A stretch of DNA of 64,000 bases from Acidobacteriota bacterium (GCA_016201275.1 JACQDB010000084.1:1-64000), one strand, 5' to 3'. Positions 1-64,000 are shown, counted from the first letter of the stretch. Translations and numbers: made by a program. Notes: generated by a model from the letters alone, not told the origin.

Positions 1-96
1 ACGAGGATGACCGCCGTGCTCAGGAGGAGGCAAGGGTGGAAGCAATTTTTCGATCTGTGCCCAAAGGTCATCTGGTACTCGTCTTGGTGTTGGCAT
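1..96 (-). CDS. IS5-family transposase, N-terminal fragment running off the left edge
   Basis: Reading leftwards from an ATG at 96-94, 32 codons stay open to the window edge. The peptide opens MPTPRRVPDDLWAQIEKLL and continues with a Pro-rich stretch and HGGHPR. This is the typical N-terminus of the DUF4096-type helix-turn-helix domain of IS5-family (IS427/IS1031-like) transposases. It would bind the element's terminal repeats; the DDE catalytic part must lie outside the window. A candidate element end lies just upstream of the start. It is partial only because the window ends, so whether the element is intact cannot be judged. Confidence 0.8.
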   Translation of the reverse strand, partial: MPTPRRVPDDLWAQIEKLLPPLPPPEHGGHPR

Positions 97-119
97 TCCA
101 ACACCTTATCAGATTTCTA

Positions 120-136
120 GGTTCGCAGACACGCTC
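120..136 (-). repeat. Candidate terminal inverted repeat of the IS5-family element
   Basis: On the minus strand the sequence starts GAGCGTGTCTGCGAACC at 136, about 40 nt upstream of the transposase start and preceded by TTA (137-139). Position, a GAG-type start and a possible TNA-type target duplication fit IS1031-group elements. The partner repeat is outside the window, so this is inference. Confidence 0.4.
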
Positions 137-142
137 TAAGGA

Positions 143-248
143 CTATATGCGCGGCACCCCAAGATTCGGTATGAGCGCCGCGACGCGATGAACATTCATG
201 CGGTGCGCCAAGTTTCATCTCCCGAATCTTGGGGTGCCGCGCATATAG
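143..248. repeat. Perfect 27-nt inverted repeat with 52-nt loop
   Basis: The arms 143-169 and 222-248 are exact reverse complements, starting CTATATGCGCGGCACC. The loop (170-221) has no recognisable gene. The element sits between the IS end and the MITE-like repeat, and its right arm overlaps the first three bases of that repeat. It could be a cruciform or hairpin target for IS insertion, or a very small non-autonomous element. No T-run follows, so it is not an obvious terminator. Confidence 0.8.
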
Positions 249-372
249 AGCGGTTTTCATATAGGGGTACGGAACGCGCTATCGTTGAGCAGCGGTCTGT
301 GACCGCGCGAAGGTCAGAGACCGCCGCTCAACGGGTTTGAGGTTTCCGTAATCTCAAACCAAAACCGCTCTA
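246..372 (+). mobile_element. MITE-like palindromic element, copy 1
   Basis: The 127-nt segment begins TAGAGCGGTTTTC and ends AAACCGCTCTA, so it has terminal inverted repeats bounded by TA. Inside are two further inverted repeats: a strong hairpin around GTTGAGC...GCTCAAC at about 282-330, and a shorter GGTTTGAG/CTCAAACC stem near the right end. A second copy of identical length lies at 34350-34476 in the opposite orientation, with about 13 mismatches by eye. No coding capacity. The TA boundary resembles elements mobilised by IS630/Tc1-type transposases; that is inference. Confidence 0.8.
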
Positions 373-390
373 GGGACGAATGACGAATGA

Positions 391-1950
391 CTAAAGCGTT
401 TTCAAAAAGGCGATGAGCGCCTTACGATCTTTCGCCGATAGTGCCAATCCGAATTCATGGCCTTTGACGGCACGGGTCTTGATGCCTGGTCCTTTCCAAC
501 CGCTCGGCACATAATCATCGCGCAGACGCTTTTTATCAAACCACTCTTCAAGCGAGGCAATGGAACCGGAGTGTTCAATCAGGCCACGATACCACAGCCC
601 TTTCAGCGAAGGCACTTTGTAATAACCTGTGCCTTTGCGCGTCTTCAAAGCCAGGTTCGGGTCAGTGCCTAATGGCACGCCGCGCAGTATGTGCAGACGT
701 TTAGTGGCGTCGTCCGTTGGCGGCGTAAACCCGTCAACCGGTATCAACATATTGTTGGTGTATAGCGGCGGCGTGTGGCACATGGCGCAACCTTCTTGCG
801 CGAAAACTTTTTTACCGCGAGCCGTCAGCGCAGTCGCTTTGTTGGGATTGGCGGGCGGCTCTAGCGCGTAAATGTATTTGCCGAGCGCGTACAACGCTTC
901 GTCACTGAAGCGCATAATCAAGCGGCGCTGTTCGGCGGTCAAAAATTTGTGTGGGCCGATAGCCCCGTCATCCGCATAAGCGACGAGGGCACCATAACGA
1001 GCGATGTCTTCGGGGCCGCGATTCAAATGCGTGCCGGTGTGGTCAAGGTAGCGGCGGTCTTTGACGCCGATGAGGTCGGGAATTTTGGTGATGAAGTACG
1101 GACTGCCATTGAAACGCGCAAAAGTTCCGGGAAGCGGTGGGCCATCTACTTCGCCGATTTCGCTTTCCGTCATGGTTTTGAAACGCTCGTGAATATCGCC
1201 TTTGAGCCAGGGTACGCCGTAGCCGCTGTATTCGCTCTGCGCCAGCGTGACGCCCAGGTTTTCATTGAACTTGGCGAAGCCTTCAACGAGCCTGCCGATG
1301 AGTGGCGAGCCGAGGTTGACGTTACCCTGCGCGCCGCGAATGAGGGTGCCATCGTCCATCAGGCGAGTATGACAGGAAGCACATTCCGACAGCGTCAGTT
1401 TCACCTGCCCGTTTTTTTCGACGACCCAGCGGAGGCCAGGAATGACGCCCTCTTTAGTGGTCTGGATGCGGTCGCGTTTGAGGGCTTCGCGGTCTTGCAG
1501 ATATTGCCTGATGCGGACATCGGCGGTTCGCAAAATCGGCACGTCCAATTCATCAAACACCCGACGACCGGCCTCTATCCAAGCCTTTTCGCTGGTGATT
1601 TTTTCCGCCTCGATCAACGGTTGCGCGCCTTGCTGCTGCAACCACTCCTGGTAATTTTTCGGCTCGTGATCGGGATGATAAACCGGATAGGTTCGCAGAT
1701 TATCAACCGGCGCGGCATAGTATTCTTCTTCCGTATAAAAATTCGGCGTGGTGTTGATGCCGGCTATCGGCGTTGCCCACGAAGCAAGTTGTCGGGCGTC
1801 CCAGATTTTCGGAGCGCGCAGCGGCGTCGCCTCGGGCGCACGCTTTGGCAAACGAACCTTTCCACTTTGCGCCGTCGTTCCCGATAAAGCGAAGAAGAGA
1901 AGGGCTATCGCCCATAAAAAAATTGCCAACCCAAGTTTTGCCTGCTTCAT
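391..1950 (-). CDS. Secreted di-heme c-type cytochrome (CcP/MauG/RoxA-like)
   Basis: 519 residues. The frame is open further upstream, but ATG 1950 is preceded by GGGAGG at good spacing and gives a clean signal peptide (MKQAKLGLAIFLWAIALLFF, cleavage near residue 27). Two haem-binding motifs are visible, CASCH at about 190-194 and CAMCH at about 388-392. The C-terminal VPSLKGLWYRGLIEHSGS stretch matches the region that positions the second haem in bacterial di-haem peroxidase-like proteins. A periplasmic electron-transfer or oxygenase/peroxidase role is likely; the substrate cannot be told. The gene is monocistronic and divergent from the glycosyltransferase. The long spacing between haems and the size are closer to RoxA-like or thiol-oxidoreductase-like proteins than to the 300-residue CcpA enzymes. 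Confidence 0.82.
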   Translation of the reverse strand: MKQAKLGLAIFLWAIALLFFALSGTTAQSGKVRLPKRAPEATPLRAPKIWDARQLASWATPIAGINTTPNFYTEEEYYAAPVDNLRTYPVYHPDHEPKNYQEWLQQQGAQPLIEAEKITSEKAWIEAGRRVFDELDVPILRTADVRIRQYLQDREALKRDRIQTTKEGVIPGLRWVVEKNGQVKLTLSECASCHTRLMDDGTLIRGAQGNVNLGSPLIGRLVEGFAKFNENLGVTLAQSEYSGYGVPWLKGDIHERFKTMTESEIGEVDGPPLPGTFARFNGSPYFITKIPDLIGVKDRRYLDHTGTHLNRGPEDIARYGALVAYADDGAIGPHKFLTAEQRRLIMRFSDEALYALGKYIYALEPPANPNKATALTARGKKVFAQEGCAMCHTPPLYTNNMLIPVDGFTPPTDDATKRLHILRGVPLGTDPNLALKTRKGTGYYKVPSLKGLWYRGLIEHSGSIASLEEWFDKKRLRDDYVPSGWKGPGIKTRAVKGHEFGLALSAKDRKALIAFLKTL

Positions 1951-2192
1951 AAAGCCTCCCATGCGGCGAACCGGAAATGTTTGATAAGGCGTAAACGAGT
2001 ATAGAAATGCGTTGACCCCAAATCCTGAAAAATTGAAATTGGCGCTTAGAATAAAGGGTTTTTTACTGCCCTTCAAGCCAGCTCACGGGTCTTGAATTCC
2101 CTTGCTGCCATCCCTATACTGTAGCGCTTGACCCACACAACAGATATGATTACGAGTGACATCTAATGCCCGGTTTTTGCAGGGAACTTGAT

Positions 2193-4094
2193 ATGATGAA
2201 ATTTTTTAAGGCGATTTTATTGATGGTTATTTTATCTGCCGCGACGTTGGCGGAAACGAATGGTGCGCTGCGCGGCAAAATCACCGACCCACGCGGCTAC
2301 ATTATGTATGGCCTGGGCGTGGTCGCTCGCCATCAGGCAACTACAGAAGAGAGCTATGCCACCTCGGATGATAAAGGCGAATTTGTTTTTGATAAACTTG
2401 CGCCGGGGCAATATATGCTCACGGCGCAGGCGCAAAACATCGAACGGATTTTCGGCAACGTCACCATTGAAGCGGACAAAACCACGGAGACTGAATTGCT
2501 GGCGCTGGAAACTCGCCCGACCGGCAATAACGCTGTAGATAAAATGATCGCTTCGATGGAGATCAACGGCGGCAGCTATCCGGCGGGCAACATCAGCTAT
2601 TTGAACCTCAACGACGCGCTGGATAATTATTTAATGATTATCTATTTCGGCATTCTCGGTCTGCTCTCCTGTTATGGCGTCTATCGCTATCGCATGATTT
2701 ATCTGTTCCTGCGTTATAAAAAATATCCGCCGCAACCGAAAGCCCGCTTTGCGCCCGACCGCCTGCCGCGCATCACCGTGCAGTTGCCATTGTACAATGA
2801 AATGTATGTTTCCGAGCGCTTGATCGAAGCGGTCACCAAAATAAATTACCCGAAAGGCTTGCTGGAAATTCAGGTGTTGGACGATTCGACCGACGACACC
2901 GTAACCATTGCCCGCGCCGCCGTGGAGAAATATTTCGCGCAAGGCTTTGACATCGTTTATCATCATCGCGCCAACCGCGCAGGCTACAAAGCGGGCGCTC
3001 TGGAAGAGGGCTTGAAAAAATCTTCCGGCGAATTGGTGTTGATCTTCGACGCCGATTTTGTGCCGCACCCGGATTGCGCTCGCAAGATGATAGACTTCTT
3101 TACCGAAGAGCGCGTCGGCATGGTGCAGATGCGTTGGAGTCACATCAACGCCGATTATTCGCTGCTCACCAAAGTTCAATCCATCATGCTCGATGCCCAT
3201 TTCGTCATTGAACAGACGGCGCGCAATCGTTGCGGCGGCTTCTTCAATTTCAACGGCACCGCCGGGATGTGGCGACGCGAAGCCATCGAATGGTCGGGCG
3301 GTTGGCAACACGATACCTTGGCCGAAGACACCGATCTTTCTTATCGCGCTCAGTTGATGGGCTGGCGATTCGTGTATTTGATGGACGAAGATGTGCCTGC
3401 GGAATTGCCTGTGGACATCAACGCTTTCAAATCGCAGCAGAAGCGCTGGGCGAAAGGCGTCGTGCAGGTTGGCATGAAATTGATGAAGCGGATGTGGCAA
3501 GACCCGCGCCTTTCAACCCAGGTCAAGCTTGAACAGTTCTTCCGTTTGACCGGCAATCTGGCCGCGCCTTTGGTAATTGTTCTGGCGCTGGTCAACTTGC
3601 CGATTTTAATCGTGCGCTACAATCAAGGCTTGTTTCATCTCTTCGTTCTGGACTTGCCGATTCTGACTTTTTCAACCGTCTCGGTCATCGCCTATTTTTT
3701 GACGCCGCAAATTTATCTGCATCCGCAAAGCTGGAAGCGTCTGTTGAAATACATTCCCTTTGCCATGAGCATGGGCATCGCCTTGACCTTCTCGAATGCC
3801 CGCGCTGTGCTGGAAGCGTTGGTGGGGCATAAGTCCGAATTCGTGCGAACACCGAAATATCGTATCGAAGAGAGCCAAGATACCAGTTGGGTGAAGAAGA
3901 GTTACGCGGCGCGGCGCTGGTCGCTGCCGTGGCTGGAAATACTCTTTGCGCTCTATTTTGTCTTCACGATTTATTATGCGATTAAGAGTCAGATATTCGG
4001 CACGATTCCCTTTTTGCTGATCTATCTTTTCGGCTATGCTTACGCCAGCGTGATGGCAATCGTGCCAAAATTGCGCCGCGCAAAAACCAAGTAA
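2193..4094 (+). CDS. Membrane family-2 glycosyltransferase with N-terminal CnaB-like domain
   Basis: 633 residues from the ATG at 2193, preceded by AGGGA; an in-frame ATG at 2166 would mask the signal peptide. Order of parts: signal peptide (1-20), a carboxypeptidase-regulatory/CnaB-like beta-sandwich (about 22-105, with GALRGKITDPRG and DDKGEFVFDKLAPGQY), one transmembrane segment (about 145-170), a GT-A catalytic domain, and several C-terminal membrane helices. Catalytic motifs are all present: DDSTDD, DADF, EDTDLSYRAQLMGW and QQKRW, the D,D,D,QxxRW set of processive cellulose-synthase-like enzymes. It probably polymerises or transfers a sugar at the inner membrane for an exopolysaccharide or glycolipid; the sugar is unknown. 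The fused N-terminal sandwich is less common. No synthase partner genes are adjacent. Confidence 0.85.
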   Translation: MMKFFKAILLMVILSAATLAETNGALRGKITDPRGYIMYGLGVVARHQATTEESYATSDDKGEFVFDKLAPGQYMLTAQAQNIERIFGNVTIEADKTTETELLALETRPTGNNAVDKMIASMEINGGSYPAGNISYLNLNDALDNYLMIIYFGILGLLSCYGVYRYRMIYLFLRYKKYPPQPKARFAPDRLPRITVQLPLYNEMYVSERLIEAVTKINYPKGLLEIQVLDDSTDDTVTIARAAVEKYFAQGFDIVYHHRANRAGYKAGALEEGLKKSSGELVLIFDADFVPHPDCARKMIDFFTEERVGMVQMRWSHINADYSLLTKVQSIMLDAHFVIEQTARNRCGGFFNFNGTAGMWRREAIEWSGGWQHDTLAEDTDLSYRAQLMGWRFVYLMDEDVPAELPVDINAFKSQQKRWAKGVVQVGMKLMKRMWQDPRLSTQVKLEQFFRLTGNLAAPLVIVLALVNLPILIVRYNQGLFHLFVLDLPILTFSTVSVIAYFLTPQIYLHPQSWKRLLKYIPFAMSMGIALTFSNARAVLEALVGHKSEFVRTPKYRIEESQDTSWVKKSYAARRWSLPWLEILFALYFVFTIYYAIKSQIFGTIPFLLIYLFGYAYASVMAIVPKLRRAKTK

Positions 4095-4100
4095 AAAGGC

Positions 4101-4192
4101 AAAAGGCAAAAGTAAAAAGTTAGAAAGATCAAAGGCCGGCAGATTTTATTTACCTGAAATATTTGCCTTTTGCCTTTTTACTTTTGCCTTTT
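4101..4192. repeat. 19-nt perfect inverted repeat between glycosyltransferase and peptidase genes
   Basis: Arms AAAAGGCAAAAGTAAAAAG (4101-4119) and its exact complement (4174-4192) enclose 54 nt. The arms are built from AAAAGGCAAAAG units; similar units recur near 38161-38177. It may act as a weak terminator after the upstream gene, but the stem is A/T-rich and has no classical loop. It looks like a low-complexity dispersed repeat. Confidence 0.75.
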
Positions 4193-4209
4193 GGTTAAGG
4201 CTTCCCCCG

Positions 4210-6393
4210 ATGAAAAAACTGATACTGCTTATCGTTGTGGCAATTTTTTTTGCCCAACTTCAACCGCTCACGGCTTCGGCCTATCAACAAGCGACCGACA
4301 ATTCCTACAGCAAAACCGCGCTGCTTGGCGATAAAGAAATTCTGGCACTCGGCGCTGAAATCAACGGGTTGATTGCCAAAGACACCGTGACCGAGCTTGC
4401 GCGTTTTCATCGCGTGCAAGCCTCCACGGGGTTTTTATCCGCCGCCGAATACATCGCCGCGAAAGCCAAAGAATACGGCCTCGAACAAGTCAAAATCGAA
4501 CACCTGGTTGCCGATGGCGAAAAGATGTATCACACCTTGAAATCCACGCCGGGTTGGGACGCCGACAGCGCCGTGCTTTGGGAAGTCGCGCCGCGCAAAA
4601 CTAAAATTGCCGACTATGAAGAGATGCGCGTGGCGCTTGCCGATTATTCGCAAAGCGCCGAAGTGACCGCCGCGCTTGTTGATGTGGGCAACGGCACAGC
4701 GGCGAGCGATTACGAAGGCAAAGAGGTGAAGGGCAAAATTGTGCTGGCCGGAGGCAATGTGGCGGCGGCGCATAAACTGGCTTGCGAAGAACGCGGCGCT
4801 GTAGGCGTGTTGAGTTATCAACAAAATCAAGTCACCGGTTGGTCTGGCGATTATGTGGATAATGTGCGCTGGGGGCATTTGTCGCCGTACAACGCCGATA
4901 ATAAATTCGCCTTCATGATTTCTCTGCGGCGCGCCAGAGAGTTCAAAGAGCGGCTGGGGCGTGGCGAAGCGATCACCTTGCAGGCGAAAGTTAAAGCCGA
5001 AATTAAACCCGGCAATTACGATGTCGTGACGGCAGTGATTCGCGGCACCGATGCGGCGGATGAAGAGATCGTTTTTTCCTGTCATCTGTGTCATCAAAAA
5101 CCCGGTGCGAACGACAACGCTTCGGGGGCGGCAGCGATTTTAGAAGTCGCTCGCGCTTTGAATACGTTAATCAAACGCGGCGACATTGAGCGTCCGCGCC
5201 GCAGCATACGCTTCATCTGGCCGCCGGAAATCAACGGCACGTTGGCCTATTTTGCCGAGCATCCCGAAATCGTCAAACGCATGAAAGCAGCGGTGCATTG
5301 CGATATGGTGGGCGGCAATTTCGCCATCACCAAAGCGGTACTGCACGTTACCCACACGCCTGCATCTTTGCCGAGCGCGGTGAATATCGTCGGCGACATC
5401 TTTGCTGAATACGCCATCGCCGGAAGCTTGAAAGCGGCTACAGGAGCCGATTTCACGGATGCGCTGATTTCTGCCGAAGGTAGCAAAGACCATTTGGTTG
5501 CCGACATCACGCCTTTCGAGATGGGTTCGGATCACGATGTTTATCAAGAGGGTTCGTTTCGTATTCCGACGATTTATTTGCGCGATTGGCCTGATGTGTT
5601 CATTCATACCAACAACGACAAGCCCGAAAATATTGACGCGACGAAGATGAAACGCTCGACCTTTATCGCCGCCGCATCCGGTTATTTTCTGGCCAAGGCA
5701 GGAGCGCGGGAGGCTTCCAAACTTGCCGATGAAGCCTTTGTACGGGCGATGGCGCAATTGCCGAAAGACCGCGCCCGCGCCGCCAGCATAGAAGCCAGCG
5801 GCGGCGAAACGGCGGTCGAAGAATCACGCAACATCATTGCGCGTTCGCTGGAACGCGATGCGGAAATTCTCGCCTCGGCGATGAGCTATGCGCCCAACGA
5901 TAAGAACTTGGAAAACAAGATTGACGGCATGATTGAACAATTGAGCGGCGCGTGGTTGTTGTTGACAGGGCAAATCAGCGAACAGAAAAAAGGCAATCGC
6001 GTTCTGTTCACCATCGAAGCGAAAGAGCCGCCGAAAGAGGCTAAAGACAAAGCGAAACCGCGCAATCCGAAAGACGCTTCACGGTTGCGTGTCGGCGGTT
6101 CCGATGCCAGTCGCATTCCGACGCGCAAGATCAAAGGGCCTATGAATGTTTACTATTACGATTATGTAGCCGCACACGCCAGCGCCGAGGATTTGCGCGT
6201 CGTCGAGCGCCTAGCGGCCAAGCCGAAAGGCGACATTCTGTTGTACGAGATTCTCAATCTGGTGGACGGCAAGCGTAGCATACAGGCGATACGCGATTAT
6301 CTGACAGCGGCCTATGGCACGATTTCCGTCGAAGAAGTTGGCGATTATCTGCGCCTGCTGGATAAAATCGGCGCAGTGAAAATTGAAGGCTGA
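4210..6393 (+). CDS. Secreted M28-family zinc aminopeptidase with PA domain and C-terminal winged-helix-like domain
   Basis: 727 residues with signal peptide (1-25, ending ASA). A protease-associated (PA) insert spans about 125-260. The metallopeptidase core shows the M28 ligands in order: HLCHQKPGANDNASG (about 291-305), PPE (about 338), HCDMVGG (about 362) and GSDHDVYQEGSF (about 438). This fits two-zinc exopeptidases; the DUF4910-type aminopeptidases are the nearest relatives I recognise. The last 60 residues (from about 668: LYEILNLVDGKRSIQAIRDYL) look like a small helical winged-helix/PqqD-like module, unusual at the end of a secreted peptidase. No strong Shine-Dalgarno is visible. Substrate unknown. 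Confidence 0.82.
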   Translation: MKKLILLIVVAIFFAQLQPLTASAYQQATDNSYSKTALLGDKEILALGAEINGLIAKDTVTELARFHRVQASTGFLSAAEYIAAKAKEYGLEQVKIEHLVADGEKMYHTLKSTPGWDADSAVLWEVAPRKTKIADYEEMRVALADYSQSAEVTAALVDVGNGTAASDYEGKEVKGKIVLAGGNVAAAHKLACEERGAVGVLSYQQNQVTGWSGDYVDNVRWGHLSPYNADNKFAFMISLRRAREFKERLGRGEAITLQAKVKAEIKPGNYDVVTAVIRGTDAADEEIVFSCHLCHQKPGANDNASGAAAILEVARALNTLIKRGDIERPRRSIRFIWPPEINGTLAYFAEHPEIVKRMKAAVHCDMVGGNFAITKAVLHVTHTPASLPSAVNIVGDIFAEYAIAGSLKAATGADFTDALISAEGSKDHLVADITPFEMGSDHDVYQEGSFRIPTIYLRDWPDVFIHTNNDKPENIDATKMKRSTFIAAASGYFLAKAGAREASKLADEAFVRAMAQLPKDRARAASIEASGGETAVEESRNIIARSLERDAEILASAMSYAPNDKNLENKIDGMIEQLSGAWLLLTGQISEQKKGNRVLFTIEAKEPPKEAKDKAKPRNPKDASRLRVGGSDASRIPTRKIKGPMNVYYYDYVAAHASAEDLRVVERLAAKPKGDILLYEILNLVDGKRSIQAIRDYLTAAYGTISVEEVGDYLRLLDKIGAVKIEG

Positions 6394-6558
6394 ACCATTA
6401 CGACAGCCTGATAAACACAATGCCAAGCGGTTTATTCCGGTGAAAGAGATCGGCTCACCTGACCAGCCCCGTTGTGGTTTTGCATTGTGATGCCCTGCAA
6501 GATAGCATCTTGCGCCACTGCGTTTGGAATTTTTTATCAGCATCAGGAGGACTTGATT

Positions 6559-7383
6559 ATGTTGCGTACCTGCTTTTTTGCTCTTTGCTTGCTTGTCTGT
6601 GTAGCCAGTTCTAGCGCCGCGCAAACCGCTGATACGATTTCGACCCGCGACATGAGCGACATCAACTGGATGGAGTTCAAAGAGGCGGTGCCAGCGAAAA
6701 TCAACACGGTGATTTTGCCTACCGGAACGCTGGAGCCACACGGCGTCATCAACAACGGCGCGGACATCACCGCACCCGTAGCCATTGCGCGCAAGATTGC
6801 CAGAGACGTAAACGCTATGGTTGCGCCGGTCATTCCTTACGGCATCACCGGCAGCATGGACGCTTACCCCGGCGCGTTTTCCATTTCCGAAGCCGCTTAT
6901 CGAATGTATGTCAAAGAGGTATTGAACGGCTTGGCGAAAAACGGTTTTCGCAACATCGTCATCATGAACGGCCACGGCGGCCCACAGACTGCGGTGTTGA
7001 CACAACTGGCTACCGAAGTCGGGCAGGAGAAACATATACGCACGCTGGTCATCAACTGGTGGAGCTATTGTTCAGATGTGACGCTTGCGGTGTTTGGCGA
7101 AGATGGCGGTCACGCGGGGCTGAACGAAAACGCTTTTATTCAAGCCATAGACCCCAAGCTGGTGCATCAAGAACGCTATACGGATGCGCTGGCGACGCCC
7201 AACCCCGCGCCGGGAACGTATTCGGCTTATCCTGCGCCGTCTTCGATAGGGCTGTACAAAGAGGGGCAGGGCTATGTGAAATTCGATCAGGCGAAAGCCG
7301 ATGACTACTTCGCCAAGGTGAATCAGAAACTGGCGAAATTAATTTTAGAGATTCGCCGCAAATGGGATATGGCGGGGCTGTAG
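6559..7383 (+). CDS. Secreted creatininase-family amidohydrolase
   Basis: 274 residues from ATG 6559, chosen because AGGAGG lies 8 nt upstream and it gives a signal peptide (MLRTCFFALCLLVCVASSSA). Creatininase-fold metal ligands are visible: PTGTLEPHGVINNGAD, MNGHGG and GGHAGLNENAF. The family includes creatininase and the Fe/Zn hydrolases MftE and ArfB, which open amide or cyclic amide bonds. A secreted form is unusual for creatininase itself, so the exact substrate is not assigned. It lies 165 nt after the M28 peptidase in the same direction and may share its physiology (peptide or amide scavenging). Confidence 0.82.
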   Translation: MLRTCFFALCLLVCVASSSAAQTADTISTRDMSDINWMEFKEAVPAKINTVILPTGTLEPHGVINNGADITAPVAIARKIARDVNAMVAPVIPYGITGSMDAYPGAFSISEAAYRMYVKEVLNGLAKNGFRNIVIMNGHGGPQTAVLTQLATEVGQEKHIRTLVINWWSYCSDVTLAVFGEDGGHAGLNENAFIQAIDPKLVHQERYTDALATPNPAPGTYSAYPAPSSIGLYKEGQGYVKFDQAKADDYFAKVNQKLAKLILEIRRKWDMAGL

Positions 7384-7405
7384 TCCTTTCGTCAGGTCGT
7401 CCGGG

Positions 7406-7516
7406 GTCTGGTGTCCGACTGTGCAGGGCAAAATGACTCTGAAAAAATCTTCTCTGTCGGGCGTAATGCTGGACGCCATTTTAATTCTTGCGGACACCGA
7501 ACGCCGGACACCAGAC
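7406..7516. repeat. Inverted repeat GTCTGGTGTCCG / CGGACACCAGAC
   Basis: Perfect 12-nt arms (7406-7417 and 7505-7516) flank 87 nt that carry no gene. The core CCGGACACCAGAC belongs to a family of short dispersed repeats that fill gaps in this chromosome. Possible weak hairpin after the creatininase gene. Confidence 0.65.
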
Positions 7517-7599
7517 GCTTTTAGTTGACACCTGCGCGTCTGAGGTTTTAGTCTGCAAGACAATTTACTGAAGCCGTATAGAGGTCTGGAGGATAAACT

Positions 7600-7977
7600 A
7601 TGCAGTGTTTAAAATGTGGCTCGGAGAATCGTGATGAATCGAATTTCTGCCGCTATTGCTCGGCTCCGTTAAAGCCACCGCCAGCAGAGCCGAATTCCGG
7701 TTATATCCCGTCGGTGCCGCCCACTGGAGCAGGCTTTGCCGGTAGCAATTTTCCGCCGCCCAATTATCAACAAGCGCCGCAACCTCCTATGCGCCAAGTC
7801 GTCGGGCAATTGTGCTGTCCGCGTTGCGGCTCGGTCAATATTATCAAAGGCGGCATTCCTTTGTGGGCAACGCTAGTGGCCATTATCGGCTTGTTCGTGG
7901 TCTGTGTGTTGTCGCTTTTTTTTCTCTTGGTGAAAGAGCCGCACCGCTGTTTGAACTGCGGCCTGGAGTTCAAGTGA
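7600..7977 (+). CDS. Small zinc-ribbon membrane protein (two zinc ribbons, one TM segment)
   Basis: 125 residues; GGAGG 8 nt before the ATG. The N-terminus is a zinc ribbon (MQCLKCGSENRDESNFCRYC), then a Pro/Gly/Asn-rich linker (about 25-65), a second CPRCG motif paired with CLNCG near the C-terminus, and a hydrophobic segment (about 88-115) between the two halves of the second ribbon. That split resembles LITAF-like domains, where a membrane hairpin lies between the CxxC pairs. Probably a cytoplasmic-membrane protein of unknown function. Convergent with htrA and separated from it by a bidirectional terminator. Confidence 0.7.
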   Translation: MQCLKCGSENRDESNFCRYCSAPLKPPPAEPNSGYIPSVPPTGAGFAGSNFPPPNYQQAPQPPMRQVVGQLCCPRCGSVNIIKGGIPLWATLVAIIGLFVVCVLSLFFLLVKEPHRCLNCGLEFK

Positions 7978-8030
7978 ATACTGATTTTTGAGACGTTGAC
8001 AAAACGCTCTCTGAATTTTTGCCAAAGAAA

Positions 8031-8066
8031 AAAGCGGCCAGTAGAAATTTTTCTACTGGCCGCTTT
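8031..8066. terminator. Bidirectional rho-independent terminator
   Basis: 17-bp perfect stem, AAAGCGGCCAGTAGAAA / TTTCTACTGGCCGCTTT, with a 2-nt loop. A-rich on the left and T-rich on the right, so it can serve both convergent genes (zinc-ribbon gene and htrA). Confidence 0.92.
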
Positions 8067-8088
8067 GCTTGATCCGAAGGATATTTTA

Positions 8089-9552
8089 TTAATCGAGAGT
8101 GACGGTCACGTAAGCGAATTGACCGTTGCGCTCGATTTGCAAGACGAGTTCTTTGTCATTCTTCAAGACGTTGGTTTCGCGCAACCAGTCGGCACGATTG
8201 GTAATCAATTTGCCGTTGAGCCGATGAATCACATCGCCACGCCGAATGCCAGCTTCCGCGAAGGAGCTATCGGGTTGGACGTTTTGCACCAGCACACCGG
8301 TCGTCACTTTCAACTTCAGTTGTGCGGCAATCTGCGGCGTCAGGTTGTTTAACGAGATACCGAAGCGGCTGTCTTCGGGTTGTTCCTGCCCGTTTTCTTC
8401 GGGTTCTTGGGCATTGGCTTTCGGACGCTCGCCTAGCGTAACCATCGTGGTGCGTTCTACACCATCGCGCACGAATTTCACCGTGACCTGCTTGCCAACC
8501 GGCAAATCGGCAACCGTTTCCACCAGTTGTTTCGGCGTTTTAATCGCCTTGCCGTCAACTTCGGTGATGATGTCGCCGCTTTCCAATCCGGCTTTTGCGG
8601 CAGGCGGATTGCCTCTGGATACATCGCTGACCAACGCTCCTTCCGTGCCGGTGTACTTCAAGCTACGGGCAATCGCCGGAGTCACTTCAACCGGATATAA
8701 GCCCAGATAGGCGCGTGTGACTCTGCCGTTTTTAACCAGTTGCCCATAAACTTTCGACGCCAGATTGGCGGGGATGGCAAAGCCTACGCCCTCGCTAGCC
8801 CCGGAACGCGAGATAATCATGGAGTTGATGCCGATGACTTCGCCGTTCATATTGACCAATGGGCCGCCGGAATTGCCGGGATTAATCGAAGCATCGGTTT
8901 GAATGAAGTTGGTGAATTGACCCGCGCCGGGAATGTCTCGACCGAGCGCCGAAACGATACCGGCGGTCATGGTTTGTTGCAGCCCGAAAGGACTGCCCAA
9001 GGCAATCACCCACTCGCCCTGTTCCAGTTTGTCCGAATCGCCCAGCTTGGCATAAGGCAAATCCTGCGCGTCAATCTTGATGACGGCTAAATCGGTTTCC
9101 GGGTCGGTGCCAACTAACTTGGCTTTGAATTCACGACCGTCAGCCAACTTCACCTGCAATTTGGTAGCCTTACCGGCGACGTGGTCATTGGTCAAGATAT
9201 AACCATCGGGGCTGATGATGACGCCCGAACCCGTGCCTTTCTGCTTGCGCGGTACGGCATCTTCCAAGCCCGGAAACAACGGGAGCGGGATTTGACCACC
9301 GCGCTGCAACGCTATTCCCTTGGTCTCTTCGGTTGAGTCTATGTTGACGACTGCCGGTTTAACTTGTTTGGCGATGTTGACAAAAGTTCTGGATAAATCG
9401 GCGGGCGTGGGCAAAGACGACGGTTGTTGTTGAGCGGACACGGCGCGCTCGGCGCTATACCCGATTCCGATTGCGACAAATAAGGCCAGAGCCATCAACA
9501 GAACTCTGGCGCGATTCAGCTTTTTCTTTACCATATCTAGATTCTCTTCCAT
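8089..9552 (-). CDS. htrA: Do/DegP-like periplasmic serine protease-chaperone
   Basis: 487 residues from ATG 9552, which has AGGAG 7 nt upstream; the GTG two codons earlier (9558) sits too close to that site. An N-terminal signal anchor (VLLMALALFVAIGIGYSAERA) is followed by a chymotrypsin-fold domain with the full triad: His in TNDHVAG (about 120), Asp in ETDLAVIKI (about 154) and Ser in NPGNSGGPL (about 227). Two PDZ domains follow (about 285-375 and 395-480). It degrades or refolds misfolded envelope proteins, as DegP/DegQ do. A terminator follows. No sigma-E regulator is adjacent; the ECF pair at 32.7 kb is distant. Confidence 0.93.
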   Translation of the reverse strand: MEENLDMVKKKLNRARVLLMALALFVAIGIGYSAERAVSAQQQPSSLPTPADLSRTFVNIAKQVKPAVVNIDSTEETKGIALQRGGQIPLPLFPGLEDAVPRKQKGTGSGVIISPDGYILTNDHVAGKATKLQVKLADGREFKAKLVGTDPETDLAVIKIDAQDLPYAKLGDSDKLEQGEWVIALGSPFGLQQTMTAGIVSALGRDIPGAGQFTNFIQTDASINPGNSGGPLVNMNGEVIGINSMIISRSGASEGVGFAIPANLASKVYGQLVKNGRVTRAYLGLYPVEVTPAIARSLKYTGTEGALVSDVSRGNPPAAKAGLESGDIITEVDGKAIKTPKQLVETVADLPVGKQVTVKFVRDGVERTTMVTLGERPKANAQEPEENGQEQPEDSRFGISLNNLTPQIAAQLKLKVTTGVLVQNVQPDSSFAEAGIRRGDVIHRLNGKLITNRADWLRETNVLKNDKELVLQIERNGQFAYVTVTLD

Positions 9553-9680
9553 TTCCACACTCCTTAATAAATTCCTTCTACTCTCCTAAAGAAAAATAGA
9601 TTTGGGCGAAGTATTAAACGTCAGGGCTGAATTGGGGTTCAAAAAGATAATAACCCAAAGCTTATCTCCCCAATAGACAA

Positions 9681-9716
9681 AAAGAGCCGAGCATAAAACT
9701 TCCTGCTCGGCTCTTT
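9681..9716 (-). terminator. Rho-independent terminator of the BON-domain gene
   Basis: 13-bp stem AAAGAGCCGAGCA / TGCTCGGCTCTTT with a 10-nt loop. On the minus strand it lies 22 nt downstream of the BON gene and ends in a T-run (complement of 9679-9683). Confidence 0.88.
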
Positions 9717-9738
9717 GTCAAAGAAGCGATGTCGTTGT

Positions 9739-10290
9739 TTAGCTACGGCGTTCTACTCGCAGGTTGTTAGTTACCGAAAAAACTCCCGGCACACTGTTGG
9801 CCGCCAGATACGCGAGATTGCTGTCGCCTTGATTGGCGACTACGCCTTCCAGCGTTACGTGGCCGTTTCTTACGATAATGTGAAGCGCCGGGTTGGTTCC
9901 TTCGGCGTAGCGATAAAGGCTGCCTTTATTAAACACGGCGCGATAGGTACGCAGACGAATCGCATCGTCAAAACCCGAAAGCGGTAACACTTCGATTTTA
10001 TTCACGACCCGATCTACGCCTTCAATTTTGCCAACGCGCTGCGCCGCTTCGCTTTTCGTCGTGGGGCGCACCACCTGTCCATATAGCGTTACGGTATCGC
10101 CATTGACTTCAAAAGCGATGTTATCAAAGACGCCGTAGTACGGCAGTTTCAATATTGATTTTCGTACCTGATTTGCCGTTTGATAGCTTATGTCGTCTTT
10201 CATATTGGGGCTGGTCGCCGCCATAGCGGTCGTCGCGCCAAGCAGCAGCGCCACGGCCAAAGTCATAATTTTTCGTTTCATCCTGATCAT
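9739..10290 (-). CDS. Secreted BON-domain protein (two BON domains)
   Basis: 183 residues. GGAGG lies 10 nt before ATG 10290; the signal peptide ends at AMA (about residue 24). Two BON modules of about 65 residues are visible (about 35-100 and 110-180), each with the beta-strand GDTVTLYGQVV or NGHVTLEGVV followed by a helix and a strand ending VVNKIEV or VTNNLRV. BON domains bind phospholipid or peptidoglycan surfaces, as in E. coli OsmY and DolP. A periplasmic envelope-stress role is plausible. Monocistronic, with its own terminator. Confidence 0.85.
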   Translation of the reverse strand: MIRMKRKIMTLAVALLLGATTAMAATSPNMKDDISYQTANQVRKSILKLPYYGVFDNIAFEVNGDTVTLYGQVVRPTTKSEAAQRVGKIEGVDRVVNKIEVLPLSGFDDAIRLRTYRAVFNKGSLYRYAEGTNPALHIIVRNGHVTLEGVVANQGDSNLAYLAANSVPGVFSVTNNLRVERRS

Positions 10291-10497
10291 AATTCTCTAA
10301 CCTCCAAAAGCATCTACGCGCTTTTTCACGAACTCCGATTTGCAAACTTTTCTTGCGTAGTGGCCGCGTTCAAGCGGCGTTGTTTAGATGCGATGGCCTG
10401 CAAAAGTTGTTGTCCGCATCTTGCACTACCGGTTTCAAATAACCTTTCGCGTTTTTGCTCACACTTTCTTAAACGCTTCACGATAGGCGAGGTTGCA

Positions 10498-11094
10498 TCA
10501 TTCTGGCTCGGATACTTTTGCATCAACAGATGAAGCGAAGACCTCTGGCTGCAATTTTTCCACCTGCGCTTTTTCGGCTTCCAGTTGCGCGCAGGCGGCT
10601 TCCAGAGTGGCGCGTTCGCGGCGATAGTAATCCAGCTTTTGCGGGTCTGGCAGTTTGCGCCGCATTCGCAGCAGACTCAGCAAAATTACGGTAATTATCG
10701 AGAGATAAAACAGCCAGCCGCCGAAATAGTTTTTCGCTACGGTGGCAAACAACGCCAGCAGCAAGAGCAGAAAACCGAACATACCGAAAAAGGCGCAGCC
10801 GATTTGCAACGGCGCAATCTGTTCGTTGCTCTTTAAGACCTCGATCTCTTCTCGGACCTTTTCTATATCTTCGGTCACTTCCGCAAGCCGCGCCGCCATC
10901 GTCGCACGCGTTTCCGCTTCGGCAAGTTCTGCCGCGTTCTTACGGTCTTCGCCGATGACGGCTAGATTGACGTTGCCTTTGTAGTGGCGCACACGAAAGG
11001 CTGTGCCGCACGTATTGCAGGTGACATTATCGAAATCTTCGGGGAATTCCAACGGCCATTCGCACGCCGGACATTTGGTTTTGATAATTTCCAT
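10498..11094 (-). CDS. Zinc-ribbon, coiled-coil membrane protein of unknown function
   Basis: 198 residues. The N-terminal zinc ribbon (CPACEWPLEFPEDFDNVTC plus NTCG) is followed by an acidic coiled coil (about 50-90), two adjacent membrane helices (about 95-140), a basic RMRRK stop, and a second coiled coil (about 155-185). Cytosolic zinc ribbon and coils with a membrane hairpin is the likely topology. I do not recognise a named family; similar zinc-ribbon/hairpin proteins are common in this phylum. It diverges from glyQS. Confidence 0.65.
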   Translation of the reverse strand: MEIIKTKCPACEWPLEFPEDFDNVTCNTCGTAFRVRHYKGNVNLAVIGEDRKNAAELAEAETRATMAARLAEVTEDIEKVREEIEVLKSNEQIAPLQIGCAFFGMFGFLLLLLALFATVAKNYFGGWLFYLSIITVILLSLLRMRRKLPDPQKLDYYRRERATLEAACAQLEAEKAQVEKLQPEVFASSVDAKVSEPE

Positions 11095-11327
11095 AGCGTT
11101 CTTTGCCTGATTACATATCTTGAATTGCGCTTTTATTCAACCGCAGGCGCAGCCTTTTGCCAAACAAAACAGCGCGGTTGTCCGTTGCCACAATGGCAAA
11201 ACGAGAAATCGTCGCGCTCAACAAGCCAGCGTTGACCGCGCCAAACTTTCTAAGCCTGGCCTGCTTGTTGTATATTTTCTGACTCGACTGTAAGAAAAAT
11301 TCGCGCAGTAAAGGACAGTAAAACATA

Positions 11328-12833
11328 ATGGCAGATATAGAAACGATTACCAGTTTGGCGAAGCGACGGGGATTCGCTTTTCAATCGAGCGATATTTACG
11401 GCGGCCTAGGCTCCGTATGGGATTACGGCCCGTTGGGTGTGGAACTGGTCAACAATGTCAAACGCGCCTGGTGGCGCAGCGTGGTTTACGAACGCGATGA
11501 TATGGCTGGACTCGATGCTGGCATTTTGATGAACCGCTTGGTGTGGCGCTACTCCGGCCACGAAGCGACTTTTTCAGACCCTATGGTGGATTGCCGCGAA
11601 TGCCAATCGCGTTTGCGCGCCGATAAACTGGAAAGCGACAAATGCCCGGTCTGTGGCTCGGTGAATTTGACCGAGCCGCGCAAATTCAATCTGATGTTTC
11701 GCACCACCGTAGGCCCTGTGGACGACGGTTCGGGGCTTGCCTACCTCAGACCCGAAACCGCGCAAGGCATCTTCGTCAATTTCAAAAACGTGTTGGATTC
11801 GACCAATCGCAAATTGCCTTTCGGCATCGCGCAAATCGGCAAAGCTTTTCGTAACGAAATCACGCCGGGCAATTTCATCTTTCGTACACGCGAGTTCGAG
11901 CAGATGGAAATAGAATTTTTCGTCAAGCCGCCGCACATCTTGAAGGCCGGCGAAATGAATGACGAAGAGTGGCACGACAAATGGATAGAAGACCGTTTCA
12001 ACTGGTATGTCGGGTTAGGGATGCGCGCCGAAAATCTGCGAAAGTATGAACAACCGAAAGCTGAACTGGCGCATTATGCCAAGCGCACGGTTGATCTGCA
12101 ATATCGCTTTTTCCCCGACCGCGACGAGGAAGACAAACAGTTTGACGAACTCGAAGGCATCGCCAACCGCACCGCTTTCGATACCATGTCGCACTCGAAA
12201 AAATTGGTGCGCGTCAACGGCAAAGCTCCCGAAGACGCGGGAGCCGATGAATACATTTTGGTTGACCCGGAGACCGGCGCAAAGGTCGTAGCCCGTATCA
12301 AAGCGGATGGCAAGAAATCGAAAGACGAAGAAGAGCCGCGCCACAATCCTGATTCGACTGCCGACATGACCTACTTTGATCACGAATCGAATCAGCACGT
12401 TTTTCCTTATGTGATTGAACCCTCGGCAGGCGTAGCGCGTTCGGTGCTGGCTTTTTTGATGGACGCTTATCACGAAGAAATGGTCAAAGATGACAAGCGC
12501 GTGGTGTTGAAACTGCACCCCGACCTTGCGCCCATCAAAGTCGCGGTCCTGCCGCTTGCCAAAAACAAAGAGGGCATTGTGAGTCTAGCCAAAGCGATTA
12601 AAACGCGCTTGCAGCGCACCGGTTCGATGCGCGCCGTTTATGATGACACTGCCGCCATAGGCAAACTTTATCGTCGCCAGGATGAAGTTGGCACGCCTTT
12701 CTGTTTGACGGTAGATCATCTGTCGCTGGAAGATAATCAAGTGACGGTGCGCGACCGCGATACTATGGAACAAGAGCGCGTCGGCATCGCCGACATCGAA
12801 ACGACCATTGCAAAGAAACTGGCATCCCGTTGA
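11328..12833 (+). CDS. glyQS: Glycyl-tRNA synthetase (alpha2, class II)
   Basis: 501 residues, the usual length for the single-chain (Thermus/eukaryote-like) enzyme. Class II motifs are visible: [18 protein letters not shown] (motif 2 region), [29 protein letters not shown] and, in motif 3, [19 protein letters not shown] zinc-type CxxC pair (CRECQ, CPVCGS) lies at about 86-108. The C-terminal anticodon-binding domain ([15 protein letters not shown]) is complete. It charges tRNA-Gly. Divergent from the zinc-ribbon gene; the cytochrome gene follows in the same direction. Confidence 0.96.
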
Positions 12834-12876
12834 ATCAGTACATCAAATAACCAAACTTGAAAGGGGAATGAGTCGA

Positions 12877-13335
12877 ATGAAAGTTTTGAAGATCGTTTTT
12901 GTAATTACCATTGCCGCTCTCTTGTCGGTGGCCTGCGGCACACCGAGCGACAACAGCAACCAAGCGAAAGCGCCTGCCAATGTCAACAAACCGGCCAGCG
13001 ACGGAGCCATCGTCACCAATTCCAATAGCGCACCGGCGGAAAAAATGGAAGGCGGCAACAGTTCGCTTGGCGCACCAAAAACAGCGACTCCGGCGATGGA
13101 CGCGGCAAAAATCTTTGCCGATAAATGCGCCGTTTGTCACGGCAACGATGGCAAAGGCAAACTCAAGGGTACACCCGATTTCACCAACGCCGAATGGCAG
13201 AAGAAAGAGACCGATGCCGAATTTACCGAAACCATTAAGGCCGGTAAAAAACCGATGCCACCTTTTGGCGGCAAACTGAGCGAAGAGCAAATCAAATCGC
13301 TGGTCGCCTATGTTCGCAGCTTGGCGAAGAAGTAA
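12877..13335 (+). CDS. Mono-haem cytochrome c, probable lipoprotein
   Basis: 152 residues from ATG 12877; the ATG at 12868 is too close to the AAGGGG site. A hydrophobic signal ends at LLSVAC, a lipobox-like site, so the protein is probably lipid-anchored. A Asn/Ala/Pro-rich linker follows, then a class I cytochrome c domain (about 80-150): CAVCHGNDGKGK, the distal Met in MPPFGGKLSEEQ, and the C-terminal helix IKSLVAYVRSLA. Small periplasmic electron carrier. Confidence 0.88.
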   Translation: MKVLKIVFVITIAALLSVACGTPSDNSNQAKAPANVNKPASDGAIVTNSNSAPAEKMEGGNSSLGAPKTATPAMDAAKIFADKCAVCHGNDGKGKLKGTPDFTNAEWQKKETDAEFTETIKAGKKPMPPFGGKLSEEQIKSLVAYVRSLAKK

Positions 13336-13337
13336 TG

Positions 13338-13453
13338 TAGTCCGTAGTCCCTAGTCCTTAGTCCTTAGTTTATCTGCCCGGTCTTCTGGCGGTGCGAATG
13401 CAAAATATGGCGAGTCGGAAAACAAAATACTCAGGACTGGGGACTACGGACTA
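13338..13453. repeat. Inverted repeat of TAGTCC units
   Basis: Arms TAGTCCGTAGTCCC (13338-13351) and its complement (13440-13453) are perfect and are extended by further imperfect TAGTCCTTAGTCC units. The same GGACT-type units flank the MITE-like repeat near 34.3 kb. The right arm ends 7 nt before the next start codon and overlaps the place where its Shine-Dalgarno should be. Confidence 0.75.
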
Positions 13454-13460
13454 AGGACGC

Positions 13461-14873
13461 ATGAAAAATTATGTGTTAAAAATCAGTGAAGCGGTGCGCG
13501 AAGCGGGAGGCCGTGCAATGTTGGTCGGCGGCTGTGTGCGCGACCGTTTGTTTGGCCTTGAGCCGAAAGATTTTGACCTCGAAGTTTATCACCTGGAGCC
13601 TGCGCGGCTGCGCGAAATCCTGCAGTCCATCGCTCCGGTCAACACCGTGGGCGAACATTTTGCCGTTTATAAACTCGCCTTTTATGCCGCTCCTCAAGCG
13701 CTGAATTTTTCTGCGCCGACGGCTTCACAAATTGAAGAGCAGGCCGACGACTCGCCTTCGACGCGGTTTGAAATTGATGTTTCGATTCCCCGTCGCGAAT
13801 CGAAATCCGGCAAAGGGCATCGCGGCTTCGTGATCGAAGGCGACCCCTTGATGACTTTTGCAGAAGCCGCACGTCGCCGCGATTTCACCATCAACGCAAT
13901 TTTGCAAGACCCTTTGACGGACGAAATCATTGACCCGTTCGGCGGCGTGGCCGACCTTCAACAGCGCCTGCTGCGCGTCGTCGCCGCCGACACTTTCGTT
14001 GAAGACAGCTTGCGCGTCTTGCGCGCCGTGCAGTTTGCCGCACGTTTTGAATTACAGCTTGAACCGCAGACGATTGCCTTATGTCGCAGCATAGAACTTG
14101 CGGATTTGCCGCGTGAACGCATCTACGGCGAAATCGAAAAATTGCTCTGGCTGGCGAAGCGCCCGTCGCTGGGTTTACAGGCGGCGTTGGATGTAAGCGT
14201 GCTGGATAAACTCTTCCCTGCGCTTCGTTCGCTGGTTGATTGTCAACTGGATGACAGTCAAATGGTTGACGATTTTCTGAATCAACCGACAGAGAACAAT
14301 AACGCTTTTACTCGCACCAAGCGGCGTTTGGATGAAGCGGCGAAACTCGCAAGCGAAGTAGCAAAAGAGAAGCGTCTGACCTTGATGCTGGCTGCGTTGT
14401 GTCAAAATCTGGGGAGGTCGGCGGCGCATGAAAATGCGGCGGTGATGGCGGTCTTGGACACGCTGGGGATGCAGACGATTGCCGGTTATGATGCGCGTGA
14501 ACAAATCCTGTCGCTGGTTCGGGAACAACAAAAGCCGTTTGAATTTTATCAACACCGCGAGCGCGTGACGGACGGAGAGTTTCGCCGACTGGCACAGCGC
14601 GTGGACCTGAATCTGCTCCATCTGTTGACCACGGCGGAACTGCGTGCGCGAGGCTCGCAAACCACGCAGGCGGCAAACTGGTTCAAAGAAAAAGTACAGG
14701 CGCTAGGTTTGACAACCGGGCCGCCTGCGCCGATTTTGATGGGACGGCATCTGCTCGAAGCCGGTATCAAACCCGGCAAAGAGATGGGCGAAATTCTGCG
14801 CCGCGTTTATGAATTGCAATTGGATGGCGCGGTCACCACGCTTGATGAAGCCTTGGCCGCCGCTAAACCCTAA
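13461..14873 (+). CDS. cca: CCA-adding/poly(A) polymerase-family nucleotidyltransferase
   Basis: 470 residues. The class II nucleotidyltransferase signature is clear: VGGCVRDRLFG at about 22-32 and the DFDLEVY catalytic Asp pair (about 38-44), then RRDFTINAILQDP (about 137), DPFGGVADL and EDSLRVLRAVQFAARF (about 175-195). The C-terminal half holds the RNA-binding helices; no intact HD motif was seen. The likely role is tRNA 3'-CCA addition; poly(A) polymerase is the alternative. There is an insertion of about 35 residues (about 70-108) between the catalytic strands, longer than in most relatives. The ribosome site is weak and lies in the repeat arm. Confidence 0.85.
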   Translation: MKNYVLKISEAVREAGGRAMLVGGCVRDRLFGLEPKDFDLEVYHLEPARLREILQSIAPVNTVGEHFAVYKLAFYAAPQALNFSAPTASQIEEQADDSPSTRFEIDVSIPRRESKSGKGHRGFVIEGDPLMTFAEAARRRDFTINAILQDPLTDEIIDPFGGVADLQQRLLRVVAADTFVEDSLRVLRAVQFAARFELQLEPQTIALCRSIELADLPRERIYGEIEKLLWLAKRPSLGLQAALDVSVLDKLFPALRSLVDCQLDDSQMVDDFLNQPTENNNAFTRTKRRLDEAAKLASEVAKEKRLTLMLAALCQNLGRSAAHENAAVMAVLDTLGMQTIAGYDAREQILSLVREQQKPFEFYQHRERVTDGEFRRLAQRVDLNLLHLLTTAELRARGSQTTQAANWFKEKVQALGLTTGPPAPILMGRHLLEAGIKPGKEMGEILRRVYELQLDGAVTTLDEALAAAKP

Positions 14874-15217
14874 GCCCATAGATGCAGCGGGTGGTTGCAA
14901 AATAACGCGACGGAATACCATCGAGATGAATTGGTGAGTTGAATTGCCAACGGCGGCGGCGGAGGTTGCGGAAAGAGACGGATAATCCGCGACGATCCGT
15001 TGCCTCGCTTCAATCCGCTGGGAATTTCTTTTGCAACGGCGACCAGGGAACTTTCGTCAAGCCCTTGGCCGCTTGTGGCAAATGCACTGTGGTGAAGAAG
15101 TTTTATCTGTTAATCCCCATCGCATTGCATGATAGAATGCCCGACGAACCCTGAGCGACACGTCCAGGCCAGCAATAGGTTTGGGGCTTCACGCACTGGT
15201 CGAACAAAGAGGCTACT
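14874..15217 (+). other. 344-nt gap upstream of the molybdenum hydroxylase operon
   Basis: No gene with coding support. The 5' leader contains several GC-rich short palindromes, such as CGGATAATCCG near 14981, and an AGAGG ribosome site before 15218. A candidate -10 (TAGAAT, near 15133) has no convincing -35. I cannot identify a molybdenum-cofactor riboswitch by eye. Confidence 0.4.
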
Positions 15218-17818
15218 ATGACAAAGCAAATCGAATTGATGCTCAATGGCGCGCCGCAAACGGTAGAGGTTGACGAAGAAATTTCGTTACTGGAATTGCT
15301 GCGCGATACCTTTGGTCTGATTTCCGCCAAAGATGGTTGCAGTCCGCAAGGGCAATGCGGTTGCTGCACGGTGATTGTTGACGACCGCGCCGTGGTTTCG
15401 TGCGCCATGCCTGCCAAAGCGGTCAACGGCAAAACCGTTTTGACGCTGGAAGCCTTTCCTGAACGCGAACGCGAAATCTATGCCGACAGCTTCATTGCCT
15501 GCGGCGGTTTGCAATGCGGCTTCTGCACGCCGGGCATCATCGCCCGCGCCAAAAATCTTATAGATAAAAATCCTGCCCCGACCGTTGACCAGATTAACCG
15601 CGTGCTGAGTATGCATCACTGTCGCTGCACCGGATATGTGAAAATCGTGGACTCGATTCAATGCGCTGCGAGAGTCTTGCAGGGCGAACCTTTACCGGCA
15701 ATAGATAACAGCGGACGAGTCGGCAGCAGCACGCCGCGTTATGAAGCGCGTGAGTTGGCGCTCGGCGACCGCCGCTTCATAGACGATATGACCTTTCCCG
15801 ATATGCTGCACGGCGCTGTGCTGTTGTCGCCGCATCCACGCGCTCTGGTGAACAAGATTGACACCCGCAAGGCGCTGGAAATTCCCGGCGTCGTCGCCAT
15901 TGTCACGGCTGCCGATACGCCCGGCGAACGGTCTCAAGGGTTGATTTATAAAGACTGGCCGATCTTTGTTGCCGAAGGCGAAGAGACGCGCTATGTCGGC
16001 GACATCATTGCCGCCGTCGCCGCCACCGACAGACGCACGGCGCGACGTGCCGCCCAAGCCATTGTTGTTGATTACGAAGTGCGCCAACCCATTACCAATA
16101 CCACAGACGCTTTGAAAGCGGACGCGCCCAAGCTGCACAAAAAAGGCAACCTCTTGAGTAAGTCGGAAATCCAGCGCGGCAATGTGGAAGAAGCCTTGCA
16201 ACATTCGGCGCATACCGTTACGCATACCTTTCAAACGCAGTTCATCGAGCATATGTTTTTGGAGCCGGAATCCTGCATAGCCATGCCGGAAGGCGACGGG
16301 TTGAAGGTGTTCACGCAAGGGCAAGGCGTGTTCGATGACCGTCGGCAAATCGCTTCGTTTTTAGCGCTGCCTGAAGAAAAAGTTTTCGTCACGCTGGTAT
16401 CCAACGGCGGCGCGTTCGGCGGCAAAGAAGACATGAGCATACAGGCGCAGACGGCCTTGCTTGCCCAAGTCAGTGGGCGACCAGTGAAATTGACACTGAG
16501 CCGCGAAGAGAGTTTGCGACTGCATCCCAAACGCCATCCCATCAAGATGGAATACACCGTGGGCTGTGATGCCGTAGGTAATCTGACAGCCGTGAAAGCC
16601 TACATGGTCGGCGACAAGGGCGCGTATGCGTCGGTCGGTTCTAAAGTTTTGGAACGCGCCGCTGGTCATTGCACGGGGCCTTACAAAGTGGACAATGTTC
16701 ACGTCGTGTCGCTGGCGGTTTACACCAACAATCCGCCTTGCGGAGCGATGCGCGGCTTTGGCGCGAATCAAGCCGCCTTCGCTATTGAATCCATGCTCGA
16801 CATACTCGCCGAAAAAGTTGGCATAGATGGCTGGGAGATACGCTATCGCAACGCCTTGGATGTCGGCGATAAATTCTGCACAGGCCAGGAGCTTGAATGC
16901 AGCGTCGGCTTGAAGAAAACTCTGGAAGCGGTCAAGGGCGCGTACAAAGATGCGAAGTATGCGGGCATCGCTTGCGGCATCAAGAATGTCGGCATAGGCA
17001 ACGGGCTTCCCGAATATGGCAAAGCCATGTTGGAAGTTCACGACGATGGCACGGTGGGCATTTACACAGGCTTTACGGAGATGGGGCAAGGCTTATTCAC
17101 GGTGCTGCAACAGACCGCTTGCCAGGAAACCGGCTTGTCACCTGAAGTGTTCAACTTGGTTTCAGCGGACACCAAGTATGATTTGAATTGCGGCCAGACG
17201 ACGGCATCGCGGGGAACTTTTCTTGGTTGTCGCGGCGTGCAGGAGGCGGCTAAAAAATTAGCCGCAGACCTCGCGCATCACAGCTTGAAAGCTTTGGCGG
17301 GGCGAACCTATTACGGCGAAGTCTTGATTGATGACACCGTATCGCTTGAAGCCAACGCCGACAAACCCAAGACGCATTTTGCTTATGGCTTTGCCACGCA
17401 GGTGGTGATTCTCGACGATGACGGCAAAGTAGCGAAAGTCATAGCCGCGCACGATGTCGGCAGGGTGATGAATCCGGCTTTATTGGAAGGCCAATTGGAA
17501 GGCTCCGTACACATGGGCTTAGGCTTTGCGTTGACCGAAGAATTCATCGTCGAAGGCGGCATACCGCAAACCATGACGGTGAATTCGCAAGGCTTGCTGC
17601 GCGCTCGTCATATGCCCACAGTCGAATTGGTGTTGATTGAAGACCAGCACCCGGACGGGCCTTATGGCGCGAAAGGCGTAGGCGAAATCGGCTTGGTGCC
17701 AACGGCTGGCGCGGTGGCTGGCGCGTTGTATCGCTTCGATAACATTCGCCGCTTTGCGCTGCCCATGAAAGATTCTCCGGCGGCGCGCTACATACGCGGC
17801 GGCGCGGCGAAACGCTAG
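15218..17818 (+). CDS. Fused [2Fe-2S]/molybdopterin hydroxylase, selenium-dependent xanthine dehydrogenase type
   Basis: 866 residues; AGAGG precedes the ATG. Residues 1-80 are a plant-type [2Fe-2S] ferredoxin (CSPQGQCGCC) and 85-155 the second [2Fe-2S] domain (CGGLQCGFCTPG, HHCRCTGYVKI). After a short linker the large Mo domain starts (about 170) with GGAFGGKED, AMRGFGANQ and, near the C-terminus, GAKGVGEIG, whose Glu is the catalytic base. The order small-plus-large with no FAD domain and a length near 850 is that of the selenium-dependent xanthine dehydrogenase family (TIGR03311-type). Likely reaction: purine hydroxylation. Selenium use is by family resemblance only; no selenium-insertion genes are seen here. 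First gene of the operon. Confidence 0.82.
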   Translation: MTKQIELMLNGAPQTVEVDEEISLLELLRDTFGLISAKDGCSPQGQCGCCTVIVDDRAVVSCAMPAKAVNGKTVLTLEAFPEREREIYADSFIACGGLQCGFCTPGIIARAKNLIDKNPAPTVDQINRVLSMHHCRCTGYVKIVDSIQCAARVLQGEPLPAIDNSGRVGSSTPRYEARELALGDRRFIDDMTFPDMLHGAVLLSPHPRALVNKIDTRKALEIPGVVAIVTAADTPGERSQGLIYKDWPIFVAEGEETRYVGDIIAAVAATDRRTARRAAQAIVVDYEVRQPITNTTDALKADAPKLHKKGNLLSKSEIQRGNVEEALQHSAHTVTHTFQTQFIEHMFLEPESCIAMPEGDGLKVFTQGQGVFDDRRQIASFLALPEEKVFVTLVSNGGAFGGKEDMSIQAQTALLAQVSGRPVKLTLSREESLRLHPKRHPIKMEYTVGCDAVGNLTAVKAYMVGDKGAYASVGSKVLERAAGHCTGPYKVDNVHVVSLAVYTNNPPCGAMRGFGANQAAFAIESMLDILAEKVGIDGWEIRYRNALDVGDKFCTGQELECSVGLKKTLEAVKGAYKDAKYAGIACGIKNVGIGNGLPEYGKAMLEVHDDGTVGIYTGFTEMGQGLFTVLQQTACQETGLSPEVFNLVSADTKYDLNCGQTTASRGTFLGCRGVQEAAKKLAADLAHHSLKALAGRTYYGEVLIDDTVSLEANADKPKTHFAYGFATQVVILDDDGKVAKVIAAHDVGRVMNPALLEGQLEGSVHMGLGFALTEEFIVEGGIPQTMTVNSQGLLRARHMPTVELVLIEDQHPDGPYGAKGVGEIGLVPTAGAVAGALYRFDNIRRFALPMKDSPAARYIRGGAAKR

Positions 17819-17864
17819 CGGTCTGCTTATCCAGTTGAGAATACTTTTTTATTCAGGACATTCG

Positions 17865-20168
17865 ATGGCGGTTGGAAAAAATATTTTACGCAAAGACGGT
17901 TACGAAAAACTCACCGGCGCGGCTCGCTATGTGGATGATGTGACGCTTGAGGGAATGCTTTACGGCAAGACCATTCGCAGTCGCATCGCTCGCGGGCGCA
18001 TCAAATCTATCGCTTATGACGCGGCGTTTGATTGGTCGCAAATCGTCATCGCCGATTATCGAGACATTCCCGGCAAAAATTACGTTGCCTTGATTGAAGA
18101 CGATCAACCGCTGCTTGCCGAAAATGAAATCCGCCATTACGCCGAGCCGATTTTGTTAATCGCTGCCGCCAACAAAGACTTGCTCGAAGCCGCTGCTCAT
18201 CACATCCACATCGAATACGAACAGTGGTCGCCGGTGTTGTCCATTGAAGACGCGCTCGCTTGCCGTGAAATCATCTATGGCACGGATAATATTTTCAAAC
18301 GCTTCTTGATTGGGCGCGGCGATGTGGAGGAAGGCTTCGCGCAGGCCGAACGCATCATCGAAGGCGAGTATCGCGTGCCGCATCAGGAACAACTTTACAT
18401 CGAGCCGCAAGGGATGATTGCCATACCGGGCAACGAGGCGATGACCTTGATGGGTTCGATGCAATGCCCTTACTACATTCATAAAGCCATCAAGCAACTT
18501 TTTCATCTCAATGATGAACAGGTGGTAGTGATTCAGATGACCACCGGCGGCGGTTTCGGTGGCAAAGAAGAATACCCTTCGGTGATTGCCGCGCACGCTG
18601 CTTTGCTGGCTCACAAAGCGCAACGCCCGGTGAAACTTATCTACGACCGCGCCGAAGACATCGCCGCAACTCCCAAACGTCATCCCGGCGTCATTCGCCA
18701 TCGCACCGGCGTGCGGCGCGACGGGCGAATGGTGGCAAGCGAGATTGATTTGGTGTTCGATGGCGGCGCGTATGTGACGCTCACTCCGGTGGTGTTGTCT
18801 CGCGGTGTGATTCACGCGCTTGGTCCTTATGCTTGCGATAATGTTCGCATTCAGGCGCGAGCCATTGCCACCAACACGCCGCCCAACGGAGCTTTTCGCG
18901 GTTTCGGCGCGCCGCAAGTTGCCTTCGCTTACGAAATGCAGATGGAAAAGATTGCGGCGGAATTGGGTATGGATTCGCTGGAACTGCGGCGCATCAATAT
19001 GCTGCGCGAAGGCGACACGACAGCGACCGGTCAAACGCTGATTTGGAGCGTCGGCTCGGAAGAGGTTTTGAATGAAGCCGTAGAGCGCGCCAATTATCAA
19101 GCGCAGCGACTAGCGTTTTCACAAAGTCATTCATCAATTCAAACTTCAACCACGAATCACGTAGAGGCACACAAACGGCGTGGCATAGGCTTATCATTCT
19201 TCCTGCACGGCGCGGGCTTCACAGGCAGCGGCGAAGCGAAGATGAAAGCCCAAGCCGGAATCGAAATTATGGCTAACGGGCACCCGCGTGTGCTTTCCGG
19301 CTCGACCGAAATCGGGCAAGGCACGCGCACTATCTTTTCTCAGATAGTCGCTGAAGAATTGAGCCTTGATTTTTCCGCTGTGGAGATTGAAGAGCCGGAC
19401 ACTTCGCGGGTGCCGGACAGCGGCCCTACGGTGGCGTCGCGCACCTGCATGGTGGTCGGCAGAGTCGTGCAAATGGCGGCGCGTGAAGTGAAAGCAAAAC
19501 TTTTGCATTTTGTTGCCGAACGCTTTGCTGCGCCGGAGGTTGAATTGCGCGAGGGCAAATTTATGGTGGCAGAAAAAGCTCTCGCCGATTTTCAAGAGAT
19601 GGCTTGCGAGTACGTCAATTTATTTGGCGAACTGCGTTGCTTTGCTCATTATGCCAGCCCGCCTGAAATCGAATGGAACGAGGAAACTTATTCGGGCGAT
19701 GCCTATCCGGTTTATTCCTGGGGCGCAGAAGTAGCCGAAGTCGAAGTGGACATGGACACCTATGAAGTGACGGTCGTGCGGTTGACGACGGCGCAGGATA
19801 TAGGCCGCGCCATTCATCCCTTGCTTGCCGCCGGGCAAATCGAAGGCGGCACCTTGCAGGCCGTCGGTTACGGGTTGCTCGAAGAATTGGTTTGGGACCA
19901 AGGCCGCATCATCAATAATCGCCTGACCAATTACATCATTCCGACAGCCTTGGACGCGCCGGATATGGAAACCATCATCGTCGAGAAAGCCTATCCGCAC
20001 GGCCCCTTCGGCGCAAAAGGCGTAGGCGAATTGCCGATCAACGGCGCGGCTCCGGCAATCGCGGCGGCGGTCTTTCAGGCGACCGGAGCGTTCCTCAGTG
20101 AAATTCCGATCACCCCGGAACGCTTGCAGGCGGCAATCGAAAAAGTAACCACAGATGAACACAGATGA
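17865..20168 (+). CDS. Xanthine dehydrogenase-family molybdopterin-binding (large) subunit
   Basis: 767 residues from ATG 17865, which has AGGA 6 nt upstream. The a/b-hammerhead domain opens the protein (LRKDGYEKLTGAARYVDD). It is followed by Mo-cofactor motifs GGGFGGKEE, GAFRGFGAPQ, a GSTEIGQGTRT loop and the catalytic GAKGVGELP near the C-terminus. It needs the separate [2Fe-2S] and FAD subunits encoded downstream (20593 and 21060), giving the three-subunit CoxLMS/XdhABC layout. Substrate could be xanthine, an aldehyde or an aromatic heterocycle. The last residues (TTDEHR) and the stop codon are encoded by the ACAGATGAAC repeat that bounds the inserted GxxExxY gene, so the native C-terminus may have been replaced. 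Confidence 0.85.
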   Translation: MAVGKNILRKDGYEKLTGAARYVDDVTLEGMLYGKTIRSRIARGRIKSIAYDAAFDWSQIVIADYRDIPGKNYVALIEDDQPLLAENEIRHYAEPILLIAAANKDLLEAAAHHIHIEYEQWSPVLSIEDALACREIIYGTDNIFKRFLIGRGDVEEGFAQAERIIEGEYRVPHQEQLYIEPQGMIAIPGNEAMTLMGSMQCPYYIHKAIKQLFHLNDEQVVVIQMTTGGGFGGKEEYPSVIAAHAALLAHKAQRPVKLIYDRAEDIAATPKRHPGVIRHRTGVRRDGRMVASEIDLVFDGGAYVTLTPVVLSRGVIHALGPYACDNVRIQARAIATNTPPNGAFRGFGAPQVAFAYEMQMEKIAAELGMDSLELRRINMLREGDTTATGQTLIWSVGSEEVLNEAVERANYQAQRLAFSQSHSSIQTSTTNHVEAHKRRGIGLSFFLHGAGFTGSGEAKMKAQAGIEIMANGHPRVLSGSTEIGQGTRTIFSQIVAEELSLDFSAVEIEEPDTSRVPDSGPTVASRTCMVVGRVVQMAAREVKAKLLHFVAERFAAPEVELREGKFMVAEKALADFQEMACEYVNLFGELRCFAHYASPPEIEWNEETYSGDAYPVYSWGAEVAEVEVDMDTYEVTVVRLTTAQDIGRAIHPLLAAGQIEGGTLQAVGYGLLEELVWDQGRIINNRLTNYIIPTALDAPDMETIIVEKAYPHGPFGAKGVGELPINGAAPAIAAAVFQATGAFLSEIPITPERLQAAIEKVTTDEHR

Positions 20169-20574
20169 ACACAGATGAACACAGATAATCTGACAGAAAT
20201 GATTATTGGTTGTGCAATGAGAGTGAGCAACACTTTAGGTGCAGGCTTTCTGGAGAAAGTTTATGAAAACGCGCTGGCGATGGAATGGCGAGAAGCGGGA
20301 TTGGTGGCGGAACAACAAAAATATATCGCGGTAATTTATAAGGGAGAAGCTGTGGGAAATTTTACGGCGGACATACTGATGAACAGGCAGGTGATACTGG
20401 AATTGAAAGCTGCCAGGTTTATTGACGAGATTCACAAAGCTCAACTCTTGAATTACCTGAAAGCAACACCATTGAAAGTTGGATTGATGTTGAATTTCGG
20501 CACGCCAAAGCTGGGAATCAGGAGAATGGTTTTATAAATTTCTTACCGGTGTTTATCGGTGTTCATCTGTGGTT
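20147..20574 (+). mobile_element. GxxExxY gene cassette bounded by inverted repeats
   Basis: The left boundary AACCACAGATGAACAC (20147-20162) and the right boundary (20559-20574) are perfect 16-nt inverted repeats. The left side continues as three tandem copies of the 10-mer ACAGATGAAC (20151-20180). The right side has a related GTGTTTATCGGTGTTCAT. The unit holds only the GxxExxY gene. It lies between a hydroxylase large-subunit gene and its [2Fe-2S] subunit gene, which normally adjoin, so insertion is likely. The mechanism is unknown and no transposase is encoded. Confidence 0.7.
20175..20537 (+). CDS. GxxExxY protein (PD-(D/E)XK nuclease-like fold)
   Basis: 120 residues, full length for the TIGR04256/PF13366-type family. 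It carries the naming motif GAGFLEKVYENAL (about 16-28) and a putative PD-(D/E)XK core, ADILMNRQVILELKA (about 57-71), with the Asp, Glu and Lys in place. The family is predicted to be nuclease-like, with no settled function. The ATG lies inside the third copy of a tandem 10-mer, and the preceding gene stops in the second copy, so the repeat provides both codons. Composition is more A/T-rich than the flanking operon, consistent with acquisition. Confidence 0.85.
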   Translation: MNTDNLTEMIIGCAMRVSNTLGAGFLEKVYENALAMEWREAGLVAEQQKYIAVIYKGEAVGNFTADILMNRQVILELKAARFIDEIHKAQLLNYLKATPLKVGLMLNFGTPKLGIRRMVL

Positions 20575-20592
20575 GCTTTGATAAAGGATTCG

Positions 20593-21063
20593 ATGAAAAT
20601 TCAATTTCAAATCAATGGTACGACACGCGAAGTTGAGGCACCGCCGATGCGGCGTTTGCTGGATGTTTTGCGCGAAGATTTGCGCTTGACCGGAACCAAA
20701 GAAGGTTGCGGCGAAGGCGAATGTGGCGCTTGTTCGGTCATCGTGGATGGCGAAGTCATCAACTCGTGTCTAGTGCCGGTCTGCCAAACGCAGAAGGCGC
20801 AGATTCTCACCGTCGAAGGCTTGGCGATGGACGGGCGGCTGAATGGCTTGCAACAAGCGTTTCTGGAATGCGGCGGCGCGCAATGCGGCATCTGCACGCC
20901 CGGTATGTTGATAGCGGCGCGTGCATTATTGGAAGCTAACGCGCAGCCGAGCCGCGACGAAATTAAAGAAGCGATTGCCGGAAATCTGTGCCGCTGCACC
21001 GGCTATGTGAAAATCATTGATGCCATCGAACAGGCGGCGACCGCGCCAGCGCAAATTTTGTGA
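20593..21063 (+). CDS. [2Fe-2S] subunit of molybdenum hydroxylase (CoxS/XdhC-like)
   Basis: 156 residues from ATG 20593 with AAGGA upstream. Ferredoxin-type cluster ligands CGEGECGACS and C at VINSC are followed by the all-helical second cluster domain CGGAQCGICTPG and GNLCRCTGYVKI. It moves electrons from the Mo site (product of 17865) to FAD (product of 21060). It overlaps the next gene by four bases (GTGA), indicating translational coupling. Confidence 0.93.
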   Translation: MKIQFQINGTTREVEAPPMRRLLDVLREDLRLTGTKEGCGEGECGACSVIVDGEVINSCLVPVCQTQKAQILTVEGLAMDGRLNGLQQAFLECGGAQCGICTPGMLIAARALLEANAQPSRDEIKEAIAGNLCRCTGYVKIIDAIEQAATAPAQIL

Positions 21064-21950
21064 ATAGAGATTTCGACCCTATGCGGCAAACTCCAACCGT
21101 TCAATCACCTCTGACGCTCAACGAAATTTATGCGGCGTTGGCTGAATGCGCCGGTGACCTCAAGATCATCGCGGGCGGAACCGACCTGATGGTGCTAGCG
21201 AACGCGCATCAACTTGAGGCGAGCAATTTTTTAGACATCTGGCGCGTAGATGAATTGCGCGGCATCAGCGATGAAGGCGACGCCTTGCGTATCGGAGCGT
21301 TGACGACCTACACGCAATTGATTCGCGCGCCGCTCATTCAACAATTCATTCCCGCCTTAGTCGCCGCTTCGCGCACCATCGGCGCAGTGCAGATTCAGAA
21401 TCGCGGCACCCTCGGCGGCAACATCGTCAACGCTTCACCGGCAGGCGATAGCTTGCCGGTGCTAGCGGCTTATGATGCGGCGCTTGAAATCGGCAGCCAG
21501 CGCGGCACGCGGCGCGTGGCCTTCAATGAATTTTATACCGGCTATCGTCGCACCGTGTTGGCGGCGGATGAATTGGTCATCGCGGCGCGTGTGCCGAAGG
21601 TAAAAGCGGGCGAGCGCGATTTCTTCTGCAAGGTCGGTACGCGCCGAGCGCAAGCGATCTCGAAAATCGTAATGAGCGCGAAAGCGCAAATGAATGCGGC
21701 ATCCATCGCATCCATCCAGATAGGCATAGGCAGCGTTGCGCCGACGGTGATGCGCGCTACGCAAACCGAAGCGTTACTTGTGGGGGCAACGCTTACGCCT
21801 GATCTCATCGAACAAGCGCGCCAGATGATTGCCAACGAAGTGACACCGATTACCGACCTGCGCTCAACCGAACACTATCGCCGCAGTGTGACCGGCAACG
21901 TGCTGACGAAATTTCTTCGCCAAATAATTGAAGGCGCAGAGGCGCGCTAA
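21060..21950 (+). CDS. FAD-binding subunit of molybdenum hydroxylase (CoxM-like)
   Basis: 296 residues, starting at GTG 21060 inside the stop of the previous gene. The FAD-binding PCMH fold shows IIAGGTDLMVL (about 39-49) and TIGAVQIQNRGTLGGNIVNASPAGD (about 107-131), split here across the two FAD-contact loops. The C-terminal CO-dehydrogenase flavoprotein domain ends with RSTEHYRRSVTGNVL. It completes a Mo/[2Fe-2S]/FAD enzyme together with the products of 17865 and 20593. Confidence 0.92.
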   Translation: MNRDFDPMRQTPTVQSPLTLNEIYAALAECAGDLKIIAGGTDLMVLANAHQLEASNFLDIWRVDELRGISDEGDALRIGALTTYTQLIRAPLIQQFIPALVAASRTIGAVQIQNRGTLGGNIVNASPAGDSLPVLAAYDAALEIGSQRGTRRVAFNEFYTGYRRTVLAADELVIAARVPKVKAGERDFFCKVGTRRAQAISKIVMSAKAQMNAASIASIQIGIGSVAPTVMRATQTEALLVGATLTPDLIEQARQMIANEVTPITDLRSTEHYRRSVTGNVLTKFLRQIIEGAEAR

Positions 21951-22018
21951 ACGGCGAGAGTCATCGCTTGTGGCGTCGTAAATTTGTGTGTGAAGATGTG
22001 AAGCGCGGAGCTTGGGTT

Positions 22019-22639
22019 ATGAACACTGTGACGGAAGAAAAAGAACTGGCGACCTTTTATGGTCATCCGCCAATTGTGGTTCATCTACAACCGGTATTGC
22101 ATCTGACGGATGAACAGTTTTATGACTTTTCTCGCATCAATCGGGAATTGCGTATCGAACGCAATGCGCGAGGAGAACTGATTCTTCTGTCACCGACCGG
22201 AGGAGATAGCGGAGAATGCAATGCCGAGATTACCACGCCATTAAGATTATGGGCGAAGCGTGATGGAACCGGCGCTACGTTTGATTCATCAACCGGCTTT
22301 CGCCTTCCGAATCGCGCCGTGCGATCACCCGATGCGGCCTGGATTTCGTATGCACGCTTGAACAGCTTAACTGCCGAGCAAAGAAAAAAGTTTATACCGC
22401 TATGCCCTGATTTTGTCATCGAATTGCGCTCGGCAACTGATAGCCGCAACGATTTGCAAGACCAGATGCAGGAGTTTATTGACAACGGCACGCAGTTGGG
22501 ATGGTTGCTTGATAGCGAACAACAGCGCGTCTATGTTTATCAACCCAATGAACCGATTCAAGAACTGGACAATCTGGAAACCCTATCAGGCGACCGGTTG
22601 CTTCGCGGTTTTGCCCTGGATTTGCGCGAAATTTGGTAA
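22019..22639 (+). CDS. Uma2-family (DUF820) putative endonuclease
   Basis: 206 residues from ATG 22019, with GGAG 8 nt upstream. The Uma2/DUF820 pattern is present: LTDEQFYDFSRINRELRIER at the start, LSPTGG, then RSPDAAWIS and DFVIELRSATDS with the PD-(D/E)XK Asp and Glu-x-Arg/Lys, and QLGWLLDSEQQRVYVY. Members are widespread and often accessory; their function is not settled. The gene lies 68 nt after the FAD subunit gene and is followed by a 21-nt inverted repeat. Confidence 0.85.
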   Translation: MNTVTEEKELATFYGHPPIVVHLQPVLHLTDEQFYDFSRINRELRIERNARGELILLSPTGGDSGECNAEITTPLRLWAKRDGTGATFDSSTGFRLPNRAVRSPDAAWISYARLNSLTAEQRKKFIPLCPDFVIELRSATDSRNDLQDQMQEFIDNGTQLGWLLDSEQQRVYVYQPNEPIQELDNLETLSGDRLLRGFALDLREIW

Positions 22640-22687
22640 GTGGACAACACTCGCCTCTCAAACTCTCTCGACAGAAAGGAATCTTTT

Positions 22688-22820
22688 AATGCGAATCAAG
22701 AGTTGAAATCAGCGATAAAGAATCAACGATTTACAGACGACATCTGGGCAAAAACCCAAAAGCCCGGTTAATAAGTCCTTTCCTTTCAGCGCGGACATTT
22801 TTCAACTCTTGATTCGCATT
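22688..22820. repeat. Perfect 21-nt inverted repeat downstream of the Uma2 gene
   Basis: Arms 22688-22708 (AATGCGAATCAAGAGTTG...) and 22800-22820 are exact reverse complements, with 91 nt between them. The right arm ends 15 nt before the next start codon. It may mark the end of an inserted segment with Uma2, or act as a long-range hairpin. Confidence 0.8.
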
Positions 22821-22835
22821 TTTACTGGACACGTT

Positions 22836-23879
22836 ATGTTGAAATGGGATCGTCATCGCAAATATGCAAAGTCAATCTTTGAAGCCATCGGCTACACGCC
22901 GTTGGTCAGATTGAATCAAGTGACTGCAAAACTCCAACCCGAAATCCTCGTCAAGCTAGAATACTTCAGCCCTTCGGGGTCGCTCAAAGACCGCATCTAC
23001 CTGAACATGATTGAAAAGGCCGAGCGGCGCGGCGACTTGAAAAAAGGCATGACCATACTGGAATGCTCGACCGGCAATGCCGGTATCGCCTGCTCGTTTG
23101 TGGCCGCCGTGAAAGGCTATGCGTGCATCATCGTGATGCCCGAAGGCATGAGCGAAGAGCGTAAGAAATTAGACATCGCCTACGGCACCGAGATGATTTA
23201 CACGCCGGGTGGCGAATCCGACGTTGACCTCGCTCTTGAAAAGCTGAATGAAATTCGCCGCAAAAACCCCAAGAAATACTGGGTTCCGTCGCAGTTTGAT
23301 AATCCTGATAACATCGAAGCGCACTACAAAACCACAGGGCCGGAAATCTGGGAACAGACCGGCGGACGCCTTGATGCTTACGTCGGCACGCAAGGCACGG
23401 GCGGTCAACTCACAGGCATCGGCAAATTTCTTCGCAAGCAAAATGCGAAAATCAAATTGTATGCAGGCGAACCTGCCGAGTGCCCTTTGTTGTCGCGCCG
23501 CGAATGGGGCGAACACAAAATCGAAGGCATAGGCGATGGCTTTGTGCCGCGTGATTTAGACCTCAGCTTGCTTACCGGCATCGTCACTATTCAATCCGAC
23601 GAAGCCATAGCGATGGCAAGGCAACTCGCCAAAGAAGAAGGCATCTTTTGCGGTATCTCGTCGGGCGCTAATGTTGTCGCGGCCATCAAACTGGCGAAAT
23701 GTCACCCGGAGATGAAGCGCATCGTGACCATGATTTGCGATTCGGGGCAGCGCTATTTTTCTACGGAATTATGCGGCGAACCGAAGCACGTTGTCTCGCC
23801 CGAACGCGATCACCCGATGGACGAATACACCCGCAAACAATTGGACAAGTATCAAAGTCGCTGGGAGATTGTTGAGTAG
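22836..23879 (+). CDS. Cysteine synthase / PLP-dependent beta-replacement enzyme
   Basis: 347 residues from ATG 22836. Fold-type II PLP enzyme: IGYTPLVRLN, PLP lysine in SGSLKDR (about 48-54), the STGNAGIA loop (about 79-86), TQGTGGQLTG phosphate loop and the Ser in CDSGQRY. It resembles the cysteine synthase family with a longer C-terminus (QRYFSTELCG...HPMDEYTRK), as in cystathionine-beta-synthase-like enzymes, but without CBS domains. Likely forms cysteine or cystathionine from activated serine. It is followed by threonine synthase, so it may belong to amino-acid metabolism. Confidence 0.85.
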   Translation: MLKWDRHRKYAKSIFEAIGYTPLVRLNQVTAKLQPEILVKLEYFSPSGSLKDRIYLNMIEKAERRGDLKKGMTILECSTGNAGIACSFVAAVKGYACIIVMPEGMSEERKKLDIAYGTEMIYTPGGESDVDLALEKLNEIRRKNPKKYWVPSQFDNPDNIEAHYKTTGPEIWEQTGGRLDAYVGTQGTGGQLTGIGKFLRKQNAKIKLYAGEPAECPLLSRREWGEHKIEGIGDGFVPRDLDLSLLTGIVTIQSDEAIAMARQLAKEEGIFCGISSGANVVAAIKLAKCHPEMKRIVTMICDSGQRYFSTELCGEPKHVVSPERDHPMDEYTRKQLDKYQSRWEIVE

Positions 23880-23893
23880 TAGGCCGTAGTAGA

Positions 23894-23963
23894 GTTTGGC
23901 GTTCCGCCTTCAGGCGGCTTGTCGCAAAAGCAGAAGCAACCGCCTGAAGGCGGAACGCCAAAC
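23894..23963. repeat. Perfect 24-nt inverted repeat (GTTTGGCGTTCCGCC...)
   Basis: Arms 23894-23917 and 23940-23963 match exactly around a 22-nt loop. An outer pair, AGGCCGTA (23881-23888) and TACGGCCT (23989-23996), extends the structure. It would form a very stable hairpin between the cysteine synthase and threonine synthase genes. No T-run follows, so it is a dispersed palindrome rather than a classical terminator. Confidence 0.85.
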
Positions 23964-24047
23964 TTCAAGGGAAAGCGATTGAATTGAATACGGCCTACGG
24001 TCTGTGTGCCGCCGCAACGGCTTTCTGTCGGCTGCTTACTGAATGTT

Positions 24048-25301
24048 ATGAGCAATGCGATTGGCTTTCAATGCGTCGAGTGTGCGCGCCGCTTCACGGT
24101 TGCTGAAATCGAATACGTCTGCACACAGTGCGGCGGCAATCTCGATGTGCTTTATGATTACGAAAAGATGGCTACGCAATTTGATAAAGCGCGGCTGGCG
24201 GCGGATCGCAACTTCACCATGTGGCGCTATCGCGCCTTGTTGCCGATGGAAGATTCATCGCCTGTGCCGCCGCTCACTGTAGGCTGGACGCCGATTTATG
24301 ATTGCCCGGCGCTGGCCGCTCACTTCAACCTCAAACAACTTTTCATCAAAGATGACGGACGCAATCCTACCGCTTCCTTCAAAGACCGTCCGAGCGCTTT
24401 GGCCGTGGTCAAAGCGCAGGAGGTCGGCGCGCAAGTTATCACCACCGCGTCATCGGGCAATGCCGGATGCGCCCTTGCGGGAATGTGCGCGAGCGTGGGA
24501 ATGCCTGCGGTGGTCTTTGTTCCGGCGTCCGCACCTGCGGCAAAAATTGCCCAACTGCAAATCTATGGCGCAAGGGTGGTGCTGGTCGAAGGCAGTTATG
24601 ACGAAGCCTATGACCTTTGCCTGCAAGCGGCGCGGACTTACGGTTGGTATCAACGCAGCACCGGAGTGAATCCGTTTATGACGGAAGGCAAAAAGACTGC
24701 GGCGCTGGAAATCAGTGAGCAATTACATTGGCAAGTGCCGGATAAAATTTTCGTCAGCGTCGGCGATGGCTGCATCATCGGCGGTTTGTGGAAAGGCTTT
24801 TGTGATTTGGAAAAATTGGGGATGATTGAGCGCTTGCCACAATTGATTGGCGTGCAATCGGAAAAAGCTTCGGCGCTTGTTGATGCGATAAACGGCGATG
24901 GCGTGGTGCGCGAAAGTGCGGCGGCGACGCTTGCCGACAGCATCAACGTAGGCCGCCCACGCGATGCCACAAAAGCCCTGCGCGCTATGCGTGAATCTCA
25001 GGGCGGCGGCGTGACGGTAAGCGACGAGGCGATTATCGAAAGTATAGGGAAGCTGGCTTGCGCTACCGGAGTGTTTGTCGAACCGGCGGCAGCGGCGGCT
25101 TTCGCAGGTTTTGCGAAATGGTGTGAAGCGGGGCAAATCAAAGCCGATGAGCGCGTCTTATTGATGCTGACGGGCAACGGCTTGAAAGATATTCAGGCGG
25201 CGCAACAAGCGCTCAACGCACCGCTTCGTGTGCGCCCGAATTTTGCGGAAGTGGAGCGCGCCCTTGCCGACAGCGGCTTTTCCTTGCCGCACGCACATTA
25301 A
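24048..25301 (+). CDS. thrC: Threonine synthase
   Basis: 417 residues from ATG 24048; no strong ribosome site. An N-terminal zinc-ribbon-like element (CVECARRFTV...CTQCGG) precedes the fold-type II PLP domain. The PLP lysine lies in NPTASFKDRPSA (about 103-114), with SSGNAGCALAG as the phosphate-contact loop and SVGDGCIIGG. It converts O-phosphohomoserine to threonine. Other threonine-pathway genes are not adjacent. Confidence 0.9.
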   Translation: MSNAIGFQCVECARRFTVAEIEYVCTQCGGNLDVLYDYEKMATQFDKARLAADRNFTMWRYRALLPMEDSSPVPPLTVGWTPIYDCPALAAHFNLKQLFIKDDGRNPTASFKDRPSALAVVKAQEVGAQVITTASSGNAGCALAGMCASVGMPAVVFVPASAPAAKIAQLQIYGARVVLVEGSYDEAYDLCLQAARTYGWYQRSTGVNPFMTEGKKTAALEISEQLHWQVPDKIFVSVGDGCIIGGLWKGFCDLEKLGMIERLPQLIGVQSEKASALVDAINGDGVVRESAAATLADSINVGRPRDATKALRAMRESQGGGVTVSDEAIIESIGKLACATGVFVEPAAAAAFAGFAKWCEAGQIKADERVLLMLTGNGLKDIQAAQQALNAPLRVRPNFAEVERALADSGFSLPHAH

Positions 25302-25440
25302 AACCAACCGCCAAAGGCCGTTGTTCCATCACTCCTTGCGTCAATTGCTCAACCCGTCATGACTATGTTGAGAGGCGGTCTTTGTCCGCGCCTTCAATGC
25401 TCTATAAAGCCCTGTGTGATCAATCGAAGTTGATGCTTCA

Positions 25441-25812
25441 TTACTTGCGGCGTTTGAAATAATAGATCGGGTCGGCAGGGCTGCCGGTCACCGCCACCAA
25501 CTCCCAACCTTTCATGCCAAGTTTATCCAGATTCTGTTCGAGAGGAAAATGCTCGCGGGCGAAGGGCGAACCCGGCTCTTTTCGCATGGAGGCATTGCCG
25601 GTAGGGTTGAGGTTCACGGTGCCGCCTTGAACGATTAAATATTCCCAGGGGTCGCGCACGATGCTGTCTTCACCATCTTTCGATTTAGCATCATTGGCGA
25701 GCCTCGGGGTGGTTGGGTTTGCGTCGGTCAGTTTGGCAAAGCTATTGATGGCAAACGCGACGACAAACAGCAACAGCATTGCGCCGATTAGAGTGAATGT
25801 GCGGTTCTGCAT
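25441..25812 (-). CDS. Small membrane-anchored DUF4177-like protein
   Basis: 123 residues, AGGAGG upstream. An N-terminal transmembrane or signal segment (about 8-25) is followed by a polar linker and a C-terminal region WEYLIVQGG...LGMKGWELVAVTG...IYYFKR. This is the W-E-Y/G-W-E-L-V pattern of DUF4177-type proteins. Function unknown. No clear operon partner. Confidence 0.65.
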   Translation of the reverse strand: MQNRTFTLIGAMLLLFVVAFAINSFAKLTDANPTTPRLANDAKSKDGEDSIVRDPWEYLIVQGGTVNLNPTGNASMRKEPGSPFAREHFPLEQNLDKLGMKGWELVAVTGSPADPIYYFKRRK

Positions 25813-25947
25813 AACTCCTCCTTTACGATTTTGCTTTTGTAACGCCGCCGCTGAAGAAAAGTTGGAAAAGTTTTTCGCTCGTCAAGAAGCCTGTAAGAAT
25901 GGTTGACAAAAGCCTGATTTTACGGGCGATTTTTGACAAAGTGAAGA

Positions 25948-26376
25948 TTATCCGTTGCTTGTCCAGTCGGCAAATTTGACGTTTGGGGTGCGTTGAAAAT
26001 CCCTTGTGTTGCGGGTGATGACGGTGAAATTCAACGCCAGAGCGGTGGCGGCGAGTTGGCAATCTTTCGTCCCCAGACGTTTGGTTTGTGGCGACATCGC
26101 TCGATAAATTTTCTCCGCCTCTTCATCGAAGGGCAGGATTTGAAAGCGGACAAGATTATCAAGCAACTTCGTCAACACCTCATAGCCCCTGACCAGTTTG
26201 CCCGCACCTTCATTTCTTTTGACAACCTCCAGCGTGCCGCGCATCAACTCGCTTGCCGTCACCACGCTGATCCCCAAAGCTATAGCAGGTGTTGATAAGA
26301 CTCGCTTTTCTAAATCAAGCTGTTGACCAGGGTGTTAGAGAATCAAACTGACAATGTCGGTATCCAGTAAAAACAC
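25948..26376 (-). pseudogene. VapC-like PIN-domain toxin with an in-frame stop codon
   Basis: The conceptual gene starts at GTG 26376, three bases after the stop of the upstream antitoxin-like gene, and begins VFLLDTDIVSLIL, the classic PIN-domain opening with the first catalytic Asp. Codon 14 (26337-26335) is TAA. The same frame then runs on without interruption for 128 codons (HPGQQLDLEKRV...), giving TASELMRG (Glu), LGTKDCQLAATAL (Asp) and NTRDFQRTPNV. So everything after one stop is intact. It is either a nonsense-mutated toxin, a sequencing error, or a toxin silenced while the antitoxin is kept. Restart at TTG 26277 would lack the first catalytic Asp. Confidence 0.85.
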
Positions 26377-26379
26377 GAA

Positions 26380-26643
26380 TTACTCTTTGAAAAATTTCTT
26401 ATCTTCCTCGCGGTGTTTTTTCACAGCCTTCATAACGTCTTCCCACAACGGTTCATCATTGAACGCCCCGAAGACCGGCGCGTGAGGATGATTTTCATGC
26501 AATGCGGGTTTGCCGCCGTTCGCTTGATGAGCTTTCGCTGCTGCGGTGGTTTTCTTTTTCTGTTGGCGCGCGGGCGCGCTCACGATCTTCTTCGCCAGGG
26601 CGAGTGGCGCGTGCGCTTTCTTTTTTTCGGCAATCGGTTTCAT
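26380..26643 (-). CDS. Antitoxin-like partner of the PIN protein
   Basis: 87 residues from ATG 26643 (AGGAG 5 nt upstream). The N-terminal half is rich in Lys and Ala and probably disordered. The C-terminal half (about 55-87: DEPLWEDVMKAVKKHREEDKKF) is an acidic amphipathic helix of the kind VapB-type antitoxins use to wrap their toxin. No DNA-binding fold is evident. Assignment rests mainly on position, three bases upstream of the PIN gene. Confidence 0.55.
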   Translation of the reverse strand: MKPIAEKKKAHAPLALAKKIVSAPARQQKKKTTAAAKAHQANGGKPALHENHPHAPVFGAFNDEPLWEDVMKAVKKHREEDKKFFKE

Positions 26644-26731
26644 CACTTCTCCTGTGGTTGCGATTGTAGCACAAGGAAATTTGCTGTTGATAGCTCTGCC
26701 TTTTTTGCCTTGAGCTTGTCAACCTCGCCCA

Positions 26732-29344
26732 TCAAACTCGGATGGTAAAAGCTTGCGAACGTTCGTTGCCTTCGAGGATGACGATTTGATTGTCGGCATC
26801 GGTATTGAGGCGCAATTTTTTCGCCTTCATTCTCAGGCTCAACGAATTGGTCGTGGCATCAAAGGCAAACGGCATATCTATTACTTGGCCATTGATTTCG
26901 ACGCGAGCGGCGGCGGTAAAATCGCGGCCTGTGATGGTCAAAGTTTTCTTCACATAGGTGACGTTGGTAATCAACGGTTTTTTTGCAGATGGCACAGGCA
27001 AAGGCTCGGTGATATTGGTGATGACCAGGGCAAAATCTTGGTCCAGATCGTTGCCGTTATTCGGCACGCCGTTGCCTGCGATGTTGGCGGCGCGCACCGT
27101 GATGGTGAAATTGCCTTCATAGTTTGCGGGGAGCAATTCCGGTTTGATGACGATGGCTTCGACGTTGTTCAAACGGTCGGCCTCGCCTGCGGCGACCGAA
27201 TATTGTTCGACAAAATTGTTGCCACGATAAAGAGTTGTAGTGCCGATTTTAATTTCTAAGTCGAGGTCATTGACCAGCGCCGCGCCCATCAAAGACCCCG
27301 GCGCGTCCGTCCACGCCAGCGTCACGCGCAAGGGTTGCGAGCGGTCGGCAATTGAACCTTGCACTTCATAGGTCTGTCCGCTCTGCGTGAAGAGTTGCGT
27401 TTGATCCAGCAAGCGGCGATTGGCATTGTCGAAAGCTGGCGTCAAGTTCACCAGTCCCCAACCCTGGCGCGCTTGCGGCAAATTGCCTACGGCATTTTCG
27501 CCGGTCATATAGGAAGCCGAGTTGATGAGAAAGGCTTTGGTCATCGCCGGTGAAGGCGGCGCAGTGCCGAGCAAAGAGCGCTGCAAAAAAAATTTGCGAA
27601 CCAAAGCGGCTGCCCCCGTGACGTGCGGCGCGGCCAGACTCGTTCCCGAAGACCAGGTGTAATAGTGTTGACCGGGCGGTTGAAAAACCGGCGAACCAGG
27701 ACAAATCCCTGTAGCAAAAAATCCGGCGGATTGCGACGCCGCACCGTAAATGTGAGTGCCGGGCGCGGCAAGGTCGGGCTTGGCGCGGCCATCGGCGGTG
27801 GTGCCGCCGGATGAATAGCGCAGAATATCCAAAGCGTTGTTTGCGCCATCGGGGCCTATGCCACCCTGTCCGTCAAGGTCACAGGAGTCCAAGCCTTCCG
27901 GTCTGTAGTTTTCGCTTGCCGCTACGGTGATGACATTTTTGGCGGTTCCCGGTGAACTGATGTGTCCGCCTGCGCCGCTATTGCCCGCCGAAAAAATCAT
28001 CACCATTTCCTGATTGCCGGGAACCGTGGGCTGCGCGTCACGCACCAGCGCGTCATACTCCTGCGCCACTACGTCATAGACGTTGCTGCTGTTGCCCCAA
28101 CTGTTATTCGACAGGCGCGCACCGGAAGCGTAAGCCGCAGAAACCACCGTCGTGTAACTCAAGCCGAAAGGCTGCGCGCCGTTATCCATAAAGATGCGCG
28201 AAGCCCCGACTTTCATCTTCGGATCAACGCCCAAGCCGTACAGATAACCCAGCGCATCGGCGCGATTGACAGCCCCCAGACCGCAAGCAACAGAAGCGAC
28301 AAGCGTGCCGTGACCGCCTTGGTCATCATTGCCGTTGGCATAATTTTTGTTGTAAGCGACGCGGCTGTGACCTTGGGCGTCGAGAAAATCCGGGTGCAGC
28401 AAGCCATCCGAAATCGAGCCTCTATCCAAACCCGAATCGCTGAAATCCACAATGAAATCGGGCGTTGTGTCCAAGCCTTTGGCGGTTAGCCATCTGCTAT
28501 AACCGATGCCGGAAGGTTGCGTTTTATCGGCGGTCAAATTTCCGGCGATGATCTGCATACTGCGTTCATCCTGCAACGTCATAGGCCGCGAAGCATTGAT
28601 AAACAACACCTCTTCAAGCGCGGCAAGCTGCGGCAGGCTTTGCGCTGGCACTGCAACCGTCAGCACGACGAAATGCAGAAAGCGTCTGAGCGATGATTTG
28701 AGGGTTGCCTGCTCAACAGCGGCTTGACTGGCTGAGGCGTGCAGGGAAGTTGTGACGATGGAGTTGATGAAGTCAATCGTCGCGTTGGTGTCTTCATCAT
28801 CCGGCAATTCAATATCAACGGCGACTGTCGCTTGGTCCTCGCGCAACAGAAAATCATCCAGTTCAGGCGCGATCTTCTGCACCGGCGCAAGGCGGCTCAT
28901 CCAGCGAATCGGGCGTTCGTCGTCGGCCAAATTTCCAGCATCCAGCCTGGCAAGGCGCGCTAATGTTTCGGCATCGCCGCGCACTAGATAAGCGTTGTGC
29001 GGAATATAACCGAGGATTTGCGCGCCGGTTTGTTTGACGCGCTCCAGCCATAGGCGTTGAATTGCGCCGTTGAATTGAATGACTCGCGTCTGTTTTTCCT
29101 GAGCGCGGTTGAAGGTCGTGAGCGGGTCTTTGGGCCAAGACAAATCGTTAGCGGCGCTGTCCAGATCGGCGCGTGCCTCGGTGTCTATGATGCCGCGCCG
29201 AAAGAGTATCGAATGCGAATTAGCGAATCCTCGCTTGTCCATTGATGGCGGCCTGATGGAGCGTTGGTCGGCGGTCGCCCGAACGCCGATGAGGCTGACC
29301 GCCAGGAGCATCGCAAAGGCGAGAGTAAAGAAAGCGATTTTCAT
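26732..29344 (-). CDS. Secreted subtilisin-like (S8) serine protease
   Basis: 870 residues from ATG 29344, chosen for its signal peptide (MKIAFFTLAFAMLLAVSLIGV); an in-frame ATG 24 nt upstream is possible. After a long propeptide-like region (about 30-280) comes the S8 catalytic domain: Asp in DFIVDFSDSGLD (about 300), His in GGHGTLVAS (about 347) and Ser in SSGTSLAAPHVTGAA (about 566), with a PA-free insert between. A jelly-roll P-like domain (LAWTDAPGS...NDLDLEI) follows. The C-terminal 85 residues form an IPT/TIG-like Ig domain (ITNVTYVKKTLTITGRDF). Extracellular proteolysis. Divergent from the next gene. Confidence 0.9.
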   Translation of the reverse strand: MKIAFFTLAFAMLLAVSLIGVRATADQRSIRPPSMDKRGFANSHSILFRRGIIDTEARADLDSAANDLSWPKDPLTTFNRAQEKQTRVIQFNGAIQRLWLERVKQTGAQILGYIPHNAYLVRGDAETLARLARLDAGNLADDERPIRWMSRLAPVQKIAPELDDFLLREDQATVAVDIELPDDEDTNATIDFINSIVTTSLHASASQAAVEQATLKSSLRRFLHFVVLTVAVPAQSLPQLAALEEVLFINASRPMTLQDERSMQIIAGNLTADKTQPSGIGYSRWLTAKGLDTTPDFIVDFSDSGLDRGSISDGLLHPDFLDAQGHSRVAYNKNYANGNDDQGGHGTLVASVACGLGAVNRADALGYLYGLGVDPKMKVGASRIFMDNGAQPFGLSYTTVVSAAYASGARLSNNSWGNSSNVYDVVAQEYDALVRDAQPTVPGNQEMVMIFSAGNSGAGGHISSPGTAKNVITVAASENYRPEGLDSCDLDGQGGIGPDGANNALDILRYSSGGTTADGRAKPDLAAPGTHIYGAASQSAGFFATGICPGSPVFQPPGQHYYTWSSGTSLAAPHVTGAAALVRKFFLQRSLLGTAPPSPAMTKAFLINSASYMTGENAVGNLPQARQGWGLVNLTPAFDNANRRLLDQTQLFTQSGQTYEVQGSIADRSQPLRVTLAWTDAPGSLMGAALVNDLDLEIKIGTTTLYRGNNFVEQYSVAAGEADRLNNVEAIVIKPELLPANYEGNFTITVRAANIAGNGVPNNGNDLDQDFALVITNITEPLPVPSAKKPLITNVTYVKKTLTITGRDFTAAARVEINGQVIDMPFAFDATTNSLSLRMKAKKLRLNTDADNQIVILEGNERSQAFTIRV

Positions 29345-29554
29345 GAGTTGCGAATTTGCCTGAACCATAAATTCATATCATCAGGGACAATCTTTTGGGA
29401 GATGCCATTGTCACCGCGCAATACTTGAGCGATTATATTTCTCACGCTGACATTTTACCAGCCGTGCTTGGCCAACGCAGATAGGCGTACCTTGAAGAAA
29501 CCAAATCCCGCTGTTATGGTTGAGAGCGGATTTCAAGAAGAGGGTTTTTCATCA

Positions 29555-30121
29555 ATGAATCAACACACCGGCACATCTTTGATTAATTTTTTTGTTCGCA
29601 CCGCATTTGTTGTTGGCGCTTTGGCCGCGACCGCCAGCGCGCAAATTCAATTCGACCGACCCAAGGCGGAAAAGCCGCTGCCGAATCCTTCGATCATCGC
29701 TGCACAACGCGACGAAACAGTTACCGCTACTAAGCAAATGCTGGAAACCCGCGAGGTTTCGATTGATAAAGAAGACTGCAATCAATTGACCGGCGAATGC
29801 ACCATCATTACCAAGCCGGTCATCTTCATCAAAGGCATCACGACGCGCAGCCAGCTTGAGCATTATTGCGAGGTTCCCGCCGCCAACGTCAAGAACTGGA
29901 CGAAAGGCCGCTATGTGCTTCGCATCCAAATCGCTCCGGCCTCGCCCAAGACCGCACAAGTCGGCATCTATGCAAAATTTGAAGGCATGACCGACGGCTT
30001 CAGCGGCAACGAATGGGTGCAACTCACCTCGAAAGGCGAACTCGAAGACAAGTTTTTGCGCTGCATCAAAGACCGCACCACGGGCGGCGATTGCAAAAAC
30101 ATCTTTGAAAAAGAGCGCTGA
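29555..30121 (+). CDS. Secreted protein of unknown function
   Basis: 188 residues from ATG 29555, the start that gives a signal peptide (VRTAFVVGALAATASA). Earlier in-frame ATGs at 29468 and 29516 would bury it. The mature part has six cysteines, including CNQLTGEC and CIKDRTTGGDC, compatible with disulfides, and a central segment YVLRIQIAPASPKTAQVGIYAKF likely to be a beta-sheet. It resembles small periplasmic proteins that acidobacteria encode in many copies. No family recognised. Confidence 0.6.
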   Translation: MNQHTGTSLINFFVRTAFVVGALAATASAQIQFDRPKAEKPLPNPSIIAAQRDETVTATKQMLETREVSIDKEDCNQLTGECTIITKPVIFIKGITTRSQLEHYCEVPAANVKNWTKGRYVLRIQIAPASPKTAQVGIYAKFEGMTDGFSGNEWVQLTSKGELEDKFLRCIKDRTTGGDCKNIFEKER

Positions 30122-30250
30122 ATGGCGCGGATCAAATTAGGGTTTGACCTTGCCAACTCGACAATAAAAAAACAGATTTCATTGATCCGCCAAAACGGGT
30201 GACGCTATGAAAATCGCGGCAGGCCTTGATACGCTTGATGGGATTCTCTT

Positions 30251-31399
30251 ATGAAAGCTTACGATGTCGTAATCGTTGGGGGCGGAATTATGGGAGCGTC
30301 GGCGGCTTATGAACTGGCGCAGAAAGGCGCAAGCGTGGCGTTGCTCGATCAAGCGACGTTGCCCAATCCGCAAGGCGCGTCCGTTGATCATTCTAAAATT
30401 TTTCGCTTCGCTTATCCCGAACCGCTCTACATCAAAATGGCTGTAGAGTCGTTGGGCTTATGGCGCAAGCTGGAACAGAAGGCCGAGACGCGCTTGCTCA
30501 TTGACGCAGGGCTTTTGCTGCTGGGCAATCGAGAGGGCGCTTTTGAAACCCAGACTTATGAAGCGTTGCAAGCTCTTGGGCTGGAAGCTGAAATGCTCAA
30601 AGGGGAAGCCGTCGCATCGCGCTTTCCGCAATTCAATCAAGAGGCGTCGGCTTTTGCGGCCTTCGATCCGAGCGGCGGGATTTTGTATGCCGACGAAGCC
30701 GTTGCCTTGTCGCTGCGACTGGCGCAAAAATTTGGCGCGACAATTTTTGCGAACGAGCGTGTGACGGGGATTGACTCCACTGCTCAAGGTACTGTGATTC
30801 GCAGTCACAGCGGCAATCAGTGGCGTGGCGAAAAAGTCTTGCTTGCCTCCGGCGCGTGGACGCGCCAGTGGTTGCCGGAATTTGCCGAGCGGCTGACAAC
30901 GACGCGGCAGGAGGTGGTTTATTTCGAGCCGGTGATTAAAGACAAAAGGCGCTTCACCGATGCACAGATGAATTTCGAGATCGGCCAGTTTCCGATTTTC
31001 ATAGAGATGGATTCAGGCTTTTATGGCTTTCCGATTCATCACGCCGGAGCCATGAAAATCGGCAATCATCACAAAGGCGAAATCATTGACCCGTATGCTT
31101 TCGATGAAAACGTCAGTGCCGCGTTCATCGAAAAATGCCGCGCCTTTTTTGCCCGTGTGATTCCCGCGCTTGCTGATGCCCGCGTCGTGCAATCGCACAT
31201 CTGTATGTACAACAACTCGCCCGATGACGACTTCATCATTGACTGGCATCCGCAGTTTGCAGGGGTTTTACTGACCACAGGGTTTTCAGGACACGGCTTC
31301 AAATTCGGCCCTCTGGTTGGACAAATCGCCGCAGAACTTTTACTCGAAGGCCAGAGCCATCAGGCGCTCGACAAATTTCAGTTGGCGCGATTCATGTAG
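30251..31399 (+). CDS. solA: Sarcosine oxidase / N-methyltryptophan oxidase-like flavoenzyme
   Basis: 382 residues, the family length. The FAD dinucleotide-binding motif VVIVGGGIMGASAAYELA opens the protein. SVDHSKIFRFAYPE (about 42-55) matches the substrate-channel segment. The covalent-FAD cysteine lies in HICMYNNSPDDDFIID (about 317-332), as in monomeric sarcosine oxidase, and GFSGHGFKFGPLVG is the C-terminal FAD motif. It oxidatively demethylates N-methyl amino acids, producing formaldehyde and H2O2. Specificity cannot be read from sequence. Confidence 0.88.
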   Translation: MKAYDVVIVGGGIMGASAAYELAQKGASVALLDQATLPNPQGASVDHSKIFRFAYPEPLYIKMAVESLGLWRKLEQKAETRLLIDAGLLLLGNREGAFETQTYEALQALGLEAEMLKGEAVASRFPQFNQEASAFAAFDPSGGILYADEAVALSLRLAQKFGATIFANERVTGIDSTAQGTVIRSHSGNQWRGEKVLLASGAWTRQWLPEFAERLTTTRQEVVYFEPVIKDKRRFTDAQMNFEIGQFPIFIEMDSGFYGFPIHHAGAMKIGNHHKGEIIDPYAFDENVSAAFIEKCRAFFARVIPALADARVVQSHICMYNNSPDDDFIIDWHPQFAGVLLTTGFSGHGFKFGPLVGQIAAELLLEGQSHQALDKFQLARFM

Positions 31400-31457
31400 T
31401 AAGAGAAGCGGGGTAAAGATGACTGCGATGCGTAGAGAGGCGCGCTTGCAAATTGAA

Positions 31458-31485
31458 TGAAGGCAGGGGCTGAAGCCTGCCTTCA
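31458..31485. terminator. Hairpin between convergent flavoenzyme and SYLF genes
   Basis: 10-bp perfect stem TGAAGGCAGG / CCTGCCTTCA with an 8-nt loop. There is no strong T-run on either side, but the location between convergent genes favours termination. Confidence 0.6.
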
Positions 31486-31513
31486 CAAAGATCATAAAAA
31501 ATAGTCAGCCGCA

Positions 31514-32209
31514 CTATTTCTTTCTTGGCGATTGCAGGGAGAGCGCTGCCGCCAGCGGTTTGGCTTCCGCAGGCATCGGCACAGTGCCTTCAAACAGTAT
31601 GGCTCGCGCATCCATTGGTTTGCCGTAAAAATCGCGGTTGTCGTCGGTGTCCTGTTTGACCACCGCGCCGTTCAAGGTTATGCCTGCAAACAAACCTTTG
31701 GCTCTTGAGTAAGTAAGAATCTGCGCGTCCAGTCGAATATTGGTTTCCGCAGAGGCTTGCCGACCGACCGGGCCAGCCGCCGCAGACGCATCCGCGCCGA
31801 CGGTGAATTTATCGCCCACCAGTTTGTCCATGCCTTGACGATTCATAATCAACATCACGAGATCAATTTGTTGAAAGCCGATTTGCAAACCAACGCTGCC
31901 GCCTTCAACGGTTAGAAACGAAGGCGCGCTCCATTTTCTTCCCGGCATTCGGCACATCACGACGCCTTTGCCGTAACGTCCGCCAATTCCCAGTCCGCCT
32001 TTTTTCAAACCCGGCACGATGGCTACACATTCGGCTTTATCAAGCAAGTCGTTGGGGATGCCTTTATCCGGGGTTTTCATGATTTCGGAAAAGACTTCGG
32101 TAGCGCGTTTCAGGCGTTTCACTTCATCTTTGCGACCGTCACTGAATCCGGCAGTGGCTAGCAGCATTGTCAGCGACAGCAGCAGAAAAGATTTCCACAA
32201 AAATTTCAT
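31514..32209 (-). CDS. SYLF (Ysc84-like) lipid-binding protein, secreted
   Basis: 231 residues from ATG 32209, with GGAGG 8 nt upstream. Signal peptide 1-24. The SYLF domain fills the rest: CVAIVPGLKKGGLGIGGRYGKG, SAPSFLTVEGGSVGLQIG, DLVMLIMN, FTVGADASAAAGPVGR and LTYSRAKGLFAGITLNG. SYLF domains bind phosphoinositide-type lipids in eukaryotes; bacterial members are periplasmic and uncharacterised. Confidence 0.9.
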   Translation of the reverse strand: MKFLWKSFLLLSLTMLLATAGFSDGRKDEVKRLKRATEVFSEIMKTPDKGIPNDLLDKAECVAIVPGLKKGGLGIGGRYGKGVVMCRMPGRKWSAPSFLTVEGGSVGLQIGFQQIDLVMLIMNRQGMDKLVGDKFTVGADASAAAGPVGRQASAETNIRLDAQILTYSRAKGLFAGITLNGAVVKQDTDDNRDFYGKPMDARAILFEGTVPMPAEAKPLAAALSLQSPRKK

Positions 32210-32457
32210 GAGAGGTTCCTCCAAAGCAATTGGTTAAAAGTTAAACTGCAATTACGGGATGATGACGGTTACACAAAATCTTCAGCAAACAGCCTCTCCA
32301 TAATAATGCGCTGGCCTTGGCGAGAGCAATGTGGATTCGTCTTCTGTAGTCCGTCGCCCGTCGGGTTTTCAAATGCCACCAATGACGCATTGTGGAATAG
32401 GATAAAAAATCCGGTCGTGTTGCAAATCTGCTGCGGGTTAAAGAAGGGTTTCTGATG

Positions 32458-32540
32458 TGGCGAGGCTTGGCGACTTGGTGCAAGACCGCTGCTTGCTGAC
32501 AGCAACAACAGAGTTCGCGCCAAGCCGCCAAGCCTCGCCA
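32458..32540. repeat. 21-nt inverted repeat in the gap before the ECF sigma gene
   Basis: Arms 32458-32478 and 32520-32540 (CCAAGCCGCCAAGCCTCGCCA) match with one mismatch around 41 nt. The gap from 32210 to 32708 otherwise holds no supported gene; it includes the SYLF promoter side and, at its right end, the sigma-gene promoter. Confidence 0.7.
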
Positions 32541-32656
32541 AGAACGCTCTTTCACCTCGCCGCAGCAATGGTGAAGGATAACCGAAAACCAAAGCAGCAG
32601 GATGCCACAAGCGACGGATGAATAAAAATTCCAACTTTTTTTTCTGCCGTTCAGTC

Positions 32657-32662
32657 TATAAT
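32657..32662 (+). promoter_or_regulatory. Consensus -10 box of the ECF sigma gene
   Basis: TATAAT, a perfect -10. It overlaps the first in-frame ATG (32661), which argues that this ATG lies at the promoter and is not the translation start. No good -35 is visible at 17 nt; a TTCC-type sequence near 32630 is possible. Confidence 0.5.
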
Positions 32663-32708
32663 GCTGTACGGATGGGGTTCAAATTTCAGCAGATGGCGCG
32701 AGCGTAAC

Positions 32709-33272
32709 TTGGATTTAAGCGACACTCAAATTATCGAGCGCACGTTAGGCGGCGAACCGGAAGCCTTTAATGTGTTGGTGCGACGTTGGGAACGTCATAT
32801 TTATGGCCTGACCTTGCGGATGCTGGGGCGTGACGAAGAAGCTCAGGACGCCACGCAAGAGACCTTTATAGCGGCGTATCGCAATCTGTCGAAGTTCCGA
32901 GGCGACGCGAAATTTTCCTCATGGATTTATCGCATCGCGCTCAATATTTGCAATACCAAACTCAGAGGGCGGAACAAATTCATGCTCTCGATTGAAGAAG
33001 AACGCGAAACGCATGGGTTTGAACTTGCCGCCGATGACTACGACCTGAGCAGCAATATTCAACAAGAGCAGATCACGCTCCATGTGCGACGCGCTTTGCA
33101 GGGGCTGCCGGCGGAGATGCGGCAGATCATCATCATGAAAGAGTACGAGGGGTTGAAGTTCAACGAGATCGCTGAAATCCTCGGCATCCCTTTGTCAACC
33201 GTGAAGACCAGAATGTACACCGGGTTGACGGAGTTGAAAAAACGGCTGGCACATTTGCGCGAAGCGGTGTGA
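32709..33272 (+). CDS. ECF RNA polymerase sigma factor
   Basis: 187 residues from TTG 32709. The upstream ATG at 32661 overlaps a TATAAT box, and the family usually starts with DLSDTQIIERTL. Region 2 is clear (AFNVLVRRWERHIYGLTLRML, DATQETFIAAYRNLSKFRG, FSSWIYRIALN), and region 4 ends the protein (LPAEMRQIIIMKEYEGLKFNEIAEILG, STVKTRMYTGL). A RpoE-like group. The anti-sigma gene follows 99 nt downstream. Confidence 0.92.
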   Translation: MDLSDTQIIERTLGGEPEAFNVLVRRWERHIYGLTLRMLGRDEEAQDATQETFIAAYRNLSKFRGDAKFSSWIYRIALNICNTKLRGRNKFMLSIEEERETHGFELAADDYDLSSNIQQEQITLHVRRALQGLPAEMRQIIIMKEYEGLKFNEIAEILGIPLSTVKTRMYTGLTELKKRLAHLREAV

Positions 33273-33371
33273 AGCAAGTGGGAAAAGTTGGGCAAGGCTT
33301 CATAACCATTGCCCCACCCGTGGACAATGTGGCGGCAGCCGATTTTGCAGTAAAAGGAAGTGAATAACATC

Positions 33372-34127
33372 ATGACGCAAAAAATCAACACCCCAAATTG
33401 TCAGATGCACGAATTGCTGGTGACCTATCTGTATGGCGAGACTGCGCCGGAAGAGAGTCTGCGCTTCGAGAAGCATCTGCTGGATTGTCTGTCGTGTCGG
33501 CAGGAGCTATCAGCCTTTGAAGGCGTGCGCGAGTCTTTGCAGCAATGGCAGTTTGACGAAGTGCCGAATGTCCGCGTCGTCACGGCAAACGCCGAACGCA
33601 AATCGGCGCTCGGTCTGCTGAAAGAATTGTTCATGATTATGCCTTTGTGGGCGAAGGGGCTGGGCGCTGTAGCGCTGGCTATGCTGGTGCTTGCGGTTTT
33701 AGGCACCGAGGTGAAAATCGGCAAAGACGGGTTTTCATACCGCGCTGATGTGTTTCGCAAAGGCGACCCTTCGACTGCTCAAACGGGGGGCGCGACCGGA
33801 ACCGATACGGTAGCCGTGAAACTCAGCAAAGAGCAGCTTGAACAGATTCGCGCCGGTTTGATGCAAGAGGTGACGACGCTGATCGCGCAAAGCGAGCAAG
33901 CGCAAAAAGAGGAAGTGAAAACTCAGTTGGTCAATTTTCAAACGCAGTTGAAAGATATGCGTTCGGCGGAGTTGGTGAAAATAGCGGCGCAGGTTCAGCA
34001 GCATAATTTGAAAATTCAAACCATCGAACACGACATAGACCGCCGCGAAGGACTGGGCTTGACCGACATTCTGTTGGGCGAATCCAACACCTCAAACGAG
34101 CGCGGCAAGACCGGCAGCGATGATTAA
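33372..34127 (+). CDS. Membrane anti-sigma factor with zinc finger
   Basis: 251 residues from ATG 33372; GTG 33360 is an alternative. The zinc-binding anti-sigma (ZAS) signature is His-x3-Cys-x2-Cys in KHLLDCLSCRQEL (about 36-48), with an upstream His in QMHELLVTYLYGE. One transmembrane helix (about 96-116, AKGLGAVALAMLVLAVLG) is followed by a periplasmic region with a long coiled coil (about 155-225: EQLEQIRAGLMQEV...). It should hold the ECF sigma factor encoded upstream at the membrane until an envelope signal arrives. Confidence 0.87.
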   Translation: MTQKINTPNCQMHELLVTYLYGETAPEESLRFEKHLLDCLSCRQELSAFEGVRESLQQWQFDEVPNVRVVTANAERKSALGLLKELFMIMPLWAKGLGAVALAMLVLAVLGTEVKIGKDGFSYRADVFRKGDPSTAQTGGATGTDTVAVKLSKEQLEQIRAGLMQEVTTLIAQSEQAQKEEVKTQLVNFQTQLKDMRSAELVKIAAQVQQHNLKIQTIEHDIDRREGLGLTDILLGESNTSNERGKTGSDD

Positions 34128-34281
34128 TTGTAGAGCTTGATTGCAAGGCAGAAACCTCTGACTTTGCGACTAACGAGATACCGCAGCGTTGGTTGAACCG
34201 GCAGATGTTGGGCGTGGATTGGGGAGAGTTCACGCGCACTTCTACTCAAGGTTTCAACCACGCTGCGGTTGACTTTTTTAG

Positions 34282-34547
34282 AACTGAGGACTGAGAACGG
34301 AGGACTGAATTTTTAGTAAAGTATGAAGTCTGAATGATGAACGCTGAACTAGAGCGGTTTGTGTTTGAGATTACGGAAACCTCAAACCGGTTGAGCGGTG
34401 GTCGAAGACCTTCGCACGGTCGAAGACCGCTGCTCAACGATAGAGGGTTCCGTACCCCCATATGAAAACCGCTCTAGGGGTTGCACTCTGCTGTTCATCC
34501 TTCATCATTCAGACTTCATCGTTTGGTGATTTACGCAGTCCTCAGTT
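34282..34547. repeat. Nested palindrome enclosing MITE-like copy 2
   Basis: Outer perfect arms AACTGAGGACTG (34282-34293) and CAGTCCTCAGTT (34536-34547). Inner perfect arms GAAGTCTGAATGATGAA (34325-34341) and its complement (34501-34517). The MITE-like element occupies the loop (34350-34476). The whole gap 34128-34656 carries no supported gene; a TACAAT near 34616 may be a -10 for pta. Confidence 0.8.
34350..34476 (-). mobile_element. MITE-like palindromic element, copy 2
   Basis: 127 nt, TAGAGCGG...CCGCTCTA, the reverse-orientation counterpart of 246-372, with about 13 differences by eye. Both termini and both internal stems are kept. It is inserted within the loop of an older palindrome, so the insertion came after that palindrome formed. 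Confidence 0.82.
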
Positions 34548-34656
34548 TTACCGCAGTCCTCAGTCCTTTTACCTCAGACCGCTGATTTGATACTCGCCCA
34601 CTGCGCCAAAATCGGCTACAATCTCGCCTTCATAATCGCATGGGAGAATCAATCGT

Positions 34657-35667
34657 ATGAGTGTCCTCGACCGCATTAGAGCGCGTGCCGCTGCCGATCC
34701 TAAACACATCGTCTTGCCAGAAGGCGAAGATGAACGCACCCTTCAAGCCGCTTCAATGTGCGTTGCCGAACGCCTCGCGCATATTACCCTCATCGGTCGT
34801 GAAGAGGTGATACGCGACAAGGCTTCGCAATTGCACGTCAATCTCACTGGCCTATCGGTCATAGATCACAGGCGTTCTGCGGAGGTCGAAAATTACGCGG
34901 CGCGTTATTACGAAGTGCGCCGCGCCAAAGGCGTCACCCTTGACGAAGCGCGCCAACAGATGAACGATCCGCTCTATTTCGGCAATCTGATGGTCCGCGA
35001 AGGCAAAGCCGATGGCAGCGTTTCGGGCGCGACCCACACCACCGGTCATACGGTCAGCGCGGCGCTGCGCTGCATAGGCCCGAAGGCCGGATTGAAAGTG
35101 GTTTCGAGCTTTTTTTTAATGACTTTGCCGAACCACAAACTAGGCGCGGATGGCGCGTTCATCTTTGCCGATTGCGCCGTTATCATCAACCCAACGGCGT
35201 CGGAACTTGCAGACATAGCGTTGGCAGCGGCAGATTCCGCCAAGTCTCTATTGGAAGTCGCGCCGCGTGTAGCGATGCTGTCGTTTTCCACTAAAGGCAG
35301 CGCCGCTTCACCGCTTGTGGATAAAGTCTTGGAGGCGACACGCACCGTGCAAAGTCGCAACCCTTTCATACTGGTTGACGGCGAATTGCAGGTTGATGCG
35401 GCGCTCGTTCCGGCCATCGCCGCCAGCAAAGCCCCAGGCAGCAAAGTCGCGGGGCAGGCTAACATTTTAATCTTTCCCAACCTGGAAGCCGGAAACATCG
35501 CCTACAAACTCGTAGAGCGACTGGCTGGTGCTACTGCCGTAGGGCCTATTTTGCAGGGCTTGGCGAAACCTGCCAATGATTTATCACGCGGCTGCAAGGC
35601 CGAAGATATACGCGATGCCGTCGCTATCACCGCCGTTCAAGCGCAATCTATCACTGCAAAATCCTGA
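34657..35667 (+). CDS. pta: Phosphate acetyltransferase
   Basis: 336 residues, the length of the short single-domain enzyme. Typical motifs: [17 protein letters not shown] at the start, [26 protein letters not shown] (about 107-132), [25 protein letters not shown] and the C-terminal [13 protein letters not shown]. It interconverts acetyl-CoA and acetyl phosphate. Phosphate butyryltransferase is a less likely alternative. No ackA is adjacent. It lies upstream of the groESL promoter. Confidence 0.9.
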
Positions 35668-35725
35668 AAACCCAAATTTCTGATAATAACTTTGTCAGAT
35701 TTTTAGAATAATTTCAGTGAAATTA

Positions 35726-35754
35726 TTGACACAGGAAGACTGAGTGAATATAAT
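35726..35754 (+). promoter_or_regulatory. Consensus sigma-70 promoter of groESL
   Basis: TTGACA (35726-35731), a 17-nt spacer and TATAAT (35749-35754): a perfect match to the housekeeping consensus. Transcription should begin near 35761, inside the CIRCE operator. Confidence 0.93.
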
Positions 35755-35780
35755 TGGCAGTCTTTGAGATAGAGTGCTAG
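35754..35780 (+). promoter_or_regulatory. CIRCE operator (HrcA binding site)
   Basis: TTGGCAGTC (35754-35762), exactly 9 nt, then GAGTGCTAG (35772-35780). The consensus is TTAGCACTC-N9-GAGTGCTAA; 7 of 9 and 8 of 9 positions match. It overlaps the end of the -10 and the expected start site, so HrcA should repress groESL at normal temperature. hrcA is not in this window. Confidence 0.88.
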
Positions 35781-35878
35781 AAGCTCTGATGGCAACAAGT
35801 GAGTGATTAGCAGTTTATCGGAGACTTTCCACAAAGACTAAGGCGTAATTACATTTCAGAAAGGAGCATAGAAGTTCA

Positions 35879-36193
35879 ATGGCAAGCATTAGACCACTAC
35901 ACGACAGAGTCATTATCAAAAGAATCGAAGAAGGCGAACAAGTGCGCGGCGGCATCATTATTCCCGACGCGGCTAGAGAAAAACCGCAAGAGGGCGAAGT
36001 CATTGCGATAGGCAAAGGCAAGCGGCTCGACAGCGGCGAATATATTGGCCTTGATGTTCAGGCTGGCGACCGTGTGTTGTTCGGCAAGTACGCCGGCACG
36101 GAAGTCAAACTCGATGGCGACGAGTATTTGATTATGCGCGAGGACGACATCCTTGGCGTGATTGAAAAAGCAGCAAAAGGCAAAGGCAAATAA
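35879..36193 (+). CDS. groS: Co-chaperonin GroES
   Basis: 104 residues, slightly longer than the usual 95-97. [29 protein letters not shown] with the mobile loop (about 17-30), and [34 protein letters not shown] are characteristic. It caps the GroEL ring. GAAAGGAG upstream. groEL follows by 129 nt in the same transcript under CIRCE control. Confidence 0.97.
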
Positions 36194-36316
36194 ACGGCGA
36201 GGCAAACGAGTGAAGGGTAAAGATTCGGCAGAGCCGATGGGTCGCTCATCGAGGCCGCCTTTTCTCTTCCCGCCGGTGCCGCGATTCTGAAAATTTTACC
36301 GGAGAATAAGGAGTAA

Positions 36317-37951
<1,635 letters not shown>

Positions 37952-37982
37952 TCGCGCTCAAAGCGTGTCTGCTCATCTCAAG

Positions 37983-38016
37983 AAAGGCTCGGTTGTTTCG
38001 GCAACCGAGCCTTTTT
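37983..38016 (+). terminator. Rho-independent terminator of groESL
   Basis: 13-bp stem AAAGGCTCGGTTG / CAACCGAGCCTTT, 6-nt loop, followed by TT. It lies 32 nt after the groEL stop. Confidence 0.95.
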
Positions 38017-38526
38017 AATTTCTCTTTGCGTTTCACCAGACGGGGCTGCGCGCAATTCTAAATAGAGAAAATCACCAATAAAATCAAGTATTTTTCTCTG
38101 CCTGTCATTTTTGCGACACGACCCATAACGCCATGTCGCTTGATGAACAATAGGCGGCAAGGCAAAAGTAAAAGGCAAACCGCACAACTCAGACAGCACC
38201 ATTGACAAGCGGCGGCAGATTTTTTGTAGCGCTTAGTTTTGGCCTAAGCGTCGAGAGCGTTCATCCGCGAAAGCGCAGGCAACACACTTTGGCAGGCGCT
38301 TTGGCGGTTGGGAATGGACGAAGCGCCGTAGGCTTTGACCAGGTTGCGGATTTTTGCATTCGGTCTCTCACTGTGCGAATTGATGGCAAGGATTTTTCTT
38401 TGCCTTCCAAGTAACCAATCGAGGCTTTATAATTCTTGCATCAAGGCTGGCTTTGAATTAGTATCTTGCCACTAATTGAAGCAGAGCTTTCTACAAATTT
38501 TTTCTTTAAGGAGGAACCCCGCTACT
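38017..38526 (+). other. 510-nt gap between groESL terminator and the YdcH-like gene
   Basis: No supported gene. It contains an AAAAGTAAAAGGCAAA unit (near 38164) like the repeat at 4101, and a small hairpin CGCTTAG / CTAAGCG (38230-38236, 38244-38250). The right end is the leader of the YdcH-like gene with AAGGAGG at 38509-38515. Confidence 0.5.
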
Positions 38527-38772
38527 ATGAATGTTGCAGAGACCGAAGCACTGAAACAACAACTCCTGGCTACCAATACTGAGTTTGCTGCGCTGGCGCA
38601 AGAACACCACCAATACGAAGAGCGCTTGAGCGAATTAGCCGAGTTGCATTATCCGAGTGATGAAGAACAGATGGAAGAGGCCACACTGAAGAAAAAGAAA
38701 TTGTTTCTCAAAGACCAGATGGAAGCTATGATGCGACAGTATAAAGAGCAAGGGCAAGTCGCAGGCCGTTGA
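38527..38772 (+). CDS. YdcH-like (DUF465) small helical protein
   Basis: 81 residues from ATG 38527; AAGGAGG lies 11 nt upstream, slightly long. Entirely helical and charged: LKQQLLATNTEFAALAQEHHQYEERLSEL, then HYPSDEEQMEEATLKKKKLFLKDQMEAMM. This is the DUF465 pattern, in which a helical hairpin with the Leu-x-Lys-Lys-Lys-x-x-x-Lys-Asp-x-Met motif closes the protein. Function unknown in all species; widely conserved. Confidence 0.85.
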   Translation: MNVAETEALKQQLLATNTEFAALAQEHHQYEERLSELAELHYPSDEEQMEEATLKKKKLFLKDQMEAMMRQYKEQGQVAGR

Positions 38773-38789
38773 TTGGTAATCATAAATCC

Positions 38790-38886
38790 GGTCTAATCGC
38801 CAACCGCTAACGAGGAGTTTTGCCACACCATTTTGCAGGCTTACTCAAGGTGTGTGCGTGGCAAGCGGTCGCCGATTAGACCTTTT
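38790..38886 (+). terminator. Long nested hairpin ending in a T-run
   Basis: Outer stem 38790-38808 with 38864-38882 (19 bp, 2 mismatches, GGTCTAATCG...). Inner stem TGCCACACC (38821-38829) with the GGTGTGTGCGTGGCA segment (38849-38863, bulged). TTTTT follows. It is a terminator by form, but much larger than usual; a small structured RNA is possible. The remaining gap to 39045 shows nothing else. Confidence 0.65.
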
Positions 38887-39045
38887 TGTTTCTCCACAAG
38901 TTTTTGGCGAGGCTGGGAAAACGCCCACCGGCAAAGGCGACCGTGCTTGTCGGTAGGCTTGAGCAAACGCGCCGCCCATTGCACATGGTTAGCGCGAGAC
39001 CGATAAAATCACCGTTCTGATCATTCATTTTCGATACGTAAATTC

Positions 39046-39663
39046 ATGGCAAAAGAAGGCACCCCTTTCATTGCAATTTTTCTTCTTCCGGCGGCGCTGT
39101 TTTTCTTTCTGCACTGGTGGGTGGCGGCCATTTTATGTTTGCTGCTGGCGGCGTTCATGGCGTTTTTCTTTCGCGACCCGGAGCGCACTTGTCCTGTGGA
39201 CGAGACCTTGGTGTTATCGCCAGCCGATGGGCGCGTCGTGATGCTTACCGCCGTTGACCCCAACACAGCGGATTCGCCGGTGCAGGTCTCGATCTTTTTA
39301 TCGCCGCTCAATGTTCACATCAATCGCTCGCCGATTGCCGGAGAGATCACGGATTTCGCTTATAAACCGGGGGCCTTTCATGTGGCTTCGCGGGACATCG
39401 CCTCCATTGAAAACGAGCAGAATATCGTCACCGTGAAGGGGCGCTATTTCACTGTGGGGTTTCGCCAGATCGCCGGATTGCTGGCGCGGCGAGTTGTCTT
39501 TTGGAAAAAGAAAGGCGACCATGTAGCGATGGGCGAGCGCATAGGCTTGATGAAATTCAGTTCGCGCATGGACGTGCTGTTGCCTGCGGAAATCGAAGTG
39601 CTGGTGCAGCTTGGTGACCGCGTGGTGGGCGGCATAACGGTGATAGGCCGCTTGAAACCATAA
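39046..39663 (+). CDS. psd: Phosphatidylserine decarboxylase
   Basis: 205 residues, the short proenzyme type. Two N-terminal membrane segments (about 8-45) are followed by the core: FFRDPERTCP, LVLSPADGRVV, QVSIFLSPLNVHINRSPIAG and NEQNIVTV. The autocleavage site that makes the pyruvoyl group is normally Gly-Ser; here it reads KFSSRMDVLLP, so the residue before the reactive Ser is Ser. It converts phosphatidylserine to phosphatidylethanolamine. pssA follows 76 nt downstream, forming a two-step pathway operon. Confidence 0.9.
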   Translation: MAKEGTPFIAIFLLPAALFFFLHWWVAAILCLLLAAFMAFFFRDPERTCPVDETLVLSPADGRVVMLTAVDPNTADSPVQVSIFLSPLNVHINRSPIAGEITDFAYKPGAFHVASRDIASIENEQNIVTVKGRYFTVGFRQIAGLLARRVVFWKKKGDHVAMGERIGLMKFSSRMDVLLPAEIEVLVQLGDRVVGGITVIGRLKP

Positions 39664-39739
39664 GCGAAGCGCGGTGCAGGCGAAGCACGAGGCGAGGCGT
39701 TTTTTGCCCGTCGCAAAATCATGACAGGAGGGAAGAGAG

Positions 39740-40669
39740 ATGCCCAATCGTTATACGGAATTGCCCAAAGTGCAGGCCATTCGGCTGCGCCGAAACTGGC
39801 GCAAAGGCGTCTTCGTGTTGCCCAGCCTGATTACTACGGCCAATATCTTCTGCGGCTTTTATTCGATTATGGAATCGCTGGCAGGTGGGCAGGCGTTTTC
39901 ACTTGGCGATACCGTATTGGCTGCCGAACGCTTTAATCGCGCCGCCATGAGCATAGGCTTTGCCGCCTTGTTCGACTTGCTTGATGGGCGCATCGCTCGC
40001 CTGACCAATACGACTTCGGAGTTTGGCATCGAGTTGGATTCGATTGCTGATGTGGTGTCGTTTGGCGTAGCGCCTGCGGTACTGGCTTATATTTGGGGCT
40101 ACGGTCACATCTCGCAAATCAATAAACTGGCGTGGGCGGCATCGTTCCTGTTTTTAATCTGCGGTGCTTTGCGTTTGGCGCGTTTCAACGTGCAGGCGCG
40201 GCAGCCGAATCCCAATCTGCCGCCGAAAAATCCCAAAGAGAAAAAAGCGTTCGTGGGAATGCCGATTCCGGCTGGAGCTTATTTAATTGCCGCCATCGTA
40301 CATTTTTCGCCGCTGCCGATTTCCGCCGACACCGGCTATATCATTCCCTTATCGCTCAACGCGCCGCTGATAATTCCAGGCCGAGGCTTCGCTACCGTGT
40401 TGCTGGCGCTGGTTGGCGGCTTGGCCTTGTTGATGGTTTCGACCTTTCGTTATTCGAGCCTGAATAAAATCGGTTCCGGCAAACAGAGTCCGCGAGTGGT
40501 GATTTTAGGCTTTGCTTTGCTCGGCCTGGTCATTTGGTTTTATTCGACGTGGAGCCTGCTGGCACTGTCTCTGTTGTACGCTTCGCATGGCGTCATCGCC
40601 AAATTGTGGTCGCTCGTCAAACCGCGCCGCTCGCTGTCTTCGGATGTCGAGTTGAGCCATCATTCGTAA
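39740..40669 (+). CDS. pssA: CDP-diacylglycerol-serine O-phosphatidyltransferase
   Basis: 309 residues, AGGAGG upstream. The CDP-alcohol phosphatidyltransferase motif is complete: DLLDGRIARLTNTTSEFGIELDS plus IADVVSF (Asp-Gly-x2-Ala-Arg-x7-8-Gly-x3-Asp-x3-Asp). About eight membrane helices; PSLITTANIFCGFYSI near the start is typical of this enzyme. It makes phosphatidylserine, the substrate of the psd gene immediately upstream. Confidence 0.94.
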   Translation: MPNRYTELPKVQAIRLRRNWRKGVFVLPSLITTANIFCGFYSIMESLAGGQAFSLGDTVLAAERFNRAAMSIGFAALFDLLDGRIARLTNTTSEFGIELDSIADVVSFGVAPAVLAYIWGYGHISQINKLAWAASFLFLICGALRLARFNVQARQPNPNLPPKNPKEKKAFVGMPIPAGAYLIAAIVHFSPLPISADTGYIIPLSLNAPLIIPGRGFATVLLALVGGLALLMVSTFRYSSLNKIGSGKQSPRVVILGFALLGLVIWFYSTWSLLALSLLYASHGVIAKLWSLVKPRRSLSSDVELSHHS

Positions 40670-40683
40670 ACCACCAGGTTGAT

Positions 40684-43002
40684 TTACTCGCGTTCGGCCA
40701 CGATGATGTAGCTGCGTAAGCCGCCAGCGACTTCGCTCACGTCTTTGGAATAGGTGGCGCGCACCGCACGGTGTTCTTTCACCAGTTCGTTGATTTCGCG
40801 TGCCGCAACCAAGCCGTTTTCCTGACAGGCAATCGCCCATTTTTTCAGGTGCGCGGCGGCGCTCAACATCTTGTCAACGCGCCGCAGATAGGTCTGTCGG
40901 GATTGCGGCGCGGGAATGGTCGGCGCGAAATCTTCAGCGTCTGCGGCCAGCCCTTTCACCCAACATTCGCGCCATTGATGGCGCGCCTGCGACCCTTCGT
41001 TTTCATGATGCGAAGACGGTAGATTCAAAAATAATAAATCGGCGCGCACGTTTTTGATGAAGTCCAGCGCTTGAAAATTGTAGCTGCGATTTTGCGCTTG
41101 CGGACGTGCGCCAATGGTGAAGCGCCCCGCCAGCCGCCAGAAGACGGTCGTTAAAGGGCGACGCAAATCGGCGGTCTCATCGCTGAACGATAAAGCATAA
41201 TCGCCGGTCTGCATTCCCAGCAGGCAGGCTTGAGCGCGCAGTTTGTCATCTTCCAGCGTCTCGATGTTGCGCCGCAAATTGTCCATCCACCAAGTGTCGG
41301 TTTCGCTGAACCAGCGACGCAGGCGGGGATTGGTCAGGCGCGTTCCGGGTACATAAATATCGTTGAGCAGTTGCGCGATGGTTTCTTCGCTGAGAGCTTC
41401 AGTTGATTCAACCAGCGCTCTTGCCGCCGTCGCCGCCCAAGCGCTGGGGTCGTTGGCGAGTATGCGCTTGCTCCAGGCTTTCAAATACCAGTCGAGTTTG
41501 GCTTCGCCGGAAAACGGTATCGCCACGGTCGTGAATTGAATCTGCCGCAGAACACTGGCTTCAAAAGCGAGTAGAGATTTTTTGTTATAGCCGCTCTCTT
41601 TCCAGTTCAAATAATTCGGCGCATCGTCAATGGCAATGGTTGGCGGCTCCAGGCGCGACAAGAGTTGATGCGTCGGCGGCGGTTTGACGGCAGCTTGCGA
41701 AGTTGCAGGCGCATCAACAGGGATTGACTGGCTTGGTGGAACTGGCGCAACCGGACTTGCCGTCATTGACGATGAAGCATCGGTCAACGGTTGCGTTTGC
41801 ATGGAGTCGGGAGACGCCGCGACTGGTCTTGCTGGCGTTTCATCTTCAAATAATTGTGATGAACTGGCGTTTGATGGCGCGCTTGTCGCCACCAACGGTT
41901 GCAGCGATGGCGTTGCCTCTGTAGTTGGCGATTCATCGAGCGCATCAAGCGGATTTGGGGATTGCAGAATCACGTTGTCATCGGCGCGAGGCGCAAGGGC
42001 TTCAGCGGCAAGCGCAGGCGGAGGGACGGCTTGAAGGCTAGGCGAATGAGCAGGCGTTTGATTGATGAGGTCGCCAGTTGTGCTTGATGAAGGCAGCGAC
42101 TCTTGCGGCCTTGACGCAAGAGTTGGCGCGGGAGTTGGCCAGAGACTGGAAGGTGCAGAGTCCTGCTCTTGTGGCATAGCAGCTTGCAGATGGGCCGATG
42201 TCGAGGCTTCAAGGGATGCCCATGATTCCTGATTATCAAGCGGTTGATGCAGCGCAAGCGGCTCTTGAACTTTGACGATTGGCTCATCAGTCGTAGGCGA
42301 CGAAGGGGCAGCAGACTGACGGTTTAAGCGCGCCGTGGTAATCGCATCTTCGGCTTGAATCTTTTCAAGAGTTGCTGTGGTGATGGCTTCATCCTTCATG
42401 ACAGTGGCTTGCGGCTCTTCATTCACCTGCATCTCGGCCAACAAAGCAAGCAGGGTGTGAACTACATAAGGATCGCATTCGATGCCTGCCGCAGCCTGCA
42501 AAACTTCCAGCGCCTCTGGTTTGAAATAAGCCGAGCGATAAGGGCGGTCGGAAATCAGCGCGTTATACAGTTCGATGGCGCGCAGGATTCTTGCACCAAT
42601 CGGAATGTCCTCGAAGGCCAGCATATCCGGGTAGCCGGAGCCGTTCCACCATTCGTGATGCCAGCGCACCAACAGTTGCGCGTAGCGTGACGCTTCGCGT
42701 TTCGCCATCTCTTGTTCACCGATGATGGAGTGTCGCCAGAGGTCTAGGCGTTCTTCAAAACGCGGCGCACCGCGTGCGCCATGATAGCTGGGCGACATGG
42801 CATACAAACCAATATCGTGCAATCGCGCTGCTTCGGCGATGGCCTGCGTGTCGGCTTGCGACAAGCCCATACGCCGCGCCAGATGAGTTGCCAGGTCCGC
42901 CATGACTTGCGAATGCGGCGTTGAATATTTTTCAAATTGATCTATGCGTTCGGCCAGATTGTTGATGGTTTCTTCGCGGGTTTTGCCTTTGGTTTTACTC
43001 AC
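40684..43002 (-). CDS. HD-GYP-like protein with long disordered linker and novel C-terminal domain
   Basis: 772 residues from GTG 43002 (AGGAGG 4 nt upstream). Residues 20-205 are an HD-GYP-like fold: LHDIGLYAMSP, HHEWWNGSGYPD, and SDRPYRSAYF. The metal-site segment reads AIELYNALISDRPY where canonical HD-GYP has xxDxxDAxxSDRPY, so one conserved Asp is replaced by Glu and the other by Asn. About 225-470 is a Pro/Ser/Ala/Gln/Thr-rich disordered linker. The last 300 residues (from LLAFEASVLRQIQF) form a helical domain with many Trp and Arg residues that I do not recognise. No TM segment. It may degrade or only sense a cyclic dinucleotide. Convergent with pssA, 14 nt away. Confidence 0.72.
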   Translation of the reverse strand: MSKTKGKTREETINNLAERIDQFEKYSTPHSQVMADLATHLARRMGLSQADTQAIAEAARLHDIGLYAMSPSYHGARGAPRFEERLDLWRHSIIGEQEMAKREASRYAQLLVRWHHEWWNGSGYPDMLAFEDIPIGARILRAIELYNALISDRPYRSAYFKPEALEVLQAAAGIECDPYVVHTLLALLAEMQVNEEPQATVMKDEAITTATLEKIQAEDAITTARLNRQSAAPSSPTTDEPIVKVQEPLALHQPLDNQESWASLEASTSAHLQAAMPQEQDSAPSSLWPTPAPTLASRPQESLPSSSTTGDLINQTPAHSPSLQAVPPPALAAEALAPRADDNVILQSPNPLDALDESPTTEATPSLQPLVATSAPSNASSSQLFEDETPARPVAASPDSMQTQPLTDASSSMTASPVAPVPPSQSIPVDAPATSQAAVKPPPTHQLLSRLEPPTIAIDDAPNYLNWKESGYNKKSLLAFEASVLRQIQFTTVAIPFSGEAKLDWYLKAWSKRILANDPSAWAATAARALVESTEALSEETIAQLLNDIYVPGTRLTNPRLRRWFSETDTWWMDNLRRNIETLEDDKLRAQACLLGMQTGDYALSFSDETADLRRPLTTVFWRLAGRFTIGARPQAQNRSYNFQALDFIKNVRADLLFLNLPSSHHENEGSQARHQWRECWVKGLAADAEDFAPTIPAPQSRQTYLRRVDKMLSAAAHLKKWAIACQENGLVAAREINELVKEHRAVRATYSKDVSEVAGGLRSYIIVAERE

Positions 43003-43274
43003 ACGGCCTCCTGATGGCTGCTGCAACGCTGTACGTTACAGACTATTGTTTGCCGGCGTCAAGCGCTGCGTCGGCAAGCTTCTATGATAATCGGCAGCGG
43101 CGATAAACGGAATTTATTTTCTGTAAACCGGCAGCCACTTTCTAGCGGCCAGAGAATTTGGCAGCGATGTACGGCGCGTCGAAACGATGCTACACTTTCC
43201 TCTCGACCAGCAAGTTTCGACATCAGCCAGATGGGGTGTTTGGCTTTTACTAATTCTGAGCAGAGAGGTACAAA

Positions 43275-44429
43275 ATGAGTAAGAAAAAAATTCACGCGGC
43301 GCTAATCGCTATGACGATGTGCGCGTTGCTGACGGTTGGGTGGGGGCATGGTTTTTCTGCGCTGGCGGCGACGCAGAAAAAATCCACCAAGCCTGCTCAC
43401 AAAACGCCGACGAAAACCACCACGGCAAAAGCCGCGCCGATGGCTTCCCATTATGACAAAGGCTATCAAGGCGGCTACGGCGACGGTTATGGCCAAGGCG
43501 ATATGGATTGGCGACAAGGCGTGCCGCACGATTATAAGCGTTCGGACGCCTATCAACGCCGTGAGCGCCTCTATGATGCGACCCTAGGCAATCTGGAAGA
43601 GTATCGTCAAGGCTATGAACTGGGCTTCGAGTTGGGCTACCTGGATGGCTATTACGGACGCACCCGTAATCTACAGGTTCCCGCCAACGGCGTGGTGCTG
43701 GCCAAGGCGGCGGCGTTGGCCGACGCGCAAAGAGCCAGAGAACGCGAGGCGCAAAATCGCGACAACCGCGACCCGCGTGACAATCGCGACAATCGCGATT
43801 CGCAGGTCGGCAATACTCGCGACAACCGTGACAACCGCGATACTCAAGACCGGGGCAATCGGGATTCGCGCCGCGACCCGCCTACGACCGGCGGCACTTC
43901 CATCAATATTCCCAACGATACGCAACTCCGCATCAGCTTGACTTCGCAAATTGATACCAAGACGGCGCGTGTCGGCGACCGCTTCACCGCCAAAGTGTTG
44001 ATGCCTGCGGCCTATGAAAATGCGACAGTTGAAGGCCACATCGCATCGCTCAACAAATCGGGGCGCATCAGCGGCAAGACCGAAATGGGCTTGACCTTTG
44101 ATACCATCACCCTCGATGACGGCAGAAAAGGACGACTGGAAGCGCAACTAGAAAGAGTCATCGAATCGGAATCGGTGAAAAAGGTTGACGACGAAGGCAA
44201 TATTGAAACCGGCAGCCGCACCAAAGATTCGCAGGTGCGTGGTGGTGTCGGTGCAGTTGCCGGTGCAGTGATTGGCGGCATCGCCGGAGGTGCTAAAGGG
44301 GCGCTGCTGGGCATGATACTGGGCGGCGCGGCAGGCGTTGGCACCGTAGCCATTGAAGGCAACAAGGATTTGATTTTGGAACCCGGCACCGAAATGCTGA
44401 TTCGCGCGGCTCGTTCCGGCTCTCGTTAA
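43275..44429 (+). CDS. Secreted protein with Arg-Asp-Asn repeat and glycine-zipper C-terminus
   Basis: 384 residues; AGAGG before the ATG. Signal peptide 1-32; a Lys/Thr-rich stretch; a Gly/Tyr/Asp-rich segment (YDKGYQGGYGDGYGQGDMDW and an EYRQGYELGFELGY repeat) at about 55-135; then a low-complexity RDNRDNRD tract (about 160-200). A beta-rich domain (about 212-310, IPNDTQLRISLTSQIDTKTA) contains a TrbI/VirB10-like or copper-fist-like barrel. The C-terminus (about 325-365, GGVGAVAGAVIGGIAGGAK) is a glycine zipper of the kind that inserts in membranes. An envelope-attached protein of unknown function. Confidence 0.7.
   Translation: MSKKKIHAALIAMTMCALLTVGWGHGFSALAATQKKSTKPAHKTPTKTTTAKAAPMASHYDKGYQGGYGDGYGQGDMDWRQGVPHDYKRSDAYQRRERLYDATLGNLEEYRQGYELGFELGYLDGYYGRTRNLQVPANGVVLAKAAALADAQRAREREAQNRDNRDPRDNRDNRDSQVGNTRDNRDNRDTQDRGNRDSRRDPPTTGGTSINIPNDTQLRISLTSQIDTKTARVGDRFTAKVLMPAAYENATVEGHIASLNKSGRISGKTEMGLTFDTITLDDGRKGRLEAQLERVIESESVKKVDDEGNIETGSRTKDSQVRGGVGAVAGAVIGGIAGGAKGALLGMILGGAAGVGTVAIEGNKDLILEPGTEMLIRAARSGSR
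43761..43875 (+). repeat. Imperfect tandem repeat of GACAATCGC units
   Basis: About ten imperfect 6- to 9-nt units GA(C/T)AA(C/T)CGC encode the Arg-Asp-Asn tract. All in frame, so size changes in multiples of the unit would vary the linker length without breaking the gene. Confidence 0.75.
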
Positions 44430-44811
44430 AAAAAGTGGCACTCAGGCAAACTTTGGCGCTTTACTAGCTATCGGAAAAATTGGATAAGGCATACTAGAAA
44501 ATGTAGCCGCTCTCTTCCAGTTGCCCATATATAGGGTTCGGCTCAGGGGGCCGACAACTATTAAAGCCCTCAAACTTTTTGCCGCATCGTTGACGCAATG
44601 AAATCGGCGGCGCTTAGTTTGGTAGAAAAAAGTGATGCGGCTAAACTTCAGGTAGCAAAATGCGCCAGCCGGATTTTTGGCTGGCGCATCATTCCTGTTT
44701 TATAAAGCTGCCTTCAAAGTCTATCAGCCTCTTACCACTGCACCTACCTCAAAGCTGGTTCTCTGAGACAGTTTATTAAACAGTCGGGGGATAAGCGGGG
44801 TGTCGGTCTGG
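44430..44811 (+). other. 382-nt gap with a terminator-like hairpin
   Basis: No supported gene. The hairpin ATGCGCCAGCC (44660-44670) / GGCTGGCGCAT (44679-44689) with loop GGATTTTT is a probable terminator between the convergent genes on either side. The GGGTTCGGCTCAGGGGGCCGA stretch near 44541 is GC-rich but has no recognisable riboswitch. Confidence 0.6.
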
Positions 44812-45213
44812 TTATTCTTGGTGGCGTAAAAATTCTCTTACCACACGGAGCGCCACCATCTGTAGAAAAACTTTAAGCCCAGCGATGTTGGTGACTTCAA
44901 GTTGTCGCAAGGCCAGACAGCGCTGCTCGGTCAATTTAACATAGACCCTTCGCATCAAGGTCGCCATCATTGCCTCCTGATTTGGTAAATTGAGTTCTCC
45001 TTGTGTCTCTTGTAGCTGCAATGATTGTTCTATGCTGACGCGAATGGTCGGCGAAAAGCGGCGCACAAACTCGCTCCAGGCAAGCGTGTCCACGGGACGC
45101 AACGAACAGCGGCGGATTAACTCGGCAGGTGTCAGTAATAACTCTTCTACCACCTCGGTTGCGCCGCCGTGGATTAATCTAAATGTACCAGGGTTCTCAA
45201 AATCTATTTCCAC
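44812..45213 (-). CDS. Short sigma-70 region-2-like protein
   Basis: 133 residues from GTG 45213 (GAGGA 7 nt upstream). The central part, LIRRCSLRPVDTLAWSEFVRRF followed by STIRVSIEQSL-like helices, resembles the region 2 helices of sigma factors (x-L-x-R-C-x-x-x-D-x-x-A-W-x-E-F-V-R-R-F). The rest (MRRVYVKLTEQRCLALRQLEV...FLRHQE) is helical. There is no region 4 DNA-binding domain, so it is half a sigma factor, or a decoy or co-factor. 63 nt downstream of the excisionase-like gene, same strand, likely one operon. Confidence 0.55.
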   Translation of the reverse strand: MEIDFENPGTFRLIHGGATEVVEELLLTPAELIRRCSLRPVDTLAWSEFVRRFSPTIRVSIEQSLQLQETQGELNLPNQEAMMATLMRRVYVKLTEQRCLALRQLEVTNIAGLKVFLQMVALRVVREFLRHQE

Positions 45214-45276
45214 AAATCTTTCCTCACTTCTTGATAGTTCCGGTCGCTCAGGTTCAGGAATTGATCGGCGCGGCGT

Positions 45277-45582
45277 TCAGGCGCTTTGCAATTCCAGGGT
45301 TGTGTGTCGAGCGTTGGTTGCCTGCTCCCATTGAATCAGCGACTCCGGGCAAATCAGCAGAGAACCGCTGGCGGTCTCCAAGTAATGCACCTGTTCCTCT
45401 TCGACCAAACGACATAGCTCTCGCGTGCTGTAAGGAAACAACACCGTTGCTTCATCCAGCGTCAGCAATACGGCGGTTGTGCCGCAGGCTCTGCAATAAG
45501 GTTTTGGGAACTTGCCGCGATGACGTATGACCATGACCTCGTGCGTTTCGATAGTGATCTCGGTACGGGTTTCGGTGTTCAC
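45277..45582 (-). CDS. Excisionase/MerR-like small DNA-binding protein
   Basis: 101 residues from GTG 45582 (AGGAG 5 nt upstream); the longer frame to 45660 has no ribosome site. Near the start is a CRAC pair (PYCRACG), which may bind metal. Then comes LLTLDEATVLFPYSTRELCRLVEEEQVHYLE with GSLLICPESLIQW, the layout of excisionase-type winged helices in which the second helix and wing contact DNA. It likely regulates the divergent genes on either side of the 45583-45773 spacer. Confidence 0.6.
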   Translation of the reverse strand: MNTETRTEITIETHEVMVIRHRGKFPKPYCRACGTTAVLLTLDEATVLFPYSTRELCRLVEEEQVHYLETASGSLLICPESLIQWEQATNARHTTLELQSA

Positions 45583-45773
45583 TGCCGCTCCTAAAAAATA
45601 ATTTACTAAGGCCAGTGGCTGTGCTATTCTGCACACACTCCAGGTCCTATTCGCATACATGAGTGACTGGCCTTAGTTTCGCAACGACAGCGTGCGTCAA
45701 GTGAGGCGTAAATGTACTTAGCAAAAACTTTTTTCCTCCTGAATTATTTCTGAATACGTCGAAAAGGTTGATT

Positions 45774-48257
45774 ATGAAAGCATTATATAAGATCGGTGCG
45801 TTTTATCTTGACCCGGAAAAGAAACTTCTCATCAAAGAGAATCAACCGGTTGCCATTCAACCAAAGGTGTTTGACACCTTGCTGGCGCTGGTCGAAGGGC
45901 GCGGCACAGTCCTTACCAAAGATGATTTGATGGAGAAAATCTGGAGCAACATCGCTGTTGAAGAGAATAACCTGCAGCAGCATATTTCGGCACTGCGAAA
46001 AATTCTCGGTAAAACCGAGGACGGCAAACCCTACATTGAAACCCTGCCCAAGCGTGGCTACCGCTTTACCGCTACCGTCGAAGAGCTTGAAGATGATGGC
46101 GTGCTGGTGGTAGAACGCCGCGTCCGTTCCCTCATTACCATTGACTCTTCGACAAAAACTATTGCGGACGAAAAGGTTGTAACACCAGCGCTGAGTGAGC
46201 CGCTTACAACGGCGCAAAATCAACCGGCGTTGGCGGTCGTGCCGACCATTCGAAAAGCCGCAACCGCTTTGGTGCTGAAACGCGCTTTGCTTGCCAGTGC
46301 CACCATTGCCGTGGTGTTGGTCGCCGTAGCGGTGTGGCATTCCGGTTCAAAAATGGCAAACTCGCCAAAGCACAACCACAGTTTTTTACTCAAGCAGAAT
46401 CCGATCCTCGGCATAAAAAATGATGGCGAGACCTCCGGCGTGATAAACGGCAAATTGTCACCGGACGCGAGCCTGATTGCCTACTCGTTGGAAACCAAAA
46501 ATAAGTACGAAAATATTTGGATCAAATCCATAGACAACAACTACGCTTTACCCTTAACCAATGAATGGAGCAAGAACTGGAATCCGATTTGGTCGGCCAA
46601 CGGCAGTGAAATCGCCTTTCTGTCTGACCGTGGCGGCCAGCTGGGACTTTGGAAAGTTCATCACGTTGGCGGCCCTGCGACGCTGATCAAATCTTTAACT
46701 CCGCATGGTGCCAGAGACGCGCAAATCAAGCCACGGTTAATCTATTGGGCTGAAGATGGCAAGACCATTTATTATCAATGGGACTGCAATGTCTTCGCTC
46801 TTGATATGGCCTCGAAAGAAGCCAACCAACTCACCGGCTTTGACCCCGATCAATCCATAGCGCGTGACTTCTGCCTGTCGCCGGATCAAGCCTGGCTTGC
46901 TTATGTGGAGAGAAAAGACGGGCAATTCGATATATGGAAAATACCGACCAAAGGTGGCGCGCCGCTTCAAGTCACCCATGATGCCGCGATTGAAAGAAGC
47001 CCGGTCTGGAGCGCCGATGGCAACAGCCTGATTTATGAAGTTTCACAAGAAGGCGTCAATGAATTGCGGATGGTGGAAATGCAGAACGCTCAGGCGGTCT
47101 TCTCCCTTTCCAGCGTTGAGGCCGGAGACATTGCCGATATTTCCCGCGATGGAACGAAAATTCTGTATCGCAGCAGAAAAGATGAATCGGATTTGTGGAA
47201 GGTCAATGTCGCAACCGGTGAAGATGTGCAAATCACCTCGGACATCGGCGTGGAGTTCTGGCCGGATTTTTCACCCGACGGCCAGACCATCGTCTATCAG
47301 GCAAAGCGCGGATCAAACTTTCAAATTGATCCCTTCAATTGCACGATCTTGACGAAATCGCTGGCGCGTGACCGTCAACCGGCAGCCCTTGCCGCCTCTG
47401 CCTGTGAAGCGCAATGGTCGCCCGATGGCACTCATCTGGCTTTCCTGCGTCAAGAAAAGAGTCTCTTTAACCTCTCTATTGTCGAAGCCATCGGTGGTCA
47501 AGAGCGGCGCGTAACCGAAGGCGGTGTCAGTTCAGGAGGCTTTGCGCTGGTTCCCTACAATCTTTCCTATACGAAAGATTATTCGTGGTCGCCCGACAGT
47601 AGCAAAATCGCCTACATCGCTAAAAAAGAAGAGGTGCAAAATGTTTGGGTAACCGCGATTGATGGCTCCGGTGAAACTCAGTTATCGAACCATACCGATT
47701 CTTCCCTGTATCTTGCTTGTCCTTTATGGTCGCCGGACGGCAAACGCCTTGCCTACATTTCGGATGATTATAAGAACCCGCAAAACGACAGCCGCACCTT
47801 TACCGTGTGGCTTGCCAGTCTCGAACATCCCGAAAAACCGGAAGCAATTTTCCACACCGATTCTTACTTGAACCTGATTGGCTGGTCTGGCGACGACCAA
47901 CTTCTCATGGCCTTGCTCGACAAGGCAGAAAAAACCTCAACCAGCACCTATGACTTGGACCTCTATACGCTTACCGGAAAAACCAGTCAAAAAATCACCA
48001 CTCTCAAACAAACATACTTGTCCAACCTGCATCTGTCCCCAGACCAAAAGAGTCTGGCTTTTGTTGCCAGACTTAATGGGAAATCCAACAACCTTTACAC
48101 CTACGCTTTGAAAGGAGGTGAACCAAAGGCCATCACGAAAAACACCAACCCCACAATCTATTTCTCCTCTCTTGCCTGGTCACCTGACGGCAAATTTATT
48201 TGCTATGGCAAACAAGAAAGGACGAACTCTTTAACCCTCATCGAAGGATTTCAATAA
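45774..48257 (+). CDS. Membrane winged-helix regulator with TolB/PD40 propeller (ToxR/CadC-like)
   Basis: 827 residues from ATG 45774 (AAAAGG 6 nt upstream). Residues 1-105 are an OmpR/PhoB-type winged helix (GTVLTKDDLMEKIW, NNLQQHISALRKIL, ETLPKRGYRF). A linker leads to one TM helix (about 164-186). The rest is a periplasmic beta-propeller with at least ten PD40 repeats of the form WSPDGxxIAY (for example WSANGSEIAFLSD, WSPDGKRLAYISD, WSPDGKFICYG). It senses something outside through the propeller and binds DNA inside. Such fusions are multiplied in acidobacteria. A cysteine-rich peptide gene starts 11 nt after its stop. Confidence 0.85.
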   Translation: MKALYKIGAFYLDPEKKLLIKENQPVAIQPKVFDTLLALVEGRGTVLTKDDLMEKIWSNIAVEENNLQQHISALRKILGKTEDGKPYIETLPKRGYRFTATVEELEDDGVLVVERRVRSLITIDSSTKTIADEKVVTPALSEPLTTAQNQPALAVVPTIRKAATALVLKRALLASATIAVVLVAVAVWHSGSKMANSPKHNHSFLLKQNPILGIKNDGETSGVINGKLSPDASLIAYSLETKNKYENIWIKSIDNNYALPLTNEWSKNWNPIWSANGSEIAFLSDRGGQLGLWKVHHVGGPATLIKSLTPHGARDAQIKPRLIYWAEDGKTIYYQWDCNVFALDMASKEANQLTGFDPDQSIARDFCLSPDQAWLAYVERKDGQFDIWKIPTKGGAPLQVTHDAAIERSPVWSADGNSLIYEVSQEGVNELRMVEMQNAQAVFSLSSVEAGDIADISRDGTKILYRSRKDESDLWKVNVATGEDVQITSDIGVEFWPDFSPDGQTIVYQAKRGSNFQIDPFNCTILTKSLARDRQPAALAASACEAQWSPDGTHLAFLRQEKSLFNLSIVEAIGGQERRVTEGGVSSGGFALVPYNLSYTKDYSWSPDSSKIAYIAKKEEVQNVWVTAIDGSGETQLSNHTDSSLYLACPLWSPDGKRLAYISDDYKNPQNDSRTFTVWLASLEHPEKPEAIFHTDSYLNLIGWSGDDQLLMALLDKAEKTSTSTYDLDLYTLTGKTSQKITTLKQTYLSNLHLSPDQKSLAFVARLNGKSNNLYTYALKGGEPKAITKNTNPTIYFSSLAWSPDGKFICYGKQERTNSLTLIEGFQ

Positions 48258-48268
48258 GGAGAACAAAA

Positions 48269-48439
48269 ATGACGAGAGAAAAAAAATCTTCCCTCAACGA
48301 AGCCCCGGAATTACGAGAGGCCTTGCACCTTTCTGCCGAGGCGTCATCGGAACCGGAATGCCAATCTAACGAGGATTGCCCTCCGAATTGTCGTTGTGTG
48401 GGCGGCAGGTGCGTATCAAACGGTCAGCAATCGCACTAG
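48269..48439 (+). CDS. Cysteine-rich knottin-like peptide, candidate modified or secreted peptide
   Basis: 56 residues; AGGAG 7 nt before ATG 48269. The N-terminal part (1-25) is charged and Ala/Glu-rich, leader-like, with no hydrophobic signal. The C-terminal part carries five cysteines: Cys-x5-Cys-x3-Cys-x-Cys-x4-Cys in ECQSNEDCPPNCRCVGGRC. This spacing matches cysteines 2-6 of squash-type trypsin-inhibitor knottins (last loop one shorter), a resemblance I judge convergent. The first cysteine is missing, so the fold would be incomplete or dimeric. Probably co-transcribed with the membrane regulator. No maturase, protease or exporter gene is adjacent. Confidence 0.6.
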   Translation: MTREKKSSLNEAPELREALHLSAEASSEPECQSNEDCPPNCRCVGGRCVSNGQQSH

Positions 48440-48804
48440 CCAAATAAACCAACGAATCTTGGGTAATAAACAATCAAGGCTTGACCTTCAATTCTTCTCT
48501 CAGCCTTAACAAAATCACAACTTCAGCCTTTGCTGAACGCCTCTTTCAGGTCAACGCAAAGGCTATTTCTTGGTTTGCCTGATGACGTTAGCAAGCCGCT
48601 TGCCGGTTTGCCGTGCGCCGTTTCTCGGTTGCGGCATCAAGGCAAGGCCGTGCGTCGCTGGCAAAGTATTGTCGCCGGGTTTTGGATTGTGGGCTTTTCC
48701 AGTGCTACTATTCAGTTTCACCGGCAGGCGGAAAAGCCAGGTAAAGCGACCAAGATCAATTGATCGAGACCGCGCAATTCTGATTTGGAAGGGACTGACC
48801 ATTC
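48440..48804 (+). other. 365-nt gap with a hairpin after the peptide gene
   Basis: Hairpin AGCCTTTGC (48525-48533) / GCAAAGGCT (48556-48564), followed by ATTTCTT, a plausible terminator for the regulator-peptide operon. Nothing else coding. The right part is the leader of the cystathionine beta-synthase gene, with many GCC/GGC palindromes. Confidence 0.55.
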
Positions 48805-50166
48805 ATGCAATATGAAGAAAATATTTTAGGACTGATCGGCAACACCCCGCTCGTAAAACTTAACAAACTGACTAAAGGCATCAAGGCCACCGTGCTGGCC
48901 AAGATGGAATCGCTCAATCCGGGCGGCTCGGTCAAAGACCGCATCGGCCTTTCGATGATTAACGCCGCCGAACGCGACGGACGCCTACAACCCGGCGGCA
49001 CGGTTGTCGAAGCGACCAGCGGCAACACCGGCATAGGCTTGGCGTTGACCTGCGCGGTGCGCGGTTACAAAGCCGTCTTTGTGATGACCGACAAATGCTC
49101 AGTTGAAAAAGTGCGCTACTTGAAAGCCCTCGGCGCTGATGTCGTCGTCGTGCCGGTTGCCGCCAAACCCGATTCGCCGGATCATTACGTCAACACGGCG
49201 CGCCGCATAGCCAAAGAGACGCCCAACTCCATCTTCGTTTTTCAATATGGCAACCCGGCCAACCCGGAAGCGCATTATCTGACGACTGGCCCGGAACTCT
49301 GGGAACAAACCGCCGGTCAACTCACGCACTTCGTCGCGGGTTTGGGAACCGGCGGCACCATCAGCGGCACCGGACGCTATTTGAAAGAGCAGAATCCCAA
49401 TATTCGCATCATCGGCGCTGACCCTTACGGCTCGGTCTTTAAGACGTTCAAAGAGACCGGACAATTACTGCAAGCCACGCCTTACCTGGTCGAAGGCATC
49501 GGCCAGGAGATTATTCCAGAAAACGTCCACATGAAATATATAGACGACATCATCAATGTCACCGACCGCGACTCGTTTCAAATGGCCAGACGATTAGGCC
49601 GCGAAGAAGGGATTTTCTGCGGCGGTTCAACCGGCACTATAGCGGTTGCGGCGTTGCAGTTGGCGAGTAATTTATCCAAAGATGATGTAGTCGTATTTAT
49701 CGTCTGCGACACCGGCGAGCGCTATTTATCGAAGTTCCTTTCCGATGAGTGGATGAAAGAAAAGCGCTTGCTGGTTCCCGAAAAAATGACTCTGGGGTTG
49801 CTCAATCAGACGAAGCAGAACGAAGACACGCCGCATCTGGTGGCGGTCGCCCCGCATCATTTGGTCGGCGATGCCTTGCAGATGATGAACTCGTATGGAC
49901 TGTCGCAACTGCCGGTTTTGGAAGCAGGCAACTCGGTAGGCTCTTTGCGCGAAGGCCGTTTGATGTCCAAGCTTTTGAAGAATCGTGACCTGATGAAAGC
50001 GCCAGTTTCCGAAGTGATGGAGAAAGGCTTTCCGGTCATCAGCGAAGACGTGAGCATCGAGCAAGCGGCGAAATATTTGAAAGATTCACCGGCGGTGCTG
50101 GTCGAAGAATACGGGCGCATCGTCGGCATCGTCACGCGCTACGATGTGTTGGGCGCGCAGTTGTAG
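48805..50166 (+). CDS. Cystathionine beta-synthase with two CBS domains
   Basis: 453 residues. Fold-type II PLP domain: [15 protein letters not shown] Lys in [11 protein letters not shown] (about 36-46), TSGNTGIGL (about 71-79) and [12 protein letters not shown]. After about residue 330 come two CBS motifs ([17 protein letters not shown]..., [21 protein letters not shown]) that bind an adenosine nucleotide and regulate activity. It condenses serine and homocysteine to cystathionine. No haem-binding N-terminus, as in other bacterial members. Confidence 0.92.
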
Positions 50167-50315
50167 TTGAACGCAGGTCTGCCAGAGTTTGTTTGCTTGA
50201 TAAAGTTCAGCCGCGACCCGGCGCGCAAAAAATAGCCGGACGCGCCCAGTCTGAACGAGGCAGCCAGATCATGCGGCGCATCCTCAATGCGCCGCAAAGT
50301 GTGACGAGGAGCATA

Positions 50316-50924
50316 ATGAATTTAGCCATAATCGCCTTCGACGACTTCACCGACATAGATGTTTTTTTCATGTGGGATTTGCTCAATCGCGTGAAGACCG
50401 ATAACTGGCAGGTGCAGATTCTCGGCGAAGCGTCGCATCATACTTCGACTTCGGGACTCACCATTCCCATGCACGGCGACATCGAATCGGCAAACGCCGC
50501 CGCTGTAGTGTTGTTTGCCAGCGGCTACGGGACGCGCCAAAAGATCAAAGACGAAAAGTTTTTGAGTACCTTCAAACTGAATCCGGAAAAACAGTTGATC
50601 GGCTCGATGTGTTCGGGCGCGTTGATTTTGGCTGCCTTAGGTTTGTTGAAAGGTAAACAGGCGACCACCTATCCAACGGCAAAAGGGTTGCTGGAAAGTT
50701 ATGATGTAGAAGTCGTCGAAAAGCCTTTCGTCGTCGAAGGCAACATCGCCACGGCAGCCGGTTGTTTAGCGGCGCAATACCTTGCCGGTTGGGTGATTGA
50801 AAAATGCGTCGGCACGGCAATGAAAGAGACCGTCTTGCGCTCCATCATGCCGGTCGGCGAAGGTCTCAGTTTTGCCGATGCCGAAACGGTCAATCAAGTC
50901 TATACGGCAAAGCCGACGGTTTGA
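50316..50924 (+). CDS. DJ-1/PfpI-family protein
   Basis: 202 residues from ATG 50316, with AGGAG 4-5 nt upstream; the frame is open to 50193. Glutamine-amidotransferase-like fold. The nucleophilic Cys lies in IGSMCSGALILAALG (about 100), a C-S-G elbow, with acid residue candidates in FDDFTDID at the start. Closest by pattern to the InhA/isonitrile hydratase-type branch. Function uncertain: protein or metabolite repair, or hydratase. Confidence 0.82.
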   Translation: MNLAIIAFDDFTDIDVFFMWDLLNRVKTDNWQVQILGEASHHTSTSGLTIPMHGDIESANAAAVVLFASGYGTRQKIKDEKFLSTFKLNPEKQLIGSMCSGALILAALGLLKGKQATTYPTAKGLLESYDVEVVEKPFVVEGNIATAAGCLAAQYLAGWVIEKCVGTAMKETVLRSIMPVGEGLSFADAETVNQVYTAKPTV

Positions 50925-50928
50925 TACA

Positions 50929-51012
50929 TCAACATGAGCGATAGAGGAATAGCGCGAGGAGCAGCGCAAGCAGGATCAACACGCCGATTTGTTGAGAGCG
51001 GGAAAATGACAT
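50929..51012 (-). CDS. Candidate 27-residue single-span membrane peptide
   Basis: ATG 51012 to TGA 50929. It reads MSFSRSQQIGVLILLALLLA and ends LFLYRSC: a polar N-terminus and one hydrophobic helix, as in many small bacterial membrane peptides. AGGA lies 10 nt upstream. It starts 4 nt after the DJ-1 gene stop, on the opposite strand. The rest of the 50925-51153 gap is empty. Supported only by composition and ribosome site. Confidence 0.4.
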   Translation of the reverse strand: MSFSRSQQIGVLILLALLLALFLYRSC

Positions 51013-51153
51013 GGTGTGGAAATCCTAACCAGGCGATGATGCGGCTTGCGACCCTAGCGAGGCATAGGTTATGAGTTCGGGCAAATGATTCAGGGAGCGC
51101 AAGCCCCTCTGCTTACGCTCCCTGATGCCATCCTTAAAACCCGGACAACGCGA

Positions 51154-51675
51154 CTATTCTTCCGCGCCTGCCTGTTTCAATAATGCGATGATGTCGGCGT
51201 GTTCTTTCAATGTCGCATAGCCCCAAGCGGTTTGTCCGCCGCTGTCTTTGGCTTTGAAATCAACGCCTCTTGCCAACAGCACCTTGACGATTTCGGTCTG
51301 TCCGTTCAACGCCGCAGACATTAAAGCCGTGAACCCGCCTTTGGTTTTGGCATTCATATCCGCGCCCTTGTCCAGCAACGCTTCGAGTATATCGCGGCGT
51401 CCGCGACCGGCGGCATTCATCAACGCGGTGACGCCTGAGTCTTTTCTTGCTTCCACATCAGCACCGCTATCGAGAAGCGCTAATACGGCATCGGCGTCGC
51501 CCGTCTCAACAGCGCGCATCAACGGCGTGCGGTCTTCGGCATCGCGCCCTTCATCGCTTCTTTGCTCAGTCGGTTTTGCTGACTTCTGATCTTGCGCTGG
51601 GGTCGCAGTCGTATTGACCATCAGCGCGACCAACAACATTGCGAAACTAAAAATCAACAGTGGTGTTCGCGACAT
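51154..51675 (-). CDS. Secreted ankyrin-repeat protein
   Basis: 173 residues with signal peptide (1-27). After a charged linker come about four ankyrin repeats (about 48-165): RTPLMRAVETGDADAVLALLD, GVTALMNAAGRGRRDILEALL, GFTALMSAALNGQTEIVKVLL, GQTAWGYATLKEHADIIALL. Periplasmic binding scaffold; partner unknown. GGGAG before the start. Confidence 0.88.
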   Translation of the reverse strand: MSRTPLLIFSFAMLLVALMVNTTATPAQDQKSAKPTEQRSDEGRDAEDRTPLMRAVETGDADAVLALLDSGADVEARKDSGVTALMNAAGRGRRDILEALLDKGADMNAKTKGGFTALMSAALNGQTEIVKVLLARGVDFKAKDSGGQTAWGYATLKEHADIIALLKQAGAEE

Positions 51676-51775
51676 TCACTTACTCTCCCTGTCTTTCGAT
51701 AATGACAAAATCGGTTGCCGGAAATCATAGCGCAAAGTGGTTGGTGAAGAAAACGATGCGGCGCTCAAGGGCGCT

Positions 51776-52366
51776 TCACAATTTCGGCAGCGTCAGTCCT
51801 TGTTGGTCTTGATACTTGCCGCCACGGTCGCTGTAACTGGTCTGGCACTCTTCGTCCGATTCAAAAAAGAGAATCTGAATGAAGCCCTCTTCGGCGTACA
51901 ATCTGACCGGCAGATTGGCGGCGTTGAACAACTCGACCACCAAACGTCCGCACCAGTTCGCTTCCAACGGCGTGGTATTCGCGATTAGCCCCGAACGTGC
52001 GTAAGTTGATTTGCCTATCGCCAGAGCCGTCACGTTGCGCGGGATGTTGAAGCGTTCGATGGTGACGCCGAGCGCATACGAATGCGGCGGCAGCAACCAG
52101 TATTCCGAGCCATCTTCTGAACGGCGAATCGGCACGTCGAGTAAACTGTTGGCGTCGAAATTTTTCGGGTCAATTTCGGTTCCGGTCACCGGCGAGAAAA
52201 CTTTGAATTCGTCCCGCGCCAAGCGGCAATCGTAACCGTAACTCGACAACCCGCAACTGATAATGCGGCGCTCGCCAACTTTACGAATCAGCGCTTCTTC
52301 AAAAGGTTCAATCAAGCTCGCTTTTTGACACATCCGCTTGATCCACAAATCAGACTTTATTGCCAT
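51776..52366 (-). CDS. dcd: dCTP deaminase
   Basis: 196 residues, family length. Key motifs: SSYGYDCRLA, PPHSYALGVTIERFNIP, IGKSTYARSGLI (substrate loop), ANTTPLEANWCGRLVVELFN with the catalytic Glu, and QTSYSDRGGKYQDQQG at the C-terminus. It deaminates dCTP to dUTP; whether it is bifunctional (Dcd-Dut) cannot be told. AGGGG 5 nt before ATG 52366. Confidence 0.95.
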   Translation of the reverse strand: MAIKSDLWIKRMCQKASLIEPFEEALIRKVGERRIISCGLSSYGYDCRLARDEFKVFSPVTGTEIDPKNFDANSLLDVPIRRSEDGSEYWLLPPHSYALGVTIERFNIPRNVTALAIGKSTYARSGLIANTTPLEANWCGRLVVELFNAANLPVRLYAEEGFIQILFFESDEECQTSYSDRGGKYQDQQGLTLPKL

Positions 52367-52500
52367 CCCTTCCCCTCATGAAAAAAATTGCCAGCACCAA
52401 GCTGCAAGCGACAGTTCGTGGTGCTGCTGTTTTCCGTAGTCGCAGTCGCGCTTTGATCCCTGTCGTGCTGCTGTGCAAAGCGCGACAACTTTATCACAGG

Positions 52501-55500
52501 TTAATTTACGGTAGAAGGGTCGCCGACCACCTGTTTCAACACTTCGCTCAGTTGGGCGATTTGATAAGGTTTGGCGATGACCGCGACAAAACCATGCTCG
52601 TGATATTCAGCCATCACCGGGTCGTTGGAATAACCGCTGGACACGATACATTTGGCCGTGGCATCAAGCGCCCGCAATTGTTCAGCGGTCTCTTTGCCGC
52701 CCATTGCGCCAGGCACCGTCAAGTCGAGAATCACCGCATCAAAAGGCTGACCGGTGTCCAAGGCCTGACGGTACAGCGCCAGCGCTTCTTCACCGTTTTG
52801 CGAAGCGGCTGCTTCATAACCGAGATACTTCAAAATTTCGCTGATCATTTTTCGTAGCGCCGGTTCGTCGTCCATAATCAAAATTCGGCCTTTAGCAGAA
52901 TGGTTCAAACGCGGCGCGGCATTTTTCTGCGTCGCACGTTTTTCCGAGGCGGGCAAGTACAGGGAAAAAGTGGTGCCGCTGCCGATGTCGGATTCGACGA
53001 AGATATAGCCGCCGTGATTTTTGATAATCGAATAGGCAGTGGCCAACCCTAAGCCGCTGCCTTTCTGTTTGGTGGTAAAGTAAGGGTCGAAGATTTTGGA
53101 TAGATGTTCTTCGGCAATGCCGACACCAGAATCTTTAACGGTAAGTTTGACATAACGCGGTGGCGGCAAATACGCGCCTTCGATGAAGCCGCCTTCTTCC
53201 ACGGTTACATTTTCGGCAGTGATTTCGATAGTGCCGCCCAGAGGCATGGCTTGACGCGCATTGAGTACCAGGTTGTGCAGCACCTGATTAATTTGGCCTT
53301 CGTCTATTTCCGCCAGCCACAAATCAGCGGACAGCACAATTTTGCTCCGCACATTAGAACCGGTGAGCGCGAAACTGATGCTCTCGCGCAGCAGGTTGGC
53401 CAGCGAAGCGGTCTTCTTGATGGGCGCGCCGCCGCTGGCAAAGGTCAACAATTGCTGGGTCAAATCTCTGGCGCGCATGGTCGCCTGTTCGGAATCCTGC
53501 AAGCGCGCATAGGCGCGACTGCTTGGCTCAATATACTGTTTGGCCAGCGAGATGTTGCCGAGGATGGCGGTCAAAAAATTATTGAAATCATGGGCAATGC
53601 CTCCGGCCAGCAAGGCGATGGATTCCAGTTTCGTAGCTTTCAAAATTTCTTCGTCGCGTTTCAACTCTTCACTCAGATCGCGGAAGACCAGCACCACGCC
53701 GATGATGCAGCTCTGGCTGTCGTAAATCGGCGCGGTGGTCGCGGCAATCAGGCGCTCGGTTCCATCTCTGCTAATCAATAAAATATTTTCCTGATTTTCA
53801 AACACCTGTTCGCGTTGTAAGGCTTTGGCGAACATACTCTCCAGGCTGGCGTGTGATTTGGCATTGACGATTTGAAAGACGGTATCGAGATGTTGCCTCA
53901 TAGCCTCTTCCTGCGGCCAACCGGTCAAGCTTTCGGCGACGCGGTTGAGCAAGACGATGTGGCCATTGGTGTCGGTGGCAATGACGCCATCACCTATCGA
54001 GCGCAAGGTGACGGCCAGGCGTTCTTTTTCGGCGATTAATAATTCTTCGGCCTGCTTGCGGTCGGTGATGTCATAAGCCGTGCCGATGGTCGCCTGCTGC
54101 GAATCAAGATGAACGAAGCCGCCAAACGTGAAGTCCACCCAGCGTTCAGCGCCGCTTTTATGAAGGAGTTTGTATTCGCAGCGATGGCCGATCTGTTCGC
54201 CACGTTTTCTGGCTTCGGTTCTTTGAAAATAGAGCGAACGAAAAGCCGGATGGATGAGATTCAAGAGGTTCATTCCCAGCAATTCTTCCTGTGTATAACC
54301 AGTGATGCGCTCGGTTGCCGGGTTGACATAAATCAACTCGCCATTGCGGTGAATCAGCATAGCGCTGGCGGTGCTTTCGGCGACGTTGCGAAATTTGGCT
54401 TCGCTTTGGCGCAAGGCTTCTTCCGCCAATTTGCGCTCGGTGATGTCATAGGCGGTGCCGATGACGACCTGCTGGGCATCCATAGTCACCAGATCGCCAA
54501 AGGTGACATCTACCCAGCGTTCGGTGCCGTTTTTATGAAAGAGTTTATATTCAGCGCGAAAGGGCATATGGGAGCCGTGCTGGATGGCTTCGGCGCGCGC
54601 AAAATAGAGAGCCTGAAAATCGGGATGTATGACGTCCGTTACCGGCATCGTCAGAAGTTCGGTTTGCGAATAGCCGAGGATGTGTTCGGTTGCCGGATTG
54701 ACATACAGCAAGTGCCCGTCGTGAAAAATGAACATGGCGCTGGCGGTGCTTTCGGCGACGTTGCGAAATTTGGTTTCGCTGAGGCGCAAAGCTTCTTCGG
54801 CCTGCTTGCGCCAGGTGATGTCTTCCGACACAATCAGCACCGCCAGTTTGCCGTTGGCACGGCGGACGGCGCGGGCGTTCTCCTTAACCCATAGGCTACG
54901 GCCATCTTGATGAACTTTCGAAATCTCCCATTGAAAGACCGCTTCGGGATGTCGCAAGCACTGCACGATCTCCTGTAGCGCGGCGTCTTGATCGGCGGGG
55001 TGGAACAGTACGCTGCCCGATTGACCGATTAATTCTGGCGCGCTGTAGCCGAGTTGTTGCGCGCCAAATTCGTTGACCGTCAAGATGGTTCCCTGCGAGT
55101 CAACCGTGAAGACCATCAAGGGATTATTTTCATATAAAGCGCGATAGCGATTTTCGCTGTCGCGCAGATGTTCTTCCGCTACATATCGCTCGATGGCAAT
55201 CGCCGCAAGCGAAGTAAACATCTCTATGAGTTTGCAGTCCGCTTCAGTGGGCGCGCACGGCTCGCCATAATACAAGGCAAAGGTGCCCAGCACTCTGCCG
55301 TCTTCATTGAGAATCGGCCTCGACCAGCAGGCGCGCAGACCGTGTGGCAAGGCCAGGTGTTTGAACTCCGCCCAATTCGGATCGTTCTCCAGATCGGCAG
55401 CGATATAGATTTGTTTCCGGTACGCCGCCGCGCCGCACGACCCCACGGTCAGGCCAATCTTGATGCCGTCAATCGCCGCTGTATATTCATCGGGCAAACT

Positions 55501-56667
55501 CGGAGCCGCGCCGTGTCGCAACGTGCCGTTCTCTTCATCAAGCAGCAGAATGCTGCACCAAGCGCGCTCCGACAACCGCTCGACGAACCGCGCCAGTTCC
55601 GTAAGCGTCTCTGACAGCGGTGCGCCTTTGGCAATCAATGCCAAAATGTTCTGCTGACCACGCGCCATTTCCTGAGCGCGTTTCTCGGCAGTGATGTCGC
55701 GCACGATGCCTGTAAACAAGCGCTCCCCGTTCACGGTGGTTTCGCCAAACGAAATTTGCAACGGTATCTCTGTGCCGTTTTTATGCAGGCCGGGCAACTC
55801 TGAAGCCGCCCACGAAATATGGCGCTCCCCTGTGGCTTGGTAGCGTTGAAAGCCCTGGTGATGAAGTTGGCGCAGATAATCGGGCATCAACATGGTTAAA
55901 TCCTGGCCGAGCATTTCTGCCAACGCATAGCCGAAAATATTTTCCGCCGCCCGATTGATAAAGAGAATGCGGCTCGTTTCATCAATGGTGATGATGGCAT
56001 CCGAGGCAGTTTCGGCCAGCGTGCGAAAGCGGCTCTCGCTGTGGCGCAAGGCTTCGTCCACCACTTTGGTAGCGGTGATGTCGCGCTGCGTTCCCCAGGC
56101 TCTGGCCAGATAACCGTTTTCGACAAGGCCCATCAAATTATTGGCAAAGTATTTCGGCTGGCCTTGAGCATCCACTTCGTGCGACTCGGCATTGACGAGC
56201 CGATAGCCGCAGCGTATGAAGGCGCGCAGAAAATCTTGATTATGCGGGTCGCTCGGAATCAACAGGTCGCGCAACAGCGCGCCCTGCAATTGCGCGGCAG
56301 TTGCCAAGCCGTACATCTGTGCCATCGCATCGTTGCATTTGGTTAGATGACCGTGCCGGTAAAACGCTTCGATCTGCTGGTCTTCCGGCAGGTCTATGGA
56401 AATCGGCGTTGCCATCTCGATCAACCAGATGCCATCGGCGCATTGATCTACAAAGGCGCGATAGCGCTCTTCCGATTTTCTGAGCAGTTCATCCGCCTCA
56501 TCCGGCAAAGCGTTGCGGTCGTCCTGCGCCAAGCGGGATTCTGTGGTTGCAGCGACGAGCGGGGACGGAGCGTTGACCGCTTGGCCAGACTGCAACTGCG
56601 CGATCCGGCGCTCGGCTTCCTCTAATTCCGCGATCAGTTGCTTCTTGGTCTTTCCACGGTGATCCAT
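52501..56667 (-). CDS. Large cytosolic multi-PAS hybrid histidine kinase
   Basis: 1388 residues, GAGG 8 nt before the ATG. N-terminal coiled coil (1-30), PAS (about 70-205, with an insert), PAS (about 210-325), GAF (about 335-490), four more PAS/PAC units (about 500-620, 625-745, 750-870, 875-1000), then HisKA with His in LAGGIAHDFNNFLTAILGN (about 1032), HATPase (NLVLNARQAMP, DSGVGIAEEHL, GSGLGLATAYSIIKNHGG) and a C-terminal receiver (LIMDDEPAL, phospho-Asp in VILDLTVPG, Lys in VAVIAKPYQ). No TM segment, so it senses intracellular cues. Two adjacent PAS units (the pair at about 625-870) are near duplicates. The output partner is not in the window. Confidence 0.9.
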   Translation of the reverse strand: MDHRGKTKKQLIAELEEAERRIAQLQSGQAVNAPSPLVAATTESRLAQDDRNALPDEADELLRKSEERYRAFVDQCADGIWLIEMATPISIDLPEDQQIEAFYRHGHLTKCNDAMAQMYGLATAAQLQGALLRDLLIPSDPHNQDFLRAFIRCGYRLVNAESHEVDAQGQPKYFANNLMGLVENGYLARAWGTQRDITATKVVDEALRHSESRFRTLAETASDAIITIDETSRILFINRAAENIFGYALAEMLGQDLTMLMPDYLRQLHHQGFQRYQATGERHISWAASELPGLHKNGTEIPLQISFGETTVNGERLFTGIVRDITAEKRAQEMARGQQNILALIAKGAPLSETLTELARFVERLSERAWCSILLLDEENGTLRHGAAPSLPDEYTAAIDGIKIGLTVGSCGAAAYRKQIYIAADLENDPNWAEFKHLALPHGLRACWSRPILNEDGRVLGTFALYYGEPCAPTEADCKLIEMFTSLAAIAIERYVAEEHLRDSENRYRALYENNPLMVFTVDSQGTILTVNEFGAQQLGYSAPELIGQSGSVLFHPADQDAALQEIVQCLRHPEAVFQWEISKVHQDGRSLWVKENARAVRRANGKLAVLIVSEDITWRKQAEEALRLSETKFRNVAESTASAMFIFHDGHLLYVNPATEHILGYSQTELLTMPVTDVIHPDFQALYFARAEAIQHGSHMPFRAEYKLFHKNGTERWVDVTFGDLVTMDAQQVVIGTAYDITERKLAEEALRQSEAKFRNVAESTASAMLIHRNGELIYVNPATERITGYTQEELLGMNLLNLIHPAFRSLYFQRTEARKRGEQIGHRCEYKLLHKSGAERWVDFTFGGFVHLDSQQATIGTAYDITDRKQAEELLIAEKERLAVTLRSIGDGVIATDTNGHIVLLNRVAESLTGWPQEEAMRQHLDTVFQIVNAKSHASLESMFAKALQREQVFENQENILLISRDGTERLIAATTAPIYDSQSCIIGVVLVFRDLSEELKRDEEILKATKLESIALLAGGIAHDFNNFLTAILGNISLAKQYIEPSSRAYARLQDSEQATMRARDLTQQLLTFASGGAPIKKTASLANLLRESISFALTGSNVRSKIVLSADLWLAEIDEGQINQVLHNLVLNARQAMPLGGTIEITAENVTVEEGGFIEGAYLPPPRYVKLTVKDSGVGIAEEHLSKIFDPYFTTKQKGSGLGLATAYSIIKNHGGYIFVESDIGSGTTFSLYLPASEKRATQKNAAPRLNHSAKGRILIMDDEPALRKMISEILKYLGYEAAASQNGEEALALYRQALDTGQPFDAVILDLTVPGAMGGKETAEQLRALDATAKCIVSSGYSNDPVMAEYHEHGFVAVIAKPYQIAQLSEVLKQVVGDPSTVN

Positions 56668-56817
56668 ATAAACATCCTCATAGCGAGAACGGCGCGTTTA
56701 CGCTCGATCATAATGAGTGATTGCAGGGGCGATTCATCAGCGATTAATAAACGGGATGCCGCAGACCAGCGCCTATAGTTAGACATAACCAAACACCATA
56801 GGCGTTCAGAATAGGGA

Positions 56818-57852
56818 TTAGTTCAGAGGTACGATATTTTTTCTGCGATAGGCTCGGGCAAATTGATTATCGAACTGCCGCTCGAAGGGTAGAAATCGGT
56901 GTTTGTCTCTGTACGCTTCCGTTTGCCGCATCGCATTAAATCCGCAAGCTGTAATGATTCTATCAGCCACAGGAAAAATAGCAGATGCCGGGTAAAAATC
57001 AAAATGCTCTACTCGTATCTGCGCGGTCGCTTCCGGCTTCGAGTAGGCAACGGATAAGCCTTTGTACGGCGCGAAAATTTCTGGTTGCGCGGTTGGCGGT
57101 TGCGTCGCTGGTGTGTCATCCGGCGTGTCATTTGGCGGCGTCGGCGTCAGCAAAACCAGACGCGGCTCCAGTCTCTCTTGACGGCTCATCTCGACGGCGT
57201 AAGCAATCAACTCGTTTATCTCTGCGGGCGAACCCGTATGCACGATCAACCACAACGGCCTGGTGCTGCCGCTGCGCGCTGCGGACGCTTGCCTAGGGGT
57301 GGGCAGCAACTCGCTGACCGTTGGGCGCAGCAGCGCAATGGCCGCCTGCTTCATCGCCTCACTCAATTCATGCGGCGGGTCGGTAAGCGCCAAAGCGGTC
57401 AACTGAAGAGACTGTTGCGCCAGAACCTTTTGCTGCTCGGCTTCCAAAGGTTCCAACACATAGGTGGTCTCAAACTGCGGGATCGCGCCATCCAATTGCC
57501 GTTGATAGACCGCCCAGCGCAACCCGCGAGCAACGTGAAAAAGCCCGGTTTTATTGGCGAATTCATAGTTGCTGAACTCGCCTAACAGCCCCGCCGGAAA
57601 AGCGTCCAAAAATATTTCCGCAGGCCGGTAGCGCCGCAGAGTTTCCTGCAACCACAGGCGGTAGGCTTGCCGGTCGGTAGAAAAATTTTGCGGAATGGCG
57701 ATGACTTCCAACGCGCCAACCACACGCCGATCCGTAGCGAAAGGCGAGGCCGTCAACAACGCTACACGGTCTTGCAAACCGAGCGTGTGAATGACGGCAC
57801 GCGCTCGCGTCAAATGCCCCAAGCCGCCGCCTGCCGCATAATAAAAAATCAT
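56818..57852 (-). CDS. Glycosyltransferase-like protein (GT28/COG4671-type)
   Basis: 344 residues. The start FYYAAGGGLGHLTRARAVIHTL is the typical UDP-sugar-acceptor loop of MurG-like transferases. The C-terminal half holds IITACGFNAMRQTEAY and a Pro/Thr-rich insert (about 245-270). It overlaps the upstream GT4 gene by four bases (ATGA), so the pair is translationally coupled. Likely synthesises a glycolipid or cell-wall glycan. Confidence 0.75.
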   Translation of the reverse strand: MIFYYAAGGGLGHLTRARAVIHTLGLQDRVALLTASPFATDRRVVGALEVIAIPQNFSTDRQAYRLWLQETLRRYRPAEIFLDAFPAGLLGEFSNYEFANKTGLFHVARGLRWAVYQRQLDGAIPQFETTYVLEPLEAEQQKVLAQQSLQLTALALTDPPHELSEAMKQAAIALLRPTVSELLPTPRQASAARSGSTRPLWLIVHTGSPAEINELIAYAVEMSRQERLEPRLVLLTPTPPNDTPDDTPATQPPTAQPEIFAPYKGLSVAYSKPEATAQIRVEHFDFYPASAIFPVADRIITACGFNAMRQTEAYRDKHRFLPFERQFDNQFARAYRRKNIVPLN

Positions 57853-59063
57853 GTGCCGTCGCCTCTCTTGTTGTCCACGAAGGGTTCCGCCACGCCTTCG
57901 CTGTCAACCGTTTGCGGAGCGCGCAAAGTGTCCAACAGGACGTTGAGATAGCCGGTGGTTTCAGCTTCCAGATTCAAACGCGCTGCCACCATACGGCGAG
58001 CCTGTGCGCCCATCGCCTGCAACTCCGCAGCGCTTGCCCTTGCCGCACGCTCCAGCGCCTGGCGGCATTGATGCGCGTCGCCGGGATAAAACAGCAGGCC
58101 GTGCTGCGCCTCTTCTAAAACGTCCGCCATGCCTCCGGCTCTCGCCGCCAACAACGCTACGCCCAAGCCCGCCGCTTCCAACAAGACATTGGGCAGGCCA
58201 TCATAAAACGACGCGATGACTACCAAATCGCAAGCCTGATAATGCAGAGGCATTTCATAGCGATCAACGAAAGGAAAAATGCTGTGCGCGATTTCCCCTT
58301 GATGAAGTTGCAACCAGTCGGTGATGGCGGGGTCCAGTTCGCCGACAAACAACAGATGAAATTGGTCAGCGCATCCCGAATGCAACAGCGTCTCAAGAAA
58401 AAACAGTCCGCCTTTTTTGGGCTTGATATGACCGAACATTCCCAACACGCGACGGCCTGGCAAGACCTTTTCCTTGCGCCATTGTTGAGCGCGCTCATGG
58501 AATGAAGGCAGCGCCTGCCACTCGTTCAAGTCTATGCCATTGGGAATCCACAGCGGCTGAATATGCGGAAACAGGGCGTGAATTTTTTGTGCTTTGTCAC
58601 GACTGACGACGCAAACTCGCGCCGCTTTATCTAAAGCGTGCCGCACTACGTCAGCGCGTTTCGGCGAAAAGATCGCGGCATCGAAATCGTTGCCGCGAAT
58701 CAAGGTAATCAACGGAACGTCGAGCCAGGCGGCAAACACCGGCGCGGCAATCAACGGCAAAGTGCCGCCAAAGGCGATGACGTGAGTAAAGCCTTGTGCC
58801 TCGCTTGCCAGGACATTCCACAAACAATTCAGCGCGTGTGAAGGATCGTTACCCAGCGGACAAACAAGATCACGGCCTTGCTGTCTGGTTTCCACTTTCA
58901 TGGTTGGTGCGCGTGACGACAAGTGCGCGACATCAATCACGACCCCGCGACGACGCAGCGCGTGAACAATGCGGTCGCAGGATTGCGCCATGCCGCCGCG
59001 ACTCGGAAAATAATTTTCAGTCAGCCACAGCAATCGCAAAGATGTCGTAGTCGTGTCGCTCAT
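57849..59063 (-). CDS. Family-4 glycosyltransferase
   Basis: 404 residues. GT-B fold: the N-terminal ENYFPSRGGMAQSCDRIV loop and the C-terminal donor site VIASFYDGLPNVLLEAAGLG, where Glu-x7-Glu is replaced by a D-x7-E type pair. IPNGIDLNEWQ is the linker motif. Coupled to the downstream GT28-like gene. Substrates unknown. Confidence 0.88.
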   Translation of the reverse strand: MSDTTTTSLRLLWLTENYFPSRGGMAQSCDRIVHALRRRGVVIDVAHLSSRAPTMKVETRQQGRDLVCPLGNDPSHALNCLWNVLASEAQGFTHVIAFGGTLPLIAAPVFAAWLDVPLITLIRGNDFDAAIFSPKRADVVRHALDKAARVCVVSRDKAQKIHALFPHIQPLWIPNGIDLNEWQALPSFHERAQQWRKEKVLPGRRVLGMFGHIKPKKGGLFFLETLLHSGCADQFHLLFVGELDPAITDWLQLHQGEIAHSIFPFVDRYEMPLHYQACDLVVIASFYDGLPNVLLEAAGLGVALLAARAGGMADVLEEAQHGLLFYPGDAHQCRQALERAARASAAELQAMGAQARRMVAARLNLEAETTGYLNVLLDTLRAPQTVDSEGVAEPFVDNKRGDGT

Positions 59064-59133
59064 CGGTAAAAAAAATCGGTAGTGCCAAACAAGTCATGCG
59101 GAAGTGAGAACGATTGAACCGATGAGTAGCTTG

Positions 59134-59279
59134 GTAGGCGCGACCTGTCTATAGAGATTGACTACGCGAATTTTTCTAGCGCCGTAGGCGCGACACCGAC
59201 TGGCGCGGCAAGCCAGGGTCGCGCCTGCGGCGCTAGAAAATTTGTGCTTCGCTACCTTCTACAGACAGGGCGCTCCTAC
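59134..59279. repeat. Nested inverted repeat in the 59064-59383 gap
   Basis: Outer arms GTAGGCGCGACCTGTCT (59134-59150) and 59263-59279 (2 mismatches). Inner arms TTTTCTAGCGCCGTAGG... (59172-59194) and 59218-59240 (1 mismatch in 23). The same GGCGCGAC word recurs within the loop. The gap carries no gene and this structure occupies most of it. Confidence 0.8.
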
Positions 59280-59283
59280 GGCG

Positions 59284-59387
59284 CTAGAGGGTGTCGCAGA
59301 AATGGGTTTTCTGTCCAGATATTGTGTGCGATGGTTTGACTATCCACAACATATGGGCGGTTGCTGGAATTCTGCGACACCCTCTAG
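59284..59387. repeat. 18-nt inverted repeat overlapping a stop codon
   Basis: Arms CTAGAGGGTGTCGCAGAA (59284-59301) and its exact complement (59370-59387). The right arm contains the TAG stop of the next minus-strand gene, so transcript ends there would fold through the stop codon. Confidence 0.8.
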
Positions 59388-59791
59388 CTGTCCAGAAAGC
59401 CGCCGCTCAAGCGTTCGTCATCTTCGTCAAAGCCGGTGGTTTCGCGCCGGTCAAAAGCGCGTGTGTCATAGGTGTCATAATAATGGTCGTAATAAAGCCC
59501 TGTGTAAAAGGGGCTGTAATTTTGGCTCGTATAATAGCCGTGACGATAGGTGTACAAACCGCTGCGCGAGGTGTTGTTGTTGTCGTCGTCGGTCATCTGC
59601 TCGAACTGTTCTTCCTGAGTCAACTGTTGCTGGCGCGCATTGCAATCGAGGCAAACGAAGGTTTGCCCACGCCGCAATCCATGAGTGGTACAGGTCGGGC
59701 GCGCACAAAAACCACAAGCATTCAAGGCCGGGCTTTCGCAATCGCGCAGCACGAAAAAGCCCTGTTTTACGGCGCATTTTCCCATCCACAT
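59384..59791 (-). CDS. Small Cys- and Tyr-rich protein of unknown function
   Basis: 135 residues; GGAGG 9 nt before ATG 59791. The N-terminal half has Cys pairs, CGFCARPTC and CLDCNARQQQ, that look like a zinc knuckle. The C-terminal half (about 80-125) is very rich in Tyr, Asp and Thr (YTYRHGYYTSQNYSPFYTG) and disordered. It shares one base with the upstream stop (TAATG), so it is coupled to 59791-60675. No named family. Confidence 0.65.
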   Translation of the reverse strand: MWMGKCAVKQGFFVLRDCESPALNACGFCARPTCTTHGLRRGQTFVCLDCNARQQQLTQEEQFEQMTDDDNNNTSRSGLYTYRHGYYTSQNYSPFYTGLYYDHYYDTYDTRAFDRRETTGFDEDDERLSGGFLDS

Positions 59792-60675
59792 TATGACGTT
59801 CCTCCGGTGGGCTTGACCGCTCGATAAGCGCTGGCAATCGCTTCCAGCAATTCTCCCAGAGGCGTCATGCCATCGGCTTGATCGCTGACCAGAACGCGCC
59901 GCACGCTCACTTTATCTTTGCGGACGCCGGGCTTGATGACGATGGTATGTTGGGCATCGTGACCGATGGGTGCGGCGACCGTATAAACTCGATGGTTAAA
60001 AATCAACTTGGCTTCGACGCGAGTTTTCACTTTGAATTTGGTTTTGGTTTTATACTTGCCGCTGCTGCGCCGTTTGCCTTCGGCGCGTTTGCGTAGGCGC
60101 TCGAAGACCTGCCATTGCAGCAGCGTGCCATCGGCCAGTTTGGCGCTGCCCACCAGCCATTGGTTGGCGAAATATTCTTCTTTGATTTTGCTGCCGTGCA
60201 ATTGTGCCTGTCGTCCCGTCGCCGACAATTGCTCGCTGTACTTTTTTTCGGCGAGCGTGCCGCCGCGCAAATCAACGTGCAGAAACACGGGTTGACGACT
60301 CTTCATCTCTTCGCGCAAAAGGTGCAACAGCGGAACGATAAACTGGCGCAAATGATTCGGCACGTCTTTGCGATGCTTGGCAAAAAAGACCAAGAAAATC
60401 ACGAGCGCAATCACCATCACGATAGCCAGCGGCAATAAATACAGAGTCATAAAGCCGATGATGACAGACGCCAAAGTAAGCGCCGCGCAACCGCAACCGA
60501 GGCCGATGAACTTGCTTTTTGAGGCATCGCGCAAAGCGTCGTAGGCCGCAATTTTATTGAAGAAGACCAACCATTGTGCGGGCGTGTAGGTGCCGGAAAT
60601 ATTCTTCTCCTGCACAAAAATTTTCTGGTCAGCGGTCAGCGCTTGATAACTTTGCAGGGCTTTCCAGAAGCTCAT
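59791..60675 (-). CDS. Membrane protein of unknown function, coupled to the Tyr-rich gene
   Basis: 294 residues from ATG 60675, with GGAG 11 nt upstream; the longer frame to 60813 has no ribosome site. An N-terminal soluble part (about 1-50) is followed by a two-helix membrane hairpin (about 55-105) and a basic C-terminal domain (about 110-290) with KTKTKFKVKTRVEAKL and HTIVIKPGVRKDKVSVRR. Looks like a beta-rich cytoplasmic or periplasmic domain. The last residues stop at TAATG with the next gene. Not recognised. Confidence 0.62.
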   Translation of the reverse strand: MSFWKALQSYQALTADQKIFVQEKNISGTYTPAQWLVFFNKIAAYDALRDASKSKFIGLGCGCAALTLASVIIGFMTLYLLPLAIVMVIALVIFLVFFAKHRKDVPNHLRQFIVPLLHLLREEMKSRQPVFLHVDLRGGTLAEKKYSEQLSATGRQAQLHGSKIKEEYFANQWLVGSAKLADGTLLQWQVFERLRKRAEGKRRSSGKYKTKTKFKVKTRVEAKLIFNHRVYTVAAPIGHDAQHTIVIKPGVRKDKVSVRRVLVSDQADGMTPLGELLEAIASAYRAVKPTGGTS

Positions 60676-61120
60676 CTTTTCCAGCGCTCCTTTCGCGTGC
60701 AACGATGCTACCAAAATCGTCGCGTTCCGCAAGCCTGTTGATGAAATTTCGGTTGCCAAGGACTGCGGTTTTGGCGCTTTGCCATCTCGAAGGCGCACCT
60801 GCCGCAAACACAAAGGAGACCCCTAACGACGGGCGGCGGCGGCAGTTGCTCGCCGGTTTTCAGGTGGAAAACGAAGCCTCTGTCCCACCAGGTTTCCGGG
60901 TCTTCACAGCAAGAGCCTTGACTAAGAAAATTGGGTAGTGACTCACCCGACTGCGCGGAAGTAACTGTAGCTTTGCCGCCACGCCTGCGGTAAGATGGAG
61001 CCGCGTTTCGATACTACACTGTTACCCCACCTTGGCCAAAAAATCCTAAACATCAGGAAATCCTTGATCGCCTTGATCGCCTTGATCGCGGCTAGATTTT
61101 TTTCACAGGAGAACCCTCGT
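60676..61120 (+). other. Divergent promoter region with a 9-nt tandem repeat
   Basis: No supported gene. Three exact copies of CCTTGATCG lie in tandem at 61062-61088, just upstream of the PilT-like gene; they could be a regulator-binding array or chance repeat. GACTAAG/GAACC repeats elsewhere in the gap are weak. Confidence 0.5.
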
Positions 61121-62509
61121 ATGGTGGAAAGCATAGGAAGTTTACTCGGCGTTTTACACGCTCAGAAGGGTAAAGAGTTGCGCCTGGAAGTGGGCAAACG
61201 CGCCAGTTTGCATACCGCCAATGGCGTCTTTGAGATTTCGCAAGCGCCGTTGTCACAGGCCGACATAGGCAGCGCTATCATGCCGCTGATCCCGGAACAG
61301 GCGCGCAGCTTGTTACCAACGCAACCCGAAGTTGGATTCAATTATGAGTGCAGCGGCGTTGGCAGTTTCGCCGTAAAGATCAGACGCTTGCCGACCGGCG
61401 TCTTCGTCAGTTTCACGCCGCAAGTCAACAGTAACACATCAGCGCCGACCGTCGCGGCAGCGGTCAGACCGACTGCGCCGCCGCCGCGTCCTGCTGCACC
61501 CGCATCAACTTCTCCGCCGGGCAATTCTGCCGCGCCAGCCGCGCCGACAATCGCCGCGCCGCCACCGGCAGCAAATTATGCGACCACACCATCGCGCCGC
61601 CCCTTGGCTTTCACCATAGATGAGCTGTTTCGCGCTCAAGTCGCTATGGGGGCTTCTGACCTTCACCTCAGCGTCAGTATGCCACCGATGGTTCGCAAAG
61701 ATGGCATCATGAAAGTTCTCGATGAAAGCCACGCCCCACTTGATGCCGAAGCGACCACGCAGTTGTTGATGCCGATCATTCCGCAGACCAACCGCGACGA
61801 ATTCAGCCAGCGCAACGGCTTGGTGCTGGTCACCGGGCCAACCGGTTCGGGCAAATCCACGACCCTGTGCGCGATGGTGGATTACATCAATCGGCAACGC
61901 CAGGATCACATCATCACCATCGAAGACCCTATCGAATTTGTTCACGAAAACAAGAAATGTTTAATCAATCAGCGCGAAGTTCACAATCACACCGACTCGT
62001 TCAAAGATGCCTTGCGCGCCGCCTTGCGCGAAGACCCGGACATCGTGTTGGTGGGCGAGATGCGTGACTTGGAAACCGTGGCTATCGCTATCGAAACGGC
62101 GGAGACCGGGCATCTGGTATTCGGCACGCTGCACACCACGACCGCGCCTTCGACGGTAGATCGCATCATAGACCAGTTTCCGCCTGACCGGCAGACGCAA
62201 ATCCGCATCATGTTGTCGGAGTCGTTGAAGGGAGTAATTTCGCAAACCTTGTTGCGAAAGATTGGCGGCGGACGGGTGGCGGCGTTGGAAGTGTTGATCG
62301 CCAATTCGGCGATGAGCAATTTGATCCGCGAAGGCAAGACTTTTCAAATCCCTTCGATGATGCAGACCGGTCGCGGCAATGGCAATGTGTTGCTCAACGA
62401 GTCTTTGATAGAACTGGTCAAGAGCAAGACGGTAGCGCCGGATGAAGCCTATGCCAAAGCGGCTCTGCACCCCTTGTCGTTGGTCAAAACCTTGTCGAGT
62501 CGGGATTAA
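61121..62509 (+). CDS. pilT: PilT-like type IV pilus retraction ATPase with duplicated N-domain and apparent internal deletion
   Basis: 462 residues from ATG 61121 (AGGAG 9 nt upstream). Residues 1-100 resemble a degenerate PilT N-terminal (N2D) domain (GKELRLEVGKRASLHTANG...VGFNYECSGVGSFAVKIRR). A Pro/Ala-rich linker (about 105-160) follows, then a second N-domain start (FTIDELFRAQVAMGASDLHLSV) that reaches DEFSQR and joins directly to NGLVLVTGPTGSGKST (Walker A, about 230). The usual RFRVN...IP block of about 60 residues is missing at 61811-61819. The ATPase core is intact: IITIEDPIEFVH, DPDIVLVGEMRD and TGHLVFGTLHT. No start or stop codon is disturbed, so the loss is in frame. Confidence 0.85.
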   Translation: MVESIGSLLGVLHAQKGKELRLEVGKRASLHTANGVFEISQAPLSQADIGSAIMPLIPEQARSLLPTQPEVGFNYECSGVGSFAVKIRRLPTGVFVSFTPQVNSNTSAPTVAAAVRPTAPPPRPAAPASTSPPGNSAAPAAPTIAAPPPAANYATTPSRRPLAFTIDELFRAQVAMGASDLHLSVSMPPMVRKDGIMKVLDESHAPLDAEATTQLLMPIIPQTNRDEFSQRNGLVLVTGPTGSGKSTTLCAMVDYINRQRQDHIITIEDPIEFVHENKKCLINQREVHNHTDSFKDALRAALREDPDIVLVGEMRDLETVAIAIETAETGHLVFGTLHTTTAPSTVDRIIDQFPPDRQTQIRIMLSESLKGVISQTLLRKIGGGRVAALEVLIANSAMSNLIREGKTFQIPSMMQTGRGNGNVLLNESLIELVKSKTVAPDEAYAKAALHPLSLVKTLSSRD

Positions 62510-62621
62510 AAATCTTGAAGGACAGCGAAAAGTGCCGGTTTTATTGGGTTTTTTGTCGCGCCAGTGTTTTTGAAACAGTGCCGCTATGAATGGCGGTGAT
62601 TGGCTGCAGGCTTTGCCATCT

Positions 62622-63791
62622 TTATCGGTCGAGCGCTGCATAAAGGGCGCTCAATTTTTCGCTTGCCTGCTGCCAGCGAAAATCTTTTGCGATGCGTTCT
62701 TTTGCCCGCTCGCCCATGCGTTGCAAAGTGTCCGGGTATTCCAACAACACGCGAATGGCTCTGGCTAAATCTGCCGGGCGGTCGGCGCGAATCAATTTGC
62801 CGTCAACTCCGTCGCTAATGATTTCCCGTACCGCCGGAATATCAGAAGCCACTACCGCAACTCCCGCCGCCATAGATTCTAAAATCTTCAGCGGGCAACA
62901 ACCCTGCTCCAGATTGCGCGCGCATTCCGTGAGCGGCGCAACCGACAACAATGCATGGGCGCGCCACGGCGCAAGCTCGGCTTCGCTCAAAGCGAAATGC
63001 CAGATGAGACGCTCGGCAATTTCCAGCCGTGCGGCCAACTTGCCATACTCTTTCACAAATCGGTGCGGCGTTGAAGAACAGATCACCAGATGCAAATCCG
63101 CAAAATCTTTGAGCCGCGCAAACGCCTTCAGCAACACCTCCACGCCTTGCCAGCGTTGCAGCGCGCCGAAATAAATCAGGTAACGCGGCGGCGCTTCCGG
63201 CGGACGCTCAGGCCGTGTGTTGATGTCCGCGCCGTTTGTTATGACCGCGATTTTTTCGGCGTCAACGCCAAGCCTCACAAGATTGTCTTTCATGGTTTGG
63301 GAAGGCGTGATGACGGCAGCGGCGGTCGTCCAGCAGAAAATTTCGGCAGCGCGAATTTTTTTCAAAGTTTCCGGCGCAACGCGAGGATAGGAAAACGGCA
63401 GTTCTATAGAAGGCAGGCCGTTGATTTCATAAACGCAGGCCGAGGGTTTCTTTGCGAGAATCGGCACGCCGCTCCAAGGGTCACGAAAATGGCAGAGGCG
63501 CAACGCTGCGCTTTGCTCATCAAGCAAACTTCGCAACAGACGGCTGTAAGCCAACGTGCGTTGCAAAAAATTTGCCTCCGGCTTCACAAAGCGCACGATC
63601 TCAATGTTGCCCTCTTTTTGATAGGCCGGAAGAGTGGCGTCGCCCAGCGTATAAAGCAAGCCGCCATGCATTCTGGCAAACAGGGTTTGCGCCATGCGAT
63701 TGATGTGCACCGCCGCGCCTTTGGCGGCAGGAAAACGGTCGAATGCCGCATACAGAGCGGTGTGTTGCAGTTGTAGAAATTTATTTTGCAA
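62622..63791 (-). CDS. Family-4 glycosyltransferase
   Basis: About 389 residues from TTG 63791, where homology begins with the GT4 start TALYAAFDRFPAAKGAAVHI; the frame is open to TTG 63872 but has no ribosome site there. The donor half is clear: ITNGADINTRP, YLIYFGALQRWQGVEVLLKA, and GCCPLKILESMAAGVAVVASDIPAVREII with the Glu pair region. Start choice is uncertain. Convergent with the PilT-like gene. Confidence 0.83.
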   Translation of the reverse strand: MQNKFLQLQHTALYAAFDRFPAAKGAAVHINRMAQTLFARMHGGLLYTLGDATLPAYQKEGNIEIVRFVKPEANFLQRTLAYSRLLRSLLDEQSAALRLCHFRDPWSGVPILAKKPSACVYEINGLPSIELPFSYPRVAPETLKKIRAAEIFCWTTAAAVITPSQTMKDNLVRLGVDAEKIAVITNGADINTRPERPPEAPPRYLIYFGALQRWQGVEVLLKAFARLKDFADLHLVICSSTPHRFVKEYGKLAARLEIAERLIWHFALSEAELAPWRAHALLSVAPLTECARNLEQGCCPLKILESMAAGVAVVASDIPAVREIISDGVDGKLIRADRPADLARAIRVLLEYPDTLQRMGERAKERIAKDFRWQQASEKLSALYAALDR

Positions 63792-63938
63792 TGTCGGCCT
63801 GAAAAAAATAGATTGGTTTTCGATTGCTTGTACGAGCGACCACCGCAGGGTTACTCGTACATTCCTATGCAAAGCGCTTTAGGTCTGACAACCCCCTTAG
63901 GATTGTGGATGAAATAAAGTGCAGCCTTGTACGGGCGA

Positions 63939-64000
63939 CCCTCTGTGGTCGTCCCTCCTGGGAATGCTAATGGATTTCGAGGAGGGGCGACCACAGAGGG
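63939..64000. repeat. 21-nt inverted repeat at the right edge
   Basis: Arms 63939-63959 (CCCTCTGTGGTCGTCCCTCC...) and 63980-64000 match with one mismatch around a 20-nt loop; the right arm ends at the window edge. A related GTACGAGCGACCACCGCAGGG motif lies at about 63830-63858, so this is a dispersed repeat family. Confidence 0.75.

Follow-up and report, generated by a model that had tools for sequence, protein, structure and literature searches.

Within a 64,000-nt stretch of DNA from an Acidobacteriota bacterium (hereafter the window), a membrane-bound winged-helix regulator with a propeller is followed by a gene for a peptide of 56 amino acids, and both diverge from an excisionase-like and a sigma-like gene. 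This arrangement raises the question whether the four genes form one system and what the peptide has to do with the propeller. The layout turned out to be a composite of two modules, an excisionase-like/winged-helix pair and a propeller with a tail protein.

The four genes of the window

An earlier note on this DNA had proposed four open reading frames, and these and their strands were all confirmed in the sequence (Table 1). The 191-nt spacer is also as described, with a GTG start for the excisionase-like gene that matches its orthologue in genome G002; the frame itself is open up to 45660, beyond this chosen start. The 11-nt gap between regulator and peptide (48258-48268) was confirmed as well and contains a GGAG ribosome-binding site at 48258-48261. 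The gene next after the peptide is cystathionine-beta-synthase-like. Rfam gave no match in 44000-49000.

Table 1. Features of the locus, with positions counted from the first letter of the window
Feature	Position	Strand	Basis
Sigma-region-2-only protein, 133 aa, GTG start, without region 4	44812..45213	-	held-out HMM E=1.3e-26
Excisionase-like protein, about 101 aa	45277..45582	-	GTG start aligned with G002 orthologue
Divergent intergenic region, 191 nt	45583..45773	.	
Inverted-repeat left arm ACTAAGGCCAGT	45605..45616	.	candidate operator
Inverted-repeat right arm ACTGGCCTTAGT	45666..45677	.	candidate operator
Membrane winged-helix/propeller regulator, 827 aa	45774..48257	+	Trans_reg_C 1.9e-16, PD40 1.3e-39
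OmpR/CadC-type winged-helix DNA-binding domain, residues 24-98	45843..46067	+	CadC 5ju7 E=7.7e-12
Single predicted TM helix, residues 171-189	46284..46340	+	hydropathy
Propeller ectodomain, 638 aa, probably two propellers	46341..48254	+	AlphaFold2, Foldseek, clade HMM 497 bits
56-aa Cys-tail peptide	48269..48439	+	RBS, position, tail alignment with G002 partner
Cys tail CQSNEDCPPNCRCVGGRCV, residues 31-49 of the 56-aa peptide	48359..48415	+	

The description of the regulator as a membrane winged-helix/propeller protein was borne out by the domain matches and the one predicted transmembrane helix. Its matches in the PDB are CadC, ToxR and TolB, and the winged helix resembles those of CadC and ToxR. 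An AlphaFold2 model of the ectodomain reached a pLDDT of 80.7 and a pTM of 0.69, with an uncertain arrangement of the two halves. Top Foldseek matches of this model included the two-propeller proteins 2ymu and LRP6 E3E4, the latter type with TM-scores of about 0.3 and ~10% identity, and also tricorn protease and TolB. From the model, the ectodomain probably comprises two propellers. The propeller has no conserved cysteine as a candidate for pairing with the partner's tail.

The sigma-like protein, as had been proposed, is a real relative of region 2, recovered by a profile from which both the window protein and its G002 orthologue were held out. No region 4 or remnant of it was found in the protein or downstream of it. 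By profile comparison, it is a region-2-only relative of the ECF sigma factors, which share region 2 with it but have a region 4 that it lacks. Its homologues include a full ECF sigma factor (L098, Sigma70_ECF 1.6e-6) and three further region-2-only proteins (L095, L096 and L097; Sigma70_r2 1.3e-3 in L095). The excisionase-like protein carries a CxxC pair and a helix-turn-helix-like segment and is 54% identical to its G002 orthologue. Its name is a weak assignment, as the window protein has no Pfam match and a weak HTH_17 match (E=0.037) was obtained in one fused homologue only, L069. There, the excisionase-like part is joined to a sigma factor that is complete, having both region 2 and region 4, and this fusion suggests that the two small genes of the window are functionally linked.

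Two modules and their distribution

Loci of the first module were chosen for an excisionase-like homologue, blind to their neighbours. A winged-helix gene starts at most 1 kb away on the opposite strand in 27 of the 30 copies, mostly at 143-268 nt; one of the remaining three lies at a contig end, and the other two have the winged-helix gene at 1.4 and 2.7 kb. The pair is common in the class, mostly without a tail protein.

The spacer of the window holds a perfect 12-bp inverted repeat with 49 nt between its arms, and L061 and L063 have related repeats at the corresponding position (100 mononucleotide shuffles, p 0.00-0.01 for each). Significant repeats were confined to these three loci and were not found in L069 or L125. 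Operator repeats as a general trait of the excisionase-like/winged-helix pairs were not supported; taken together, the other spacers were not clearly unlike shuffles. No consensus sigma-70 promoter was found in the spacer. For the window itself, we infer that the regulator may control its own expression through the 12-bp repeat.

For the second module, the 56-aa peptide alone as a query returned only noise among relatives, and the partner was found via synteny and then with a profile of longer relatives. A profile from three tail proteins (G002 and the second loci of G000 and G015) identified relatives in 20 of 162 genomes of the class. For most of them, the gene immediately upstream encodes a PD40 propeller, with either a winged helix or a Ser/Thr kinase as its N-terminal part. 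All searches drew one genome per species, and the genus of the window is represented by the window genome only. With profile A5, made from the last 350 residues of the propellers, 41 propellers were found in 22 of 58 genomes.

The newly found clade propellers with enough flank served as a blind test set, and non-clade propellers were handled identically; the tail pattern C-x(4-7)-C-x(2-5)-C was sought in a small ORF <=600 nt behind the propeller. A tail protein followed 18 of 22 clade propellers versus none of 89 non-clade propellers (Fisher p=3e-17). Two of the four negatives (L284 and L287) have a shortened two-Cys tail, and a clade propeller found later (L289) is also followed by a tail protein. 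Among other genes, the pattern occurred in 5 of 384, three of which are genuine members that the exclusion had overlooked. In both modules, the association exceeds chance. The earlier proposal of a periplasmic propeller sensor with a disulfide peptide was a good guess at the unit on these counts, but a knottin-like nature and secretion of this peptide were not supported.

The start codons of the tail genes lie mostly 0-21 nt past the propeller stop (11 nt in the window, 0 in L061). The tail, usually of the form CPxG...C.G.CV/I, is always near the C-terminus, and what precedes it varies. Most partners belong to an exported class: a BON-type or similar N-terminal part is present in 17 (Pfam BON up to 1.5e-12), and in 16 of these the N-terminus is hydrophobic and of the export type. 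In the second class, which lacks an export signal, the core is helical with the consensus YxxLRxVLDAFxxxALxYxLxG. A model of a helical partner consists of two helices and a hairpin tail (pLDDT 69) and had no fold match in the PDB or among viral models. No solved structure was found for the tail family, and no Pfam or NCBIfam model scored above its cut-off for the helical/tail family or the window peptide.

In a tree of 44 propeller regions, clade members stand apart from the controls with full support, and the class of the partner tracks the tree, with a single change required for the BON-partner group. Because the kinase-type proteins of G031, G015, G160 and G161 are nested in the winged-helix group of the window (99% SH-aLRT), the tree indicates that the output domain was exchanged between winged helix and kinase while propeller and tail partner stayed. 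Few candidates were scored per genome in the searches of the phylum; there, the propeller clade was found within the class only (297 genomes), and the tail family had no match outside the class (396 genomes).

The halves of the four-gene layout are thus wider than the whole but separate, and the layout is complete in one other genus, where G002 retains the four genes (locus L061: sigma-like 3945-4334, excisionase-like 4371-4682, propeller 4878-7295, tail protein 7296-7679) and a 127-aa tail protein follows the propeller at 0 nt. The sigma-like and excisionase-like genes are absent from most tail-protein loci, so that placing them in one conserved unit with the peptide is not supported. Other genes were found behind the tail gene in several loci, namely papain-like peptidases in L151, L262, L269 and L278 (Pfam) and in L264 and L268 (QGxCGSCWA motif), and tyrosinase-domain genes in L063 and L069 (Pfam) and in L124 and L125 (similarity). 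Neither is next to the window peptide.

The 56-residue peptide

The cysteines of the window peptide follow the spacing C-x5-C-x3-C-x-C-x4-C. Squash knottins have six cysteines, and their last loop is one residue longer. Of the spacing first described as that of squash knottins minus one cysteine, the five cysteines and the nearness to squash remain, but the last loop is also one residue short. The Pfam Squash model (PF00299) gave E=0.05 and 14.1 bits, under its cut-off of 22. With five instead of six cysteines, a last loop of 4 residues and this score, the squash knottin was rejected. Instead, the columns of the peptide match those of the four-Cys tail of the G002 protein in the orthologous position (C-x5-CPxxxxC-x4-C), and relatives in this position have 2 to 6 tail cysteines and a common pattern different from squash. 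Nor has the peptide a signal peptide, which leaves the secretion proposed for it unsupported. A squash-type protease inhibitor or a bacteriocin-like toxin, to which the cysteines and the Squash match might point, is highly improbable against these observations.

Alternatively, the frame might be no gene at all, or what is left of a decayed 127-aa partner of the G002 type. The peptide retains the tail and almost nothing of the helical core, as such a remnant might. From the tails of the other members, excluding the window peptide, a profile was built to rank 1515 ORFs; after composition correction this profile does not single the peptide out (rank 4, E=0.72), but without correction the window ORF is ranked first (E=0.0015). 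The good ribosome-binding site, the exact expected position and the tail columns as in G002 also speak against a non-gene, which we consider improbable. The peptide is regarded as a short, divergent member of the tail family, a membership that is derived mostly from position, together with the ribosome-binding site and the tail columns, and not from the score alone.

A proposed receptor with a co-encoded partner

The reading preferred here, to which we give about even odds (roughly 0.5), is that of a transmembrane receptor with a co-encoded tail partner in the manner of ToxRS, for which we infer partner contact, a signal and promoter control. The receptor would consist of a cytoplasmic output domain (a winged helix in the window, a Ser/Thr kinase in most relatives), one transmembrane helix and a large periplasmic propeller ectodomain. 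Its cognate partner would be encoded by the next gene and have the short C-terminal Cys tail as its constant part; the carrier of the tail would be an exported BON-like domain or a helical domain, and in the window there is next to no carrier. The partner would modulate the propeller in the envelope, as ToxS does for ToxR and VtrC for VtrA, and signal binding would change the output domain. In the window, the winged helix would act on the divergent promoters via the 12-bp inverted repeat, and the regulator would control its own operon and the excisionase-like/sigma operon.

The main argument that the partner is tied to the propeller rather than to the output is the exchange of the output domain, which was swapped with the partner kept. 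The BON-class partners would share the predicted compartment of the propeller because of their export-type N-termini. Neither a signal peptide nor a transmembrane segment is present in the helical class or the window peptide, and upstream extension of their ORFs gives none either; contact with a periplasmic propeller would therefore require an unknown export route. The compartment is the main weakness of the receptor-partner reading.

This weakness bears on the view that the tail proteins are regulated output only, as envelope or stress effectors co-transcribed with the regulator and not touching the propeller. Regulators are often encoded beside their targets, and the helical class without an export signal speaks against contact; however, the partner stays with the propeller clade across the change from winged helix to kinase, and kinases need no adjacent promoter target. 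Mere output is therefore possible but rather unlikely. Because the tail is constant, its carriers change and peptidases are nearby, there is also room for a released tail peptide as a ligand. In such an autocrine circuit, the papain-like peptidase encoded next door would release the tail from its carrier, or the neighbouring tyrosinase would modify it, and the freed disulfide peptide would be the ligand of the propeller. The position of the tail, always near the C-terminus, the papain-like or tyrosinase genes in several loci and the match of the propeller model to LRP6 fit this proposal. Ligands of LRP6 are Dickkopf and disulfide-constrained peptides, and the G002 locus encodes a small protein with a weak Dickkopf_N match (2e-4). 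These likenesses to LRP6 and Dickkopf are weak and may be convergent, a dedicated exporter was not seen beside the helical class, no cleavage site was identified, and the window peptide adjoins neither peptidase nor tyrosinase, so that the circuit seems unlikely. Taken further by analogy with Dickkopf/LRP6, carrier-borne Cys tails matured by papain or tyrosinase might be ligands of double-propeller receptors with either a kinase or a DNA-binding domain as output; a peptide-hormone-like system of this kind is a more doubtful proposal still.

The receptor-partner reading is closest to the co-component systems ToxR/ToxS and VtrA/VtrC, in which a membrane winged-helix factor is encoded with a downstream co-regulator (PMC9214523). 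Shared with these are the membrane-tethered winged-helix factor with a periplasmic sensor, a near-overlapping downstream partner gene on the same strand (11 nt in the window, 0 nt in L061) and the fast evolution of the partners. Co-component pairs form obligate heterodimers in the periplasm. The ectodomain here is a propeller and there a small alpha-beta domain, the output here can be a Ser/Thr kinase, and the association extends to papain-like or tyrosinase genes. The N-terminal transmembrane segment or signal peptide of co-component partners has a counterpart in 16 of the 17 BON-class partners but is absent in the helical class and the window peptide. Because the partner, whose Cys tail sits on a BON or helical carrier, is no recognised lipocalin and the window partner has no signal peptide, the system was not classed as a co-component member.

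The window protein also shares the winged-helix and single-helix design of the CadC-like regulators, besides its PDB match to CadC, and adds a propeller sensor and a downstream tail partner. A survey of CadC-like regulators does not mention propellers, PD40, TolB or WD40 (PMC10269533). LRP5/6 have double-propeller ectodomains that bind small Cys-rich modules, which is their likeness to the pair proposed here; LRP5/6 are eukaryotic, TM-scores are low, and the likeness of the tail is not established as homology. RiPP precursors lie next to a dedicated maturase and exporter; beside the tail gene, some loci have a papain or tyrosinase gene, no exporter was seen, and the window peptide has neither enzyme beside it.

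Searches of open PMC papers gave no description of this propeller/tail pairing, and for a propeller with winged helix and kinase in Acidobacteria or for BON with papain and kinase, they gave one kinase classification paper as the only relevant one. These results suggest that the clade-specific propeller/tail-partner pair of one Acidobacteriota class is an undescribed kind of receptor/partner pair. Genomes of this class are rich in TolB/PD40-like propeller regulators without known input, and a co-encoded partner with a constant Cys tail gives a tangible starting point for asking what one such group may sense. If the tail were a ligand, peptide signalling in the bacterial envelope would gain a class not described before. 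Receptor Ser/Thr kinases with propeller sensors, such as PknD and the PD40-tethered kinases, share the kinase, the transmembrane helix and the extracellular propeller, and the list of tethered domains in the paper on these kinases mentions no tail partner (PMC2877116). Because kinase and DNA-binding output were swapped and the propeller/partner pair stayed constant, the coupling can be tested directly.

Small Cys-tail ORFs and a neighbouring gene

Downstream of the tail protein in genome G002, a second small ORF was found, the product of which has a signal peptide followed by the tail CSEDSQCPTGQKCINGTC and weakly matched EB and Dickkopf_N. Another ORF (78 aa, Cys tail CEESGWILCCDGNCVPPEVGC) lies in locus L283 upstream of, and divergent to, a propeller gene of the clade usually followed by a tail gene, here without one downstream. 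In three different genomes, a cystathionine-beta-synthase/cysteine-synthase-like gene is located only a few genes from a Cys-tail gene, and this proximity may be due to chance or to a functional link.

Regulators and sigma proteins at related loci

Immediately 3' of a helical-class tail protein, a sigma-54-type AAA regulator was identified in L132, its N-terminal part being GAF-like, with equivalents in L126-L128, all within one genus. An excisionase-like domain and a sigma factor (regions 2 and 4) are joined in one protein in L069 (G015:C11), encoded divergently to a winged-helix/propeller gene, and a related sigma protein occupies the equivalent position in L125. Stand-alone sigma-region-2-only proteins also occur in other genomes, with a full sigma factor gene nearby in L095 and L097.

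Coordinates of the additional genes
Locus	Position	Feature
window	48805-50166	cystathionine-beta-synthase/cysteine-synthase-like
L061	10049-11410	same
L274 (reversed)	7770-9137	same
L061 (G002)	7851-8051	second small ORF
L283	7724-7960	78-aa ORF
L132	7088-8929	sigma-54-type regulator
L069	5070-6128	excisionase-like/sigma fusion
L125	2855-3727	related sigma protein
L095	5828-6178	sigma-region-2-only
L096	6387-6815	same
L097	5192-5620	same
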